The position numbers and the translations under genes were made by a program. 64,000 nt of DNA from Rothia sp. P100 (GTDB taxonomy: Bacteria; Actinomycetota; Actinomycetes; Actinomycetales; Micrococcaceae). The DNA is taken from NCBI RefSeq assembly GCF_023712425.1, contig NZ_JAMAYG010000001.1:434001-498000 (forward strand). Reading direction: 5' to 3'. Each line of letters begins with the position of its first letter. Within the stretch, counting starts at the first letter, position 1. Shown here one piece after another: positions 1-64,000 of the stretch. A model generated the notes under the pieces. That model saw only the letters and a program-made list of their open reading frames with translations. It made no database searches and was not told where the DNA came from.

Positions 1-110
1 GTTCTCTTTAGACGGTAATAGATAACAGAGTGTTGCCGGCAGGAATCCTACCTTCGGAACGCTACTGAACTGAATCTACTTTAATAAAAATAAACACCCT
101 AATCTCCCCG

Positions 111-139
111 CTGCCCCGTTCTTCTCAAGAACGGGGCAG
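111..139. terminator. Perfect 13-bp hairpin, likely terminator
   Basis: CTGCCCCGTTCTT pairs perfectly with AAGAACGGGGCAG across a 3-nt loop. It lies about 65 nt beyond the stop of the minus-strand aminotransferase. No strong T tract follows on either strand, so it may serve that gene, a gene left of the window, or both. Confidence 0.6.
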
Positions 140-203
140 AGCGTGGTGATAGATATTCAATGCTCTGTAGATGAGAATGAGGCTTTATTCCTTTGCTAAG
201 GTA

Positions 204-1508
204 TTAGTTTTTCTCATCTAGTTCGGCAAGAGCGGCGTCATAAACATCCAAGCCCCGCACCAGTTCCTCCTCCGAAATCACCAGCGGTGGAGCAACGTGC
301 ACCCTGTTAAAGTGCACGAAGGGCCACACGCCGTTCTGCTTGCAGTAACCCGCAAAATCATTCATCGGAGCAGCATCGGCACCAGAGGCGTTGAAGGGCA
401 CGAGAGGTTCCCTCGTTTCCCTATCTTTGACCAGTTCGATAGCCCAGAAAAGCCCCAGCCCACGAACCTCACCTACAATGCTGTATTTCTCTTTCATCTC
501 CTCGAGCCGGGGACGCACCACCCTCTCACCCAGGTCACGCACCCGATCAAGAATCCTGTCCTCATCAAAAATTTTGAGGGTCTCTAAACCTGGGGCACAA
601 GCCAAAGGATGACCTGAATAGGTCAGCCCACCTGGGTAAGCCGTCGTAGACCAGGTCCTCTGGATTTCCTTGGAAATAATGACCCCGCCCAGAGGAACGT
701 AACCAGAGTTCACTCCCTTAGCGAAGGTGATGAGGTCAGGCACAACCCCAAAGTTTTCAACAGCAAAAAGAGTGCCTGTGCGCCCGAAACCGGCCATGAC
801 TTCATCGGCAATATAGACAATGCCGTACTTGTCACACAGCGCGCGTACCCCTGGCAGGTAACCCTCAGGTGGTACCAGAATTCCATTGGTGCCTACCACT
901 GTTTCCAAGATAATGGCTGCAATGGTCTGAGATCCCTCAAGAATAATCTGCTGCTCCAGATGAGCCAAGGAACGCTCACATTCCTGCCTCTCATCTTCCG
1001 ACCAGAATGCTGAACGGTAAGTGTAAGGACCAAAGAAATGCACCACCGAGGAATCCGAAGGTTCATTTGCCCAACGTCGCGGGTCGCCTGTCAAAGAAAT
1101 CGCGGTAGAGGTCGCTCCGTGATAGGAGCGGTAGGCTGACATCACCTTTCGCCGCCCAGTGTAGCCCCGCGCCATGCGCACGGCGTTCTCGTTAGCTTCT
1201 GCTCCACCATTGGTGAAAAATACTGAACCGAAGCTCTCCCCCGCCCGCTCCACTATCTCTTGAGCAAGTTGACTACGGGTGTCATTTTTGAAGGAAGGCT
1301 GGATGGTGACCAGTCGATCTGCCTGATCTTTGATGGATTGAATCAACCGCTGGTTGCCATGCCCTAGAGCTAGATTAACCAGTTGGGATGAAAAATCAAG
1401 GTAGTCTCGGCCCTGGTCATCGGTGAAGGTAGAGCCCTGACCAGAAACCACGTTGACAGGGTCAATGAGGTCCTGAGCTGACCAAGAGTGAAAGACGTTG
1501 CCGTCCAT
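204..1508 (-). CDS. Class III PLP-dependent aminotransferase
   Basis: This 434-residue protein is a fold-type I class III (omega) aminotransferase, which moves an amino group from an amine or omega-amino acid to a keto acid using pyridoxal phosphate. Visible family motifs are the FFTNGGAEANENA cofactor segment near residue 100, the IADEVMAGFGRTG segment with the cofactor-binding Asp, and the TFAKGVNSGYVPLGG segment with the Schiff-base lysine. Length is normal and all motifs are intact. The ATG start has a GGAG Shine-Dalgarno about 10 nt upstream. Related actinobacterial loci pair such an enzyme with a methylmalonate-semialdehyde dehydrogenase (mmsA) and a divergent PucR regulator; here both partners survive only as fragments immediately upstream, so this gene may have lost its promoter and pathway context. 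The exact substrate (for example beta-alanine, GABA or taurine) cannot be told from sequence. Confidence 0.9.
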   Translation of the reverse strand: MDGNVFHSWSAQDLIDPVNVVSGQGSTFTDDQGRDYLDFSSQLVNLALGHGNQRLIQSIKDQADRLVTIQPSFKNDTRSQLAQEIVERAGESFGSVFFTNGGAEANENAVRMARGYTGRRKVMSAYRSYHGATSTAISLTGDPRRWANEPSDSSVVHFFGPYTYRSAFWSEDERQECERSLAHLEQQIILEGSQTIAAIILETVVGTNGILVPPEGYLPGVRALCDKYGIVYIADEVMAGFGRTGTLFAVENFGVVPDLITFAKGVNSGYVPLGGVIISKEIQRTWSTTAYPGGLTYSGHPLACAPGLETLKIFDEDRILDRVRDLGERVVRPRLEEMKEKYSIVGEVRGLGLFWAIELVKDRETREPLVPFNASGADAAPMNDFAGYCKQNGVWPFVHFNRVHVAPPLVISEEELVRGLDVYDAALAELDEKN

Positions 1509-1542
1509 AAGTGTTACTCCTTATCTGTGCTAATGAGCAAAG

Positions 1543-1871
1543 TTAGTTGGTTGGGAAGCCCAGATTAATTTGGGACTCACTCGCCAGCGGCCACCTCTGC
1601 GTGACGACCTTACGGCGGGTATAGAAATTAAAAGCTTCTGGGCCGTAAATGTGGGTGTCCCCAAACAAGGAGTCTTTCCACCCACCAAAGGAGAAGGCCC
1701 CGATAGGTACAGGGATGGGGACGTTAATGCCGACCATGCCAACCTCAATGTTGAACTCAAATTCTCTGGCGGTACGGCCATCACGAGTGAAGACAATAGC
1801 GGCGTCCGCTGCCGCATCAAAATCAGCATCAGGCATAACCGCCATACAGCTATCGAATTTCTAGTGGCCAC
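1543..1871 (-). pseudogene. Remnant of CoA-acylating methylmalonate-semialdehyde dehydrogenase (mmsA-like)
   Basis: The fragment matches an aldehyde dehydrogenase of the MmsA type in two separate pieces. [13 protein letters not shown] belongs to the middle of the family, just before the catalytic-cysteine region. It is followed directly by IVFTRDG and the C-terminal run [20 protein letters not shown], then [19 protein letters not shown]. Roughly 130 residues that normally lie between the pieces, including the catalytic cysteine, are missing. The whole N-terminal half is also absent, and the few residues upstream (RNSIAV) sit in another frame. It cannot encode an active enzyme. Its stop lies 34 nt before the aminotransferase start, consistent with an old mmsA-aminotransferase operon. 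Confidence 0.85.
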
Positions 1872-2277
1872 CGGCGCTAGGGGGCCCGTTGACTTAAGTT
1901 CTGCCCTGCACAGAATGAGCGCTCTGAACGCTCAGATTCCTGAGACCGGGGTTGCTTTGCGACGGGCTGACCGAAACCAGTTCGATGGTCTAGTGAACTA
2001 CTTACATCAGGACGTGAGGGTGCAGGAGTTTGGCGAAACCACCCTGCAGCCTGTGCTGCTGCATGATGCTCGCAACGATTCTGATCTTATGGTGACGCTG
2101 AGCACCCTGCTCGAACACCCGACGTCCCGATCAGCAGCGGCCCAGGAGCTTCACCTTTCACGCACAGCCCTCTATTCCCGGATAGCGACCATTGAGAGAC
2201 TTTTAGCGGTTGATCTCAACAAGGGCGAGGATTTCTTTGGGCTGAGTCTTGCGGTGCGCAGCTACTACGGAGCCTAG
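1863..2277 (+). pseudogene. C-terminal remnant of a PucR-family regulator
   Basis: The reading frame holds about 135 residues ending in the PucR C-terminal helix-turn-helix (PTSRSAAAQELHLSRTALYS, then RIATIERLLAVDL). It is preceded by the usual linker LQPVLLHDARNDSDLMVTL. The N-terminal sensory part is absent. Upstream the same frame simply runs antisense through the mmsA remnant and carries no regulator sequence. Divergent placement against mmsA is the normal arrangement for this regulator, so one deletion probably removed the 5' halves of both genes and the shared promoter region between them. Confidence 0.75.
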
Positions 2278-2377
2278 CCACTGTTTGGGGCGGGGATCGT
2301 TCCATGGGGTGTGTATTAGTTCTGCGCCGGTGGAAACAACGACGCCCATCGTGAAGGGAGTTCTCGAGCAGACTAAC

Positions 2378-3121
2378 CTAGCTGACTGCACCCCGGGCAA
2401 GCACAATCATGAGAGGCTGGTTTGCGCCACCCACAAACTCATCCCGACTCCAAGAGCTATATACCTTATCGATATAGAGACCCGCATTCTCTAGGTCTTG
2501 TCTGATTACTTCAAGCGAACGGAAGTGCAGGTGAGATTCAAGTTCTAAAACATCACCCGTATCTTCACATCTATTGACCTCCACCATGGTTACTATGCCA
2601 TTACTATCCGGCTCACTCACGGTCGTCGTTTCATGAAGCACACAGGCAGAGGTCATGCGTTTCCTACCGGTCTTGTTCCACTTTTCCCAGGCTCTGGCAT
2701 CTGGGTTGCGGGTTTCAAAGGCGAGCACTCCCCCGAGGTTGAGGCCTTGGGCAATATCGCTCAGTGTTTGCTTCCAGGCTTGCCCGAGAATGTGCATGGC
2801 GACATTGCCGGTCATGAGGACTAGGTCTGCAGAGTTTGGCTTTATCTGGGATGAGTAGCCCTGCACCCACTGGACGTTGTTCCCGCCTTCTCGTGCCCTG
2901 GCGACGTCCAGCATGGTCGAGGCAGGGTCGATGCCCATGACCTTACGGTCAGCACCAGCAAGCGTGACGGTTAGGATGCCGGTGCCGCACCCCAGATCTA
3001 AAATGCTTTTGGAGTTTGTCTCCTGCGCTAGCGCCCGGTAGAAGTCGTGGTCAGGACCATCGGGATTGCCTTCATCGTAGATGGCAGCCATCAGTGCCTG
3101 CTCATAAGGGTTTTGCGTCAT
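2378..3121 (-). CDS. Class I SAM-dependent methyltransferase
   Basis: This 247-residue protein has the Rossmann methyltransferase fold. Motif I is ILDLGCGTGILTVTLA near residue 40, followed by the acidic ribose-binding strand VMGIDPAS and the SADLVLMTGNVAMHI segment. The C-terminal part resembles small-molecule methyltransferases of the ubiquinone/trans-aconitate group. It starts 16 nt after the stop of the acetyltransferase gene upstream, so the two are probably co-transcribed. No good Shine-Dalgarno is visible, and translation may be coupled. The substrate is unknown. Confidence 0.8.
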   Translation of the reverse strand: MTQNPYEQALMAAIYDEGNPDGPDHDFYRALAQETNSKSILDLGCGTGILTVTLAGADRKVMGIDPASTMLDVARAREGGNNVQWVQGYSSQIKPNSADLVLMTGNVAMHILGQAWKQTLSDIAQGLNLGGVLAFETRNPDARAWEKWNKTGRKRMTSACVLHETTTVSEPDSNGIVTMVEVNRCEDTGDVLELESHLHFRSLEVIRQDLENAGLYIDKVYSSWSRDEFVGGANQPLMIVLARGAVS

Positions 3122-3137
3122 GATGTTTACACTGTAA

Positions 3138-3644
3138 TCAGAAACGACTGACTAATAGTTCCATTTCAACAAATTCGTAGACGCTGCCATTAGTGGGTTG
3201 GGAGTAAGTGCGAATAGCTCTAAAGCCTGCCCTCTCGTAAACCTTCATAGCTCTCTCGTTGAAAGCCGCGACACTGAGAACAACACGGGAAGGTGAGCAT
3301 TCAGCGGCCAGAGTCTCTAGCCCAGCCAGCACAAACTTCAGTCCCAGGCCGCCGCCTGTCAAATCAGGATATAAACCAAGACTAATTTCGTAGGCCTCAC
3401 CATCTTCTATAGGTGCGGCAGTAAAAAACCCAATTAAGTCTTCTTCACAACGAACCTGCCAGAACTTCTGAGGCCACTGCTCTGGGTTCACAAATTCTTC
3501 GTAGTCTTCTGGGTCAGCAGTAGCATCGTAAAAGTCGTAGGGTGGCGGGTACTTCCAGGTATCAGCGATGATTCGGGCAAAATCCCTGGTCATGGGGCTA
3601 AAAGAGAGCTTTGCGCCCTTGCAGGGATAGATAAAAGCGGTCAT
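3138..3644 (-). CDS. GNAT-family N-acetyltransferase
   Basis: A 168-residue GNAT acetyltransferase, transferring acetyl from acetyl-CoA to an amine. The EISLGLYPDLTGGGLGLKFV segment matches the beta4/motif A pyrophosphate-binding region (Q/RxxGxG/A-like), and VVLSVAAFNERAMKVYERAGF is the usual motif B with the conserved NxxAxxxYxxxGF. It is the first gene of a two-gene minus-strand unit with the methyltransferase. A terminator hairpin lies upstream at 3683-3716, so transcription must start in the roughly 40 nt before the gene. The acceptor cannot be inferred. Confidence 0.82.
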   Translation of the reverse strand: MTAFIYPCKGAKLSFSPMTRDFARIIADTWKYPPPYDFYDATADPEDYEEFVNPEQWPQKFWQVRCEEDLIGFFTAAPIEDGEAYEISLGLYPDLTGGGLGLKFVLAGLETLAAECSPSRVVLSVAAFNERAMKVYERAGFRAIRTYSQPTNGSVYEFVEMELLVSRF

Positions 3645-3682
3645 AAAGCAATTCTCTCAAACGCTTACGAGAATGGAAAAGG

Positions 3683-3716
3683 AACGCCAGCACATGGGAA
3701 CTCATGTGCTGGCGTT
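3683..3716 (-). terminator. Intrinsic terminator downstream of the 521-residue gene
   Basis: AACGCCAGCACATG pairs perfectly with CATGTGCTGGCGTT over a 6-nt loop. On the minus strand it is followed by a T-rich run (TTCCTTTTCC). It lies 40 nt after the stop of the gene ending at 3757. Confidence 0.85.
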
Positions 3717-3756
3717 ATGTTGAGCGTCTATCTGGGAAGCTATGGAGCCGCTCTTA

Positions 3757-5319
3757 TTAGGCAGTAATTGCCGCTGGTTCAACTTTCAGGTGAGCTAGTA
3801 GGGGATCATCTCTCATTTCGTCTACAGGCAGGTTCATCGCCGTTGCAAGAATATCTGCAAGACGACGAGCATCAGACAGATTCTGTTCATCGCTAATCCA
3901 CCGGTCAAAATCCACCTGGAAATTCTGCTTCTTGGTGATGATGTGTAGCTGCGGATCACGAGGTTTGCTTTCATCCAAGCGAACATAGCGTATATCCGTC
4001 AGAGGGTATAACTCTCCTACCGTTCCCTTTTTACGAAGGTCACCATAGCTGACAATGAAGAAGTCAGTTTCCGTGATACCAAAGTAAGAATTAGTTAGTC
4101 CTTGATTAACATCTGCGAAAGCGAGCAGCCGAGCATCTGAAGGTAGAGCCCATTTCAGAATATCGTAGAGAGACGTTTCTACCTCCTGCTTGAAGACAGT
4201 AAAGTCAGGTGCAGGCTGAGCAGGCTCCCGATAAATATCGTCACCAAGTGCGGCAACAGCCTTGGCCAGCGTAGCCGCTATATCAGCTGATTCCAGCTTA
4301 CGGCGCCTCTTACCGAAGGGAAGTCGAGCCGACCCACCCTCTGGAGTCAGCGCTTTAACCAGATTGAGCTGTTGGACAAGAGTGCTCAATAGCTTTTCAA
4401 GCTTCTGACGAGCCTCTTTGTACTCCCTCTCAGTTGATTCCAAGATCGTTTCAAGTAGAGCCGTAGAATTCTCATCTAAGCTGATATGAGCTGTACGAAG
4501 CACGTTCCAGCGATGCCTGGTCCATTCAGCCAAAAGTAGACCATTTGCATCGTTAAGAATGGACTGCTCATTCGATTGAATGTAAGTGCGCTGTTCTTCA
4601 GGCCCCACTTCTAGAGCTGAAACATGTTTTTGCACATTATTGGTAAAGAGTTCGCGGCTCTTGATAATCTCGGCTTCTTTACTCTGAATGGGAGCAAAGA
4701 CCAGACTGGATACAGAACCGATAGCCCGGGCTTCATCGAGTGCTTTAGATACAACTGCATCCAAGGAAATTAAGGTTGCCCAACGGTCTTCTTGGGTTGC
4801 CTGACGAATCTCGTTGATAGCCTGGCGGGTGAGTGCCAGATTTTCATCGAGTTTACGGTTTACACTTGCGACCTGCTGGGCAACTGCAGCCAGGGCAAGA
4901 GTCGGTAGCATCCCCGGGCCTGTCAGCGTGGCTAATGTTTGCGGTGAAAGCTTAGTCCATTGCATGGAAGCACCGATGGAGCTGCCCTTCATCAGGGATC
5001 CATAGTTCACTAGACCATTGGTCATGGGTTTCATGGTCTGCATATCAGCGATAGTTTTAGGAGTGAGCTGAATTAGCCCCTGCAACGCAGAGTCCGTCTT
5101 GATGAACTGGCTCCCCACACTACCGACGTTTAGCGCAACGGATAGCCCATCAGTAATCCGGTTACTCGCTTCTTGACTGAGCAAGTCGAAGGACATGGTC
5201 TCCAGGCCAGACACAGGCTCTTTGGAGTAAAGCGCGGCAACGCCAGGTCGCAGCTCAATGAGAGCGATTTCTGCCGCCTCTTTGGCGCTTTCACCTTGTT
5301 TGATATTTTCTTCTGACAT
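3757..5319 (-). CDS. Uncharacterised 520-residue protein with coiled coil and possible PH-like C-terminal domain
   Basis: I do not recognise this protein. The N-terminal 130 residues are low-charge, with repeated Gly/Ser/Thr and Met. A hydrophobic stretch follows near residue 140 (GPGMLPTLALAAVAQQVASV), then a long helical, probably coiled-coil region (NRKLDENLALTRQAINEIRQ onward; EREYKEARQKLEKLLSTLVQ). A basic linker GKRRRKLES precedes a C-terminal region of about 130 residues with strand-rich text (NSYFGITETDFFIVSYGD, LYPLTDIRYVRLDE), reminiscent of bacterial PH-like domains. ATG at 5319 is preferred over GTG at 5322. It lies just outside the ychF island, has its own terminator and forms a single-gene unit. 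A membrane-remodelling or conflict role is possible but unproven. Confidence 0.7.
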   Translation of the reverse strand: MSEENIKQGESAKEAAEIALIELRPGVAALYSKEPVSGLETMSFDLLSQEASNRITDGLSVALNVGSVGSQFIKTDSALQGLIQLTPKTIADMQTMKPMTNGLVNYGSLMKGSSIGASMQWTKLSPQTLATLTGPGMLPTLALAAVAQQVASVNRKLDENLALTRQAINEIRQATQEDRWATLISLDAVVSKALDEARAIGSVSSLVFAPIQSKEAEIIKSRELFTNNVQKHVSALEVGPEEQRTYIQSNEQSILNDANGLLLAEWTRHRWNVLRTAHISLDENSTALLETILESTEREYKEARQKLEKLLSTLVQQLNLVKALTPEGGSARLPFGKRRRKLESADIAATLAKAVAALGDDIYREPAQPAPDFTVFKQEVETSLYDILKWALPSDARLLAFADVNQGLTNSYFGITETDFFIVSYGDLRKKGTVGELYPLTDIRYVRLDESKPRDPQLHIITKKQNFQVDFDRWISDEQNLSDARRLADILATAMNLPVDEMRDDPLLAHLKVEPAAITA

Positions 5320-5475
5320 CACTGTTCTTTCTTTGACGTGGTCTACGTCATTATTTTTCTTTTCCAGAATACAACTCAGTTACGCATGAGTAACTTGTTA
5401 GTGAGAAGTTTCAGCTTTGTTTTCTTCTCATACCATGCCTTGTAAATTTCGCGAGTTGAAGAAACCGGTAACAGA

Positions 5476-5509
5476 AAAGCTCTGCCTCTCAGTTGAGAGA
5501 CAGAGCTTT
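5476..5509 (-). terminator. Hairpin just beyond the outer ychF-end repeat, probably the original ychF terminator
   Basis: AAAGCTCTGCCTCTCA pairs with the GAGAGACAGAGCTTT arm, with one bulge. It begins 33 nt beyond the stop codon in the first ychF-end copy (5542) on the strand in which ychF is read. No other minus-strand gene ends here, so the simplest reading is that this hairpin once ended ychF and was separated from it by the island. Confidence 0.7.
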
Positions 5510-5541
5510 AGTGACAGTTCTACCGGCTAGTTACCAGTCGC

Positions 5542-5562
5542 CTAGACGTTGAAGCGGAACTC
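5542..5562 (-). repeat. ychF 3'-end repeat, copy 1 (outer left end of island)
   Basis: The + strand reads CTAGACGTTGAAGCGGAA then CTC. Read on the minus strand it encodes GDVVEFRFNV-stop, the same C-terminus as genuine YchF (DGDVVEFRFNV-stop). Similarity to copy 2 continues to about 5585 (CATACCAACCT versus CAGACCAACCT). It marks the presumed far end of the island. Confidence 0.9.
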
Positions 5563-5649
5563 TACCACGTCGCCGCACATACCAACCTGTGACGATGGGA
5601 TCGTTGTGAGCCGTTGCCACAGGTCAGGACCCGCGGAAGAGAACCCGAC

Positions 5650-7615
5650 CTAGCTCGGATCGTCCTCGGAAAACAGCCCCTCCAGCAGCACGTCTGCGTG
5701 ATGCTCGCGCAGGTACCGCTTGACGTCGATGGGGGAGGCATCGTGCTGCAATCCACGCTTGTAGTAGAGCAAGCGCTGGTCCGCGAATTCGAGGATCTCC
5801 GACCAGCGACGTACCCAGAACCTGTAGCGTAGCGGGGAGTTCGGGTCGAGCTCAGACTCGTCGAGCAACCCCGACTCACGGCCACGCTGGTTGATGTCGC
5901 GCCGCACATCGTTGTTGTAGTCGTTCACGACCAGGACGAAGTCCCAGACAGTGTGGGTGCCGGCAAATTGCGGTTCCTCGACGATCGCGCGCATAGCCCT
6001 TGATCTGGTTAGCCTCTTTGTACGACGCAACCACGGATGGGGCCTTCAGCTCCACGACCAGGTGCCGCTTCGTCTCGTGCTCCGGCGCAGCAAGGGAGAA
6101 CATCAGGTCCAGGCGGCCTTGGCTGCCGTCGGTCTTGGTGACCTTCGTGGTGGGCTCCCCCTCGCGGCCAAGGATGCTGAGGTGTTGCTCGAGCGCTCGA
6201 GTGAGACCGATCTCCGAGCTCATCATATTGAACTGTTCCCCGAACACCCAGCTCTCGCGCTCGAGGATCTTGTGCAGGTGGTCGCGCTCCTTGACCAGTC
6301 CCTTGGATTCGGGGCTGAAGACGATCTCGCGAAGAGCGCTCAGGAAGTCCAGGCGGTCGGTCACATCAGTAGTCGCCCGGATGAGCCTTGAAAGCGGGGT
6401 GCGCTCAAGCAACCGATCGAGCTCTTCGCTCTCGCCTTCGGTGAGCCCGATGTACTGATCCAGGAGCGCCTTCACACCGTCTGGGTTTCGCTGGAGCGTG
6501 TCCTTGAGCAGTCCGAGCGTCAGCTTCTCCTGGTCGCGCTTCTTGGGGATGTGCCGACGCACAGCGGTAGCGATGACGTCGAAGGTGGCTCGTTCGACCA
6601 CTTCTTCGTCCGAGGTCGGATCACCCTCGTACGGGTAGGCCTTGGTCGTTTTCCAGCGGTCGACGAGCTCGCGCCGCTGCTCCTCTCGGCGAGCCTCGAA
6701 ATGGTCCTCCAGCGTGGAGTCCACGACCTGCATTAGAGATCCGAGCAGGGACGTCTCCTGCTCCATATCGACGAGCAGCACCTCATTGGCGTGCTCAGTC
6801 ATGTCCTCCCAAAGGACGTACGCGGCGAAGTTGAAGTCGGCGAAGCGCCTGATCGGCGTCTCATCGACGGGAACGCCTTTCTCATCGCAGAGGTAGAGCG
6901 TCCGGCCTTTCACATGTCGCCATTCGACGACCTTCAACGCGGCTAGATGCTCGACACCGTCGTAAGACCACCTCAGCTCGTGCTTCGTCTGGCGCTCGAT
7001 GCTTGCGGCCGGGTCAATCTTGACTCCGTCGTACCGGACTTCTATCGTCGGGAAAGTCAGCAGATGCAGAGCGAGAGCGGCACCGATGCGCGGCCGCGCA
7101 GCGTCGCCCTCGAGCCGGCCAAGCGAGTCGCGACCTTCAGCCCGGAACTCCGTGTAGGTCGGTCCTTGTGCGTCAACAGGATCGGGACCGGAGAAGTCGT
7201 TACGACGGTCAATCGTCGACGACACGCTAGTCTTCTTGAACGCGCCCGCAGCATCGTGGCCAACGGTCTCCCAGGTGATGCGTGTTCCCAATGCGAAGGC
7301 GCGCAGACGCCCCTGGCCAAGCCTGCCGTGCAGAGGTCGCTTCTGACGCTCGGTGACGCGGGCCCCGACCTTCCAGGAGTTCCCCACCCACTTGAAGTCC
7401 TGCTCAACTCGTTCGGGGCTCATGCCAAGGCCGTCATCCCGGACGGTGACGCCGACAATACCATCGGCGTCATTGCGTTCGAAAGTGACCGATACCTTGT
7501 TGGCGTCAGCATCAAGGCTGTTCCAGATCAGCTCAATGATCGCTCGCACCGGGTCTTTCTCGCCGGCGAGACGCTGGACCAAGTCGTTTCCAGCGTTCAG
7601 GATGATTCTAGGCAT
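5650..7615 (-). pseudogene. GHKL ATPase fused to PD-(D/E)XK nuclease, interrupted by a frameshift
   Basis: The N-terminus is a GHKL (Hsp90/MutL/MORC-like) ATPase: N-box with E28 and N32 (AIIELIWNSLDAD), G1 box VRDDGLGMS at 58-66, and G2 box GRLGQGRLRAFALG at 97-110. A long helical middle follows. The C-terminal domain has a nuclease signature, D503 (GRLDLMF) then E522-x-K524 (VVELKAPS), followed by QIKGYA, as in Shedu/DUF4263-like PD-(D/E)XK enzymes. The frame breaks near 5990-6003, inside a GCGCGCG run. After QIKGYA the first frame runs into unrelated arginine-rich text, while the expected continuation (AIVEEPQFAGTHTVWDFVLV) lies in the frame ending at 5650; two missing bases would restore it. 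The full product would be about 650 residues. It may be inactive, phase-variable, or affected by a sequencing error. It follows the membrane protein gene after 104 nt. Confidence 0.8.
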
Positions 7616-7719
7616 GACCCCATTGTGCCAGTTAAGAGGGATGTCCCTCGCGACTTCGGCGGTACGTTGATCGGTCCACGACTCCAGGCTGCTCCAGTTC
7701 AGTCGCGAAGCGAAGAGAC

Positions 7720-8271
7720 CTACTCCAGCGGTTGGATCCGGGGATTGGACCTTGATGGCAGGTCCCAGCCGTGGCTCACGTGGATGGCCACGACCTGCTC
7801 CTCGGCGTTTGTCTGGAGTTTGGTCAGGGCGTCGGCGTCGTGGCCTGTCGATCGGAGATGGCGCAGGTTGCTGCTCAGCGCGTTCGCCCAGCTCATCAGC
7901 GGATCAAGGGTCTCCAGCCGCCGCTCAACGCTTTCGCCGGGCTTGGCTACTTCCATTACCTGCCGGCCGATGGTCGCACCCAGCATGCGCTCGGCCTCCA
8001 ACCAAGTGTCGATGCCGTCCCAGTCCTCGAGTTGATCGACGAGCGCGATCGACGTGATGCGCAGGTTTGCCAGTCGCTCCCCCACCGGCTCTGCGGTGGG
8101 GTCGAAGCCGATGAGGCGTTGCACAGCTTCTTGAACCGCGAACCAGCGTGCATCCACGGCCGCCTTGCGTGATTCGGAGAGTGCCTCGTTGGCGCGCTTG
8201 TTCGCCAAGTATGTACCCACGCCGGCGACCAACAGGGATAAAGCTGAAATCACTAGCGCGAGAATGTCCAT
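7720..8271 (-). CDS. Small membrane-anchored coiled-coil protein, candidate partner of the GHKL nuclease
   Basis: A 183-residue protein with one N-terminal transmembrane helix (ILALVISALSLLVAGVGTYL), followed at once by a charged helix (ANKRANEALSESRKAAVDAR) and further helical text containing RLIGFDPTAEP and LEDWDGIDTWL. I recognise no family. It is read in the same direction as the GHKL gene 104 nt downstream, so the two are probably one transcription unit. A membrane sensor or anchor next to a GHKL nuclease would suit a two-component defence system. Its start abuts the truncated serine recombinase remnant, and no clear Shine-Dalgarno is seen, so the start is uncertain. Confidence 0.65.
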   Translation of the reverse strand: MDILALVISALSLLVAGVGTYLANKRANEALSESRKAAVDARWFAVQEAVQRLIGFDPTAEPVGERLANLRITSIALVDQLEDWDGIDTWLEAERMLGATIGRQVMEVAKPGESVERRLETLDPLMSWANALSSNLRHLRSTGHDADALTKLQTNAEEQVVAIHVSHGWDLPSRSNPRIQPLE

Positions 8272-8305
8272 AGCTATATTGTGTCATGGCCAGCGCGGCC
8301 GTACT

Positions 8306-8728
8306 GACACGGCTGAGATCGTGGCCCTCGATCAGCTCGTTGTCGTAATCGCTCTGGGCGCACTTGATCTTCGTCTGGTGGAAGCCGATGTCGGCCTTGA
8401 TGGCCCGGAGTCGAGGCTCGTCAAGGCTGGGGATTGTGCCGATCAGATCGGGCCGGCCAAGACGCTCCCGGACCACGGCCAGCACGAAATTCTCGATCTG
8501 CCCCTTGGACTACATAATGTGCCGCTAGCAGCGGTAGCGCTGGCTATGGGCCTTGACAGGTTTCTCACAAATGCCACAGAGGAAAAGTCCGGATCCGATG
8601 TGTTTGCGCGCAGTAGACCCAGTCCGGTTGGTGATTCTGGCCGGAGCGTTGAGGCTCTCCTGAACCGTCCACCAGACGTCGGGTTCCACGAAGGGCATCC
8701 ACTGGCCCATCACAGGCTCGCCCGTTAT
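8306..8728 (-). pseudogene. Remnant of a large serine recombinase (C-terminal part)
   Basis: The minus strand encodes the recombinase segment ITGEPVMGQWMPFVEPDVWW, then TVQESLNAPARITNRTGSTA, then the zinc-ribbon SGLFLCGICEKPVKAHSQRYRC. In the same frame, after two in-frame TAG stops (8525-8527 and 8510-8512), comes the typical C-terminal coiled-coil region FVLAVVRERLGRPDLIG...AQSDYDNELIEGHDLSRV. The catalytic resolvase domain and most of the recombinase domain are missing upstream of about 8730, and the extreme C-terminus is lost near 8306. It is the only integrase trace inside the island and probably marks how cassette A or an ancestor moved. Confidence 0.85.
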
Positions 8729-8783
8729 CTATTTGATAGCCCGTTATACGTTTATGTATTTCGGTCCACGAAATCCTAGGCAT

Positions 8784-9283
8784 GAATCATGCGAACGAAG
8801 TTACTACAGGAATAATGAAAGATACTCCAACGCCTTGACCTTTGCTTCTGAGAAAATCCGAATTTTGAATACCGCAGAATCAATTTTTAAAACAATGGAG
8901 TACAGGCCAACGTTTCCTGAAGGCTTCCCGCATCTGGCCAACGTAGTGGCATTCATCAGTAGGTTCGTCGACCAGTACACCACCTCCAGCAATCCGACAT
9001 CGGGTTCCACCCCGTCAAAGGCCTCGACGCCAGCGTCGCGGAGAAACCCTCCATCCTTTAGACACTGTCCGCCCCTGTACAACAAGAATCAACGAATCCA
9101 GGCCGACCGTCGAAAACTAACGGTCTAACTAACGGCCACCATAGTCACCGTAGCATCACTTGAATTAAAGAATCTGCGCAAACGTCGTCCGTTAAAGTGC
9201 GCTTAAGTCCTGATTAGTCGGGGAAAGTAAAATCATGAAAGGCTCCCAATAGACCATCAAAGCTTTACACCACAGGAGACAAC
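8784..9283. other. 500-bp gap between recombinase remnant and Mrr-like gene
   Basis: The stretch is AT-richer than the GHKL side. A 93-codon minus-strand frame (8804-9085) is present but matches no family I know and has no good start signal. It may be more recombinase debris. The last 60 nt hold the promoter region and an AGGAG Shine-Dalgarno of the Mrr-like gene. No RNA gene was recognised. Confidence 0.5.
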
Positions 9284-10201
9284 GTGGAACTCGATTTTGC
9301 AGGGTTAAAATCTGGCACGAAATTTGAGCAGCTCATACGCGACATCCTGATAACCCTGGGTTACCCTATCCGTTGGAGCGGTGTCGGCCCGGACGATGGG
9401 AAAGACCTCATCGCCAGCGAGCCCGGTCGCGAAATATTTGGCGGAAAACCACGTCAGTGGCTCATCTCTTGCAAGAACTTTGCTGACAGCAAAAAATCCG
9501 TTAGCTACTCAGACTTAACAGAGTCAGGTGACATAGCAGCACTCGTTGACACTCACAGAGTCGACGGATTCCTCATCGCATGCACCACACAAGTGAGCGC
9601 ATCCTGTACGCGACATTTGGAGGCCCTTGAAACGAATAAGAGAATCCCAATCACAGTCTGGGACTCGGCGACATTACTTCGGCTTGCTGCCAATCCTCGT
9701 ATCTATGCTTTGCTCCAGGAGTATCTGCCCACCACCGTCGGACTCAATGGCCTTAGGGTATACAGAACGACTGCACCGAACGAGTTTGTGATAACTGGTT
9801 TCGGATTTTACTTGCACGTGCATGAACGTCATGAGGGTGACCTGTCCTTCCAACTCGATTCGGTGAAGGACTATCTATTACGCCTCGACACGCTTCAGAA
9901 GTATTACGATACTGATCATGTACTTATCCGGCCACGATCGGTCTTCTACGACAACAAACACGGAACAGCTTCATACACAACCGAAGTCCTTATACACACT
10001 GGCACGTGGAATCCACCTTCGGTACCCGTGGATGCAACCGAGATCGTGAGGAGCATTACATCCGAACTCGACAATCCGACGTCGACCGCTTCTAAATACT
10101 ACGACGGACAAGCGTCCCATCATGAAGTAAGAACTAGGGACGTTGATTTCCACCGCGACTCGTTCCACAAAGATCACTATCAGTATTACCGCGGCAACTG
10201 A
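9284..10201 (+). CDS. Mrr-like restriction endonuclease family protein
   Basis: A 305-residue protein whose first 130 residues fit the Mrr-type PD-(D/E)XK fold: helix with E15 (TKFEQLIRDIL), strand LGYPIRWSGVGPDDGKDLIA with D41, then WLISCKNF with K64. The residue two before the lysine, normally Glu or Gln, is Ser62, so activity is not certain. Residues 85-135 continue the fold (DGFLIACTTQVSASCTRHLE). The C-terminal 150 residues are unfamiliar and end in His/Tyr-rich text. GTG start with AGGAG 7 nt upstream. It is the only gene of the island read against ychF and stands alone, with no methyltransferase nearby, as expected for a modification-dependent or abortive nuclease rather than a classical R-M pair. 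Confidence 0.7.
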   Translation: MELDFAGLKSGTKFEQLIRDILITLGYPIRWSGVGPDDGKDLIASEPGREIFGGKPRQWLISCKNFADSKKSVSYSDLTESGDIAALVDTHRVDGFLIACTTQVSASCTRHLEALETNKRIPITVWDSATLLRLAANPRIYALLQEYLPTTVGLNGLRVYRTTAPNEFVITGFGFYLHVHERHEGDLSFQLDSVKDYLLRLDTLQKYYDTDHVLIRPRSVFYDNKHGTASYTTEVLIHTGTWNPPSVPVDATEIVRSITSELDNPTSTASKYYDGQASHHEVRTRDVDFHRDSFHKDHYQYYRGN

Positions 10202-10305
10202 CTGGAATAACACCTCGCGAAGCTGGTTAAAAACGGATCGTATTAACAAGCAAATAGCCGTTCGACCACCCGTTATTTTCGCGGTCGCTCTCATGCTTGA
10301 ATGAC

Positions 10306-10343
10306 GCAAACGCCGGATCCCAGCGATTGGATCCGGCGCTTGC
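10306..10343. terminator. Hairpin next to ychF-end copy 2
   Basis: GCAAACGCCGGATCC pairs with GGATCCGGCGCTTGC (one mismatch, 8-nt loop). It lies about 100 nt after the Mrr-like gene on the + strand, and 23 nt beyond copy 2 when read in the ychF direction. It may terminate both convergent units, and it mirrors the hairpin beyond copy 1. Confidence 0.75.
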
Positions 10344-10365
10344 GAATGGTCAAAACGGCACGGGA

Positions 10366-10386
10366 CTAGACGTTGAAGCGGAACTC
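10366..10386 (-). repeat. ychF 3'-end repeat, copy 2
   Basis: The core is identical to copy 1 over 21 bases (CTAGACGTTGAAGCGGAA then CTC). On the minus strand it reads RNPVEFRFNV-stop. It separates cassettes A and B and lies 85 nt after the stop of the RloC-like gene. Confidence 0.9.
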
Positions 10387-10470
10387 CACCGGGTTCCGTC
10401 ACAGACCAACCTCTAGCCGCCACCGACGAGCGAGACTCGACGCAAGCGCAAATCATGGCTGCGGGGCCGA

Positions 10471-12744
10471 TCATAAAGCAGCGGGCACCGCGGCTACCGA
10501 GGTACGCGGCAGAAGATGCTTGCGCGCTTCATCCATCATCATTTCGTAGTGACCAATATGAGCGCCACCAGAGTTTTTCTCGAATACCCGAGCGAACGCT
10601 GCCAGCCATCGGCCGTTCGTCGCGACAGGTTGGGTGTAGGTTTCCGCATCCATGATCGTATGAGAACCGCTGTGAGACCACGCGATCAACGCATCGTGGA
10701 ATGCGCGTTCATTGATCGAGAGGTCCTCTCCGAGTTCATAGAGATTCCTCTTACCACCAAGAGTCGTGAAGTAACTCTCAAGGATTCGCCGAAGCACGTT
10801 AGGGAGCCACGGCATACTTCCTTCGGGTCGGACCTCAGCGGCGGCCACCTCGTCCCATAGCTCTTGGTACGCCGTTCGAATTGGGTTCCTCTGCCCACAG
10901 TCCTCTACTTGATTGGGGTCCGGAGAGAATTTCCTGATGCGATAGAACTTTACCGCGGGCGACAGCTCACCTTGATGTTCATAGCAGACTTCATTATGGA
11001 AACGGCTGTTATGCGTGAGCAGGATCATCTGGCTTACACGGGAATGCGCGTCACTCCTGACCTCTTTGACTAACCTCCGAGTCAGCGCCGAGACCACAAA
11101 CATGATGTCGCCGTCGAGGCTTGAAATGGGATCATCTATGACAGCGGTTATCCTCTCTGTCTCGCCGTCTTGGCGGACGCCGGACAGTGAGTGGTAGAAG
11201 TAGAGGAACGTGATGAAGGTTCGTTCACCCTCACTTAGGGTCTGAATATCAGCGGGTTGGCCGTTGTCGCGAATGATCCGATAACCATCTGACTTGCTCA
11301 ATGCCACCTCAAGTCTAAAACTGTGGAACTGACTCAGCGCGAGCAAATCGTTGATCTCTTGTATTGTCCGGGCACTTGAGGTTATTTCCTTCCTCAAGTC
11401 ACGCAACTCGTGCTCAACTCCGGCAAGTCGCTCCCGCTGCTTACTCATGGCGTCTTTGACGCCATCAATTGACTTCTTTTTCCGCTCGCTTTTCTGATTG
11501 AATCCTTCAATGAGGTCGTTCAGGTGCCCACGCGCAAACTCTTGCCACGCTGCGTCAACAATGATGCTGCGTTGCTCGCGACGATCCGCAACGATCGCGT
11601 TTGTCGTCTTGACCATTTCGTTTGCTGAAGAAATAAGTTTTTCGAGTAAGTCATAGTCAGTTTTTATCGTGTTAGTCATGATCTTCTCGGATGACTTGAC
11701 CACCTTCTGCTGGATGGCCTTCCCGACACCATCTATGGCGAGTTCCAATGCGCGGAATACTTGGGCAGGATCCTCTATGGGAACCAGCGCCTTGAGTCGA
11801 TCAAGGTGAGTAGTCTTGTATTCCTTCAGCTCCAAAGCCGCGTTGCTCAGGGTCATCTGAAATTCAAGAACTTCATCACGTTTATCTTGGTATGTAGCGT
11901 CAAAGATGCTCGCGAGTTCTTCCGCCAAGTCCTTCGGTACCGACCGTTGACAGAACGGACAGAGTTTCTCTGCGTTTTCCCCCTTGTGGAGGTGCTCCAA
12001 TCCTTCTCGCACCCAGTCCGAGTTGGAAAGACGTTCAACTAGATCAGCGAGCGGCACATCCGCGCTACCCACAATCGGGGTCATCAGCACCGCCTGAACT
12101 GCCGCTTCGTCCCATTCGAGCTTCGGCGCGGGTGGCAGGAGCGAGGACTCCAAGATCGTCTCATCAAACGCAGTCTTCGCTTTGGCTTCAAGGGTGACGA
12201 AGGTGTCCGTTCCGCGTTCTGGATGGGTCTGCGCAGCCGCGAGAACCTTGTCCAAGCACCCCTCTTTGCTACCTTTGATGCCTGGCATCTTGTCCTTGAG
12301 CGCCACCGGAATGACAGCACGGCGTTCCCATGCTGTCTGAGCAAGAGCGGAGCGTTCGGCATTAAGCTGATTAAGAAACCTGCCGAGCGTCTCCTGTTGT
12401 TGTGCAAGCTTATTGTTGATCTTCTTCTGCTCGTCTTCTAGCGCGCCAATGCGCTGGAAGGTCTCGCGGCTGTCGTCACCCAACAAGAAGACCCCAGGCT
12501 CTTCACCGTCAGCGCTGGTAAATGAAGCGCGAACATAACTTCGGTTATAGACCTTGACGCTGTTCGAATGCTGCTGCCAGCTGACAGAAGAGCTGCTGAC
12601 GGGGTCGTACGAAGCCAGGTACTGACTGATCGTGGTCTTGCCGGAGCCGTTGGGACCGAAAATATAGTTGATTTGGCTGAGTCCGGGGAGCATTGCTTCT
12701 GCCCCAAAGCAAGGGAGCCCTGCCAGTCTGACTTCGGTGATCAC
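10471..12744 (-). CDS. RloC/PrrC-like AAA ATPase with zinc-hook motif (candidate anticodon nuclease)
   Basis: A 757-residue SMC-like ATPase of the AAA_13 type. Walker A GPNGSGKTT at 30-38; coiled coil interrupted by a CPFC motif at 262-265 and more coiled coil to about 465; signature LSEGE at 503-507; Walker B VIDDPISSLD at 535-544; H-loop THNSRF near 577. CxxC in a coiled coil is the zinc-hook trait of RloC. The C-terminal region has R652/R653, E656 (LPNVLRRILESYF) and H691/H695 (WSHSGSH), a spacing close to the Arg-Glu-His triad of the PrrC/RloC tRNA anticodon nucleases, although related AAA_13 proteins share parts of it. GTG start with GAGGAGG upstream. Sole gene of cassette B, with no hsd genes beside it. 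Probable abortive-infection effector. Confidence 0.75.
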   Translation of the reverse strand: MITEVRLAGLPCFGAEAMLPGLSQINYIFGPNGSGKTTISQYLASYDPVSSSSVSWQQHSNSVKVYNRSYVRASFTSADGEEPGVFLLGDDSRETFQRIGALEDEQKKINNKLAQQQETLGRFLNQLNAERSALAQTAWERRAVIPVALKDKMPGIKGSKEGCLDKVLAAAQTHPERGTDTFVTLEAKAKTAFDETILESSLLPPAPKLEWDEAAVQAVLMTPIVGSADVPLADLVERLSNSDWVREGLEHLHKGENAEKLCPFCQRSVPKDLAEELASIFDATYQDKRDEVLEFQMTLSNAALELKEYKTTHLDRLKALVPIEDPAQVFRALELAIDGVGKAIQQKVVKSSEKIMTNTIKTDYDLLEKLISSANEMVKTTNAIVADRREQRSIIVDAAWQEFARGHLNDLIEGFNQKSERKKKSIDGVKDAMSKQRERLAGVEHELRDLRKEITSSARTIQEINDLLALSQFHSFRLEVALSKSDGYRIIRDNGQPADIQTLSEGERTFITFLYFYHSLSGVRQDGETERITAVIDDPISSLDGDIMFVVSALTRRLVKEVRSDAHSRVSQMILLTHNSRFHNEVCYEHQGELSPAVKFYRIRKFSPDPNQVEDCGQRNPIRTAYQELWDEVAAAEVRPEGSMPWLPNVLRRILESYFTTLGGKRNLYELGEDLSINERAFHDALIAWSHSGSHTIMDAETYTQPVATNGRWLAAFARVFEKNSGGAHIGHYEMMMDEARKHLLPRTSVAAVPAAL

Positions 12745-12845
12745 GGTGTCCTCCTCGACTCCGATCAGTAGTCTTACACTAATTCTGAATAGTTATTCCG
12801 TCCAGCAAGTTGTCATTGGACGCGGATCTTTAAAATCCCAGCTTC

Positions 12846-12866
12846 CTACACGTTGAAGCGGAATTC
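12846..12866 (-). repeat. ychF 3'-end repeat, copy 3
   Basis: CTACACGTTGAAGCGGAA then TTC, encoding RRNAVEFRFNV-stop on the minus strand. It shares TTCCTACACGTTGAAGCGGA with the true ychF end, and its flank ACCGCGTTTCG resembles copy 2 (ACCGGGTTCCG). It separates cassettes B and C. Confidence 0.88.
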
Positions 12867-12941
12867 GACCGCGTTTCGCCGCTTACGACCATCTGACGTA
12901 AATGCTCACCGCCATCTTGGCACTCACCAGATCCACCGAAT

Positions 12942-13856
12942 CTAGAAATCCAGACCGAGGTCGATGCTAATCCATCGCTTGATCTCACGATTGATCGAAG
13001 CATCAATATCGAAGATGTCAAACTCCTTGTACAGACGGTGGACCACGTCTGAGGGGACCCGCGGCAAACGTTTCTCCTTTAAGAGCAACGTTCGCTTACC
13101 TCGGCCCATTAGATAGCCGAGTTCCAGCGACACATTAGGGTTGAAGTCGCGCTGCTCGATGTCCTCAAACACCGCGATGCCGTACTGACAGCCGGTTAAG
13201 TACACCTCGATATTGGACCACAGCTCCCCGGTATAGTCCCTGTCGTCAGCTCGCACAGCAGTCATCCCCAACTCTGCGAGCGCGGCCTTAACCGACTCGT
13301 AGATCTGGTTCATCTGTAAAGTGTCGGCGAAGCGCATCATGACGAAAACATTGCGGCTCGGCTCTGGGTGGTCTTCTAGAAAGCGGCGGAGGTCGCTTTC
13401 AAGGTGTCGAACATGGCTGATATCACCGAGCTTGCCGAGCGTATTCATGGTCTCCATTTCGTGTGCGTGCTCTGCCGCGACTCGCCGCACGACGCCAGAC
13501 TGCTGCGGGCTGCCGGGGAGCGGCAACGAAACCACCGCCGCAACCGGCCAACCCTGTTGGTTCTGGAGTAGGTCGGCCATAGCTGAGAGCGGATAACGGT
13601 CGTTCGGGCGGTCCAGCCAACTGACCTGCGGCATACCTGTGGCCGGACTAATCCCAACCAAGATTTGCGAATTGTCGCGTACGGCAATGAACGAGAACTG
13701 TCGATAAAACGGGGAGGCATGAGGTGGCAGCCCGCGAGAAGCCAATTCGTCCTTCAAAGCGTCGCCGAACTCATCGACGACCACTCGGCAGATCTCCTGT
13801 TCCGGTTCCGGTAGCTCGTTTCTGCCCATGAATGCGCTCGGCCAGTTCAACCCCAT
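12942..13856 (-). CDS. Candidate defence effector with C-terminal TIR/deoxyribosyltransferase-like domain
   Basis: This 304-residue protein is the only gene of cassette C. Residues 168-280 form a nucleotide-processing fold of the TIR/nucleoside-deoxyribosyltransferase type: first strand NVFVMMRF (169-176), helix DTLQMNQIYESVKAALAELG, ELWSNI (211-216), GCQYGIAVFEDIE, the family motif NPNVSLELGYLMGRGK (239-254) with E245 as the likely catalytic acid, then a final TLLLKE strand. Residues 1-165 are an unrecognised sensor-like region (FYRQFSFIAVRDNSQILVGI). Such domains in bacterial conflict proteins cleave NAD+ or bind nucleotide signals; whether this one does is inference. ATG start with AAAGGA about 7 nt upstream. 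Confidence 0.68.
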   Translation of the reverse strand: MGLNWPSAFMGRNELPEPEQEICRVVVDEFGDALKDELASRGLPPHASPFYRQFSFIAVRDNSQILVGISPATGMPQVSWLDRPNDRYPLSAMADLLQNQQGWPVAAVVSLPLPGSPQQSGVVRRVAAEHAHEMETMNTLGKLGDISHVRHLESDLRRFLEDHPEPSRNVFVMMRFADTLQMNQIYESVKAALAELGMTAVRADDRDYTGELWSNIEVYLTGCQYGIAVFEDIEQRDFNPNVSLELGYLMGRGKRTLLLKEKRLPRVPSDVVHRLYKEFDIFDIDASINREIKRWISIDLGLDF

Positions 13857-14030
13857 GGTGATTCCTTTCGTACGAGAGCAGGTCTATTTAGATCTTAGCC
13901 GCCGACAACGACAGATGCGCGCGGACGCGCGGAAGGCATATCTGGACCTGCTGCCAGACGTTATATCGGAACGCTCGACCCCTTTGGCCGCAGGAACCCA
14001 AGCATCAAAGCCCCTGATCAGACTGATTTC

Positions 14031-14051
14031 CTACACGTTGAAGCGGAACTC
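14031..14051 (-). repeat. ychF 3'-end repeat, copy 4 (functional gene end, island boundary)
   Basis: These are the last seven codons of ychF including the TAG stop. They match the three other copies, so they are the presumed attachment core at the ychF-proximal end of the island. Confidence 0.9.
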
Positions 14052-15116
14052 CACTACATCGCCGTCCTGCATGACATAGTCCTTACCTTCGATACGGACC
14101 CTGCCCTTAGCCTTCGCCTCAGCCATGGAGCCGGTGGCGTCTAGATCTTCAAAAGAAACAACCTCAGCCTTGATGAAGCCGCGCTCGAAGTCAGTGTGGA
14201 TAACACCGGCAGCCTGGGGCGCGGTGTCGCCCTTGGAGATAGTCCAGGCGCGGGTTTCCTTGGGGCCGGCGGTCAGGTAGGTCTGCAGACCCAGGGTGGA
14301 GAAGCCAACGCGAGCCAGCTTGTCCAGACCAGACTCGTCCTGGCCGCTCATCTCTAGCATTTCGCGTGCTTCTTCTTCGTCCAGCTCCACCATGTCAGCC
14401 TCAAGCTTGGCGTCCAGGAACACAGCCTCAGCGGGAGCAACCATATCGCGCAGAGCCTGCTGCTTCTCTTCAGAGGCGAGCACGCCATCGTCCGCGTTGA
14501 AAACAAAGATAAAGGGCTTAGCGGTCAGCAGGTTCAGCTCCTTGAGCAGAGCCATATCGATTTTTGCTTCCTCAGCCTTAGAAATTAGGGTGTCGCCCTG
14601 CTCCAAGATAGCCTGAGCCTTCTTGTATTCCTCAAGCTGAGCAGCATCGCCCTTCTTGATTTTCACTGCCTTCTCCAGGCGGGGAATAGCGTTTTCCAGG
14701 GTCTGCAGGTCAGCCAGCACCAGCTCGGTGTTAATGGTTTCCATGTCAGAAGCGGGGTCAACCTTGCCGTCCACGTGAATGACGTCCGGATCATCAAAAG
14801 CACGCACTACCTGAGCGATAGCGTGAGCCTCGCGGATGTTTGCCAGGAACTGGTTGCCCAGACCTTCACCCTCGGATGCACCGCGCACGATGCCCGCGAT
14901 ATCAACGAAGGAAACGGTTGCGGGCAGAATGCGCTCGGAGCCAAAAATCTCTGCCAGACGAGCCAAGCGTTCATCGGGCAGGCTGACGACGCCCACGTTG
15001 GGTTCGATGGTAGCGAAGGGGTAGTTGGCTGCCAGAATGTTGTTCTTGGTCAGTGCGTTGAAGAGGGTTGACTTGCCGACGTTGGGCAGACCCACGATGC
15101 CAATTGTTAGAGCCAC
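14031..15116 (-). CDS. ychF: Redox-regulated ATPase YchF (Obg/TRAFAC family)
   Basis: A 361-residue ribosome-associated ATPase of the Obg family with ATP preference. G1 is GLPNVGKST near residue 9. The switch region DIAGIVRGASEGEGLGNQFL, the FNADDG segment in the position of NKxD, and the C-terminal TGS domain ending AKGRVRIEGKDYVMQDGDVVEFRFNV are complete. GTG start. The gene is intact because the island insertion restored its last codons. The transcript has lost its presumed terminator (now at 5476-5509) and could read through into cassette C, whose gene begins 174 nt downstream in the same direction. Confidence 0.97.
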   Translation of the reverse strand: MALTIGIVGLPNVGKSTLFNALTKNNILAANYPFATIEPNVGVVSLPDERLARLAEIFGSERILPATVSFVDIAGIVRGASEGEGLGNQFLANIREAHAIAQVVRAFDDPDVIHVDGKVDPASDMETINTELVLADLQTLENAIPRLEKAVKIKKGDAAQLEEYKKAQAILEQGDTLISKAEEAKIDMALLKELNLLTAKPFIFVFNADDGVLASEEKQQALRDMVAPAEAVFLDAKLEADMVELDEEEAREMLEMSGQDESGLDKLARVGFSTLGLQTYLTAGPKETRAWTISKGDTAPQAAGVIHTDFERGFIKAEVVSFEDLDATGSMAEAKAKGRVRIEGKDYVMQDGDVVEFRFNV

Positions 15117-15257
15117 GGAAAAATAAACCTTTGTTTGGGGTGTTCTTAGTGCCCAGTTTACTAGGCATGGCGCTTTGCCTGTCTCTTTAGCAGGACGTGC
15201 GCGGGTGAGTTTGCTTGTACTTTAGAGCCCGCGTTGGTTTAACTCGGGTGCAGACCG

Positions 15258-15292
15258 TGACAAATGTCAGGGGCAGGTCGTGACATTTAGCC
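15258..15292 (+). promoter_or_regulatory. Probable response-regulator operator upstream of the ABC/two-component operon
   Basis: A dyad TGACAAATGTCA (15258-15269) is followed 23 bases later by TGACATTTAGCC (15281-15292), placed 37-71 nt before the ABC ATPase start. TGACA-type dyads suit DesR/NarL-type regulators that control their own exporter operon, so the regulator ending at 18783 is the natural candidate. Confidence 0.5.
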
Positions 15293-15328
15293 TGAGTCAA
15301 TGCCCTTATCAGGCAGGAAACTTGAGAT

Positions 15329-16246
15329 ATGAACACAGCAATTGAAATCCTCAGCGTGAACAAGACCTTTCGCACCCGCACCGCCACGGTGGAGGCAGTC
15401 AAAGATGTCAGTTTCTCGGTGCAAACCGGTGAGATTGTTGCCCTGCTGGGCGAGAACGGGGCGGGCAAGAGCACCCTCATCGACATGTTGCTGGGGCTGA
15501 CCGAGCCCACCAGCGGTACAGTCAAACTGTGGGGCTCCTCCCCTAGCCAGGCTGTGGCAGACGGCCGGGTAAGCGCCGTCCTGCAAACTGGTGGCCTGCT
15601 CACCGACCTCTCAGTCCGCGACCAGGTTGCCATGGTGGCAGCGACCTACCCCGGCAGCCCCGATGTAGATGCCGCACTAGAAGCAGCTGGTATCAGCCAC
15701 ATTGCTCGCAGAAAAATCAGCAAATGCTCCGGCGGCCAGCAGCAGAAGGTCAAGTTCGCCATCGCTCTGCTGGGCAACCCCGATCTGCTCTTCCTCGACG
15801 AGCCGACTGCCGGCATGGACGTTAACGCCCGCGAACAATTCTGGGGGTCCATGCGGGCTCAGGCTACGGCTGGCAAAACCATTCTCTTTGCCACCCACTA
15901 CCTTGAAGAAGCCCAAGAGTTCGCCCAGCGCATCGTGGTGCTGGCAGGCGGGCAGCTCATTATGGACGGCACCCCGCAGTCCATTCGGGATCATGCTGGC
16001 ACCCGCGCCATCAGCTTCACGCTGGATGCCCCAGCCCTGCATCTCACTCAAGAGCAAGACCGTGACTGGGGAGTCAGCAACTACACGGTCAGCCAAACGA
16101 CGCACTCCCTGCACTGCCACAACGCCGAGGCTTTCACCCTTCACCTGTTGCAGAACCACAGCGTCACCAATCTGGAAATCATTGCACCCAGCCTTGCTGA
16201 AGCCTTCACCCAGCTCACCACCCATACCACCGGAGAAAAGATCTAA
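15329..16246 (+). CDS. ABC transporter ATP-binding protein (ABC-2 type exporter)
   Basis: A 305-residue nucleotide-binding subunit with Walker A GENGAGKST near residue 41, Q-loop region SAVLQTGGLLTDLSVRDQV, signature CSGGQQQKVKFA, and Walker B LLFLDEPTAGMD followed by the H-loop ATHYLEEAQ. The C-terminal extension beyond residue 210 is typical of drug/antibiotic exporter ATPases (CcmA/NatA-like). It is the first gene of a four-gene operon; its stop and the permease start are 2 nt apart. Likely exports an antimicrobial, lipid or peptide under control of the linked two-component system. Confidence 0.92.
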   Translation: MNTAIEILSVNKTFRTRTATVEAVKDVSFSVQTGEIVALLGENGAGKSTLIDMLLGLTEPTSGTVKLWGSSPSQAVADGRVSAVLQTGGLLTDLSVRDQVAMVAATYPGSPDVDAALEAAGISHIARRKISKCSGGQQQKVKFAIALLGNPDLLFLDEPTAGMDVNAREQFWGSMRAQATAGKTILFATHYLEEAQEFAQRIVVLAGGQLIMDGTPQSIRDHAGTRAISFTLDAPALHLTQEQDRDWGVSNYTVSQTTHSLHCHNAEAFTLHLLQNHSVTNLEIIAPSLAEAFTQLTTHTTGEKI

Positions 16247-16248
16247 CC

Positions 16249-17013
16249 ATGCAGACCCTCAGCTTTCTCTTCTACGACCTCAAGCACTCCCTCTTCAATA
16301 TTTCCACCCTCTTTTACCTGATCATCATGCCTGCCGGGTTCTACCTGCTCTTTGGGGTGATGCAGGACTACGGTTCAGCCTCCTTCCGAGATGGCAACGC
16401 TACCGCCTACGTCATGATCGGCATGGCCGTCTACGGGGCTGTCACCGGTTCGGTATCCTCATCAGGCACGGCGGTTATCGAAATAGAGTCCGGGTGGGGC
16501 CGCCAGCTGGCACTGACCCCCATGAGCCGCAGTGCTCTGCTGGCTAGCAAGGTGCTCAACGCTCTCGTCACCACTGCCCTGCCGGTTATCGTTGTCAATA
16601 TCATTGCGCTGTTTACCACCGCAGAAATTCCGCCCGCCCAGCAGCTGCTCAGCGCCCTAATAGCCATTGCGGCCTCATCTATCTTTGTCTTCTACGGTAT
16701 AGCGGTGGCACGCCTGGTGAAGTCAGCCCGCGCTGTATCAGTTGCTAGTGGGTTGGTCGTATTTCTCGCCTTCTTTGGCACCACCTTTAGCCCCCTGCCG
16801 CTATCACTGATGGACTACGCCCGCTTCACCCCCATGTACGGGGTAACCCAGCTAGCCCGCTACCCCTTTACCGCCGGCGACACTATCACCACCGACACGG
16901 TTCAGCGGATGGTGACCGAACCGTTGCACTATGCACTGATAAATGTGGCGGCCTGGGGCATAATCTTTATCGGAGCCAGCATCCTACTGCGCAAGCGGTC
17001 ACTCGCCCGCTAG
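16249..17013 (+). CDS. ABC-2 family transporter permease
   Basis: A 254-residue integral membrane protein with about six hydrophobic segments, starting with FYLIIMPAGFYLLFGVMQDYG and including ALPVIVVNIIALFTTAEI and a final HYALINVAAWGIIFIGASIL before the basic tail RKRSLAR. Length and topology fit ABC-2 permeases. It pairs with the ATPase directly upstream, and the histidine kinase gene follows after 42 nt. Confidence 0.9.
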   Translation: MQTLSFLFYDLKHSLFNISTLFYLIIMPAGFYLLFGVMQDYGSASFRDGNATAYVMIGMAVYGAVTGSVSSSGTAVIEIESGWGRQLALTPMSRSALLASKVLNALVTTALPVIVVNIIALFTTAEIPPAQQLLSALIAIAASSIFVFYGIAVARLVKSARAVSVASGLVVFLAFFGTTFSPLPLSLMDYARFTPMYGVTQLARYPFTAGDTITTDTVQRMVTEPLHYALINVAAWGIIFIGASILLRKRSLAR

Positions 17014-17055
17014 GCCAGCAAGTTTGAGGCTCACAGCAAGCAGGAAGTAGATATT

Positions 17056-18168
17056 ATGAGCACACAACCCACCATACGCCGGCACTTTGACTGGCTGGCC
17101 GCCGGGTTCGCCGGAATCTGGCTAGTATTTCTGCTCTTTCCAATCACACAGTTGCTGACTAACAACCAACTGAGCAACACAGAAAAAACGCTGGGCCTAG
17201 TTGCTGTGGTTATTTTTGCCCTGACCTATCTGGCCTCTTACGGCGCCCCCTGGGTTTTACCGGGCAAGAAAACCTGGCACCTGACGCTGCAATGGAGCCT
17301 GCTCCTGCTCCTCCCGACTGCGGCGCTCACCTACGCAGTGGGGCCCTGGTGGCTCTATTTCTTCACCTACATTGTTGCCATGTGGGCCTTTCAAACACCG
17401 CCGCGTATCGGGCTCACCGTCGGCACCTTCGTCACCGTCTTATCCACTCTTGTCATGGTGGTGTACTACCCACGCATCTTCCAGCAGGGTGGGTACGGGT
17501 TTATTACCGGTGCTTTCTTCGTGCTGGTCATGGCGGCGCTCTCAGCCGGCGGGGATGCTCGCGTCCTGCGCCGTGAGCAGCAACAGCGCACCGAGCAAGC
17601 CGAGCGTATCGCCAGCGATGTGCACGACATCTTGGGCCGCTCATTGACAGTTATTAACCTCAAGGCAGAGTTAGCTTCAGCCCTGGTAGAAGCTGACCCC
17701 GCCAGAGCGCAACAAGAAATGCAAGAAGTCTCAGAACTATCCCGCACGGCTTTAGCGGAGGTGCGGGCAACTGTCACCCGTTTGAAAACACCGACCTTCA
17801 CTGGCGAGATTCTCGCATCAGCACGTGCCCTCGAAACGGCCGGGATTAAGGCTCATCTGCCTAGCGAGCAGGAGGCCCAGGTGCCCGGCACCAACTCAGT
17901 GCTATTTAGCTGGGCTCTGTGTGAAGGGGTCACCAACATCATTCGCCACTCAGGGGCAGAAAACTGCCGGGTCAAGGTTGAAGCCGAACGGCTGGAAATT
18001 GTCGATGACGGAGTTCTCTCTCTAGGCCATGAGCTGATCAAGGGCAACGGCTTAACCGGCCTGGAACAAAGGGTCAAAGATTCTGGTGGCGACCTATTGC
18101 TTGAAACCGGAGGTGGTACTCGTCTCCTTGTTACGATGAACGGAGATACTTCACCTCTAGGAGCCTGA
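17056..18168 (+). CDS. Sensor histidine kinase (HisKA_3, DesK/NarL-type)
   Basis: A 370-residue kinase with five to six N-terminal membrane helices (about residues 12-180) and almost no extracytoplasmic sensor loop, as in DesK-type intramembrane sensors. The DHp segment IASDVHDILGRSLTVINLKA carries the phospho-acceptor His. The HATPase has an N-box EGVTNIIRHSGAENC and a GNGLTGLEQRV G-box. Its stop lies 3 nt before the response-regulator start. It probably senses membrane state or a membrane-active drug handled by the linked ABC exporter. Confidence 0.93.
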   Translation: MSTQPTIRRHFDWLAAGFAGIWLVFLLFPITQLLTNNQLSNTEKTLGLVAVVIFALTYLASYGAPWVLPGKKTWHLTLQWSLLLLLPTAALTYAVGPWWLYFFTYIVAMWAFQTPPRIGLTVGTFVTVLSTLVMVVYYPRIFQQGGYGFITGAFFVLVMAALSAGGDARVLRREQQQRTEQAERIASDVHDILGRSLTVINLKAELASALVEADPARAQQEMQEVSELSRTALAEVRATVTRLKTPTFTGEILASARALETAGIKAHLPSEQEAQVPGTNSVLFSWALCEGVTNIIRHSGAENCRVKVEAERLEIVDDGVLSLGHELIKGNGLTGLEQRVKDSGGDLLLETGGGTRLLVTMNGDTSPLGA

Positions 18169-18171
18169 CGC

Positions 18172-18783
18172 GTGAGCCCCATCAAGATTCTGCTAGCCGA
18201 TGACCAGCAACTGATCCGGGACGCCCTAGGGGCCCTGCTTTCCCTACAGGCAGATATTGAGGTGGCGGGCTCCTGCGGACGCGGGGACCAAGTGCTAGAC
18301 CTAGCCCGCCAAACCCAGCCGGACGTCGTCCTGCTCGATATTGATATGCCGGGCATGGACGGTATCAGTGTGGCTCAGCAGCTGAAGGAGCAACATCTAC
18401 CCTGCCGTAGTCTCATTGTCACCACTTTTGGCAGACCGGGCTACCTGGCAAGGGCACTTGAAGCAGGTGCCAGCGGTTTCGTGGTTAAAGATACCCCGGC
18501 AAGCCAGCTGGCAGAGGCCATCCGCAAGATTCATGCGGGGCTGCGGGTGGTTGACCCGCAGCTGGCAGCCGAGAGCTTTGCGGTAGGCCCCAGCCCGCTC
18601 ACCGACCGCGAGAAGCAAGTTCTACAGGCAGCTAAGGACGGCGCGTCAATCGTGACTTTGGCGGCACAACTGCATCTATCCCAAGGCACAGTGCGCAACC
18701 ATCTTTCCAGTTCCATTGCAAAGTTGAACGCCGAAAACCGCTACGATGCAGCCCATCGGGCTGAGGAAAACGGCTGGCTCTAA
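18172..18783 (+). CDS. LuxR/NarL-family response regulator
   Basis: A 203-residue regulator. The receiver has DD near residue 10 (LLADDQQL), the phospho-acceptor Asp in VVLLDIDMPGMDG and the lysine in FVVKDTPA. The C-terminal LuxR-type helix-turn-helix is LTDREKQVLQAAKDGASIVT followed by LAAQLHLSQGTVRNHLSSSI. GTG start with AGGAG about 8 nt upstream. Last gene of the ABC/kinase operon and the likely binder of the TGACA dyad at 15258. Confidence 0.93.
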   Translation: MSPIKILLADDQQLIRDALGALLSLQADIEVAGSCGRGDQVLDLARQTQPDVVLLDIDMPGMDGISVAQQLKEQHLPCRSLIVTTFGRPGYLARALEAGASGFVVKDTPASQLAEAIRKIHAGLRVVDPQLAAESFAVGPSPLTDREKQVLQAAKDGASIVTLAAQLHLSQGTVRNHLSSSIAKLNAENRYDAAHRAEENGWL

Positions 18784-18801
18784 GCAGGTGAGGGCTTAGC
18801 C

Positions 18802-19134
18802 CTAGTGGGCAGAGGCCCCGCCCAGGTTGAGCACCAGCACTCCAGCCACAATCAGCGAGATGCCTAGAACTTTAACCAGGGTAATGGGTTCGCCCAAGAA
18901 GGCAGCCCCAACCGCCACGATGGCCGCGGTGCCCAACCCGCTCCAGAGAGCATAAGCAACGCCCACCGGGATATCCCGCACCGCCAGCGAAAGCATGAAG
19001 AAAGCAATACCGTACATCGCCAGGCAGGCTAGCGTGGCCCAGAGACGGGTGAATCCCTCAGTGAACTTGAGCAAAGAGGTCGCCGCAATCTCAGAAGCAA
19101 TGGCGATCGACAGGAAAATATAGGCCATAGTCAC
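18802..19134 (-). CDS. SMR-family multidrug/guanidinium efflux protein
   Basis: A 110-residue protein with four transmembrane helices filling nearly all its length. It carries the essential membrane Glu in AIASEIAATSLLKFTEGF and the GVAYALWSGLGTAAI and VLGISLIVAGVLVLN segments characteristic of EmrE/QacE/Gdx transporters. It works as an antiparallel dimer exchanging cationic drug or guanidinium for protons. It converges with the response regulator (19 nt between stops) and stands alone. Drug versus guanidinium type cannot be assigned with certainty. Confidence 0.93.
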   Translation of the reverse strand: MTMAYIFLSIAIASEIAATSLLKFTEGFTRLWATLACLAMYGIAFFMLSLAVRDIPVGVAYALWSGLGTAAIVAVGAAFLGEPITLVKVLGISLIVAGVLVLNLGGASAH

Positions 19135-19234
19135 CAGTGTAAGGCTGATTGGTTACGTACAGGTGACCAAGTTTGGGGTGCAGCTCCGCTAGGTTCAAGG
19201 AGTCACCATAGGTGGCGCAGAGTAAAGTTGAGGC

Positions 19235-20587
19235 ATGGCTACATCAACGGTTCTTCTTGCAGTTCTTCTTGCCCTAGTGCTCGGTGCCCTAGCAGGGTTT
19301 TTCTGGGGACGCGCGGGCTCGGGCAGTGCGGACGCTCTGAAAGAAAAGAATGCCCGGCTGACCGCTGATCTAGCAGCGTCCTTGCAGGCCGAAAAGCACC
19401 TGAACGCCCGAGTGCAGAGCCTGGAAACCAAGGCTGAGGCTGATGCCGATGTTCTGCTAGCGCTTGCCCCGCTCAAAACACAGTTGGCCACCATGGAACG
19501 GTCAGTGCGCACCATGGAGTCAGAGCGCGCTAACCAGTATGGGGGGCTGGCTCAGGCGATTGCGGAGTCCAACAGAACTCAGGCCCAGCTGCGGGATTTG
19601 ACCGGGACGCTCTCCACCGCCTTGAGATCTACCAGTGCTCGGGGCACCTGGGGGGAAGCCCAGCTCAAACGAGTGGTCGAGGCTGCCGGCATGGCACCTC
19701 ACGTCGCCTTCAGTGAGCAAACCACCGCCAGTTTTGAAGATGCCCACGGGGCGGTGCGTGGCGTCCGCCCCGATATGGTCATCAACTTACCCGGCGGCAA
19801 GACCGTCATTCTGGATGCCAAGGCGCCGCTGGGTGCCTACCTGGATGCTCAGGAGTCTGAGGGCCCTGCCCAGAAGGCTGACCTGGACCGGCACACCAAA
19901 GCGGTACGCGCCCACGTAGATGCGTTGGCCTCCAAACAGTACTGGGCTGCTTTCGACGCTACACCTGAGCTGGTGCTCTGCTTCATTCCTGCAGAGTCTG
20001 CCCTGGCTGCGGCACTAGCCCACGACGGGCAGTTGCTGGACTATGCCGCAACTAAAAATATTGCCCTGGTGGCGCCGGTTTCCTTGCTGGCAGCCCTCAA
20101 GGCTATTGCCTTCTCGTGGCGCCAGGAATCCCTCACCGATAACGCCCGGGAGCTCTTCGTGCTCTCTCAGCAGCTCTACGAGCGGCTGGGCACCGCTGGT
20201 TCTCACTTAGGCGCTATGGGGCGCTCGCTGACCCGCGCCGTGGATTCCTACAACGGTCTGGTGGGTTCCCTAGAAACCAGGGTCTTCGTGACAGCCCGTA
20301 AGATTGCAGAGCTCAACAAGGCTCCAGTACAGGAGAGCCTCTTCCCCTCCCCTAATGAATCAGCGGTCAAACCGCTGACCTCTCCAGAGTTTTTGGGTAC
20401 GGCCTCTGAGCCGGGTGCAACAGCAGATAGTGGCTCCCGCTCTGAGGCCACAGTAGCCAGCCCAGATCCTGACCCCAGTACAGCAACCCTCGATACACCT
20501 ACCCCTGAGCCCTACGACTCCTGGCTTGATGACTTTCTGACGGTACAAGAGCCAGAACCGAATGAAGATGCCGACTGGAGCCGATAG
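19235..20587 (+). CDS. rmuC: DNA recombination protein RmuC
   Basis: A 450-residue protein with an N-terminal membrane helix (VLLAVLLALVLGALAGFFWG), a coiled coil to about residue 110, and the RmuC nuclease-like domain: SARGTWGEAQLKRVVEAAGM, VRPDMVINLPGGKTVILDAK with the D...DAK catalytic-type residues, and LVAPVSLLAALKAIAFSWRQ. The last 90 residues are a Pro/Ser/Glu-rich tail of low complexity. RmuC limits inversions and acts on DNA ends. It is convergent with ispH across a shared terminator. Confidence 0.93.
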   Translation: MATSTVLLAVLLALVLGALAGFFWGRAGSGSADALKEKNARLTADLAASLQAEKHLNARVQSLETKAEADADVLLALAPLKTQLATMERSVRTMESERANQYGGLAQAIAESNRTQAQLRDLTGTLSTALRSTSARGTWGEAQLKRVVEAAGMAPHVAFSEQTTASFEDAHGAVRGVRPDMVINLPGGKTVILDAKAPLGAYLDAQESEGPAQKADLDRHTKAVRAHVDALASKQYWAAFDATPELVLCFIPAESALAAALAHDGQLLDYAATKNIALVAPVSLLAALKAIAFSWRQESLTDNARELFVLSQQLYERLGTAGSHLGAMGRSLTRAVDSYNGLVGSLETRVFVTARKIAELNKAPVQESLFPSPNESAVKPLTSPEFLGTASEPGATADSGSRSEATVASPDPDPSTATLDTPTPEPYDSWLDDFLTVQEPEPNEDADWSR

Positions 20588-20629
20588 AAAAGTGGCCCTT
20601 CAACTATTCACGGTTGAAGGGTCACTTTT
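20588..20629. terminator. Bidirectional terminator between rmuC and ispH
   Basis: AAAAGTGGCCCTTCAAC pairs with GTTGAAGGGTCACTTTT (one G-T mismatch, 8-nt loop), giving A and T tracts on both sides. It lies between the stops of the convergent genes rmuC and ispH. Confidence 0.92.
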
Positions 20630-20641
20630 GATGCTCAGACT

Positions 20642-21733
20642 TTAGCGGTTGGGCTTTTCGCCGCGTCCTCCCAGGCGCATGGCAGGGGCGCCGGTGTCAT
20701 TCTTAAGAGCTGAGCGCAGTTCCTTGGGCAGGGAGAAGAGGATATCTTCCTTAGCGGTCTCGATAGATTCCACGTCCTCATAGCCGTAGTCAGCCAGTAG
20801 GCGCAGCACGTCCTGCACCAGAATCTCGGGGACTGATGCACCGGAGGTAACACCCACGGTGGTGACGCCCTCAAACCAGGTTTCATCAACCTCGTTGGCG
20901 TAATCCACGAGGTAGGAGGCTTTAGCGCCGTATTCCAGGGCAACCTCCATGAGACGTACCGAGTTCGATGAGTTGGTTGAACCAACTACAATCACCAGCT
21001 CAGCCTGGGGTGCGATTTCTTTGATGGCACCCTGGCGGTTGGACGTTGCGTAGCAGATGTCGTCGCTGGGCGGGTCCTGCAGGGTGGGGAAACGTTCCTT
21101 GAGACGCGCAACGGTCTCCAGGGTTTCGTCCACAGACAGCGTGGTCTGTGAAATCCAGACGATTTTTTCGGGGTCGCGTACGGTCACTTTGTCCACTTCA
21201 TCCGGTGAGTTGACGATCTGAACGTGATCGGGGGCCTCACCCGCGGTGCCCTCAACCTCTTCGTGGCCTTCGTGACCGATGAGAAGGATGTCATAGTCCT
21301 GCTTAGCAAAGCGCACGGCCTCACGGTGCACCTTGGAGACTAGCGGGCAGGTGGCATCGATGGTGTTGAGCTGGCGGTCTTCTGACTCGGCGATAACAGC
21401 CGGTGAGACGCCGTGGGCTGAGAAGACGGTGACCGAGCCTTCGGGAACTTCATCTACCTCATCCACAAAGATAGCCCCCTGAGCTTCGAGGGTCTCTACC
21501 ACGTGGCGATTATGCACAATTTGCTTACGCACATAGACCGGGGCACCGTAGTGGTCCAGGGCTTTTTCGACGGCGATAACAGCACGGTCAACACCGGCGC
21601 AGTAGCCGCGGGGGGCTGCCAGCAGTACTTTTTTGGTGCCGGTAGGTGCGGCGGCTTCAATTACTTCGCGGGGCTTGCGCATACGGGGCACGGTGGGCAG
21701 GCCGAGTTCAATGGTCTTCTCTGCTGTGGACAT
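20642..21733 (-). CDS. ispH: 4-hydroxy-3-methylbut-2-enyl diphosphate reductase (IspH)
   Basis: A 363-residue iron-sulfur enzyme making IPP and DMAPP in the last step of the MEP isoprenoid pathway. The three cluster cysteines are visible in [23 protein letters not shown] and [12 protein letters not shown], and the [13 protein letters not shown] and [11 protein letters not shown] substrate-binding segments are present. The N-terminal 30 residues are an extension common in actinobacteria. ATG start with AGGATAGAG upstream. Single gene, ending at the shared terminator with rmuC. Confidence 0.97.
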
Positions 21734-21753
21734 GCTCTCTATCCTACGTGGTC

Positions 21754-22977
21754 TTAGCGGGTGTGTGCTGTGGTGGCTCTCGCAGTGGCGCGCAGTATCG
21801 CTGAGAGAATAGCCATCAGGGTAAGGGCTAGGGTCGCGATGAGGGCGTAGCCGGCCAGGCGGTAATGCAGGTCTGCGTAGGACGCCGTGAGTTTTTCAGC
21901 GATGCTTTGCAGGAAGAGTACTGCGGTGGGGCTGGCCGGCAGGCTAATGCCTGAGGTGAGGGAAAGCCCGCCACCCATAAGACCTGCCAGCCAGAGCAGC
22001 GCTGCGGCCGAGAGACTGGCAAAAGCCAGGTGTGCAAAGCGGTTACCGGGCCAGAGCAAAAAGCTGAGTGCCGCTATCACCGCAGCTGCTGCGAGCAGGA
22101 GCTGCCAAGAATCAGAAAACCTGATGAGGGTGTTGATAGCACTATTGATGGGGTAACTGCCCTGCCCGTTATCTAGGGGAACGGTGCGTCCGGGTAGGGT
22201 GCTGGTATCGATGGTGAATCCCAGCGAATTATTCACTGAATCATCAGCCTGATCATAAATTGCTGAAAGATCAAGCACCGCTGGGCGGCTTTCACCTGAG
22301 AAGTTATAGGCGTGAGTGTCACTGATGACTTCTAGCCAAAGGGTTTGAAAGTTCTCTGAGGTGATTGCCCCGGTCGTTGCATCGCTGACGATGGTGTGGG
22401 TGCGATCGTAGAGCCAATCCTGCACGTCCCCGTACCAGGTGGTGCTATTGCCGTCGCCCAGATAGGTGGCGATGGCGTCGGAGCTCATAATATCGTCGGT
22501 CACTGAGGTTCCCAGCACCTGCTGAAAATCGGGGTCAGTGGCCAGGGAACTGGTCAGTTCGGTGAAGTTTTGGGTGTCTACCAGCGTGGTATCAGCCCAG
22601 TAGGCCAGGGCTGAGGTGAGCCCTGTCAGCAGTGCCAGGGGCATGAGCAGAATGCAGATAAAGCGGCGGGTCAGATTCAGCGTCGGCTTGCGGGCAGGCA
22701 GAGCACGGTAGGACGCTGGAAAGGAGCGTCGCTGGACCGGCTGGTAGGCGGGCTCCCGGTAACTGCCACCGGGGGCAGGCTGATTGTGCTGATAAGCGTG
22801 AGGCTGCGGCGGCTGATAGGGCGGTACAGGGTGGAGTGCTGCCTGCTGCGCCTCTTGATCCGCCAGGTAGCGCCTGTTATCGGCGGCAATCTGGGGGTTC
22901 GTCCAGCTCCCGTCCCCGTAATCGGGGAGTTTCTGCGTGGGGTCTGCGCCCCGGTTCTCTGTGCCCATGCTGAGCAT
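21754..22977 (-). CDS. Uncharacterised membrane protein with four helices
   Basis: A 407-residue protein. About 100 Pro/Gln/Tyr-rich cytoplasmic residues are followed by a transmembrane helix ([22 protein letters not shown]), a roughly 190-residue extracytoplasmic region rich in Asp/Ser/Thr ([20 protein letters not shown] onward), then three helices near the C-terminus ([47 protein letters not shown]). Large-loop membrane proteins of this layout are common in Micrococcaceae and I know no function. The start could also be the Met three codons later. It is read in the same direction as ispH (20 nt apart) and divergent from xseA. Confidence 0.8.
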
Positions 22978-23065
22978 ACTAACGTCTCTAGCTGAGTTTT
23001 GCCTCAGGGTACTGACGTGAGCTTACCGGCACTTTTTACCCCGGGAGGCTCTAAGGGCACCTAAA

Positions 23066-24397
23066 ATGTCAGCCAGGGGTGCTAGAAATAGATGTATGAA
23101 TGATTTTGCTGAACCCACCCTAGCGCAGCTTCAGGCTTTGCAGGAGCAACCCCAGCAACCGAGGCAGTTGGCCCCCACGGCCGGGCAGACTAGCCCTGAA
23201 AACCCCTGGCCGCTGCATCTGCTGTCCAACAAAATGCACGACTATATCGCCCGTTGCGTGCCCACCTGGGTGGAGGGGCAGGTCATTGAGCTTAACAATC
23301 GCGGGCGGGTTTCTTATGTAACCTTGCGCGATGTTGATCAGGAAGTTTCGGTCTCGGTCACCGTGTGGGGTTCTGAAATGGCTAAGGTTGCCGGTCACAT
23401 TGATCGCGGCTCCCGGGTGGTGCTGCAGCTCAAACCCGACTACTGGGTAAAAACCGGGCGGCTGTCAATGCAGGGTTCCAACATCAAGCCGGTCGGTGTT
23501 GGGTCCATGCTGGAACGCATAGAGCAGTTGCGTGCCAAGCTCCAAGCTGAGGGGCTCTTCGATGCCCGCCGCAAAAAGCCTCTGCCGCTGCTCCCCCACC
23601 GTATCGGTTTGATTACGGGTAGAGATTCGGACGCTCTCAAAGACGTTGTGCGCAACACCAGTCTGCGCTGGCCCGCCGTCCAGTTTGAGATTCGTGAGGT
23701 TGCGGTGCAGGGGGTCAATGCGGTCTCTCAGGTTACCGCTGCCCTGGCTGAACTCGATGCCCTCCCGCAGGTCGATATCATTGTGATTGCTCGCGGCGGT
23801 GGCTCTTTCGAAGATCTTTTGCCCTTCTCTGAAGAGGCCATGGTACGGGCTGTTGCTGCGGCGCAGACCCCAGTGGTCTCAGCGATCGGGCACGAGGCTG
23901 ACTCACCGCTCATGGACCATGTAGCTGACCTGCGTGCGTCTACCCCAACGGACGCTGGCGAACGCATCGTGCCCGATGTTGCTGAGGAGCGTCTGATGTT
24001 CGCCCAAATCCGCGCCCAGTTAGAGCGGTCAGTCACCCAGTGGGTGGAACGCGAGCGCTTTGGGTTAGCCCAGCTCCGCAGCCGCCCGGTATTGGTTGAC
24101 CCTGCTTCTGCCCTGCTGGCAAGAGCTGAGGACTTAGAGAGGCTGCGTACCCGCGCCCGGGCTGCGGTAAGCCAGCGGGTGGTGCGTTCCCGCGATGAGG
24201 TAGCCCAGCTGCGCGCTCGCGTCACCGCTCTTTCACCCCAGCAAACTTTAGAGCGCGGGTATGTGCTCATGCAGACCGAAGCCGGGCAATTAGTGCGGGA
24301 CGCTACTCTGCTTTCCCCCGGCGATACCGTAAAGGTGCGCGCGGCAACCGGATCCTTGGATGCCACCATCACCCACGTTCACCCTCACCACCACTAA
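23066..24397 (+). CDS. xseA: Exodeoxyribonuclease VII large subunit
   Basis: A 443-residue subunit with N-terminal OB-fold (VEGQVIELNNRGRVSYVTLR onward), catalytic core with IGLITGRDSDALKDVV, VDIIVIARGGGSFEDLLPFS and SAIGHEADSPLMDHVADLRA, then a long coiled-coil arm and the C-terminal RGYVLMQTE...G segment. Together with XseB it degrades single-stranded DNA from both ends. The ATG at 23066 has AAGGG 8 nt upstream and is preferred over the ATG at 23096, which lacks a site. xseB follows 24 nt downstream. Confidence 0.95.
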   Translation: MSARGARNRCMNDFAEPTLAQLQALQEQPQQPRQLAPTAGQTSPENPWPLHLLSNKMHDYIARCVPTWVEGQVIELNNRGRVSYVTLRDVDQEVSVSVTVWGSEMAKVAGHIDRGSRVVLQLKPDYWVKTGRLSMQGSNIKPVGVGSMLERIEQLRAKLQAEGLFDARRKKPLPLLPHRIGLITGRDSDALKDVVRNTSLRWPAVQFEIREVAVQGVNAVSQVTAALAELDALPQVDIIVIARGGGSFEDLLPFSEEAMVRAVAAAQTPVVSAIGHEADSPLMDHVADLRASTPTDAGERIVPDVAEERLMFAQIRAQLERSVTQWVERERFGLAQLRSRPVLVDPASALLARAEDLERLRTRARAAVSQRVVRSRDEVAQLRARVTALSPQQTLERGYVLMQTEAGQLVRDATLLSPGDTVKVRAATGSLDATITHVHPHHH

Positions 24398-24421
24398 TAT
24401 TTCCCAGAACGAGAGAAGAAG

Positions 24422-24664
24422 ATGATGAGCAAAGATATCGAATTCACCACCAGCCTCAACGCGACCCCCGTAGATCAGCTGACCTACGAGCAGGCACGCG
24501 AAGAACTATTGCAGACGGTGAGCCGCATGGAATCTGGCGCCACCAACCTGGAAGAGAGCATCGCTCTGTGGGAACGCGGGGAGAAGCTGGCGCAACGTTG
24601 CGAGGCTTGGCTGGACGGCGCCCAGGCAAAATTGGATGCTGCTCGCAAGGACGCCGCCCAGTAG
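24422..24664 (+). CDS. xseB: Exodeoxyribonuclease VII small subunit
   Basis: An 80-residue helical-hairpin subunit with the family core LTYEQAREELLQTVSRMESG and LEESIALWERGEKLAQRCEA. It binds the coiled-coil arm of XseA. ATG at 24422 with a purine-rich GAGAGAAGAAG just before; the next codon is also ATG and could be the start. Normal length and the standard xseAB order. Confidence 0.95.
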   Translation: MMSKDIEFTTSLNATPVDQLTYEQAREELLQTVSRMESGATNLEESIALWERGEKLAQRCEAWLDGAQAKLDAARKDAAQ

Positions 24665-24767
24665 ACCTATAGGTAGTAGAGCTGAAATAAGCTCTGTGGA
24701 ACGAGCCGCCAAAGAACACAGATAGCCATGATCGCCTGCTACCCCTCCTTCGCCTGTTGCGCTTCCC

Positions 24768-25985
24768 TTACTGCTGCTTATAGTCGCTGAGGAAGTTGCC
24801 TAGACGTTCCAGCGCGTCCTTGAGGGTGCGGGTATCGGGCAGAAAGACCAGGCGGAAGTGATCCGGCTTGTCCCAGTTGAAGGCCGTGCCGTGGGAGAGC
24901 AGAATTTTTTGTTCGCGCAGCAGATCGAGCATGAACTTTTCGTCACTGGTGATGTTGAACTTGTCGGTATCGATCTTGGGGAAGAGGTAGAGGGCGCCTT
25001 CTGCCTGGTTGACGGTGATTCCGTCCATGTCGTTGAGCATCTTGTAGGAGAGGTCGCGCTGCTCCTTGAGTCGGCCGCCGGGCAGGATCAGGTCATTGAT
25101 GGACTGGTAGCCACCGAGCGCTGTTTGCACGGCGTGTTGGGCGGGCACGTTGGCGCAGAGGCGCATATTGGCGAGGAGGTTGATGCCTTCGATGTAGGGG
25201 GCGGCGGCTAGTTTGGGGCCGGAGATGGCGACCCAGCCGGCGCGGTAGCCTGCTACGCGGTAGGCCTTGGAAAGCCCTGAGAAGGTGAGGCAGAGGACGT
25301 CCTCACCGGCGAGTGATGAAATGTGCACCATTTCAGCGTCGTCGTAGGTGATTTTTTCGTAGATTTCATCGGCGAAGATCACCAGCTGGTGTTCTTTTGC
25401 CAGGTCTACGATGTGCTGCAGGGTTTCGCGGGAGTAGACGGCGCCGGTGGGGTTATTGGGGTTGATGACAACGATGCCGCGGGTCTTGGGGGTGATTTTG
25501 GAGGTGATGTCCTCGATGTCCGGGGACCAGTTGTTTTCTTCATCGCAGTGGTAGTGCACGGGGGTGCCGCCTGCCAGCTGGGTTGAAGCGGTCCACAGGG
25601 GGTAGTCCGGTGAGGGCACCAGGATTTCGTCGCCGTGATCCAGCATGGCCTGCAGAGTCATGGGGATCAGTTCGGAGACGCCATTGCCCAGGTAGATATC
25701 ATCGGTGGTGATATTCATGATGCCTTCGTTCTGGTAGTACTGAACGATGGCGGTGCGTGCTGAGTAGAGCCCGCGGGAGTCTGAGTAGCCCTGGGTTTCG
25801 GGCAGGTGCTCGATGATGTCCATCATGATAGTTTCGGGAGCTTCAAAGCCGAAGGGGGCTGGGTTGCCGATATTGAGTTTGAGGATGCGTTGGCCGCGTG
25901 CCTCCATGCGCTGGGCTTCTTCGAGGATAGGGCCGCGAATATCGTACAGAACGTTTGCCAGTTTTTTTGATTGCTTGAACTCCAT
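24768..25985 (-). CDS. Class I/II aminotransferase, AlaA-type (glutamate-pyruvate)
   Basis: A 405-residue fold-type I aminotransferase. FKQSKKLANVLYDIRGPILE and RMEARGQRILKLNIGNPAPF are the hallmark N-terminus of the AlaA/YfbQ group. The PLP lysine lies in TFSGLSKAYRVAGYRAGW, with VVINPNNPTGAVYS and FADEIYEKITYDD also present. It most likely makes alanine from pyruvate and glutamate. Complete, with a small gap (10 nt) to the lipoprotein gene upstream, which reads the same way. Confidence 0.92.
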   Translation of the reverse strand: MEFKQSKKLANVLYDIRGPILEEAQRMEARGQRILKLNIGNPAPFGFEAPETIMMDIIEHLPETQGYSDSRGLYSARTAIVQYYQNEGIMNITTDDIYLGNGVSELIPMTLQAMLDHGDEILVPSPDYPLWTASTQLAGGTPVHYHCDEENNWSPDIEDITSKITPKTRGIVVINPNNPTGAVYSRETLQHIVDLAKEHQLVIFADEIYEKITYDDAEMVHISSLAGEDVLCLTFSGLSKAYRVAGYRAGWVAISGPKLAAAPYIEGINLLANMRLCANVPAQHAVQTALGGYQSINDLILPGGRLKEQRDLSYKMLNDMDGITVNQAEGALYLFPKIDTDKFNITSDEKFMLDLLREQKILLSHGTAFNWDKPDHFRLVFLPDTRTLKDALERLGNFLSDYKQQ

Positions 25986-25995
25986 ATGCCCCAGA

Positions 25996-27132
25996 TTACT
26001 CCTTTACGCTCTCGAGCCAGAAATTTGCGGCGTCTGTTTCTGAAATGGGGTTTTTGCCGGTGGTGAGGGTTTCGAGGCGCTCGAGTGAGGGGGTGTCGAG
26101 TTGAGCGGAGACTCTGTTGACGATGTTTTGGGCTTCTTCTGGTATTTCGCCGGCTCGGGTGAGGGGGATGATGTTTTGGGCAAGTTGGGTGCCCTGGGGG
26201 TCATCGAGCAGGGTCAGGTTGTTGCGTTTAATGTCTGAGTTGGTGCTGTAGAGGTAGGCGACCTGAGCTTGGGCAGTGATGAGTTGCCAGGTGCGTGAGC
26301 TTCGATCGTCGTTTTCTATGGTTTTACCGGGTGTGCAACCGTAGTAGGTGCCCAAGGATGCGGCGCCGGCGGGGTTACTGGTGAAGGTGGGTTGCACGGT
26401 GAAGGCTAGCTCCTTGCAGTGCTCTCCTAGATCCCCCATGTTTCTGATGCCGTATTTTTGGGCGGTCGCTGAGGTGATGGCGTAACCGTAGCGGTTGGTG
26501 GCAGCCGATGAATCGAGCATCTCGACCGTTTCGGGCAGTGATTTTTGCACGTAGCTGATGATGTCGCTACCGCTCAGCCCCCGGACGTTGAGGGGCTGTG
26601 CAGTGGGGCTGGGTGAGGCGGAGGGGGTAGGCCCAGCCGGAGTGTCAGTTGGTTGGGGGCTGGCGCTAGTCGGTGATTCGCTGGGGGTGATGCGGGCGCT
26701 TTCTCGGCTCTCTTCGAGTTCGGTGGGGCTGATTCTGCCGTCATCGGTGAGGTAGAGCAGCAGCTCACCGGAGAGATCAGGGATGAGGTGAATGCGGCCC
26801 TCTGCTGGTTCGGTCGCGCTGGGGTCGGCAGTAGCAAGTGAGGTGGTATCGATTCCCATGGAGTCGAAGAGCTCTTCCCGGGTTGCACCTGTTTCTGTTA
26901 CTTCGACACTGTAGCCAGCCTGTTGCAGGGCAGCTGCGTAAAGGTAGGCAGCGTGGCGGGTTTCTGGGGTGATACCGGTTCCGATGCGGATGGTGGCGCT
27001 GGTGGGGGTCGCGGTGTGTTCAGCACTTTGCTCGGAAGGGCCGGAGACGCAACTTGTGAGTGCGAGGCAGGTGAGCGCCAGCGTCGTGGCTAGAGATTTG
27101 CGGCGGTGAGTAGTGAAAAAAGCGGTTATCAT
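25996..27132 (-). CDS. OpuAC-like substrate-binding lipoprotein (glycine betaine/choline type)
   Basis: A 378-residue lipoprotein. Its signal peptide ends in a lipobox (LALTCLALTSC), so Cys is lipidated and the protein is held outside the membrane. The body resembles ABC-transporter quaternary-amine binding proteins of the OsmF/OpuAC fold: IRIGTGITPETRHAAYLYAA, GYAITSATAQKYGIRNMGDL, and a C-terminal VNRVSAQLDTPSLERLETLT. A Pro/Ser/Thr-rich insert (about residues 155-185) separates two halves. ATG at 27132 with GAAGAGAAGG upstream is preferred over an upstream GTG at 27177. No permease or ATPase lies beside it, so its partner is elsewhere or it acts alone. Confidence 0.8.
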   Translation of the reverse strand: MITAFFTTHRRKSLATTLALTCLALTSCVSGPSEQSAEHTATPTSATIRIGTGITPETRHAAYLYAAALQQAGYSVEVTETGATREELFDSMGIDTTSLATADPSATEPAEGRIHLIPDLSGELLLYLTDDGRISPTELEESRESARITPSESPTSASPQPTDTPAGPTPSASPSPTAQPLNVRGLSGSDIISYVQKSLPETVEMLDSSAATNRYGYAITSATAQKYGIRNMGDLGEHCKELAFTVQPTFTSNPAGAASLGTYYGCTPGKTIENDDRSSRTWQLITAQAQVAYLYSTNSDIKRNNLTLLDDPQGTQLAQNIIPLTRAGEIPEEAQNIVNRVSAQLDTPSLERLETLTTGKNPISETDAANFWLESVKE

Positions 27133-27157
27133 GAGTGGCCTTCTCTTCTCTAGGTCT

Positions 27158-27634
27158 CTAAGGCTGGTCAGTTGCACGGTAGTGGGCTGTCATCAATTCC
27201 AGGGTCGCGAAGCCCATCATCTTTGCGGCTTCTTCTACAACGCTGTAGCAGAAGTGTTGATCGAGTTCGCCGAGCGGCACCCAGGCAGCTAGGTCGCTGG
27301 AGCCGCCCACCTCGGAGGTCAACTCGCCCCCTATGACCTCGGCTCGGTAAATGGTGCGCAGGGCGCAAAAAGGCCGCGTTGAACCGTTTTCCGGCTCGAA
27401 GTAACCAGCATGCACTCCCAACAGTTGCTTCAGTTCAACAATGTAGCCAGTTTCTTCAAAAACCTCGCGGATGGCAGTGTCTGAAGGTTGTTCACCCGGG
27501 TCCATGCCGCCACCGGGCAGCGTCCAGCCCGGTTTCATACCGGGAATGTGAGGAACCCACCGGGACAGAAGTAGGCATCCATCGCGGATTACCACGGCAT
27601 AGGCTGCAGGTCTCGTATCCATGACAAGTGGCAT
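27158..27634 (-). CDS. Nudix hydrolase
   Basis: A 158-residue Nudix protein. The Nudix box GGMDPGEQPSDTAIREVFEE then TGY fits Gx5Ex7REUxEExGU exactly, preceded by PGWTLPGGG. Such enzymes cleave nucleoside diphosphates linked to another group; the substrate here is unknown. ATG at 27634 has an AAAGGAG site 8 nt upstream, so the longer GTG-started frame from 27712 is rejected. It runs in the direction of the lipoprotein gene and is divergent from mscS. Confidence 0.92.
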   Translation of the reverse strand: MPLVMDTRPAAYAVVIRDGCLLLSRWVPHIPGMKPGWTLPGGGMDPGEQPSDTAIREVFEETGYIVELKQLLGVHAGYFEPENGSTRPFCALRTIYRAEVIGGELTSEVGGSSDLAAWVPLGELDQHFCYSVVEEAAKMMGFATLELMTAHYRATDQP

Positions 27635-27726
27635 AGGGTGGGCTCCTTTCCTTCTCATCCAGTGTAACTTCCAGAGGCTCTCACCTTTGCCGATCTTTTC
27701 AGGGAGAGGCACTAAGCTCGTGAGTC

Positions 27727-28740
27727 ATGAGTATTTCACTGATTTCATTGATGACGCTTTCCTTGGGCGAGGGCGCCCAGAGCGCAAGTGATTTTCTTCT
27801 GCGTCTAGCCAGCATCGATTTCTGGTTGGACGCTCCTTTGCGCATCATCATGATTGTGTTGATTGGGCTGATTTTGCATGCCATGGTGCGGCTGGTCATC
27901 CGTAAGGTCACCAGTTCGATTGCCCGGGGCACACAGTCACGGGTAGTAGCGGCTTCCCCCAAAAAGAGGCAGGGCAACAGGTGGAAGACCGACACCACTC
28001 TCTCGAGCGCCCGCCAGTCCCAGCGCGCGAAGACCGTCGGTTCAGTGCTGAGGTCAGTGGCTTCTATCGTCATTTGGACAGTCATGATTGTCATGATTAT
28101 CGCTGAATTGGGTTTCAATATCGCCCCGGTGATTGCGTCTGCCGGTGTGGTGGGTGTTGCCCTGTCCTTCGGCGCTCAGTCTCTAGTCAAAGATTTCTTA
28201 TCCGGCATCTTTATTGTCGCCGAGGACCAACTAGGTATTGGAGACTGGGTGGATTTGGGCGAAGCCTCCGGTGAAGTAGAGGCCGTGGGCCTTCGAACCA
28301 CTCAGGTGCGCGACCTGGAAGGTACCCTCTGGCACGTCCGTAACGGTGAAATTCTGAGGGTGGGCAACTCATCCCAGGGCTGGGCACGCACTGTGGTGGA
28401 CCTGCCCATCCCCTACGATGCTGATATTGACGAGATGGCAGATTTCCTGGTTGAGGCTACCTCTGAGGCTCTGCAGAAGCCCGGTATTAAGGGCAATGTG
28501 ACAGGTAAGCCAGAGTACCTGGGCGTGCAGACCATTACCGGCGAATCCGTGACGCTGCGCCTGCTGGTCAAAACTGCTCCAGCTGCCCAGTTCTCGGTGG
28601 GGCGCAAACTGCGTGAAGAGCTCAAGAAGGCGATGGACGCCCGCGGTATCCGCATGCCGCACACCAACCAGTCCGTGGTTCTGACCGAAGAGCAGTCATC
28701 ACCTTCCAAGAAAACTATTCCCGCAGACAGCCAACAGTAG
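27727..28740 (+). CDS. MscS-family mechanosensitive channel
   Basis: A 337-residue small-conductance mechanosensitive channel. There are helices near residues 38-60 and 110-130, and a pore helix with the Gly/Ala pattern PVIASAGVVGVALSFGAQSL followed by VKDFLSGIFIV. The beta-domain IGDWVDLGEASGEVEAVGLR is followed by WHVRNGEILRVGNSSQGWAR. A Ser/Lys-rich tail ends the protein. It releases solutes on osmotic downshock. It is a single gene, followed by 236 nt in which I see nothing clear. Confidence 0.93.
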   Translation: MSISLISLMTLSLGEGAQSASDFLLRLASIDFWLDAPLRIIMIVLIGLILHAMVRLVIRKVTSSIARGTQSRVVAASPKKRQGNRWKTDTTLSSARQSQRAKTVGSVLRSVASIVIWTVMIVMIIAELGFNIAPVIASAGVVGVALSFGAQSLVKDFLSGIFIVAEDQLGIGDWVDLGEASGEVEAVGLRTTQVRDLEGTLWHVRNGEILRVGNSSQGWARTVVDLPIPYDADIDEMADFLVEATSEALQKPGIKGNVTGKPEYLGVQTITGESVTLRLLVKTAPAAQFSVGRKLREELKKAMDARGIRMPHTNQSVVLTEEQSSPSKKTIPADSQQ

Positions 28741-28976
28741 TTAAGTTGCTGACTGGTTCCGGGCTTTTGTACGGGCTTGGAAATAGCTCAAAAGTCGTAG
28801 CTTAAGCGGAGCGCCTTCCACCCACCTGCACGTTCCCTGAAGCAAAGCGAGATGGAGTATAGCGGGTGCAAGCTCGCGAGCACCTAAGATCAAGCGTCAT
28901 CAGCTAAGCGCTAGCGTGCTGGTTTGAACTTGAGGGGTCTGAGGGTGTGGAGCTAAGCCGACTTGTACACCATTTC

Positions 28977-29876
28977 TTACTTCTTCTTGCGGCCTGCCGC
29001 CCCGCCTTTTTGGGTCTGGTATTGGCGTAGGTTGCCGTTTTTGCGGGCATTGCGTTTTTTGCGGTCTTCAAGTTCGCGGCGTTTGTTGGCGGCTTGGCGT
29101 TTTTGTTTAGCTTCTTCTTTTTGGCGGCGCTGTTTTTCAAGGGCTACCTCTTTGCTGTCGCTACCGCGGTTAGAGGCTGCGGTGCGTCCGCGGGTGATGC
29201 CTACGAAGTCTTGCAGAAGGGCTTCGCGATCATCTTCGCGTAGTTGCCGTTTCCAGCAGAGGAGGACGGGGCGTTCATCAGCGCCTTTGAGGGGGCGGTG
29301 GGTGAGGTCTTTGCGGTGGTAGAAGCGGGCCACTGAGAGAGGGGCGATCATCAGCCCGACCCCGGCTGCTATGAGCTCTACGGCGTCCTTACGGTTGCGC
29401 ATCTGGGGTAGCTGGCGGGGATTAGCTGCACGGTAGTCTGCTGAGATTTCTGCCCACTCGGGCACCTCATCAGGCGCTTGTAGGAGCAATTCTTCGGAGA
29501 GCTCGTCAAGAGGTACTTCATCCAGGACGGTGAGTAAGTGCTCCTTGGGCATCAGGACGACCAGTTGCTCGCGGTAAAGCTCGATGGCGTGGTACTTTTT
29601 CTTGTCGCGGGCCTCTGGTTCATCTTCGGCGCGCACGATCACCATATCGGCGAAGGCATCTAGAGCATCTAAGCCGCGGGCTTCTGCCAGCGCAACCTCG
29701 GTGAGGGGGGCTATCGCGCTGTAGCGTTGTTGCCAGCGGTTGAACCATTTGCCGGGCATAATGCCCGGCACGAAACCAATGCAGAGACCAGGGACTTTGC
29801 CTACACGCTCATAGCGGGCAGTTTCCTCGTCGATGAGGAGGTGTGGATGGTTGAGGATAGCTTCGCTCAGAGTCAC
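28977..29876 (-). CDS. LysR-type substrate-binding domain protein without DNA-binding domain
   Basis: A 299-residue protein whose residues 25-225 follow the LysR effector-binding fold (LCIGFVPGIMPGKWFNRWQQ; DMVIVRAED; QLVVLMPKEHLLTVLDEVPL; DAVELIAAGVGLMIAPLSVA). No N-terminal winged helix is present; the first 30 residues are too short and do not resemble one. The last 65 residues are very rich in Lys/Arg/Gln (RRQKEEAKQKRQAANKRREL), a basic nucleic-acid-like tail. Such HTH-less proteins occur in Micrococcaceae with unknown function. Its start overlaps the stop of the VTT-domain gene by 4 nt, so the two are translationally coupled. Confidence 0.82.
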   Translation of the reverse strand: MTLSEAILNHPHLLIDEETARYERVGKVPGLCIGFVPGIMPGKWFNRWQQRYSAIAPLTEVALAEARGLDALDAFADMVIVRAEDEPEARDKKKYHAIELYREQLVVLMPKEHLLTVLDEVPLDELSEELLLQAPDEVPEWAEISADYRAANPRQLPQMRNRKDAVELIAAGVGLMIAPLSVARFYHRKDLTHRPLKGADERPVLLCWKRQLREDDREALLQDFVGITRGRTAASNRGSDSKEVALEKQRRQKEEAKQKRQAANKRRELEDRKKRNARKNGNLRQYQTQKGGAAGRKKK

Positions 29877-30358
29877 AGCTTTTCCACTTTCTTGAGAGCT
29901 TCAGCAGTTTGCTTCCGCTGGATGAGGCGATAGAGGACGATGATTGCACCCAGGAGGGCTATGAGGGTAACGGCAATGAAGGGGTTTTCAAGCCACGCCC
30001 ACACTACTGCCATACCAACCGTCCCGTAGATAACGCCCCAAATGAGGGTACCGAGAAGCATGGCCGGTATCCAGCGAAGAAGAGGCATTTGGGTGAAGCC
30101 GGTGGTGATGATAACAGCTGTTTGAAACCCTACGGTGAAAAAACAGGCGGGTACGGCCAAGACTCCCCAGCGGTTTACAAAATCTCTAGCTTGCACATAG
30201 ACAGGATGGCGCATCAAGCGTGCGATTTTCTGGGAGTGACGCCCGCCTGCAGCAGCTAGTCTCCCCAAAGAATAGATAATGGATGTGCGAATGACACCAA
30301 CGGTCCAGAAGAAGCCGATAGCGGCACTCCAGTGCAAGGTGTCTAGCCATTCTCTCAT
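29873..30358 (-). CDS. DedA/VTT-domain membrane protein
   Basis: A 161-residue protein with three to four membrane helices and the arrangement of the SNARE-associated/DedA (VTT) family: YSLGRLAAAGGRHSQKIARL, FVNRWGVLAVPACFFTVGFQ with the conserved R-x-G and Pro, and LRWIPAMLLGTLIWGVIYGT. It is shorter than classic DedA proteins (about 200 residues). Family members are thought to move lipids such as undecaprenyl phosphate across the membrane. It overlaps the LysR-like gene by 4 nt. Confidence 0.8.
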   Translation of the reverse strand: MREWLDTLHWSAAIGFFWTVGVIRTSIIYSLGRLAAAGGRHSQKIARLMRHPVYVQARDFVNRWGVLAVPACFFTVGFQTAVIITTGFTQMPLLRWIPAMLLGTLIWGVIYGTVGMAVVWAWLENPFIAVTLIALLGAIIVLYRLIQRKQTAEALKKVEKL

Positions 30359-30665
30359 TTGCTCAAGTTTACCGGCTTGCGGACGACTCTAGGGCAAGAC
30401 GTTAGACAGGACACCTTAGGAGTACCACCCCACCATTATTAGGCATCCTTAGTACATAATCAGGCACACCAAAATTAGTAGCTCAGAATGCTAGCCAAAG
30501 ACAGATTAATTAGGTTATATTTTTATTACCAAATAGTTGCTGAGTTTGTGGGAAGCAATGTAGCTAGAAGGTGTCGAAGATTTTTCTTCTTCCTGTGTGT
30601 GATGCAAGGCGGAGGTACCTCAGATACCTCCGCCTTATTCTTTTTGACGCCTTCAGAGTAGCCAA
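30359..30665. other. 307-bp AT-rich intergenic region with a + strand terminator
   Basis: No coding frame is convincing. A hairpin AAGGCGGAGGTA / TACCTCCGCCTT (30606-30636, 7-nt loop) is followed on the + strand by ATTCTTTTT, a good intrinsic terminator pointing right. No + strand gene precedes it. It may end the minus-strand CYTH-CHAD transcript or a small + strand RNA. The segment at 30500-30535 is strongly AT-rich and may hold the promoter of the VTT gene. Confidence 0.55.
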
Positions 30666-32270
30666 CTACTTCAAGGTGAGCTGCTTCAATTCCTTCATCG
30701 CAGCGGGAACTTTCTCTTGCAGTTCGCCCCGTACCAAATCTGCCTGCCCATCACTGTAGCCCTGCAGGTAGAGATAGGAAGGCTTCTCACTCTCCTGAGC
30801 CTGCGGAGCGTCGCCTGAAAGCCAAGCAGTAAAGGTCATCTCATCGGTGAGACGGCCCAGGTGCCCCTGCAGCTCTTTGGCCATAGACAGCATGTTGATC
30901 TGGTCCTCTGTGAGGGGTAAGCCAGCGTCCTGGAAGGATTCTAAGGTGTAGCGCGCGGCCTTAACCATCTTTCGGATATCGTGCCAGGACGCATCGGCCT
31001 CAACCCCGACCTCTCCCCCAGGGTGACTTTCATAGGTTTTCAAGACGCCCTTATGCAGACGCTTAGCCACCTTATTGAGATAGTTTTCGCTATTAAGGGG
31101 CAGATCAGCGCTCAACGTCACATCTGCAATCAGTGCCCCTAGTTCTCTCTGCACCGCCAGTCGGCGGGCTGAAGCACTGTAGGTAAGAGCTTCTTGAGTC
31201 CCCATCAGCATCTGTTCTTGGGCGCGGCTCATCAGATGAGAGAGATCCCCGGCAGCAGGAGTTCCCCGCTCAGCCAGCATGTCAGCCAGCAGCTCACCAT
31301 TTCGGTTGGTCTCGTACACCTCGGCATAATACTTCAGTTCGAGGGCAAGCTCAGCCAAGTGCTCATCTACCTCAAGGCTTTTAGTGTAAGGGCGCACCAT
31401 GTATTTAATGGTGCTGCGCAGCTGCCTGGCAGCAATACGACCGCGGTGGGTTGCGTCTTGCACACCGGCTTTCAGCAGAAGATCAGCTTGTACCAGCGCT
31501 AGGCTTTGGTGGGCGAGGACGGTGGTGAGCACCTGCGCAGAACTGGGCAGGGTGAACTTAGCACCCGCGCGTCCCGTACGTTTTTTCCGTGGAGCTTGCG
31601 CAGATGGCTGGAGATCAGCTTTATCGCCCTTGAGTCTGCGTTCAAAATCAGCGTCCTGCCCCAGCGCCCGAGCAATTTTTGCACTTGATTGCGAAGGTAC
31701 TGCTCCGGCAGCAGTTAGCACTGTTTCTACCTCTGAGAAGACCTTTTGCGCCAGCTCTTCACTCTCTTCAGCTGCCCCCAGCAGCTCAACTTCCCACTCA
31801 CACCAGGTTCTTTGTATTCCTGTGGAATAGTCAACCGCTCTCACGCTGTCTTCACAAATCTCAGCAATATCCCCGGTGCCTGCAAGAGACAAAACCGTAC
31901 GCTTCCGGTCGGTCGTCAAAGAAACCCTCGGCACAAGGGTCTCATCGAGAATGGCAGCTCGAACAAAATCGGTCACCGTATCAGGCACTCCTAGCGCATC
32001 GTCCGTGAGGTCAAAGCCCACTTCATGGCGCCCACCCGCTGCGTCGAATTTAATGTGCCATCCCTGGTCGTATCCCCCGGTACGGCGGCGAACAGCTATT
32101 TTATGGCGCCCCAGACTCTGGGTTTCGGTATCGAAATAGGTGGCATCCAGATGTTCGCTGACAGTTGGGGCTGCCACCAATTCCTTCATGGACCAGCTCA
32201 GCTGAGGTATGGGGGATCCAGCCTCTGGCATCTCGTATTTACGCTCAATCTCAAGATGGTGGGACACCAT
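30666..32270 (-). CDS. CYTH and CHAD domain protein
   Basis: A 534-residue protein. The N-terminal CYTH triphosphate-tunnel domain has the signature HLEIERKYEMPE, then ATYFDTETQSLGRHKIAVRR and WHIKFDAAGG...EVGFDLTDD. After a basic linker (APRKKRTGRAG) comes a helical CHAD domain with histidines and arginines such as DATHRGRIAARQLRSTIKYM and WHDIRKMVKAARYTLESF. CYTH enzymes hydrolyse triphosphates and CHAD domains bind polyphosphate. ATG at 32270 has GAAGGG upstream and gives the normal N-terminus; an upstream Met (32309) lacks a site. Confidence 0.92.
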   Translation of the reverse strand: MVSHHLEIERKYEMPEAGSPIPQLSWSMKELVAAPTVSEHLDATYFDTETQSLGRHKIAVRRRTGGYDQGWHIKFDAAGGRHEVGFDLTDDALGVPDTVTDFVRAAILDETLVPRVSLTTDRKRTVLSLAGTGDIAEICEDSVRAVDYSTGIQRTWCEWEVELLGAAEESEELAQKVFSEVETVLTAAGAVPSQSSAKIARALGQDADFERRLKGDKADLQPSAQAPRKKRTGRAGAKFTLPSSAQVLTTVLAHQSLALVQADLLLKAGVQDATHRGRIAARQLRSTIKYMVRPYTKSLEVDEHLAELALELKYYAEVYETNRNGELLADMLAERGTPAAGDLSHLMSRAQEQMLMGTQEALTYSASARRLAVQRELGALIADVTLSADLPLNSENYLNKVAKRLHKGVLKTYESHPGGEVGVEADASWHDIRKMVKAARYTLESFQDAGLPLTEDQINMLSMAKELQGHLGRLTDEMTFTAWLSGDAPQAQESEKPSYLYLQGYSDGQADLVRGELQEKVPAAMKELKQLTLK

Positions 32271-32344
32271 AGGATATAACCCTTCGCAGTGGGAGGTAGA
32301 TATGTTCATCAAGCCAAGAAGCAAGAATGATACGCCTTAAGAGT

Positions 32345-32386
32345 ACTCAGCGCCCCGGCTCTCTTCCAAGAGACAGGGCGCTGAGT
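32345..32386 (-). terminator. Terminator after the 322-residue membrane protein gene
   Basis: ACTCAGCGCCC pairs perfectly with GGGCGCTGAGT, and the 20-nt loop contains a second small stem (CTCTT/AAGAG). It lies 16 nt after the stop at 32402. Confidence 0.75.
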
Positions 32387-32401
32387 GAACAATGAATTGT
32401 T

Positions 32402-33370
32402 TTAGGCACGACGCCGGCGTAATACATCGTCGAGGTCAAAGCTAGCTGCTTGAGCCAGAGTCTTGCTACGGCTCTTAGGTGCGGTGTTACGCTGGAGTGG
32501 CTCAGGAGTCACCGCATGCACTACCTCGGCATCCAAATAGGTGGGGCGCGGTACCTCTACGGGCTGCCAGCCACTATGGGGCAGTTCGTCATCCAGACGC
32601 AAACGTGTGGGCATCTCGCCCGAAGCCGTTAGGGGCAGAGGCTCAAGGGGTGCCCTGCGTGGCACATGCTGAGTGCGCGCTGCCCGCAGAGCTTTTACAG
32701 CGTGGTTAACCGGGAGAGCTTGCCTGTTTCGTTCAGTGACCTGCGGGGCATGTTTAAGTTCCACTGAAACATCGCGGGTGGACTCTGGCCCACGCGCACC
32801 GTGGATTTCAGAACGATGAAGAGCGGATAGGCTACGTGACCTATTGCGATCTTGCACAGCCCAAAAACGGAGGAGCCCCAGCATCAACGCCGAAAACGCC
32901 AGCAAAGATACGGGAACCCACCAACTGACCGAGCTAAAAGCTGCCACGAGAGCCATTATTACGGCACTCAAAAATAAGAAAGCTGCCCCACCAAATATAG
33001 CCAGACGGACGCGCTTGCCTACCGGCACTCGCGGCGAGGGGACACTAGGTGTGGAGGAGACAGGTGCAGGTTCCCCCGAGGGATGGAGGCTACCGCCTGC
33101 ATCCTGGTGCTTAATGACTTCCAGAACGGCGTCTTCTAAAACGTCTTCAGCATAGATTTCTGCACCGAACGGAGCTCGAGATTGAGCTTTAGAATTGCGG
33201 CCCGTGATGAGATATAGACCCAGAAGAATGCATAGAGTGACAATAACACCCGAAGTACTCAAAAGTGCCAGGGTTTGCCCCTCTCTATAGCTGAAATCTA
33301 TCTGACCTATTGTACCGCAGATACATGGGGGAATATTTCTTGTACCAGATATAGAAATGGTGCCTCTCAC
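32402..33370 (-). CDS. Uncharacterised membrane protein with three helices
   Basis: The frame encodes a first transmembrane helix (LALLSTSGVIVTLCILLGLY), a roughly 75-residue polar stretch, a double membrane segment (FGGAAFLFLSAVIMALVAAF and VSWWVPVSLLAFSALMLGLL), then a basic, proline-rich cytoplasmic tail ending in FDLDDVLRRRRA. I know no function. The GTG at 33370 lies inside the galU terminator and is doubtful. A TACAAT box in the frame near codon 20 and a GAGAGGGG run suggest that translation starts about 34-37 codons later (CTG or TTG, near 33262). Similar proteins with divisome-like layouts occur in Micrococcaceae. Confidence 0.7.
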   Translation of the reverse strand: MRGTISISGTRNIPPCICGTIGQIDFSYREGQTLALLSTSGVIVTLCILLGLYLITGRNSKAQSRAPFGAEIYAEDVLEDAVLEVIKHQDAGGSLHPSGEPAPVSSTPSVPSPRVPVGKRVRLAIFGGAAFLFLSAVIMALVAAFSSVSWWVPVSLLAFSALMLGLLRFWAVQDRNRSRSLSALHRSEIHGARGPESTRDVSVELKHAPQVTERNRQALPVNHAVKALRAARTQHVPRRAPLEPLPLTASGEMPTRLRLDDELPHSGWQPVEVPRPTYLDAEVVHAVTPEPLQRNTAPKSRSKTLAQAASFDLDDVLRRRRA

Positions 33371-33396
33371 CCTCTTTCAAAAGGGAGATGCACCAT
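33357..33396 (-). terminator. Terminator after galU
   Basis: ATGGTGC...GCACCAT forms the outer stem, with CTCTCACCCTC and GGGAGAT continuing it inward over a short AAAA-containing loop. It lies 23 nt after the galU stop at 33419. Confidence 0.7.
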
Positions 33397-33418
33397 TATC
33401 TATATGCTGTAGTGAAAT

Positions 33419-34324
33419 TTAGATTTCAGCAGCAAATTCCTTAATCCACTGGCGCAAATCTGCGCCAAGGTCATCATTCTCAGCAGCCAAAATAACGTTA
33501 GCCTTTAAATAGGAGAGCTTGTCACCGGTGTCAAAACGGCGGCCCTTAAAGACGACACCATAGACGCCTTCACCCTCACCCTGCCCCTGAGCCAGGGTCT
33601 GCAGAGCATCGGTCAGCTGAATTTCGTCTCCACGGCCAGGCTCGGTTTTTTCCAGTACTTCGAAGACCTTGGGTGAGAGGACGTAGCGCCCGATAATTGC
33701 CAGGTTTGAAGGAGCCTCTTCACGAGCAGGCTTCTCTACAAGACCGGTTACCTTAACGAAACCGTCTTCACCGGCCACCTCTTCAACAGCTGCACAACCG
33801 TACGCTGAAATCTGCTCCTCAGGAACCTCCATCAAAGCTACGACAGACCCACCGGTCTTCTGTTGCACAGCTACCATGGTGGATAGGAGATCTTCTTTCT
33901 CGTCGATGAGGTCATCGCCCAGAAGCACGGCGAAAGGCTCCTTGCCTACGTGCACCTTAGCGCGCAGAACAGCGTGACCTAGCCCTTTGGGATCGCCCTG
34001 TCGAACGTAATGAATTTCGCCCAAATCGTTTGAATCCTCGACGCTCTTCAACAGGGCGTCCTTACCCTGATCTGAGAGTTGCTGCTCAAGACCGGGCACG
34101 CGATCAAAATGGTCCTCAAGAGCACGCTTGTTGCGACCGGTAATCATCAGAACGTCATCGAGGCCTGCGCGAACAGCTTCCTCAACAACATACTGGATAG
34201 CGGGACGGTCAACCACAGGCAACATTTCTTTGGGAGTAGCCTTGGTAGCGGGAAGGAAACGAGTGCCGAGACCAGCAGCAGGAATTACTGCTTTGGTTAC
34301 GGTGAATGATTTTTCTTCAGTCAT
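33419..34324 (-). CDS. galU: UTP-glucose-1-phosphate uridylyltransferase
   Basis: A 301-residue nucleotidyltransferase making UDP-glucose for glycan, cell-wall polymer and trehalose synthesis. The N-terminal signature KAVIPAAGLGTRFLPATKAT then PKEMLPVVDRPAIQYVVEEA, VLLGDDLIDEKEDLLSTMVA and the catalytic-lysine region ITGLVEKP-like TGLVEKPAREEAPSN are all present. The ATG at 34324 is taken; a Met nine codons upstream is possible. It is divergent from the cyclo-ligase gene with about 106 nt between. Confidence 0.95.
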   Translation of the reverse strand: MTEEKSFTVTKAVIPAAGLGTRFLPATKATPKEMLPVVDRPAIQYVVEEAVRAGLDDVLMITGRNKRALEDHFDRVPGLEQQLSDQGKDALLKSVEDSNDLGEIHYVRQGDPKGLGHAVLRAKVHVGKEPFAVLLGDDLIDEKEDLLSTMVAVQQKTGGSVVALMEVPEEQISAYGCAAVEEVAGEDGFVKVTGLVEKPAREEAPSNLAIIGRYVLSPKVFEVLEKTEPGRGDEIQLTDALQTLAQGQGEGEGVYGVVFKGRRFDTGDKLSYLKANVILAAENDDLGADLRQWIKEFAAEI

Positions 34325-34430
34325 ACCGTTCAGAATACCTAACAATGTCAAACAATAGTTCGTGTAACCGGGCGCAGTCTGTAAATTTATGGCTGAAGTG
34401 TTTACAGTATAGAAAGGTTAAGACCGGACA

Positions 34431-35069
34431 ATGTCCCCTATACAAACCACAAACCTCTCAGAAGAGACGGCACAGAATAAGCAACTTTTAAGGTTTCATA
34501 TACGAAGGATGCGTCAGAGATTCCCTGCTTCACAGGAGGCACTTCAGGGTTTCACCCGAGCAATAGAGAATGAGGTAGGTTCTTCTTCTCACCTCACCAT
34601 TGCGGCTTTCTTGCCGTTAGTATCAGAACCCCCCATCAAAAAAGCTCTGGGGCAACTTATCGCGCGTGGCCACACCATTCTGGTCCCCAGAATCCTCCCC
34701 CATCACCAGCTATCGTGGGTGCGGTGGACGCCGGGTGCAGCTACGTCTACTAATGCTTTGGGCATAGAAGAGCCCCTGGGTGAGGAGCTGACCTCCTCCG
34801 CTTTTCTTGAAGCAGACTTACGTCTCGTCCCAGCTCTTGCCTATGACGTGACCGGCAGGCGTCTGGGTCAAGGCGGGGGCTACTACGACCGTCTCTTAGA
34901 AGAGCTGGACCACCGCACCCGTAGCCGCTCCACGGTGGGCGTAGCATTTGAACGCGAAATTCTCACCCAGGTTCCAGCGGACCATTGGGACGCCCGCCTA
35001 AGCTACGTCCTCACTGAAAGCGGGGTTCACCGCTTAGGGAAAGTTGGCTTCAGTGAGCCGGTAGAATAA
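34431..35069 (+). CDS. 5-formyltetrahydrofolate cyclo-ligase
   Basis: A 212-residue enzyme converting 5-formyl-THF to 5,10-methenyl-THF with ATP. Family marks are the N-terminal helix LRFHIRRMRQRFPA, a mid segment with LVPRILPHHQLSWVRW, and the signature VTGRRLGQGGGYYDRLLEEL with the substrate/ATP site, ending VGVAFEREILTQVPADHWDA. An fmdB-like gene follows after 41 nt, a common actinobacterial pairing. Confidence 0.93.
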   Translation: MSPIQTTNLSEETAQNKQLLRFHIRRMRQRFPASQEALQGFTRAIENEVGSSSHLTIAAFLPLVSEPPIKKALGQLIARGHTILVPRILPHHQLSWVRWTPGAATSTNALGIEEPLGEELTSSAFLEADLRLVPALAYDVTGRRLGQGGGYYDRLLEELDHRTRSRSTVGVAFEREILTQVPADHWDARLSYVLTESGVHRLGKVGFSEPVE

Positions 35070-35110
35070 CTCTTTGATTGATACAGACACCACCATTGCA
35101 AGGAGCACCC

Positions 35111-35293
35111 GTGCCCGTTTACGTTTATCAATGCAAAAACTGTGACCATGTTTTTGAACAGCATCAGTCCTTCGCTGAGGATGCCCTTCGTACCTGCCCT
35201 AAATGCAAGCAGGAAACCCTTCGCAAGAAGTTCGGTCAGGTGGGTGTAGTTTTTAAAGGCTCAGGTTTCTACGCCAATGACAAGGGAAAATAG
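35111..35293 (+). CDS. FmdB-family zinc-ribbon protein
   Basis: A 60-residue single zinc ribbon: PVYVYQCKNCDHVFEQHQSF, then ALRTCPKCKQETLRKKFGQV, ending with the family's GVVFKGSGFYANDKGK. Zinc is bound by two CxxC pairs. The GTG at 35111 has AAGGAG 5 nt upstream, so the frame from 35078 is not used. Its role is thought to be regulatory; it commonly neighbours the folate cyclo-ligase in actinobacteria. Confidence 0.9.
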   Translation: MPVYVYQCKNCDHVFEQHQSFAEDALRTCPKCKQETLRKKFGQVGVVFKGSGFYANDKGK

Positions 35294-35313
35294 GGTGTAG
35301 AAAACTCGATTCG

Positions 35314-35362
35314 CGCCCCCTGCCCACCAGCTTCAGACCCGATTCTGGTAGTGCGGGGGGCG
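35314..35362. terminator. Hairpin between convergent fmdB-like gene and small minus-strand gene
   Basis: CGCCCCCTGC-CCACCAG pairs imperfectly with CTGGTAGTGCGGGGGGCG, followed on the + strand by TTGCTCTTT. The right arm overlaps the 3' end of the minus-strand gene ending at 35333. Confidence 0.6.
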
Positions 35363-35560
35363 TTGCTCTTTAAGCCAGGCATCTCGCTCATCCCTAGAGT
35401 TACTCTCCTCGCCCTGAGCGTTAGTGGGGGCTAAGCCGACCATTTTGGGCTCCGCACCGGTGAAGGATGAACCACCGGTAGCACGCCGGTTACCGCGCCT
35501 GCGGCGGGGTGTAGCTGAGTAGCGGTCGCTGCCAGCTTCTGTGTGATCCGGCGTAACCAT
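35333..35560 (-). CDS. Small hypothetical protein coupled to the helicase-like gene
   Basis: A 75-residue polar, Arg-rich protein (ATPRRRRGNRRATGGSSFTG) with no membrane helix and no domain I recognise. Its ATG follows the TAG stop of the helicase-like gene with no base between, so translation is almost surely coupled. This and its strong basic character are the main reasons to call it a gene. It may bind nucleic acid or the large protein upstream. Confidence 0.6.
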   Translation of the reverse strand: MVTPDHTEAGSDRYSATPRRRRGNRRATGGSSFTGAEPKMVGLAPTNAQGEESNSRDERDAWLKEQRPPHYQNRV

Positions 35561-38500
35561 CTATTTGCCCTCGTGTTCTACACCCACGTAGCGGCTCATA
35601 CGCTTAACTACTGCCTCTGGGTTGGTAAAGACTTCTATGGTCCAACCGGTCATATGGTTCCAGCCGGTGCGAGCAAGTAGCTCGGGCAGTAATCGGGTTC
35701 GTTCGCGGACGCTCATCTTTGCATAGGCGTCGGTGCCATCTGAGATGACGGCGAGGGGAACCCGGCGCCTGGTCACCTCCCCGTTCTGTTTGCGAGCGCG
35801 GGGGCTGGCAACCGCTCCAGCCACCAGGGACTCGTTATCGCCGGTCAGCACTAAGGACATCACATTATTGTCCACTTCGTGGAGTGTAACGCCCTGGGCA
35901 CCTAGCCTGCGCACGAGGTCGCTCAGTAGCCAGTCCCCCATGTCGATGGCATCGAGGTCATCGTGTCGTAAGAATTCGTTGACCGGTAGTTTATCGGTAA
36001 TGGGTGCGGTGAGTGCTTGCGCTGCCTTTGCGTCCCTGTCTTTACGGTAGGCCAGTAACAGACGGTAGATATCGAAGGCTCCCTGCTCAAGGCGCTGGGG
36101 GTCCAGGTCTTCGGGGGTTAGGCAGGTCAGCATGCGGGTAAGGTGCCTAGCTCTGGTCAGGGCTAGCACAAATTTTTGACGCCCGCCGCGTTCTGAGAGG
36201 GCGCCAAAATGGTGGGATGCTCCGCGGGAAGTCTTGCCAGCACCGAGAGCAAAAATAATGACGTCCCGTTCTATATCTACAGCTCGGGCGAGATCAACAA
36301 CTCTGAAAGGTTCTTCTCCGGGAGCAAAAAAACTCGCGAACTGGGGGTACTGAATCAGTAGGTTCCGCACCGCTGCAGCGATTCGTTGGGCATGGCGCGG
36401 GGTAGCTGTCACTACCGCCAGGCTTTGCTGAGGGGTGCGGTAGGCGTGCTCAATCACTAGCTCTGCAGCTCGTTGAACTTCTGGGCTGGGTGAATCGAGG
36501 TTGGCGTTATCCGAGATTTTGCCCTCGGTTTTCACTACCTCAACGGTGAGGGCTTGGGCGCCATCGGTAATATCTTCGCCCCAGGGGTAGCTGATGAGCT
36601 TATTTTTATAGAAATGCTCATTGAGGTAGGTGAAGAGAGCATGGTCAATGGCTTTGTTGACCATAGCCAGCGATCGGGAGGGCAAGGTTTGAGAGAGCGC
36701 GTCAAAGGTGCTCACCATGCTCTGCTGCTTGGGTGCTGGCAGGTTGCGGGTCACCGCTGAGACCATGAAGGGAGTGGGGAAACCGCTGTGCGGGTCACCG
36801 AGCGCTATGACCTGTTCAGCACGAGTGAGAGCGGGCAGGTTGGCAGCCAAAGGGGTTGATTCAGCGTCCAAGAGAATTACTGCGTCAAACCGCATGGTGG
36901 TGGGGACGCTGCGAGATAGTGCAAAGGGGCTGGTCAGCCAGAGAGGTAGCAGGCTGGTCGCCATAGCTCCGGCTTGTTCCAGCAGTTGCATCAGCTCGAA
37001 CCGGTGACTGCGTAATTGACTGCGCAGGTAGGCTGCCCCGTGTTCGTCGCTCTCAATACGCTGCTTCCATAGCTTAGCTAGGTTGGAGTGCAGCCTGGCG
37101 CTGCCCGATGCTACGAAGGAGTAGTCGGCGCGGCGGAAGGTCGTTTCGAGCTCTCGCAGAGTCGTGCCATCAAGAATCTCAATCTCGTGCGACTGAAGCA
37201 TCATTTCAAGGGCTGTCTGCCACCAGGCTAATTCGAGTTCGGCAGCCAGTGCATCTTCTGGCACTTGACGCTCATAGATGTCTCTGAGCAGCTCGGTGAG
37301 CCCTGCTTCTTGAAGCTCGGTGAGAAGATCCACCCGTTCAGGCAGGGTGTGTAGCAGTTTCTCTTCATTGATGAGAGCCGCAAGACGGTTCTCTAAAACG
37401 CTAAGCTCAGTCTTGTTGAAGTCCGTGCCCTGAGGCGAATCTTCGAGAACGATCGCTAGCCCGACAAATTCTTCTCGAAGGCGTAGGTAGGCGGACTGAA
37501 GCTCCCCTAGATTGTTGGGGACGGTGGGCACTCGCTGGTCGGTGACCCAGCGCATCCATTCCTCGCGCTGGCTCTGGACCACAAACAATTGCTCGTGGAC
37601 ATCTCCAATACTGACACCGGGGAGGATGTATTCTTTGGCAACCTTACGCAGGCGGGAACGTTGCATACTCGACATATCAACGCCGTGTTCACGCCGCCAC
37701 GAGCCGGTGGCTGTTGCTGCGATGAGGTCGGTCACGGGGCGGTCAAAAATATCGGGGCGGAAACGGGTCAGGGTATCTGCGATGCGTTCAAAGAGGTCGA
37801 GCTGAGCATGCCATTGTTCCATGGTGGCACCCTCTTGGATGCCCGCTTCATCGGCCATTAAACGCATTTTAGCGCGCAGGCTCGCTAAAGATTCGCTCAG
37901 GTTCTGAGCGAGCTCATGGGCGGCAGCAGTCTCATCGGTGTTGACCAGCTTGGCGCGGTGCCAGGCTGATGTGCGAGTTGAAGGGTCAAAACCACCCAGC
38001 TGCGCAAGACGCTGTAACTTCTGTGCCGTGGCGCTGCGCTGCGTTAGGGCGTCCATGGTGGAGCGGTCCAAACGAACGTGGGTTGAAGGAGCCGGGTGCT
38101 GGGCGGTGAGCGCGGCCAGGGTTTGCAGTGTCTCATAGACAGAGCAGCCCCAACGGGACTCGGTAAACCGTAGAGACTGGGTGTGGCCCCTTAGTTTAGC
38201 CCGGGTTTCTTCTAGCTCAGTGAAGGTTTTGCTGAGGTTAGGCACGGCACTGTTTTCGTTGCGGATAACCGCCTGAATAAACTCGTTGCGGTTGGCTTCG
38301 TCGTCTTTTTCAGAGAGTACGTCAAAGCAGAGGTCATCAAGCCCAGCTTGCTCAACTAGCTCCCTCACATCAGCCAGGGTCGAACGCTTTTCGCCCACCA
38401 TCAGCACTGATTTACCCTCGTTCATCAACGCAGCTGCCACGTTGATAGCGGTGCGCAACTGATCTGTGCCCGGTGCGCAGGTTACGGTGAAAGAGTGCCC

Positions 38501-39484
38501 CAGGTAGGCCAGGTCAATGACCTCCTGCTGGGCTGAGTCCGCATCGAAAATGAGCAGGTCACTGCTCAAATCACGCGTATCGACCGGTTCACGCGTGTTC
38601 TGAATGGGCGCGACAAAAGGTTTTTCTAGAGGGTTCAGTTTGAGCCGCGCTACCTCTCTCACTAGATCTGTATGCGCGGTTGCAGGTAGCTCGCCCGTGC
38701 TTTCTTTAAGGTCAGCGAAGGTAGAAATGAAGTAGTTGGACCGGATTGTCATACCCGGCACTCCAGCGGTGCTGATACGCATCCGTTCGATCACAGGCTC
38801 AGGATCAAGCTTCCGCATGGAGTTGGCCAGTTGCGCTACATCCATGGTGCCCAAATCTACACCGTACTCTTTTTTAATCTGGCGCACCATAGCCGGGTTA
38901 AGTTGAGCCGGGCCGTTTAATTTGACCTCAAAGTCATCACCGTTGGGGTGCGGAGTGATTGACAGAGGCGCCATGAGAATAGGAGCGATAAAACGTTTTT
39001 CGGACACCATGCCATCTTCACGCACATCGTGGGAGAGCCAGGACGCTGTGCCGGCCACAAAATACCCAGCATCCAGGCCGTGCTCCACACTGAGCTCAAA
39101 GATTTTAGTGCGCAGTGCCCGAGCAGCTACCATTCCAGCTTCGCGTTTTTCTTTATCCCGCAGAATTGTGGAGAGGCGGGTTTTGCGCCCCATGAACATC
39201 TGGGCGACACCGGATGAGTTGGCGTCGGTCAGGTCAATATGGACGTAGTCAACTTCGTTGAAGTCCAGCATGGCATCGGGCCCGGTATAGATTTCCATCT
39301 GCTCAGCCCACGCTTCAAGCCCAGCACGTACCTCGACGTCGTCATCTGAGCTGTGTGGATGATCTAAAAGGTGAGGAGCGACCTCTTGGGGCTGTTCGGC
39401 TGCAACCGGACCATGAGACCAGGGGGAAATCTGCTGGGTTGCCTGATCAGCTGGGATGGTGGAGGGTGCCTGCGGCTCGTTCAC
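35561..39484 (-). CDS. Large SF1-helicase-like protein with eroded catalytic motifs
   Basis: A 1307-residue protein built like the DUF4011-type superfamily 1 helicases with a C-terminal Vsr-like (MTES_1575) endonuclease domain. The Walker A position (336-345) reads CAPGTDQLRT instead of GPPGTGKT, Walker B reads DAVILLDAES, and late helicase text (FALGAGKTSRGASHHFGALS; VLALTRARHLTRMLTCLTPE) remains. The C-terminal domain keeps VPLAVISDGTDAYAKMSVRE and LLARTGWNHMTGWTIEVF but lacks the usual acidic metal ligands. It is a full-length open frame, so it is probably maintained for a non-catalytic or altered role. GTG start with a weak Shine-Dalgarno. The 75-residue gene follows without a gap. Confidence 0.8.
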   Translation of the reverse strand: MNEPQAPSTIPADQATQQISPWSHGPVAAEQPQEVAPHLLDHPHSSDDDVEVRAGLEAWAEQMEIYTGPDAMLDFNEVDYVHIDLTDANSSGVAQMFMGRKTRLSTILRDKEKREAGMVAARALRTKIFELSVEHGLDAGYFVAGTASWLSHDVREDGMVSEKRFIAPILMAPLSITPHPNGDDFEVKLNGPAQLNPAMVRQIKKEYGVDLGTMDVAQLANSMRKLDPEPVIERMRISTAGVPGMTIRSNYFISTFADLKESTGELPATAHTDLVREVARLKLNPLEKPFVAPIQNTREPVDTRDLSSDLLIFDADSAQQEVIDLAYLGHSFTVTCAPGTDQLRTAINVAAALMNEGKSVLMVGEKRSTLADVRELVEQAGLDDLCFDVLSEKDDEANRNEFIQAVIRNENSAVPNLSKTFTELEETRAKLRGHTQSLRFTESRWGCSVYETLQTLAALTAQHPAPSTHVRLDRSTMDALTQRSATAQKLQRLAQLGGFDPSTRTSAWHRAKLVNTDETAAAHELAQNLSESLASLRAKMRLMADEAGIQEGATMEQWHAQLDLFERIADTLTRFRPDIFDRPVTDLIAATATGSWRREHGVDMSSMQRSRLRKVAKEYILPGVSIGDVHEQLFVVQSQREEWMRWVTDQRVPTVPNNLGELQSAYLRLREEFVGLAIVLEDSPQGTDFNKTELSVLENRLAALINEEKLLHTLPERVDLLTELQEAGLTELLRDIYERQVPEDALAAELELAWWQTALEMMLQSHEIEILDGTTLRELETTFRRADYSFVASGSARLHSNLAKLWKQRIESDEHGAAYLRSQLRSHRFELMQLLEQAGAMATSLLPLWLTSPFALSRSVPTTMRFDAVILLDAESTPLAANLPALTRAEQVIALGDPHSGFPTPFMVSAVTRNLPAPKQQSMVSTFDALSQTLPSRSLAMVNKAIDHALFTYLNEHFYKNKLISYPWGEDITDGAQALTVEVVKTEGKISDNANLDSPSPEVQRAAELVIEHAYRTPQQSLAVVTATPRHAQRIAAAVRNLLIQYPQFASFFAPGEEPFRVVDLARAVDIERDVIIFALGAGKTSRGASHHFGALSERGGRQKFVLALTRARHLTRMLTCLTPEDLDPQRLEQGAFDIYRLLLAYRKDRDAKAAQALTAPITDKLPVNEFLRHDDLDAIDMGDWLLSDLVRRLGAQGVTLHEVDNNVMSLVLTGDNESLVAGAVASPRARKQNGEVTRRRVPLAVISDGTDAYAKMSVRERTRLLPELLARTGWNHMTGWTIEVFTNPEAVVKRMSRYVGVEHEGK

Positions 39485-39586
39485 TGAGATTCTCTAGCTT
39501 TCAACGCGTCTTCTGCTTTGTTTACCATGATAGTTGCTAGGTGCCCTGCACAGTAACCGGGCCGGGTAACCAGTGGCGCCGGCTGC

Positions 39587-40045
39587 TTAGCGGTTCAGGG
39601 CCATATTGATATTTCCAACCACCGTGAGAAGGCTGAGCAAACCGATCAGCGTCATACCGCCCAGTAGTACCCAGCGCAGACGCGGCGCGAAAGGTTCTCC
39701 CCCGGCGTCCCACAGCACTCTCGCATAGAAGAAGCTGAGCAAAAAACCAAGGATGTTGCCCACCAAGAGTTGCTGGGCCACGGCGAAGATACCGAAGGTT
39801 TTCTCGGTCACTTCGTTTTCACTTTCAGCACCCTTGAGTAGCCCCGCCATAATCAGAGACATGCATGCCCCCAAGAAGGTAAGGGCAATTTCTGGTTGAT
39901 TTAGCATCTCCTGCAAACCTGCCCCGCTAATAGAGGACGCAGAATACTGGTAAAAGAAGAAGACAAAGGGGCTAATAAGCCAGTACCAGTAGAGGAAGGT
40001 GCGCATCTTGTTGAGATCGCGCAGGGCATAGAGGATAGCGTTCAT
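39587..40045 (-). CDS. Small membrane protein downstream of rpiR-type regulator
   Basis: A 152-residue protein with four predicted helices (FLYWYWLISPFVFFFYQYSA; IALTFLGACMSLIMAGLL; AQQLLVGNILGFLLSFFYA; WVLLGGMTLIGLLSLLTVV). I recognise no family. The ATG at 40045 lies 5 nt after the regulator stop, so it is co-transcribed with it; the longer frame to 40117 overlaps the regulator and is rejected. Confidence 0.75.
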   Translation of the reverse strand: MNAILYALRDLNKMRTFLYWYWLISPFVFFFYQYSASSISGAGLQEMLNQPEIALTFLGACMSLIMAGLLKGAESENEVTEKTFGIFAVAQQLLVGNILGFLLSFFYARVLWDAGGEPFAPRLRWVLLGGMTLIGLLSLLTVVGNINMALNR

Positions 40046-40049
40046 CGGG

Positions 40050-40805
40050 TTAATTACTTTCGAGAAACTGAATATACTGGCGCACCGTGTAGTCAAGGAG
40101 CACGGAAAGCGCCACAAAAGAATGGAAGGGGTCTCGTTGAAACTTGGTCACGGTGGGGGTGGCTATATAGTGCAGAGAGATATCTGCTGCCGAGGAGATG
40201 GTGTTGACCCCCGGTACAGTAATGGCAATGATGGGAATTTTGCGTGCTGCCAGGGTTTTGACCGTATCAAGAGCGCTTGCAGTTTCACCGGATAGAGACA
40301 CAATAATCACGAGGTCATCGGGGGTGATGACGCCGGTGCTACCCCTAAATTCACTACTGGCGGGAATCACGTGAGTGAATTTTCCGCAGGCCAGCATTGA
40401 TTTAGAAAACTCAGAGATAGCATTGCGCTGAGCGAAGCCGGTGCCGTAGCAGTATATGGTGCGGGCTCGGTATAACATCTGAGAGATCGCGTCAAAGTCT
40501 GCGCTCTGCAGCCCCTCATAGGTTTTAAGGATGTCCTCGCGCCCGCTTTTAAGGAAATCAGCGTTAGGTTCATAGGTTGAACTCAAAGAACTCTTGACAA
40601 AGAACTTAAGCTCGGCGAAACCACTAAACCCCAGTTTTTTGGTCAAGCGAATGATACTGGAGGTCGAAGTGAAAGTTTTATGAGCCAGTACGCTAATCGT
40701 TGAGTCAGCAACAAACTGCTCGTTATTGAGCATGAACGCGAGGATTTCGCGTTCAGTTTCACTCAGCCGGTTGTGATGCTTGTTAACTAATTCTTGTAAA
40801 TCCAC
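40050..40805 (-). CDS. RpiR/MurR-family transcriptional regulator
   Basis: A 251-residue regulator. The N-terminal HTH_6 winged helix has LSETEREILAFMLNNEQFVA then HKTFTSTSSIIRLTKKLGFS. The C-terminal SIS domain (IYCYGTGFAQRNAISEFSKS; DLVIIVSLSGETASALDTVK) binds a sugar phosphate. GTG start at 40805 with AGGAG 9 nt upstream. It sits directly downstream of the PTS permease gene in the same direction, so it very likely controls the alpha-glucoside locus in response to the phosphorylated sugar. Confidence 0.9.
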   Translation of the reverse strand: MDLQELVNKHHNRLSETEREILAFMLNNEQFVADSTISVLAHKTFTSTSSIIRLTKKLGFSGFAELKFFVKSSLSSTYEPNADFLKSGREDILKTYEGLQSADFDAISQMLYRARTIYCYGTGFAQRNAISEFSKSMLACGKFTHVIPASSEFRGSTGVITPDDLVIIVSLSGETASALDTVKTLAARKIPIIAITVPGVNTISSAADISLHYIATPTVTKFQRDPFHSFVALSVLLDYTVRQYIQFLESN

Positions 40806-40908
40806 AAAGGGCTCCTGTCTTCTTACTCGCTTGCTATCTCTAGCGTACATGTGTTGAAGCTCAGGAGCCCTTTTGGCGTTCAGCTACCTAGCTAGCGCCA
40901 GAGCGGGG

Positions 40909-42546
40909 TTACTTGTCCTCGTTGACCAGATCTTCGAACTTATCGCGAACCTGGGGGACGTCCATACCAACGATGACCTGCAGAGCCTTACCCTTGTTGA
41001 CCAGGCCTAGAGCTCCGGAGGACTTGAAGTCAGCTTCGGTGCCTACCAGTGAAGGATCTGCAACCGAGACACGAAGACGGGTTGCGCAGTTGTTCACGCT
41101 GGTGATGTTCTCAGCGCCACCGAGGTGGGCCAGGAACTCAGTCGCACGCTGTGAGTAAGGATCGTTGTAGGTTGCGGTAGCTGCTGCGGGTGCTGCTGCT
41201 AGGGAGCCGTCCTTGTTCAGGGTTCCAGCCTTCTTGGCCTCCTTGTATTCAGCTTTGGTGTACAGCTTGGTTTCTTCGCCTTCAATTTCGCGACCGGGAG
41301 TGTTGAAGTTGAATTTGAGGATTAGGAAGCGGAAGACCACGAAGTAGATCAGGGTGAAGCACAAACCGATAGCAATCTGGGTGAGAACCATACCGGAGTG
41401 GTTGGGCCACAGGGGGATCCAGTTCTGGAAGAGGAAGTCAATCAGACCGCCGCCCATGTTACCGACAACGCCGAAGCCGTACATGGTAGCTGCCATGGTA
41501 GCTGCCAGAACTGCGTGAACTGCGAATAGCGGGGGTGCCAGGAAGAGGAAGGTGAACTCTAGAGGCTCGGTGATACCAATCAGGATTGCGGTGAGACAGA
41601 CAGGAATCAGCAGAGCAAGGGTTTCCTTGCGCTTTTCCTTGCGTGCGGTGGTGTAGAAAGCAGCTGCGATACCGATGGGAGCGAAGACCTTTGAGTTACC
41701 GTGCAGAGCGAAGCCACCACCGGGGAAGAGTTCCTTGACGGGGGTCTGGCTAGCTGCAAAGGTGTCCAGGTTAGCAACCCAGTACTTGGTGATGCCATCC
41801 GGAACCACAGCGGGACCAAAGACGAAGGGAGTGTAGATGAAGTGGTGCAGACCGGTGGGAATCAGGATGCGCTCGAGGAAGGTGTAGAGCCATACGCCGA
41901 AGACGCCGGAGCCCATGAAGAAGCCCTGCATGGACTCAATACCGGTCTGGATAGGAGGCCATACCAGGCAGAAGAGAAGAGCGACGGGCATCATCAGGAA
42001 GAAGCTGAGGGCGTAAACAAACTGGGTGCCCTGGAAGATGCCCAGGAAGTCGGGCAGCTTGGTACCGAAGTAACGGTTGTGCAGCCATACCACAATGGCT
42101 GAGATGATGATGGCACCGAAGATACCCGTGTCAAGGGTCTTGATACCTGCAATCATCTTCAGACCGGTACCCGCAGCACCTTCTGAGAGGTCAACATCAA
42201 AGTCCACACCGAAGTTTGAGCCCCAGATGCTAAGGATGGCGCCAACGAAGTAGCTGAAGGTCAGGTAGACCATACCGGCTTCAAGCACAGCGCGTGCCTG
42301 AGCGGTCTTTGCCAGTGCAATGGGCAGACCCAGCACGAAGAGCAGTTCCATTTGGTTAAAGACGGTCCAAGCGCCTGATTCCCAAACAGACCAGAAGTTG
42401 TACCAGCCGGTACCCTCAGCAGCAATGCTGCCCAGGAGTTGCTCGTTCTTGCAGATGATCGCGATACCAACGGCAAGACCGGCAAAAGCAAAGATGAGGA
42501 CGGGGGCGAGCATCGCCGAGCCGAACCTCTGAATCTTCTCCATCAT
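40909..42546 (-). CDS. PTS EIICB permease, maltose/alpha-glucoside type
   Basis: A 545-residue two-domain phosphotransferase permease. EIIC membrane part (residues 1-420) begins MEKIQRFGSAMLAPVLIFAF, with ILIPTGLHHFIYTPFVFGPA and LIGITEPLEFTFLFLAPPLF as in MalX/glucoside EIIC. The EIIB domain at the C-terminus has the phosphocysteine in ITSVNNCATRLRVSVAD. No EIIA domain is fused, so EIIA must come from another gene. Linked to an RpiR-type regulator downstream and to two alpha-glucosidases on the other side, suggesting uptake and phosphorylation of maltose, isomaltose or a similar disaccharide. Confidence 0.92.
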   Translation of the reverse strand: MMEKIQRFGSAMLAPVLIFAFAGLAVGIAIICKNEQLLGSIAAEGTGWYNFWSVWESGAWTVFNQMELLFVLGLPIALAKTAQARAVLEAGMVYLTFSYFVGAILSIWGSNFGVDFDVDLSEGAAGTGLKMIAGIKTLDTGIFGAIIISAIVVWLHNRYFGTKLPDFLGIFQGTQFVYALSFFLMMPVALLFCLVWPPIQTGIESMQGFFMGSGVFGVWLYTFLERILIPTGLHHFIYTPFVFGPAVVPDGITKYWVANLDTFAASQTPVKELFPGGGFALHGNSKVFAPIGIAAAFYTTARKEKRKETLALLIPVCLTAILIGITEPLEFTFLFLAPPLFAVHAVLAATMAATMYGFGVVGNMGGGLIDFLFQNWIPLWPNHSGMVLTQIAIGLCFTLIYFVVFRFLILKFNFNTPGREIEGEETKLYTKAEYKEAKKAGTLNKDGSLAAAPAAATATYNDPYSQRATEFLAHLGGAENITSVNNCATRLRVSVADPSLVGTEADFKSSGALGLVNKGKALQVIVGMDVPQVRDKFEDLVNEDK

Positions 42547-42828
42547 CGGTAGAGATCCCTTTCATGTTGTGAGGCGCTGCGTCTGACTCTTGCGAGGGTG
42601 TGTGGCTAGCGCCCGTGTAATAACTCAAAACCTAATATAACCAGCGTTTGACATCTTTTGAGAGGCACAACTCACACTTGGTATTAATTTCAGAGATTGG
42701 AACCTTTTACAGTAGCGGGTAAAAGTTCCCCTCCCCTTCAAGCATTCTTTGCTCACGGCGAGGGAACACCTGTTTATATGATGGTAGGTAACCTACCCTC
42801 TTATTCTGACTTTAAGGTGAGACCATTT

Positions 42829-43668
42829 ATGAAACTCCTGACGCTGAACGTGCACAGCTGGCTAGAGGTTCACCAAATTCCCAAGATTTACGAGTTAGCT
42901 CACTTCATCGTCTCTGAATCTGTAGATGTTGTTGCTCTACAAGAAGTCAACCAGTTTAGGCACTCCCCACTCGCTGGAGAACCAGAGCGTTTCCTCGGCG
43001 GCAACGAACAACCGATACGGCAGGACAACTTCGCCCTGATCCTCAACCAGTTCATTGCAGAACTCACCGGCCACAGCTACTACTGGGGATGGGCTGAAGC
43101 ACACATCGGTTTCGATCGCTACGACGAAGGGGTTGCGGTACTCGCCAAAATGCCTGTTACCCGTATCGAGATGATCAACCTCGCGCCGTCCTACCGCTAT
43201 ACCGATGTGCCACGCCGTGTTGCCCTTGCAGTGCAGCTGGGAGAAGAGCACCAGGGCGCCTGGGTGGTATCCACCCACATGTCCTGGTGGAAGCGGGAAG
43301 GTGTGCACTACTTTGAGAAGGAGTTCGGGCAGCTTGATGCGCAGATCCACCAGCTTGCCTGCGGTGCCCCCGTCTTGCTGGCAGGTGACTTCAACAGCCC
43401 CGCAGAGGTACGTGGCGAGGGTTATGACCTGATGGTCTCTATGGGTTGGATTGATACTTTTACGACCGCCCAAAAAGTCACCGGTGAGGCAACCGTGCAC
43501 AAACCTATCGCGGGTTGGGATGCCCTGGTCGCGGCTCAGCAACGCATTGACTTCGTCTTTAGCTCAACCGACCTAAACGTGGCTGAGCACAGCGTCATCT
43601 TCCCCGACAACGATCCGACAGTGGCGATTTCTGACCACTCAGGCCTCTACCTCGATATCAACCTCTAA
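42829..43668 (+). CDS. Endonuclease/exonuclease/phosphatase family protein
   Basis: A 279-residue cytoplasmic metal-dependent phosphoesterase of the DNase I-like fold: MKLLTLNVHSW, VDVVALQEVNQF with the metal-binding Glu, AWVVSTHMSWW, PVLLAGDFNSPAEV with the D-x-N pair, RIDFVFSS and a final ISDHSGLYLDI with the catalytic His. The ATG at 42829 has AAGGTGAG 8 nt upstream; the frame extends further up but lacks a signal. It is first in an operon with two alpha-glucosidases (27 nt gap), and similar proteins accompany glucoside PTS loci, possibly acting as a sugar-phosphate or phosphodiester hydrolase. Confidence 0.88.
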   Translation: MKLLTLNVHSWLEVHQIPKIYELAHFIVSESVDVVALQEVNQFRHSPLAGEPERFLGGNEQPIRQDNFALILNQFIAELTGHSYYWGWAEAHIGFDRYDEGVAVLAKMPVTRIEMINLAPSYRYTDVPRRVALAVQLGEEHQGAWVVSTHMSWWKREGVHYFEKEFGQLDAQIHQLACGAPVLLAGDFNSPAEVRGEGYDLMVSMGWIDTFTTAQKVTGEATVHKPIAGWDALVAAQQRIDFVFSSTDLNVAEHSVIFPDNDPTVAISDHSGLYLDINL

Positions 43669-43695
43669 CACCTCACCCCTGATTAGGAGCTCACC

Positions 43696-45441
43696 GTGAC
43701 CGAACAATTAGACCAGCCCATAGCAGAAACCCAGTGGTGGCAGGAGCCGGTGGTTTACCAGATCTACCCCCGCAGCTTTAACGACAGCAACGGCGACGGG
43801 ATCGGAGACCTACCCGGTATCACCGAAAAAATCCCCTACCTGGCTAAGCTGGGCGTAGACGTCATCTGGCTCTCCCCCATCTACAAGTCACCCAACGACG
43901 ATAACGGCTATGACATCTCGGACTACCGGGACATCATGGACGAATTCGGCACCATGGAAGACTTCGACACCCTGCTAGAAACCGCCCACGGCGCCGGCAT
44001 CAAAATCATGATGGACCTGGTTGTTAACCATTCCTCTGACGAGCACGAATGGTTCCAGCAGGCTAAGACCAGCCGCGATAACAAGTACCGCGACTACTAC
44101 ATTTGGAAGGACGCCGCCGGTTTCACCGAAGACGGCTCCCCCATCCCTCCCAACAACTGGGTAGCAGCCTTCTCCCCCTCCGCCTGGGAATGGGAACCGA
44201 TTACCGAGCAGTTCTACCTGCACCTCTTCTCGGTCAAGCAGCCCGATCTCAACTGGGAGAACCCTGTCCTGCGTGAAGAGGTTTACGAACTCATGCGATT
44301 CTGGCTGGATAAGGGTGTCGATGGCTTCCGTATGGATGTCATCAACCTGATTTCTAAAGACCCTGCCTACCCCGACGACCCCGCTGTAGCAGCTGGCGCC
44401 AAGACCGACTCGCTGGGCATGGCAGCCAACGGCCCTCGCGTCCACGAGTTCCTGCACGAAATGCACGAGCAGGTGCTGGCTCACTACCCCGTCATCACCG
44501 TGGGCGAAACCCCGCACGTCACCACCGCAGACGGCCTGCTCTACACCGGCTTTGACCGCGGTGAACTGCAAACCCTCTTCCAGTTCGAGCATATGGGTGT
44601 GGATGCCAACCCGGACGCCAAACTGGGCAAGTGGAATGACACCCGCTTTAAGCTGGTTGACCTCAAGCGCATTCTCTCCAAGTGGCAGGATGATCTTTCA
44701 GGCAAGGCGTGGAATGCACTGTACTGGAACAACCACGATCAGCCCCGTGCTGTCTCCCGTTTTGGCAACGACGCCCCCGAGCACCGCGTCCGCTCCGCCA
44801 AGATGCTAGGCACCGTTCTGCACTTCATGCAGGGCACCCCCTACATCTACCAGGGCGAAGAGTTGGGCATGACCAACGTATTCTTTGATGACATCAAAGA
44901 CTACAACGACATCGAAATTCACGATTCCTATGCCAAGCTGGTGAGCTCAGGTACTGTGTCGCATGAGGACATGCTGCGCTACATTTCCGCTTCAGGCCGA
45001 GACAATGCTCGCACTCCCGTGCAGTGGAGCGCAGAAAAGAACGCCGGTTTCACCGCAGGTGAACCCTGGCTCAAGCTCAATCCGCGTTACACAGAAATCA
45101 ACGCTGAAGAAGCCCTGGCAGATGAAGATTCGGTCTTCTATCACTACCAGGAGCTCATCAAGCTGCGCCACGCAAACCCTGTGATGATCAACGGAACCTA
45201 CCGTCTGTTGGACGCTGAAGATGAGCAGGTTTATGCCTACCTTCGTGAGGGTAACGGCAGTAGCGCAGGCCAGACCCTGCTCGTCATCGCTAACTTTACT
45301 GACCAGCAGGTCGAGCGCTCCTACGTACAGCCGGACGGCGAGCAGACACTATTGACCAGCAACTACACCGATGACGAAGGTGAAACTCTGCGCCCTTACG
45401 AGGCAAAGGTCTACCTCTACACTCAGAAGGAAGAAAACTAA
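43696..45441 (+). CDS. GH13 alpha-glucosidase, isomaltase/oligo-1,6-glucosidase-like
   Basis: A 581-residue GH13 enzyme. Nucleophile D214 in DGFRMDVIN, acid/base E271 in VGETPH, stabiliser D348 in NNHDQPR; MMDLVVNHSSDEH and QPDLNWENP are complete. The residue after the nucleophile is Val (V215), which in this subfamily goes with alpha-1,6 (isomaltase) activity. GTG start with AGGAG 7 nt upstream. Its stop overlaps the start of the next GH13 gene (TAATG). It probably hydrolyses isomaltose-type sugars inside the cell. Confidence 0.92.
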   Translation: MTEQLDQPIAETQWWQEPVVYQIYPRSFNDSNGDGIGDLPGITEKIPYLAKLGVDVIWLSPIYKSPNDDNGYDISDYRDIMDEFGTMEDFDTLLETAHGAGIKIMMDLVVNHSSDEHEWFQQAKTSRDNKYRDYYIWKDAAGFTEDGSPIPPNNWVAAFSPSAWEWEPITEQFYLHLFSVKQPDLNWENPVLREEVYELMRFWLDKGVDGFRMDVINLISKDPAYPDDPAVAAGAKTDSLGMAANGPRVHEFLHEMHEQVLAHYPVITVGETPHVTTADGLLYTGFDRGELQTLFQFEHMGVDANPDAKLGKWNDTRFKLVDLKRILSKWQDDLSGKAWNALYWNNHDQPRAVSRFGNDAPEHRVRSAKMLGTVLHFMQGTPYIYQGEELGMTNVFFDDIKDYNDIEIHDSYAKLVSSGTVSHEDMLRYISASGRDNARTPVQWSAEKNAGFTAGEPWLKLNPRYTEINAEEALADEDSVFYHYQELIKLRHANPVMINGTYRLLDAEDEQVYAYLREGNGSSAGQTLLVIANFTDQQVERSYVQPDGEQTLLTSNYTDDEGETLRPYEAKVYLYTQKEEN

Positions 45442-47162
45442 TGGCAGATCATTCAGGTAAGCAGTGGTGGAAGGAAGCGGTGGTCTACCAGATTTGGCCG
45501 CGCTCCTTTAAGGACTCCGACGGCGACGGTCTGGGTGATATCCCCGGTATTACCGAGAAGCTTCCCTACCTAGCGGAGCTGGGCATTAACGTCATTTGGC
45601 TGTCTCCGGTCTTTGCGTCGCCCAATGACGATATGGGCTATGACATCTCGGACTACCGGGCGATTATGCCAGAGTTCGGCACCATGGCTGATTTCGATAC
45701 GATGCTGGAAACCGCCCACAGTCTGGGAATTAAGATTCTGATGGATCTGGTGGTCAACCACTCCTCGGATGAGCACGCCTGGTTCGAGGCTTCCCGAGCC
45801 AGCCGCGATAATGACTACCGCGACTACTACATCTGGCGTGATTCTTCAGGTCACGATGAGGCAGGCAACCCCCTACCCCCCAATAACTGGGTTTCTGAGT
45901 TCAGTGGCCCCGCCTGGGCGTATGACGAGCATACTGACCAGTGGTACCTTCACATGTTTAGCAAGAAGCAGCCGGATCTTAACTGGGAAAACCCCAAGGT
46001 TCGTCAGGAAATCTTCGATATTGTCACCTTCTGGCTGGATAAGGGTGTGGACGGCTTCCGCCTAGATGCCATCAACATCATCTCCAAACCTGAAGGGTTG
46101 CCCGATGACCCTGCTGTAGTCCCCGGCAAGCAGACCTCTTCAATTCCTTTCGTCATCGAAAACGGGACCCGGGTGCACGAGTGGATGCATGAGCTCAACG
46201 CTGAGACCTTCGCTAAATATGATGTAATGACCGTGGGCGAGATGAGCGCCACTCCCCCGGAAGAAGCTATCCAGTTCTCAGGTTTCACGTCAGATGAGCT
46301 GCACATGATCTTCCACTTTGAGCATATGACGGTGGATTCTGATCCCGGTGCCAGCATGGGTAAGTGGTCCCGAAAGCCTGTTGACCTGGTTGAACTCAAA
46401 ACCATTTTGAATGAGTGGCAGACCAAGCTATCAGGTAAGGCCTGGGGCTCTCTTTACTGGAATAATCACGACCAGCCGCGCACTATCAGCCGCTTCGGCA
46501 ATGATTCACCAGAGTATCGGGAGCTTTCGGGCAAGATGCTGGCAACCGTACTTCACTTTATGCAGGGCACCCCCTACATTTACCAGGGTGAAGAGTTCGG
46601 CATGACCAACGTGCAGTTTGACGCTATCGATGATTACAAGGACCTTGATTCCCTCAACATGTACGAGAGTATGGTGCGCCAGTACGGCACCCTGACTCAC
46701 GAGCAGGCTATGGAGCTGATTTATGCCAAGGGCCGTGATAATGCCAGGACGCCGGTGCAGTGGGACGCCAGCGACAACGGCGGTTTCACGGACGCTGGGG
46801 TGCAGCCCTGGATTGGGATAAATCCCAACTTCACCGAGATTAACGTTGCTGAGGCGGTAAGTCGTGAGGACTCGCTGTGGAACTTCTACCGTCAGCTGAT
46901 TGGTTTGCGCCGCGGTGAACTGCAACATCTCATGGTCTATGGCGATTTTCTACCCCTGGGTGAAGACGATGCCCAGGTCTACGCCTACGAGCGCATTGGC
47001 GAGGGTGAGAAGCTTCTAGTGATTGCCAACTTTACTGATCAGGAGCTAACCCGAGATTTCGGTCTCGGAGAGGGCCTTTCACCGGTCATCTCTAACTACA
47101 CAGATGATGCCGGAACCACCCTGCGCCCCTACGAAGCTAAGGTCTATCGCCTAGCCAACTAG
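45441..47162 (+). CDS. GH13 alpha-glucosidase, maltase-like paralogue
   Basis: A 573-residue paralogue of the preceding gene, with very similar text throughout. Nucleophile D209 in DGFRLDAIN, acid/base E267 in VGEMSA, stabiliser D344 in NNHDQPR. The residue after the nucleophile is Ala (A210), not Val, which in this family favours alpha-1,4 bonds. Start and previous stop overlap in TAATG, so translation is coupled. A terminator follows at 47189-47232. Together the pair would cover maltose- and isomaltose-type substrates delivered by the PTS. Confidence 0.92.
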   Translation: MADHSGKQWWKEAVVYQIWPRSFKDSDGDGLGDIPGITEKLPYLAELGINVIWLSPVFASPNDDMGYDISDYRAIMPEFGTMADFDTMLETAHSLGIKILMDLVVNHSSDEHAWFEASRASRDNDYRDYYIWRDSSGHDEAGNPLPPNNWVSEFSGPAWAYDEHTDQWYLHMFSKKQPDLNWENPKVRQEIFDIVTFWLDKGVDGFRLDAINIISKPEGLPDDPAVVPGKQTSSIPFVIENGTRVHEWMHELNAETFAKYDVMTVGEMSATPPEEAIQFSGFTSDELHMIFHFEHMTVDSDPGASMGKWSRKPVDLVELKTILNEWQTKLSGKAWGSLYWNNHDQPRTISRFGNDSPEYRELSGKMLATVLHFMQGTPYIYQGEEFGMTNVQFDAIDDYKDLDSLNMYESMVRQYGTLTHEQAMELIYAKGRDNARTPVQWDASDNGGFTDAGVQPWIGINPNFTEINVAEAVSREDSLWNFYRQLIGLRRGELQHLMVYGDFLPLGEDDAQVYAYERIGEGEKLLVIANFTDQELTRDFGLGEGLSPVISNYTDDAGTTLRPYEAKVYRLAN

Positions 47163-47188
47163 CGGCGTCTTGCACCCCTACAACTACG

Positions 47189-47232
47189 AAAACCCCTGTT
47201 AATCTTCGGCATTGAAGACCGGCAGGGGTTTT
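47189..47232 (+). terminator. Terminator of the alpha-glucosidase operon
   Basis: AAAACCCCTG pairs with CAGGGGTTTT, with an inner CTTC/GAAG stem; the downstream arm ends in TTTTCTTG. It starts 27 nt after the last stop. Confidence 0.85.
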
Positions 47233-47424
47233 CTTGTATCTGCTGAAAAAGCAGTGCGGCGGGAAGACATTTATCGTCGTTAGACTTTTCCTCAGGTCAA
47301 GAAGGGCTACTCACTAACGCGGGGTGCCTACAGCCTAGCCCGAGCTGGCCCCACCAAAACCAGCAAATCACAGAGAACCTTTACCTTCTTGGAAGCCTTC
47401 TGCATTCTGGGTAGTTAGTAATTA

Positions 47425-48918
47425 TTAGGATCTGTAGGTAAAGCGATACATGAAGGCTGCCATCGCCTCACGGGTAACGGGCGTCTGGGGGCGGAAGGTA
47501 CCATCGTCCCAGCCCCTGGTAATACCGGTAGATGCCAGCCAGGTAATTTCGCGATTGAAGGTATCGCCACGCCGAACATCGAGGAAAGGGGAAGCCCCTA
47601 CAACAGCCGGCTCACCCGCTAGACGGTAAAAGAAAGCAGCCATGGCCTCACGACTAATAGACTCGTCAGGCCGGAAAGTGCCGTCATCCCAACCTCTCGT
47701 AATCCCCTGGTCAGCTAACCAGCTAATTTCCTTGTAGAAATGATGACTCGTAGGAACATCAGAAAAACGTGATCTAGCAGGTGGAGAGTAGTTAGGTTCA
47801 CCAGCCATACGGTACATGAAGGCCGCCATGGCCTCGCGTGTGATCGAGGTCGTCGGGCGGTATGTACCGTCTTCCCAGCCCCTAGAAATACCGTTAGAAG
47901 ACAGCCAGCTCACTTCACCGTAAAAGACATGATGCGGTGGCACATCAATGAAATCTTTACCGGTCACCAAGGGTCTGGTGCTACCCAAGGGGCGGTAGTT
48001 AGCATTGGCCGCGAACCCCCGTAAATCGCTCATCGTGCCATTGAAAATATTGGAATCTCCGGCAAAAGGGCCAGCATCAGAATACTGCCAGATATCTTGC
48101 TCAACCCAGCCATTCGGCATAGCTCCAGGCTGGTGTGAATAGCTTGCCAAATGCAAGGGCATGAAATTGAAGGCATCTGTATTACCCGTACAGTTTCGCC
48201 ACCAGTGAGTAGTGGTGTAGATAGCCGGGTAACGGCCGGTAATACCACGGTAAGTTTCTGTGAAATCAGTAATCCATCGGTTCATCTGCGCCGGGGACAT
48301 GTTGAAGCACATATTACCCAGTTGCGGATAGGGGTTATATTCAATGTCGAGCAGACCAGGCAACGTTCTACCATCTGGGCTCCACCCACCACCGTTCGCA
48401 ATGAAGAATCGAGCCTGCTCAGCACCGCTGGTCAGGGACGGAATGGCGAAGTGATAAGCCCCGCGGAGCATCCCCACCCTATCCGCACCAAGATACTGGG
48501 AGGAAAAATCATCAGAAGTGTAGTAGCTACCCTCGCTCGCCTTAACGTAGGCAAAACGCGCACCCTTAGCATACTCGTTGACCCAGTTAACGTTGGGCTG
48601 CCAACCTGAGACATCCATACCCAGCACTCCTGGTGCTGGGGGAAGATCGCTCTGAACCGCGTCCGCCAAGCCGTTTTGCTCCACACCAGCTCCTTCCTGC
48701 TCAGCGTTCTTGAAAACATGCCCCATCTGAGCACCTGGATTATCCCCACCGGTTACCGGCAAAGGGGTTTCTTTCTGTTGGATCGAACGGGACTCCATGC
48801 CCACATCCGAAAGCTCAGCAGGCACGGCATGTGCCGGGACGAGATAGGACGCCGACGCTAAAGCCAGCAGGGCGACAGCAGGGCGCACTCCACGCCTCAA
48901 AAGGGATGGTACAAGCAT
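47425..48918 (-). CDS. Secreted GH25 lysozyme with three SLH repeats
   Basis: A 497-residue exported protein. A basic signal peptide is followed by cleavage after AHA (PAVALLALASASYLVPAHAV), then a low-complexity linker. Next comes a GH25 muramidase domain (VLGMDVSGWQPNVNW; FAYVKASEGSYYTSDDF; catalytic pair in GLLDIEYNPYP; DIWQYSD). The C-terminal 180 residues are three S-layer-homology repeats, each ending with a form of GWDDGTFRP and REAMAAFMYR. GH25 cleaves the glycan strands of peptidoglycan; SLH repeats anchor proteins to cell-wall polymers. ATG at 48918 with AAGGCTGA upstream. Confidence 0.92.
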   Translation of the reverse strand: MLVPSLLRRGVRPAVALLALASASYLVPAHAVPAELSDVGMESRSIQQKETPLPVTGGDNPGAQMGHVFKNAEQEGAGVEQNGLADAVQSDLPPAPGVLGMDVSGWQPNVNWVNEYAKGARFAYVKASEGSYYTSDDFSSQYLGADRVGMLRGAYHFAIPSLTSGAEQARFFIANGGGWSPDGRTLPGLLDIEYNPYPQLGNMCFNMSPAQMNRWITDFTETYRGITGRYPAIYTTTHWWRNCTGNTDAFNFMPLHLASYSHQPGAMPNGWVEQDIWQYSDAGPFAGDSNIFNGTMSDLRGFAANANYRPLGSTRPLVTGKDFIDVPPHHVFYGEVSWLSSNGISRGWEDGTYRPTTSITREAMAAFMYRMAGEPNYSPPARSRFSDVPTSHHFYKEISWLADQGITRGWDDGTFRPDESISREAMAAFFYRLAGEPAVVGASPFLDVRRGDTFNREITWLASTGITRGWDDGTFRPQTPVTREAMAAFMYRFTYRS

Positions 48919-49038
48919 GAAAATCAGCCTTATCGTGGGGGAAAGAACGCTGTGTCCATCAAAGGGGGGACAACACAACACATTAAACCTAACCGCACGC
49001 AGGTTTATTTGTCACTACCTGACCAAAAAATTCACAAA

Positions 49039-49075
49039 AAAGGGCCGCCACGCCTCAGAGGCGTGACGGCCCTTT
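49039..49075 (-). terminator. Strong hairpin in the guaA - lysozyme interval
   Basis: AAAGGGCCGCCACGCCTC pairs with GAGGCGTGACGGCCCTTT (one G-T mismatch, minimal loop), with an A-rich run on the left that gives a T tract on the minus strand. It would stop transcription coming from guaA before the lysozyme gene. Confidence 0.85.
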
Positions 49076-49082
49076 GTCTCCT

Positions 49083-49262
49083 CAACGAGTTCGCTGCGCT
49101 CACAGCTCTAACGACTCGCCGCTTCGCTATGCTCGCCGAATAATCTGATTTTCTATTCCGCCTGGGGGCGGACAACGAGTTCGCTACGCTCACAGCTCTA
49201 ACGACTCGCCGCTTCGCTATGCTCGCCGAATAATCTGATTTTCTATTCCGCCTGGGGGCGGA
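49083..49262. repeat. 90-bp tandem duplication
   Basis: Two units, 49083-49172 and 49173-49262, are identical except for one base (GCTGCGCTC versus GCTACGCTC). Each begins AACGAGTTCGCT and ends CCGCCTGGGGGCGGA. The unit itself contains degenerate CGCT/GCTC submotifs. It holds no gene. Confidence 0.95.
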
Positions 49263-49276
49263 AAATCAGATTATTC
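49228..49276 (-). terminator. Hairpin overlapping the guaA stop codon
   Basis: GAATAATCTGATTTTC (49228-49243) pairs perfectly over 16 bases with GAAAATCAGATTATTC (49261-49276), the arm that contains the guaA stop. The loop holds a second palindrome, TTCCGCC-TGGG-GGCGGAA. A further copy of the left arm lies in the first 90-bp unit (49138-49153). Confidence 0.8.
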
Positions 49277-50863
49277 CCATTCAATCGTTCCCGGGGGCTT
49301 CGAGGTCACGTCCAAGACCACTCGGTTAACCTCAGAAACCTCATTAGTAATACGATTAGAAATCTTAGCCAACAAGTCATACGGCAAGCGCGACCAGTCA
49401 GCAGTCATCGCATCCTCAGAAGAAACAGGGCGCAGCACAATCGGGTGACCGTAAGTACGACCATCGCCCTGTACACCCACCGAACGAACATCCGCCAGCA
49501 GAACAACGGGGCACTGCCAGATCTTGTCATCCATATCAGCCTTGGTCAGCTCTTCACGGGCAATAGCGTCAGCAGCGCGCAGAATGTCCAGATTGTGCTT
49601 GCTGACCTCACCAATCACGCGAATACCCAGGCCAGGGCCGGGGAAAGGCTGACGGGCAACAATCTTCTCGGGAACGCCGAGCTGGCGGCCAATCTCGCGT
49701 ACCTCATCCTTAAAGAGGGTGCGCAGAGGCTCAACCAGCTCAAACTGCATGTCCTCGGGCAGACCGCCCACATTGTGGTGGGACTTGATGTTAGCTGCAC
49801 CTTCGCCACCACCAGACTCAACAACGTCAGGGTAAAGCGTGCCCTGAACGAGGAACTTGATGTCAGCGCCGTCATTACCGGCTTCTTCAATGAGCTTACG
49901 CTGGGCAGCTTCGAAGGAGCGAATGAACTCACGGCCAATAGCCTTACGCTTGGCTTCGGGCTCAGTGATACCGGCCAGTGCGCCCAAGAAGCGCTCAGAC
50001 TCGTCGATGGTGACAACCTTGATACCCATGGTCGTGGCGTAATCTTCTTCAACCTGTTCACGTTCACCGGCACGGAGCAGACCGTGGTCAATGAAGAAAC
50101 AGGTCAGCTGGTCGCCAACAGCCTTATGGACCAGGGCGGCAGCTACGGATGAGTCAACGCCGCCTGACAGCGCGCAGATGACGCGGTCTTCGCCCACCTC
50201 CTCGCGGATCTTAGCGACCTGCTCTTCGATAATGTTTGCGGTAGACCAGGTCTTTTCCAGACCAGCAACATTGAAGAGGAAATTCTCAAGAGCTACTTGA
50301 CCGTAGTCAGAGTGCTTGACCTCGGGGTGCCACTGCACACCACCAAACTTGCGTTCTTCGTCCACGAAAGCCGCAACAGCAGCACCGGGGGTCTGAGCGA
50401 GCACACGGAAACCTTCGGGAGCCTCAGAAACGGAGTCGCCGTGGGACATCCAGACATTCTGGGTGGCGGGGGTACCGGTCAGGAAGGAAGAATCTTCAGC
50501 ACAGAGAACGGCATCGGTGGCACCGTATTCGCGTAGGCCGGTCTTAGCGACGGTGCCACCCAGGGTCTGTGCCATGACCTGGAAGCCGTAGCAAATACCG
50601 AAAACAGGCACTCCAGCTTCAAAGAGGGCCGGGTCACCTTTGGGGGTACCTTCCTCATAGACCGAAGAAGGACCGCCCGAGAGGATGATAGCTGCAGGGT
50701 TCTTAGCCAGCATTTTCTCGGTGGACAGGTTGTGGGGCACCAGTTCGGAGTAAACTCCGGCTTCGCGCACCCGGCGAGCAATGAGCTGCGCATACTGAGC
50801 GCCGTAGTCGACGACCAGTACCGGGCGCTGTTCTAGCTCCTCGAGGGGGTTATGAGTAGTCAC
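49271..50863 (-). CDS. guaA: GMP synthase (glutamine-hydrolysing)
   Basis: A 530-residue two-domain enzyme making GMP from XMP. Class I glutamine amidotransferase with nucleophile Cys in [13 protein letters not shown] and the His/Glu of [11 protein letters not shown]. The ATP-pyrophosphatase domain has the P-loop [17 protein letters not shown], and the C-terminal dimerisation domain ends [18 protein letters not shown]. The stop lies in the arm of an unusual hairpin (49228-49276). It belongs to the guanine block with guaB3 and guaB. Confidence 0.98.
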
Positions 50864-50937
50864 GCATGTACCTTTTCGGTTGATCAGTGAGTGTTTGTAT
50901 TTATTCTATGACAGATAAGACCGGTGGGCACCGGCGC

Positions 50938-51489
50938 CTAGTAGCGCTTGGTGGCTTGAGGGTTAGCAGCCAGCAGTTCTAGAGTCTCGCGGTAGATACG
51001 ACGCTCCACGATGAAGGAGAGGAAAGGAACAACCCCACCGAGCGCCATCACGATCATCTGGGGTAGAGCCCAGCGCATGAGCAGCCAGAGACGGAAGCAA
51101 GAGATGAGGTAGATGACGTAGAACCAACCGTGAATGATCAGAATCCAGGTAGAGATATTGAGCCCGCCGTGGAGGTTACCGGTCTCAAGATTGAGCCAGC
51201 CCAGGGCTACGGTTTGACCAGTTTGCGCATCAGTGCCACCGGCGACCAGGTCATAGCCAAAGGCGTAGCGGCTAATCATCTCGGCAACAAGCAGCAGCAA
51301 GAAAGTACCGGAAATCCAGGCGCACCACTTGTAGAAGGTGAGGGCGCCGCGGATCTGGGTCTCGGTACCACCGAACTTTTTACGTACGGTGAAACCACCT
51401 TTAGTCCCTGCGGTCACAGCACCATCAGCCAGGGTCACTTTTTTACCGTCACCGCGGTGGGTGGGAACAGGGCGGGAATTTTCGCTCAT
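50938..51489 (-). CDS. DUF3817 membrane protein
   Basis: A 183-residue protein with an N-terminal cytoplasmic stretch of about 55 residues, then three helices (FYKWCAWISGTFLLLLVAEM; LNISTWILIIHGWFYVIYLI; MIVMALGGVVPFLSFIVERR), as in DUF3817 proteins. Function unknown. The ATG at 51489 is used; the longer frame overlaps the SURF1 gene antisense to no known protein. Position between guaA and SURF1 is conserved in Micrococcaceae. Confidence 0.88.
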   Translation of the reverse strand: MSENSRPVPTHRGDGKKVTLADGAVTAGTKGGFTVRKKFGGTETQIRGALTFYKWCAWISGTFLLLLVAEMISRYAFGYDLVAGGTDAQTGQTVALGWLNLETGNLHGGLNISTWILIIHGWFYVIYLISCFRLWLLMRWALPQMIVMALGGVVPFLSFIVERRIYRETLELLAANPQATKRY

Positions 51490-51544
51490 GGTCAGCTTTC
51501 GGGTCGGTCGAGGGTTGAAGAAAAGATGAGACAGGGACGCCAGC

Positions 51545-52495
51545 CTAAGGCTTCCCCTGGTTAGCCGGAGATGAGGCCACTTCGTCAAAGAAATAGTAGG
51601 CATCATCGGCGGGGTCGTAATAGTAAGGTTTACCGGTTGCTTCATCGACCCAGTACTCCCCCTCGTACTCGAAGTAGAGAGCCGGGTCCTTATGCTTCTC
51701 AACGGCATCCTTGAGCAAACGCCACCAGAGATAGAGCGCGAAGCCAGCAAAAACTATCCACTCCACCGCATAGAAAATATTGAGCCAGTCAACCGTCTCA
51801 TCGGTAACTTGCTGGGCGTTGATAGGGAGCAAGTTCTCCCCCTGCTCCAGCAGGGTTGCCGTGGGTTCAATGGTGCCCTGCTCGGTGAGGGGCGTATCCC
51901 CCAGACTCTCAGAGTCTACGGCCAGTATCCCGTTGAACAGCGGAGCGTTCCACAAATTAGTGAGGTAAGAAGAATTAGCAGAACCGATAACCTTCAGGTC
52001 TTCGGCACCATCGGTTGCAATCAGGTTGCTGTTGATGGGCGGGTCATTGCCCACTATCCTACCGGCGATGGTGATTTCGCCCTCTGGCTCCGCTGGAATC
52101 TCAGCCACCGGCGTCCAGGCTCGTGCTACCCCAATGCCTCGCGGTGAATTCCCAAAGCTGGTGGTCACGGTGTCAGTATCAACCGGTTCGAAGAGGGAAA
52201 CCACCCAGAATCCCTGGGTGCCATCATTCAGCTTGTTTTCCACCAGGTATGAGGACCCCGAGACATAACTGCCGGTCGCCTCCACCACGGTATCGACCTC
52301 GCTGGCATCTAGATAGTCACCGGGTTCAAGAATCTGGGAGTAAGGCCGCACCACATCTTTAGCAGGGTCAGCAGTAATCCGCCCTTGGGTAGAAGCTCCC
52401 AGCTGCCAGGAGCTGAGTAGCACAAAGCCAGTCACTAGAGCCAGGACGGCCAACAGGCCGCCTATCCAGCGAGGGGTGAATGCTAGTTTCAGCAA
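51545..52495 (-). CDS. SURF1-family cytochrome oxidase biogenesis protein
   Basis: A 316-residue SURF1 protein with the expected two helices, WIGGLLAVLALVTGFVLLSS at the N-terminus and AVEWIVFAGFALYLWWRLLK near the C-terminus, around a periplasmic domain (GFWVVSLFEPV; RGIGVARAWTPVAE). It assists assembly of haem-copper oxidase. A further 45 acidic/tyrosine-rich residues follow the second helix. In-line with guaA and DUF3817. Confidence 0.9.
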   Translation of the reverse strand: MLKLAFTPRWIGGLLAVLALVTGFVLLSSWQLGASTQGRITADPAKDVVRPYSQILEPGDYLDASEVDTVVEATGSYVSGSSYLVENKLNDGTQGFWVVSLFEPVDTDTVTTSFGNSPRGIGVARAWTPVAEIPAEPEGEITIAGRIVGNDPPINSNLIATDGAEDLKVIGSANSSYLTNLWNAPLFNGILAVDSESLGDTPLTEQGTIEPTATLLEQGENLLPINAQQVTDETVDWLNIFYAVEWIVFAGFALYLWWRLLKDAVEKHKDPALYFEYEGEYWVDEATGKPYYYDPADDAYYFFDEVASSPANQGKP

Positions 52496-52545
52496 GGAAT
52501 CTCAGCCTTAGAAGTAGGAAAAGTCAAAAAGCCTCTCACCGTAAA

Positions 52546-52579
52546 CCCCGCCCCACCGTCGAGGCGGTGGGGTGCGGGG
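52546..52579 (-). terminator. Terminator after guaB3
   Basis: CCCCGCCCCACCG pairs with CGGTGGGGTGCGGGG (one bulge, 6-nt loop), 11 nt after the guaB3 stop. A TTTTT run lies about 20 nt further on the minus strand. Confidence 0.8.
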
Positions 52580-52589
52580 GTGTGAGATG

Positions 52590-53717
52590 TTAGCGGACGT
52601 AGGGGGTGACGTTAACGTCGATACGCTGGAAGGATTTGAGGTCGGTATAACCGCAGGTTGCCAGTGCGCGGCGCAGTGCACCGACGATATTGGCGGTACC
52701 ATCAGCATGTGCACTGGGGCCGTAGAGCACCTCTTCGAGGGAACCTACGGTGCCCAGCTGGGTGCGCACTCCGCGGGGGAAGTCTACTGAATGCGCCTCA
52801 TTACCCCAGTACCAGCCCTTACCCGGTGCTTCTTCAGCGCGGGCCAGGGGGGCACCGACCATGACGGCGTCCGCACCCATGGCGAGCGCCTTAATCATGT
52901 CCCCGGAGCGTCCCAGTGAGCCGTCCGCGATCACGTGTACGTAGCGGCCGCCGGATTCGTCCAGATAATCTGAGCGAGCTGCGGCGACATCAGAGATTGA
53001 GGTTGCCATGGCAGCCTGGATGCCCAGGCCACGGCGGGTTGTCAGGGTTGCGCCGCCGCCAAGACCAACCAGGACGCCGGCAGCGCCGGTTCGCATCAGA
53101 TGCATAGCGGGAGTGTAGCCAGTGACGCCACCGACGATAACGGGCACGTCCAGCTCGTAAATGAACTTCTTGAGGTCAAGAGGTTCACGGTTAGCAGAGA
53201 CGTGCTGGGCTGAAACGGTGGTGCCGCGAATGACGAAGAGGTCAACGCCTGCCTTGACCACTGTCTCGTAGAACTCCTGGGTGTTCTGAGGGGTCAAGGA
53301 GCCTGCGACGATGACGCCCGATTCACGGATCTCAGCCAGTCGAGCGGTAATCAGCTCAGCCTTGATGGACTCGGCGTAGATTTCCTGCATACGGCGGGTA
53401 GCTGCTGAAGCATCGCCCCCCGACAGGGCGGTGATTTCATCGAAGTAGGGCTGGGGGTCCTCGTAGCGGGTCCAGAGACCTTCCAGGTTGAGCACGCCCA
53501 AGCCGCCCAATTTGCCTAGGGCAATAGCTGTCGCCGGTGACATGACCGAATCCATGGGGGCGCCGATGATGGGGGTATCGAATTTAAAGGCGTCAATCTG
53601 CCAGCTGATATTGACGTCGTTGGCGTCGCGGGTGCGGCGGGCTGGCACCAGAGCAATCTCATCGAGAGAGTAGGTGCGGCGAGCGCGCTTGGACATACCG
53701 ATTTGAAGATCAGTCAT
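52590..53717 (-). CDS. guaB3: GuaB3-family IMP dehydrogenase-related protein
   Basis: A 375-residue IMPDH/GMPR-fold TIM-barrel protein without CBS domains. It begins LQIGMSKRARRTYSLDEIAL, typical of actinobacterial GuaB3, and has PIIGAPMDSVMSPATAIALG and VHVIADGSLGRSGDMIKALA. The loop that holds the catalytic cysteine in guaB (GPGSICTT) reads GGGATLTT here, so no cysteine is visible at that site. Function of the family is unsettled. guaB lies directly upstream (60 nt). Confidence 0.92.
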   Translation of the reverse strand: MTDLQIGMSKRARRTYSLDEIALVPARRTRDANDVNISWQIDAFKFDTPIIGAPMDSVMSPATAIALGKLGGLGVLNLEGLWTRYEDPQPYFDEITALSGGDASAATRRMQEIYAESIKAELITARLAEIRESGVIVAGSLTPQNTQEFYETVVKAGVDLFVIRGTTVSAQHVSANREPLDLKKFIYELDVPVIVGGVTGYTPAMHLMRTGAAGVLVGLGGGATLTTRRGLGIQAAMATSISDVAAARSDYLDESGGRYVHVIADGSLGRSGDMIKALAMGADAVMVGAPLARAEEAPGKGWYWGNEAHSVDFPRGVRTQLGTVGSLEEVLYGPSAHADGTANIVGALRRALATCGYTDLKSFQRIDVNVTPYVR

Positions 53718-53777
53718 GGTTTCCTTATCCCCGAGCTGTGAGCCTGCTCGGTCAATATCAGCTGGTGTGCCGGGTCT

Positions 53778-57490
<3,713 letters not shown>

Positions 57491-57615
57491 GGCAGACTCC
57501 CTCCCTACTCTTTAGCCAGCATGGCGCCTCAGCTGGGGCGCTGAGGTGGTACTGGCGCAATCCATAAAGGGTTAAGTTTACCGCTCCATCCTGAGCATCA
57601 GCTTGAGAAAACACG

Positions 57616-57656
57616 AAACTGCCCGCTACGGTGGCTAAGACCATAGCGGGCAGTTT
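57616..57656 (-). terminator. Terminator after groEL
   Basis: AAACTGCCCGCTA pairs perfectly with TAGCGGGCAGTTT over a 15-nt loop, 20 nt after the groEL stop, with TTTTC beyond it on the minus strand. Confidence 0.88.
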
Positions 57657-57675
57657 TCCCTGAGAAAAGAAGGGG

Positions 57676-59292
<1,617 letters not shown>

Positions 59293-59319
59293 CTAGGGTG
59301 GTTGAGAAGATAAAGGGTC

Positions 59320-59610
59320 TTAGGAGACAACGGCCAGCACGTCGCGTGCTGAAAGGATGAGGTACTCGCTGCCGCCGTACTTAACTTCAGTGCCGCCGTA
59401 CTTGGAGAAGATGACAACATCGCCTTCTGCTACGTCAACGGGAATGCGGTTACCCTTGTCATCGACGCGGCCGGGACCAACAGCGATAACTTTAGCTTCC
59501 TGGGGCTTTTCCTTGGCGGTATCGGGGATTACGAGACCGGATGCGGTGGTCTGCTCAGCTTCTACGATCTGCACAACAATGCGGTCTTCAAGCGGCTTGA
59601 TGGTAGCCAT
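59320..59610 (-). CDS. groES: Co-chaperonin GroES (10 kDa)
   Basis: A 96-residue co-chaperonin: [20 protein letters not shown], the mobile loop [40 protein letters not shown] and a C-terminal [14 protein letters not shown]. First gene of the groESL operon. GGAGC Shine-Dalgarno 6 nt upstream; a CIRCE dyad lies 89 nt upstream. Confidence 0.98.
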
Positions 59611-59698
59611 GTTCTTGCTCCTTCTAGGGCGTAAACGTTAGGGGTTGACCTGCGCTAAAACTGTCTTCGGTGTCGTCGCGGTGCCACCGACTACAGAT

Positions 59699-59725
59699 TT
59701 AGCACTCTAAACGGTCAAGTGCTAA
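59699..59725 (-). promoter_or_regulatory. CIRCE operator (HrcA binding site) for groESL
   Basis: TTAGCACTC - 9 bases - AAGTGCTAA matches the CIRCE consensus TTAGCACTC-N9-GAGTGCTAA with one mismatch in the second arm. Its position before groES indicates heat-shock control by the HrcA repressor. Confidence 0.95.
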
Positions 59726-59852
59726 CTAAAACTTTAGAACGTCTCTGCTCACGGGGCAACCGAGCCAGCAGGTTTCGCGGTGAGCGCACCGCGGTGGGGC
59801 TATGATGAAGAGGTTGCAAAAGTGAGCCAAGCCATAAGCAAGGAGGAATGGC

Positions 59853-61058
59853 GTGATCAAACTTCTCTTTTGGCCGGTGCTGGTGCCCTCCTTCCTCTTT
59901 GCCGCAGCCCTGGGAGCTATCACCCCTCTCATCATTCTTGCAGCCATCGACATAGGAATACCCCCTGCAGCAGCTGCCCTCCTCATGGCTGCCTCGGGCG
60001 TTGCGGCGCTTGCTTGTACGGTTCCGGTGGGCGCAGCTATTGACCGGGTAGGCGACAAGAGGGCCATGACTCTGGCTACCCTGAATGCAGCCGGCGCCCT
60101 GGCACTGACTATTCTGGCTCTTGCAGTGCCTTCGGGCTGGTCTATTGCCCTCTATATCGCCGGTCATTTGTTGCGCGTGCCCGCCCAGGTTGCCTGGGGA
60201 TTGGCACGCCAAGCTGTGGTGGCTGAAACCGTTGCCGCCAAAGACCGAGGCAAGGCAATGACGTCCTTGGGCGGGGCACAACGAGCAGGTTTCCTCGCCG
60301 GACCGCTGGTCGGTTCCCTCATGCTCATTTGGCTTCCTCTTTGGACCGTTTTTGCTTTCTCCATCATTCTGGTTTTAGCTGCAACGGTACTGCTGCGAAT
60401 CCCCCGCTTTAATTCAACCTTTGATCGGGCAACCGCCCAGGCCAGAGAAAACAGGGCAGCCACCGAAACAAGCCAACTATCGGTTACTTGGAACACCGTT
60501 TTCGTGGCTGGCATCGGAGTCGGCCTTCTCTCAGTGACCCGGGTGAGCCAGCCCATTCTGGTAGCCCTCTGGGGGCTGCACCTGGGCTGGTCCGAAGCCC
60601 AGATTTCCTTAGCCATTGCCTTGGGCTCTGCTCTGGAGATGGTGCTCATGTTCCCCGGCGGTTACCTGAAAGATCGGGTAGGTCGTTCCTTTACCCTGAG
60701 TCTGTGCCTCGTTTTCTTTGGCGGAGGCTTCCTGCTGGTGCCGTTCTGGGACGGTAGCTGGGGTTTCGTCCTTGCCCTCATCTGCATGAGTGTGGGCAAC
60801 GGCCTGGGCTCCGGTATCAATATGACCATCGGTGCTGACCTTAGCCCGGACACCGGCAGGGCCAAGTTCTTGAGCATCTGGTCCATGTTCTCCCAGGTGG
60901 CTGTTGTGGGTGGTCCCTTGGGTATTTCGGCTGTGCTCACTGCGTTCGCCCTACCGGCGACCTTTATATTGGTAGGATCTCTGACCGTCTTTGGAGCCGT
61001 TTGGGCACTTGCCACTCAGCCGATTACTAAACTACCTACCGGTTCCCGGCGCAGTTAG
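59853..61058 (+). CDS. MFS transporter
   Basis: A 401-residue major facilitator protein with twelve predicted helices (from PSFLFAAALGAITPLIILAA to FILVGSLTVFGAVWALATQP). MFS loop motif text: GAAIDRVGDKRAMTLATLNA between helices 2 and 3, and YLKDRVGRSFTLSLCLVF in the second half. GTG start with AAGGAGG 6 nt upstream. It reads away from groES and may share regulatory DNA with it. The substrate is unknown. Confidence 0.9.
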   Translation: MIKLLFWPVLVPSFLFAAALGAITPLIILAAIDIGIPPAAAALLMAASGVAALACTVPVGAAIDRVGDKRAMTLATLNAAGALALTILALAVPSGWSIALYIAGHLLRVPAQVAWGLARQAVVAETVAAKDRGKAMTSLGGAQRAGFLAGPLVGSLMLIWLPLWTVFAFSIILVLAATVLLRIPRFNSTFDRATAQARENRAATETSQLSVTWNTVFVAGIGVGLLSVTRVSQPILVALWGLHLGWSEAQISLAIALGSALEMVLMFPGGYLKDRVGRSFTLSLCLVFFGGGFLLVPFWDGSWGFVLALICMSVGNGLGSGINMTIGADLSPDTGRAKFLSIWSMFSQVAVVGGPLGISAVLTAFALPATFILVGSLTVFGAVWALATQPITKLPTGSRRS

Positions 61059-61082
61059 ATAGCACCACTAGAATAAGAAACG

Positions 61083-62381
61083 ATGACTAGCTTTACACCA
61101 GCACCAGCCCATCCTTTCAGTGAAGAGCTGCTCGCCGCCGTCCACGAATTCACCCCCTACACAGCTGATACTGCCCTTGCCGCCGCGAGTGCGCTACGGT
61201 CCAGGGGGTTTACCCCTGAAGAGACCTCAGCAGTGCTGACCCAGGCAAAACTCCGCACCCAGGCTGCCAATAAGTTTGGTGAGCACGCTGCAGAGATGCT
61301 GCTGACTGAGGCAGGGTATGAGCAGGCAACCAGGGCAGCTGTGGGGGCGCGTCACGCCCAAAGATTTGTAGACGCAGGTCTCAGCTCGGTAGCTGATTTG
61401 GGCTGCGGAATCGGGGCTGACTCTCTCGCCTTTGTCGCCGCCGGTCTGACCGTGACAGCGGTGGAGCTTGACCCGGCAACGGCGGCTTTCACCGCCCATA
61501 ATCTGCAGGGTTTTGAGACCGCCCAGGTGCTGGTGGGCAATGTAGAAGAGGTGCAACTAGAAAACCTGACCACGGTCTCGGGGCAACCGGTAGAGGCGCT
61601 CTGGCTAGATCCTGCCCGCCGCGAGGTGGAAGGCGGCGCCACCACGTCCCGGCTCTTTGACCCCGAAGCTTTCTCCCCTCCCCTGTCCTTTGTAGAGAAG
61701 CTGGCGGCCACCGGCATTCCCATGGGCGTCAAGATGGGCCCCGGCCTGCCCCACGAGCATATTCCCGAAGGCTGCGAAGCTGAATGGGTGTCCCACGGCG
61801 GTTCGGTGGTTGAGGTGGTGCTCTGGTTCAATGCTCTCGCCCGCCTAGGAGTGCGCCGGGCGGCCAGCGTCCTCTCATCTCACCCCTTAGAGCCGGAGTT
61901 GCTGGGCGAGATTACCTCGTCCCAAGACTCCCCGGACCTCACTGGAACGCACGAACACGAACCACTTGTGGGAGAACTCAGCAATTACATCGCTGAGCCC
62001 GACGGCGCGGTGGTGCGTTCCCACCTGGTCTCTGATCTTGCTCATCAGCTGGGTGCCCAGCTACTGGATGAAAAGATTGCCTACCTAACCATGGAAATCC
62101 CTGCAGAGACCGCCTTAGCGCAGATCTATACGGTTCAGCAGGTGCTTTCCCTGCAGGATAAGACGCTCAAGCGATGGGTTAAGGAGCAGGGCATCACCAC
62201 CCTGACGGTGAAAAAACGCGGGGTCGATATTGTGCCCGAGCACTTGCGTGCCAAGCTTTTGGCCGGGGTTAAGAAGAAAAAGGGAGCGGCGGCGGTTCCC
62301 GCCACCCTAATTTTGACGCGCCTGGGCAACGGGGCTGAATCTCGGCGGCTGGCTATCCACGCTAACCCGGTGCAACCATAA
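61083..62381 (+). CDS. Class I methyltransferase with THUMP-like domain
   Basis: A 432-residue protein. Residues 95-220 hold a SAM-methyltransferase core (SVADLGCGIGADSLAFVAAG with LTVTAVELDPATAAFTAHNL, then LWLDPARREVEGG). The C-terminal 130 residues match the THUMP-like domain of actinobacterial methyltransferases (KTLKRWVKEQGITTLTVKKR then GVDIVPEHLRAKLLAGVK, a run of basic residues). An RNA substrate is likely. It follows the MFS gene after 24 nt. Confidence 0.85.
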   Translation: MTSFTPAPAHPFSEELLAAVHEFTPYTADTALAAASALRSRGFTPEETSAVLTQAKLRTQAANKFGEHAAEMLLTEAGYEQATRAAVGARHAQRFVDAGLSSVADLGCGIGADSLAFVAAGLTVTAVELDPATAAFTAHNLQGFETAQVLVGNVEEVQLENLTTVSGQPVEALWLDPARREVEGGATTSRLFDPEAFSPPLSFVEKLAATGIPMGVKMGPGLPHEHIPEGCEAEWVSHGGSVVEVVLWFNALARLGVRRAASVLSSHPLEPELLGEITSSQDSPDLTGTHEHEPLVGELSNYIAEPDGAVVRSHLVSDLAHQLGAQLLDEKIAYLTMEIPAETALAQIYTVQQVLSLQDKTLKRWVKEQGITTLTVKKRGVDIVPEHLRAKLLAGVKKKKGAAAVPATLILTRLGNGAESRRLAIHANPVQP

Positions 62382-62506
62382 GACAGCCTGTGCGCTGTGA
62401 AGCGTCCCTTACCGTTTTTTGTCTTTTTCATGACGCAGAATTCGGCGCCACCCTAACCCAGCCCCTAGACTAGAAACAGCCTACTGACTAGCCCCCGGAG
62501 CCGCCC

Positions 62507-63649
62507 ATGATGCCCTTTAATGTCTCAGAGCAGTCCACCATTGGCGTGGAATGGGAAATCGCTCTCGTTGACCCGGCAACCCGCGAACTGTCCTCGCGTG
62601 CCCCTGAGGTGCTGACGGCACTCAAGGAGCACCACCCTCAGCTACTGGTGCCGGGCAAGACTCAGCCCCATATCACCGGAGAGTTTTTAGATAACACCGT
62701 CGAGCTGGTGACAGGTATCTGCCGCACCCCAGCCGAAGCCTCCGACCAGCTGCGCGAAGCGGCGTCCGTCCTCAAAGAGGTCACCGACAGTCTGGGGCTA
62801 GGCTTCTTCTCCGCAGGAACGCATCCCTTCTCACGGGCCCTTGAGCAACCGGTCGCCGATAAAGACCGTTACCAGCGAGTGCTGGACCGCTCCCAGTTCT
62901 GGGGGAAACGGCAGATTATTTACGGCGTGCACGTGCACACCGGCGTGGATTCGCGCGATAAAGCATTGCCGGTACTGAACGGGCTGACCAACTTTTACCC
63001 TCATTTACTGGCACTTTCAGCTTCTTCCCCCTTCTGGGAAGGTGAGGACACCGGCTTCGCCTCCCACCGTGCGCAGCTCTTCCAGCAGCTGCCGACCAGT
63101 GGGCTGCCCTTTATTTTTGAAACCTGGGAAGACTACGAATCCTACTTGGGCGATTTGTTGGCAACCGGTGTCATTGACGAGCCCAGCGAAAACCGCTGGG
63201 ACGTCCGCCCGGTGCCAGGCTACGGGACCGTTGAGATGCGCGCCTATGACGGGCTTGCCTCGGTGCGTGATATTGCAGCGCTGACGGCTTTCACGCAGTG
63301 CCTGGTGGAGTGGTTTAGCCGCCAGTTGGACGCCGGTGGACGCGTGGAGCCGTTGCACCCCTGGCATGCCCAGGAGAATAAGTGGCGGGCCGCGCGCTAT
63401 GGCACTGAAGCTATCATCATCATGAATAATCGCAACGAGGAACGCCTGGTCACCGAGGACGTGCTGGGTCTGCTGGATAAGTTGGAGCCGGTTGCCCGCG
63501 ACCTGGGCTCTAGCGCAGAACTAGCCGATGTTGAACGGATGTGTCGTGAGGGTGCGGGTTACCAGCGTCAGCGCCGGGTTGCTGCCGAGCACCGGGGAGA
63601 CCTGCGGGCTGTGGTCGATGACCTGGTGGCTCAGGCGCAGGAACTATAA
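62507..63649 (+). CDS. Carboxylate-amine ligase of the GCS2/YbdK family
   Basis: A 380-residue glutamate-cysteine-ligase-type ATP-grasp-like enzyme: STIGVEWEIALVDPATRELS, HITGEFLDNTVELVTGICRT, IYGVHVHTGVDSRDKALPVL with the metal-binding His residues, and VEMRAYDGLASVRDIAALT. YbdK proteins join a carboxylate to an amine with weak gamma-glutamyl-cysteine activity. No Shine-Dalgarno is clear. The 125 nt upstream hold no feature I can name. Confidence 0.88.
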   Translation: MMPFNVSEQSTIGVEWEIALVDPATRELSSRAPEVLTALKEHHPQLLVPGKTQPHITGEFLDNTVELVTGICRTPAEASDQLREAASVLKEVTDSLGLGFFSAGTHPFSRALEQPVADKDRYQRVLDRSQFWGKRQIIYGVHVHTGVDSRDKALPVLNGLTNFYPHLLALSASSPFWEGEDTGFASHRAQLFQQLPTSGLPFIFETWEDYESYLGDLLATGVIDEPSENRWDVRPVPGYGTVEMRAYDGLASVRDIAALTAFTQCLVEWFSRQLDAGGRVEPLHPWHAQENKWRAARYGTEAIIIMNNRNEERLVTEDVLGLLDKLEPVARDLGSSAELADVERMCREGAGYQRQRRVAAEHRGDLRAVVDDLVAQAQEL

Positions 63650-63751
63650 ATAGAATCTCTGGGCAAGCTCGGACCGGTACCCCACAGCTGCCAGGCTGGC
63701 TCTAACCAGTAGGCTAGGCGCACGTGTGTAGATACTGTGTAGATACTTCGT

Positions 63752-64000
63752 CTAGACCGAGATGGTGGTGACCGGCAGGGATGAGTCGGCAGTGAAGTCA
63801 ATACCGCTGGGCTGCCGCCCCTCGGTGAGCAGACGGGCACCCAGAGCAGCGACCATAGCGCCGTTGTCAGTGCAGAGCGAGAGCTGTGGAATAACCAGTT
63901 TGATGCCGTGTTCGGCGCAGCGCTGGGCGGTGAGCTCGCGCAGTCGGGAATTGGCTGCCACCCCGCCGCCTAGCAGGAGGGTTTTGATACCGCGTTCAAT
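63752..64000 (-). CDS. tsaD: tRNA threonylcarbamoyladenosine synthase TsaD, C-terminal part (runs off the window)
   Basis: The frame continues past the right edge. Visible text is IERGIKTLLLGGGVAANSRL, then RELTAQRCAEHGIKLVIPQL and SLCTDNGAMVAALGARLL, the C-terminal part of the Kae1/TsaD ASKHA fold with its metal-binding DNxxM motif. TsaD transfers threonylcarbamoyl to A37 of ANN-decoding tRNAs. The N-terminal two-thirds lie outside this window. Confidence 0.93.
   Translation of the reverse strand: MERGIKTLLLGGGVAANSRLRELTAQRCAEHGIKLVIPQLSLCTDNGAMVAALGARLLTEGRQPSGIDFTADSSLPVTTISV

Follow-up and report, generated by a model that had tools for sequence, protein, structure and literature searches.

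How does the 3' end of one gene come to be repeated at the borders of neighboring gene sets? We analyzed a 64,000-nucleotide stretch of the Rothia sp. P100 genome (hereafter the window; the genome is G000), in which four copies of the ychF 3' end delimit three units across 5.5-14.05 kb. The copies begin at 5542, 10366, 12846 and 14031, lie on one strand and match CTASACGTTGAAGCGGAA exactly. Searching the window with CTASACGTTGAAGCGGAA and allowing up to three mismatches gave 4 matches against an expected mean of 0.14, and four were reached in 0 of 100 shuffles, which bears out the four direct copies and three units described in a sequence-only reading of this DNA. The gene-end core is 24 bp long, not 21 bp as first proposed, and encodes VEFRFNV-stop, the last seven codons and the stop. 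Repetition of this core, taken in that reading as a docking site, held up, and the three outer copies add a 25-bp arm that is absent from ychF, which extends the putative docking site beyond the core. The features of the locus are listed below, with P and B' denoting the candidate half-sites formed by the arm and the gene end, respectively; LSR stands for large serine recombinase.

5542..5590, minus strand: distal putative P-B' site (core 5542-5565, P arm 5566-5590), matrix score 60.7
5566..10365, no strand assigned: cassette C, 4824 bp core to core, decayed, with a frameshifted GHKL gene, a 183-aa gene, an LSR relic and an Mrr-like gene
5876..7615, minus strand: GHKL ATPase gene of cassette C, frameshifted, HATPase_c_3 57.6 bits
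7720..8271, minus strand: gene for a 183-aa protein, cassette C
8297..8740, minus strand: dead LSR of cassette C, residues 287-434 of 514, three internal TAG, 49% identity to the LSR of G021 (E 1.2e-50)
9284..10201, plus strand: Mrr-like restriction endonuclease of cassette C, 305 aa, Mrr_cat 32.2 bits (cut-off 21)
10366..10414, minus strand: putative P-B' site between cassettes B and C (core 10366-10389, P arm 10390-10414), matrix score 69.6
10390..12845, minus strand: cassette B, 2480 bp core to core, single gene, 99.2% DNA identity to G087
10471-12744, minus strand: ATPase gene of cassette B, 757 aa, AAA_13 / PDC-S06 family (AAA_13 416.5 bits; PDC-S06 581.6 bits)
12846..12894, minus strand: putative P-B' site between cassettes A and B (core 12846-12869, P arm 12870-12894), matrix score 53.3
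12870..14030, minus strand: cassette A, 1185 bp core to core, single gene, 98.1% DNA identity to a unit of G087 (another genus)
12942-13856, minus strand: TIR-like gene of cassette A, 304 aa, CAP12-PCTIR TIR domain 21.6 bits, under the Pfam cut-off of 24.7
14031..14054, minus strand: gene-end core 1, the real ychF end and putative B' side of the B-B' docking site, matrix score 43.1
14031..15116, minus strand: ychF (YchF GTPase), Pfam PF06071 YchF-GTPase_C, 132 bits

A 49-bp weight matrix trained on 161 sites, all from outside the window, recognized just four places in the 64 kb, with scores of 69.6, 60.7, 53.3 and 43.1. The last is ychF itself, which scores lower because its upstream arm is coding. 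The next-best place scored -16.5, and the best among three shuffles -16.8. Elsewhere in the same genome, where the sequence-only reading had suggested looking for the core, the gene-end pattern was matched only at 2 or 3 mismatches, and its AGR-coded variant had no match. Chance repeats are ruled out by the shuffles, the matrix scores and a reversed-pattern control that gave 0 matches in 395 genomes. ychF was matched in 34 of 35 congener genomes, its own counted. As judged by eye, an inverted repeat adjoins the distal site.

The cassettes of this genome probably carry virus-defence genes, in keeping with the conflict-type cargo proposed for the window, where the TIR match is weak and a PDB search with the TIR protein gave nothing at E 0.1. 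The GHKL gene is frameshifted near 6000, and its C-terminus carries on in the frame at 5650-6030. Its N-terminus resembles the BbrUII/HgiDII restriction enzymes, with an NF050001 score of 54.2 bits that lies below the cut-off of 550. For the 183-aa protein we found no Pfam family above cut-off, no PADLOC family at 0.1 and no NCBIfam family at 0.001. The main minus-strand genes stop about 72, 81 and 84 nt ahead of a core, rather than the 80-110 nt first given, and the Mrr-like gene points the opposite way.

Outside this genus, the cargo is mostly not recognizable defence and is mixed across the family; the defence label suits the window and those units of its genus that are annotated, but does not extend to the family as a whole. 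Pfam families listed for the unit open reading frames (ORFs) include transporters, oxidoreductases, hydrolases and regulators. PADLOC (E 1e-15), run on two of the three ORF groups, A1 (44 ORFs) and A3 (43 ORFs), the third being A2 (43 ORFs), matched nine models in each, with one member apiece, and related models may match one protein. This mix of Pfam and PADLOC matches rules out defence-only cassettes as a description of the family.

Relatives support a modular array at the ychF end rather than one classical island. At least two gene-end copies are present in 124 of the 395 genomes of the family. This total and those of 76 multi-copy genomes and 168 AGR copies were tallied by hand from two pattern tables, and in a few of these multi-copy genomes the copies lie on separate contigs or strands. 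The copies are found close to ychF, almost always on one strand. As the sequence-only reading anticipated, other cassette sets occupy the same place in many genomes, in combinations that vary between relatives, and unoccupied sites exist: G005, G015, G017, G028 and G030 have a single gene-end copy. The flank CCTCCAAA follows ychF in 4 of these 5 genomes; in G018 and G019 it follows a unit of 553 and 814 bp, respectively. The clearest empty/occupied pair is G017 against G018/G019.

Whole units are also shared across genera. G000 and G087 have 3,704 bp at 98.8% DNA identity, comprising the TIR and ATPase cassettes and bounded by cores, yet their YchF proteins are only 72% identical and the compared pieces otherwise share just ychF and the cores. 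The P arm at 10390-10414 is identical in G087, and identity stops at the core. Precise junctions, which the sequence-only reading had proposed to look for, are found in relatives; the left edges are not clean, and between G000 and G087 the left-edge core differs in part (TTCCGCTTC vs TTTAGATTT) with the remaining cassette nearly identical. At their right edges, common units change over at the first core position that varies. These edges were compared in 144 left-edge and 72 right-edge pairs, which are non-independent with duplicates removed; the search pattern dictates most of the core columns, and the filter that removed right-edge pairs containing a ychF copy was crude enough to leave some ychF ends in. 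We found no near match to window positions 5400-14100 among plasmids, and viral contigs gave 0 matches to two patterns, one of them one base out of register.

The arm distinguishes secondary copies from ychF ends. The consensus ahead of secondary copies is AGAGGTTG.Tc.GTGCCGGAACGTG (99 copies). Its outer motif AGAGGTTG, scored at -25 with at least 5 of 8 positions, occurs at 127 of 164 secondary copies vs 1 of 75 ychF ends, and CGGAAC at -9 (at least 5 of 6 positions) at 101 of 164 vs 0 of 75; the 164 exclude copies starting with ATGGAG (G006, G012). The arm is retained across genera despite being non-coding. The other 37 secondary copies fall below the threshold. By eye, some of them are shifted by 1-3 bp or belong to a different subtype; three, in G004, G014 and G329, are simply pieces of ychF, and still others match no type.

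Arm and gene end together show the arrangement of an LSR site, with P as one half-site and B' as the other. AGAGG, with one mismatch allowed, has its first base at -25 in 93 of the 152 distinct arms, and CGTCT has its first base at +17 in 178 of the 217 distinct 30-base stretches on the B' side, a position largely dictated by the gene and the search pattern. The two motifs are mirrored about a GT with a 5-bp offset, the B' motif lying nearer the center (-25 vs +17); the central GT itself is set by the search pattern and a valine codon. According to PMC3783163, attP half-sites are 25 bp long and the zinc-domain motif of attB is shifted 5 bp inward. A mirror-image P' half-site is encoded by 10 of 10 alternative ychF ends (EFR-SGLTSGGKK type). 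At these 10 loci, 16-21 of 25 positions are the same as in a cassette arm, compared with 13-16 at other registers; this was reached in 0 of 500 shuffles for each locus, and CCTCT lies at +22 in 8 of 10. An LSR or LSR fragment is found near 8 of the 10.

A recombinase linked to the site, which the sequence-only reading had suggested seeking, is present in relatives. The LSR family occurs in 30 of 395 genomes, and most array genomes therefore lack it. Of its full-length members with at least 50% identity, 14 of 18 share a contig with ychF or a copy, at a distance of no more than about 23 kb. They have Resolvase and Recombinase domains and match the TP901-1 and phiC31 enzymes in sequence. The LSR of G001 lies behind a ychF end that is canonical and AGR-coded rather than of the B-P' type. 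The only LSR in the window is the dead one, of which 395 bp are 79% identical in DNA to a stretch within the LSR of G240. Cassette C thus departs from the earlier view that the units have no recombinase of their own. Most small family units show none: among the Pfam families listed (25 of 32, 33 and 41) for 130 non-redundant ORFs from units up to 5 kb, there was no recombinase, no Phage_integrase and no integron integrase.

We consider it likely that the locus is an array of mobile cassettes, docked at the ychF 3' end by an LSR and stacked there; a common recombination enzyme probably put the cassettes at ychF. Each cassette would consist of a gene-end copy (the B' half-site), often a hairpin, the cargo and, typically last, the 25-bp P arm, and its circular form would join P to B'. 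The LSR would recombine this circle with the chromosomal gene end (B-B') at the central GT, so that the cassette would be flanked on one side by a restored ychF end and on the other by a P-B' site containing the old end that it displaced. The core at 5542-5565 would then be an older, displaced ychF end. With the end restored and a P-B' site formed, ychF would stay intact and a docking site would remain, so more cassettes could stack. The enzyme may be supplied in trans by LSR-bearing elements at the same locus, or may formerly have come from ones like the cassette C relic. According to PMC3783163, phage LSRs recombine attP with attB and not in other pairings; pairing B-B' with P-B' would thus be non-standard, though the ECC paper gives a similar site layout (PMC6222049).

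Alternatively, homologous recombination might be the main means by which the cassettes spread: DNA arriving, for instance, through transformation would recombine at ychF and at a shared flank or core, and the repeats would be old recombinase scars. Longer ychF 3' pieces within the arrays of G014, G213 and G004 point this way, as do the absence of the LSR from most array genomes and the switches between TTCCGCTTC and TTTAGATTT with adjoining sequence unchanged. The distal copies of G016, G018 and G019 also favor it: their arm is ychF-like (CAGGACGG.GACGTG) rather than P, and in G016 the flank beyond differs as well. The clearest unoccupied/occupied comparison, G018/G019, accordingly shows no P-B' site, which weighs against the docking model. 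We nevertheless judge homologous recombination unlikely as the main route, given the 3.7 kb shared by G000 and G087 with little else in common, the conservation of a non-coding arm across genera and the right-edge switches at the first variable core position.

Two other explanations fare worse. A tyrosine recombinase or integron-type system would also be expected to build tandem arrays of small recombinase-less cassettes at a gene end, as integrons and tRNA-end islands do, but the lack of Phage_integrase among the Pfam families listed for the 130 unit ORFs, the half-site spacing and the nearby LSR family suit a serine recombinase and make this very improbable. We give almost no credence to local duplications of the ychF end within one ordinary island, the units being segments of a single insertion. 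The copies do lie near ychF, almost always on one strand, and a few arrays contain longer ychF pieces. However, a segment of the ychF body occurred just once in each of the 34 array genomes checked, the P arm is on most secondary copies and not on ychF ends, and units are exchanged and differently combined among relatives. Duplication, which the sequence-only reading named as one refuting case, is ruled out as the main cause by the non-ychF arm (127 of 164) and the single-copy ychF body.

Beyond LSR-driven docking, it is possible, though we hold this only tentatively, that the locus is an actinobacterial serine-recombinase counterpart of the integron, with the ychF end as its fixed site, recombinase-less cassettes shuffled between genera by LSRs in trans, and recoding from CGN to AGR acting as docking-site immunity. 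Such synonymous arginine changes would alter which recombinase uses the site and leave the protein unchanged. Searches of open-licence papers turned up none that describes cassettes at ychF, judged by title and start of abstract; two place an integration site near ychF, both for pneumococcal prophages. If LSR-driven docking is correct, one address in many actinobacterial genomes would archive past cassette gains in readable form, their borders defined, and each small unit would be a candidate on a route to new compact defence systems and other cargo. Its naturally occurring P, B and P-B' sites would also serve to probe whether a serine integrase can use hybrid sites, and the locus would be a natural example of synonymous recoding of an integration target.

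Several known systems resemble this array. In tycheposons and tRNA-end islands, displaced gene-end fragments mark stacked insertions, as they do here, but the targets are tRNA genes and the enzymes tyrosine recombinases. CIME and ICE elements at Streptococcus fda include recombinase-less, att-flanked elements in tandem at a gene 3' end and use a tyrosine integrase; the present units are smaller, and canonical loci have B-B' rather than attL on the ychF side. Integrons hold one- or two-gene recombinase-less cassettes beside a fixed site, whereas the cargo here lies in both orientations and the sites are of serine type. Pneumococcal prophages and satellites integrate in the ychF neighborhood, but they use an intergenic site upstream of ychF, occur as single prophages and have an unrelated att sequence (PMC8637289, PMC10383233). 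Serine integrases of the LI/A118, TP901-1 and phiC31 type share the Resolvase and Recombinase domains and the sequence matches, together with the 25-bp half-sites and 5-bp motif shift (PMC3783163) and the B-P' ends at ychF; the cassettes differ in carrying P-B', not P-P', and no enzyme.

The array also resembles the cassette chromosomes SCC of staphylococci and ECC of enterococci. PMC6222049 describes an LSR, docking at a gene 3' end, direct repeats of about 50 bp and an inverted repeat at the distal and circular sites; 16 of the 32 ECC have two or more distal sites. As in SCC and ECC, gene-end direct repeats bound the units, and an inverted repeat marks the distal site but is missing from the gene. 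The window shows this at all three outer copies, and relatives have the P arm motif on 127 of 164 secondary copies vs 1 of 75 ychF ends, with exceptions such as G016, G018 and G019. The docking gene is ychF here and rlmH there, and two family LSRs scored far under the cut-offs for CcrB (52-64 bits; cut-off 900), CcrA (31-33; 700) and CcrC (27-43; 900). The array would work like SCC and ECC, differing in its gene, its LSR family and its mostly small units without a recognizable recombinase, spread over many actinobacterial genera.

A pattern search of the window for the ychF 3' end returned four same-strand copies, at 5542, 10366, 12846 and 14031, the last being the true end of ychF. Only 0.14 copies were expected, and none of 100 shuffles reached four. 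A weight matrix built from 161 sites, all outside the window, recovered the same four places in the 64 kb, with everything else scoring -16.5 or lower. The proposal of the sequence-only reading that these copies divide an insert into units is thus borne out. Measured between cores (the 24-bp ychF gene end, VEFRFNV-stop), the units and their contents are:

1185 bp (cassette A): TIR-like gene, weak match
2480 bp (cassette B): AAA_13/PDC-S06 ATPase gene
4824 bp (cassette C): decayed; frameshifted GHKL gene, 183-aa gene and Mrr-like gene
8297-8740, minus strand, inside cassette C: dead large serine recombinase (LSR) with three stops

Because of this dead LSR, the accompanying statement that the units carry no recombinase is wrong for the 4824-bp unit. 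Just past the distal site lies a 521-aa gene (3757-5322, minus strand) with no Pfam match. Its relatives among the genus loci are found only in G004, G020 and G028, near ychF, and it may therefore be an older insert that has lost its outer site.

A 25-bp arm that does not belong to ychF lies in front of every outer copy in the window. We collected 239 copies from 98 loci, comprising 75 ychF ends and 164 secondary copies, a few of which are really ychF pieces (G004, G014, G329). The arm and core consensus from 99 copies is AGAGGTTG.Tc.GTGCCGGAACGTG / GTGGAGTTCCGCTTCAACGTCTAG, and the outer motif AGAGGTTG (at least 5 of 8 positions) is present in 127 of the 164 secondary copies versus 1 of the 75 ychF ends. 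The site has mirrored halves about a central GT, with AGAGG-N11-CGGAAC on the left and GTTCCG-N6-CGTCT on the right. Of the two outer motifs, CGTCT on the right lies 5 bp closer to the center, in a half whose sequence both the gene and the search pattern constrain. According to PMC3783163, the attP half-sites of large serine integrases differ from the attB ones by a 5-bp shift. Given this match, a secondary copy can be read as a putative P half-site plus B' (P-B') and the ychF end as B-B'. Two gene-end cores only 23 bp apart occur at G386:C19:36033-36079, as if forming an empty cassette or nested site, and a second imperfect core (GTTCCGCTTCAAC.TCT-like) follows the first by ~23 bp at unit starts of G087, G106, G125, G205 and G256.

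Cassettes A and B recur in the same order in G087, a genome from another genus, as a core-bounded block of 3,704 bp at 98.8% identity, whereas YchF is 72% identical between the two genomes and the flanks differ. Identity starts inside the core on the left and stops at the core on the right. Further units are common to several genomes as blocks; where shared units end on the right, the change of sequence falls on the first variable position of the core, and the left edges are less clean. Copies at L047 (G014), L090 (G004) and L170 (G213) span ~200, ~400 and ~315 bp of the ychF 3' region, respectively, instead of the core alone.

In a tight group with 94-97% identical ychF DNA (apart from G020), G005, G015, G017, G028 and G030 have a single copy. 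In G018 and G019 the unit measures 553 bp, holding a nucleotidyltransferase gene alone, or 814 bp, where a HepT-like gene is added. It is followed by the flank CCTCCAAA, which also follows ychF in four of these five single-copy genomes. G016 has the same unit, of 813 bp, with a different flank. Comparison of G018 and G019 with their single-copy relatives shows insertion at the gene end. It does not demonstrate a P-B' site, because the arm upstream of the distal copies is ychF-like (CAGGACGG.GACGTG) rather than P, as seen at L049 (G016), L051 (G018) and L052 (G019).

In G001, G008 and G021, a gene less than 5 kb from ychF encodes a protein of 510-516 aa that has both a Resolvase and a Recombinase domain. 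LSR relatives (E 1e-40) were found in 30 of the 395 Micrococcaceae genomes, counting partial ones and the relic in the window. Full-length matches at 50% identity or more number 18. Of these, 14 share a contig with ychF or one of its end copies, at a distance of up to ~23 kb; the remaining four sit at the end of a contig, on a small contig or outside the loci retrieved. Ten loci (G007, G008, G009, G010, G021, G029, G048, G138, G208, G240) have a different YchF C-terminus, EFR-SGLTSGGKK or similar and mostly ending in lysine. An LSR or N-terminal LSR fragment is near ychF in all of these except G010 and G029 (8/10). Read backwards, the altered end equals a cassette arm at 16-21 of 25 positions, as for a P' half-site; none of 500 shuffles each was as good, and other registers gave 13-16 positions. 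Such loci resemble ordinary LSR insertions (B-P'). Canonical-end copies lie ~48 and ~54 kb away from ychF in G008 and G009. G001 is an exception, its LSR beginning 49 bp past a canonical, AGR-coded ychF end.

The last ychF arginine codon is AGR in 21 of 73 canonical-end genes, compared with 0 of 510 codons at seven other invariant arginines. A 70-nt stretch that starts at the stop codon folds strongly after ychF (mean z -3.1, n = 71) and after secondary copies (-2.8, n = 160), but not in a control 300 bp further on (-0.06, n = 238). The cassette therefore seems to bring its own gene-end codons and often a terminator-like hairpin. Our guess is that AGR coding protects from re-insertion; secondary copies that have the P arm can be AGR-coded too.

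At least one CGN-coded ychF end was found in 316 of the 395 family genomes and an AGR-coded end in 114, with reversed-pattern controls returning 0 in both searches. By hand count, 76 genomes have at least two CGN copies and 124 at least two of either kind; 54 multi-copy genomes that were looked up again fall into 18 genera. A ychF-body segment is single-copy in 34 of 34 array genomes. The arm and core pattern matched 84 stretches in named genomes, including Arthrobacter, Kocuria, Nesterenkonia, Brevibacterium, Demequina, Microbacterium and Acidipropionibacterium, which belong to several families. Among the 80 loci L221-L300, none has copies on both strands, 27 include ychF within the piece and two an LSR.

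The 141 units in 70 loci have a median length of 1.9 kb, and 127 are 5 kb or shorter. Copy-bounded units in the window's genus match known or candidate defense families, namely ApeA-like HEPN (G012/G013), a nucleotidyltransferase/HepT pair (G016), a type II methyltransferase (G014) and a PDC-S46 ATPase (G011). PD-Lambda-3 B (G010) and AbiV (G009) genes lie near ychF, with no two copies found bounding either. Family-wide, the 130 non-redundant ORFs taken from units of at most 5 kb make up a mixed cargo, and strong defense matches were few among 87 ORFs scanned against PADLOC models. A conserved stretch of up to ~600 bp (CGTTATTGACG...GATCAGATCGTTCGG) opens many cassettes in several genera, including units of G057, G190, G238, G269 and G277.

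The best-supported account from these comparisons is that proposed cassette circles (P-B') would dock at the ychF end (B-B') through an LSR, the candidate enzyme for P-B' sites, which would leave ychF whole and the docking site still in place. According to PMC3783163, however, LSRs act on attP paired with attB and on no other combination. Homologous recombination has clearly also had some part in array history, which slightly lowers the probability of the docking account. Enterococcal and staphylococcal cassette chromosomes (ECC/SCC) dock at another gene and use another enzyme family. Since the ychF arrays have neither the SCC docking gene nor a ccr recombinase, we do not file them as SCC; it is in layout that ECC/SCC, as described in PMC6222049, resemble the docking proposed for ychF.
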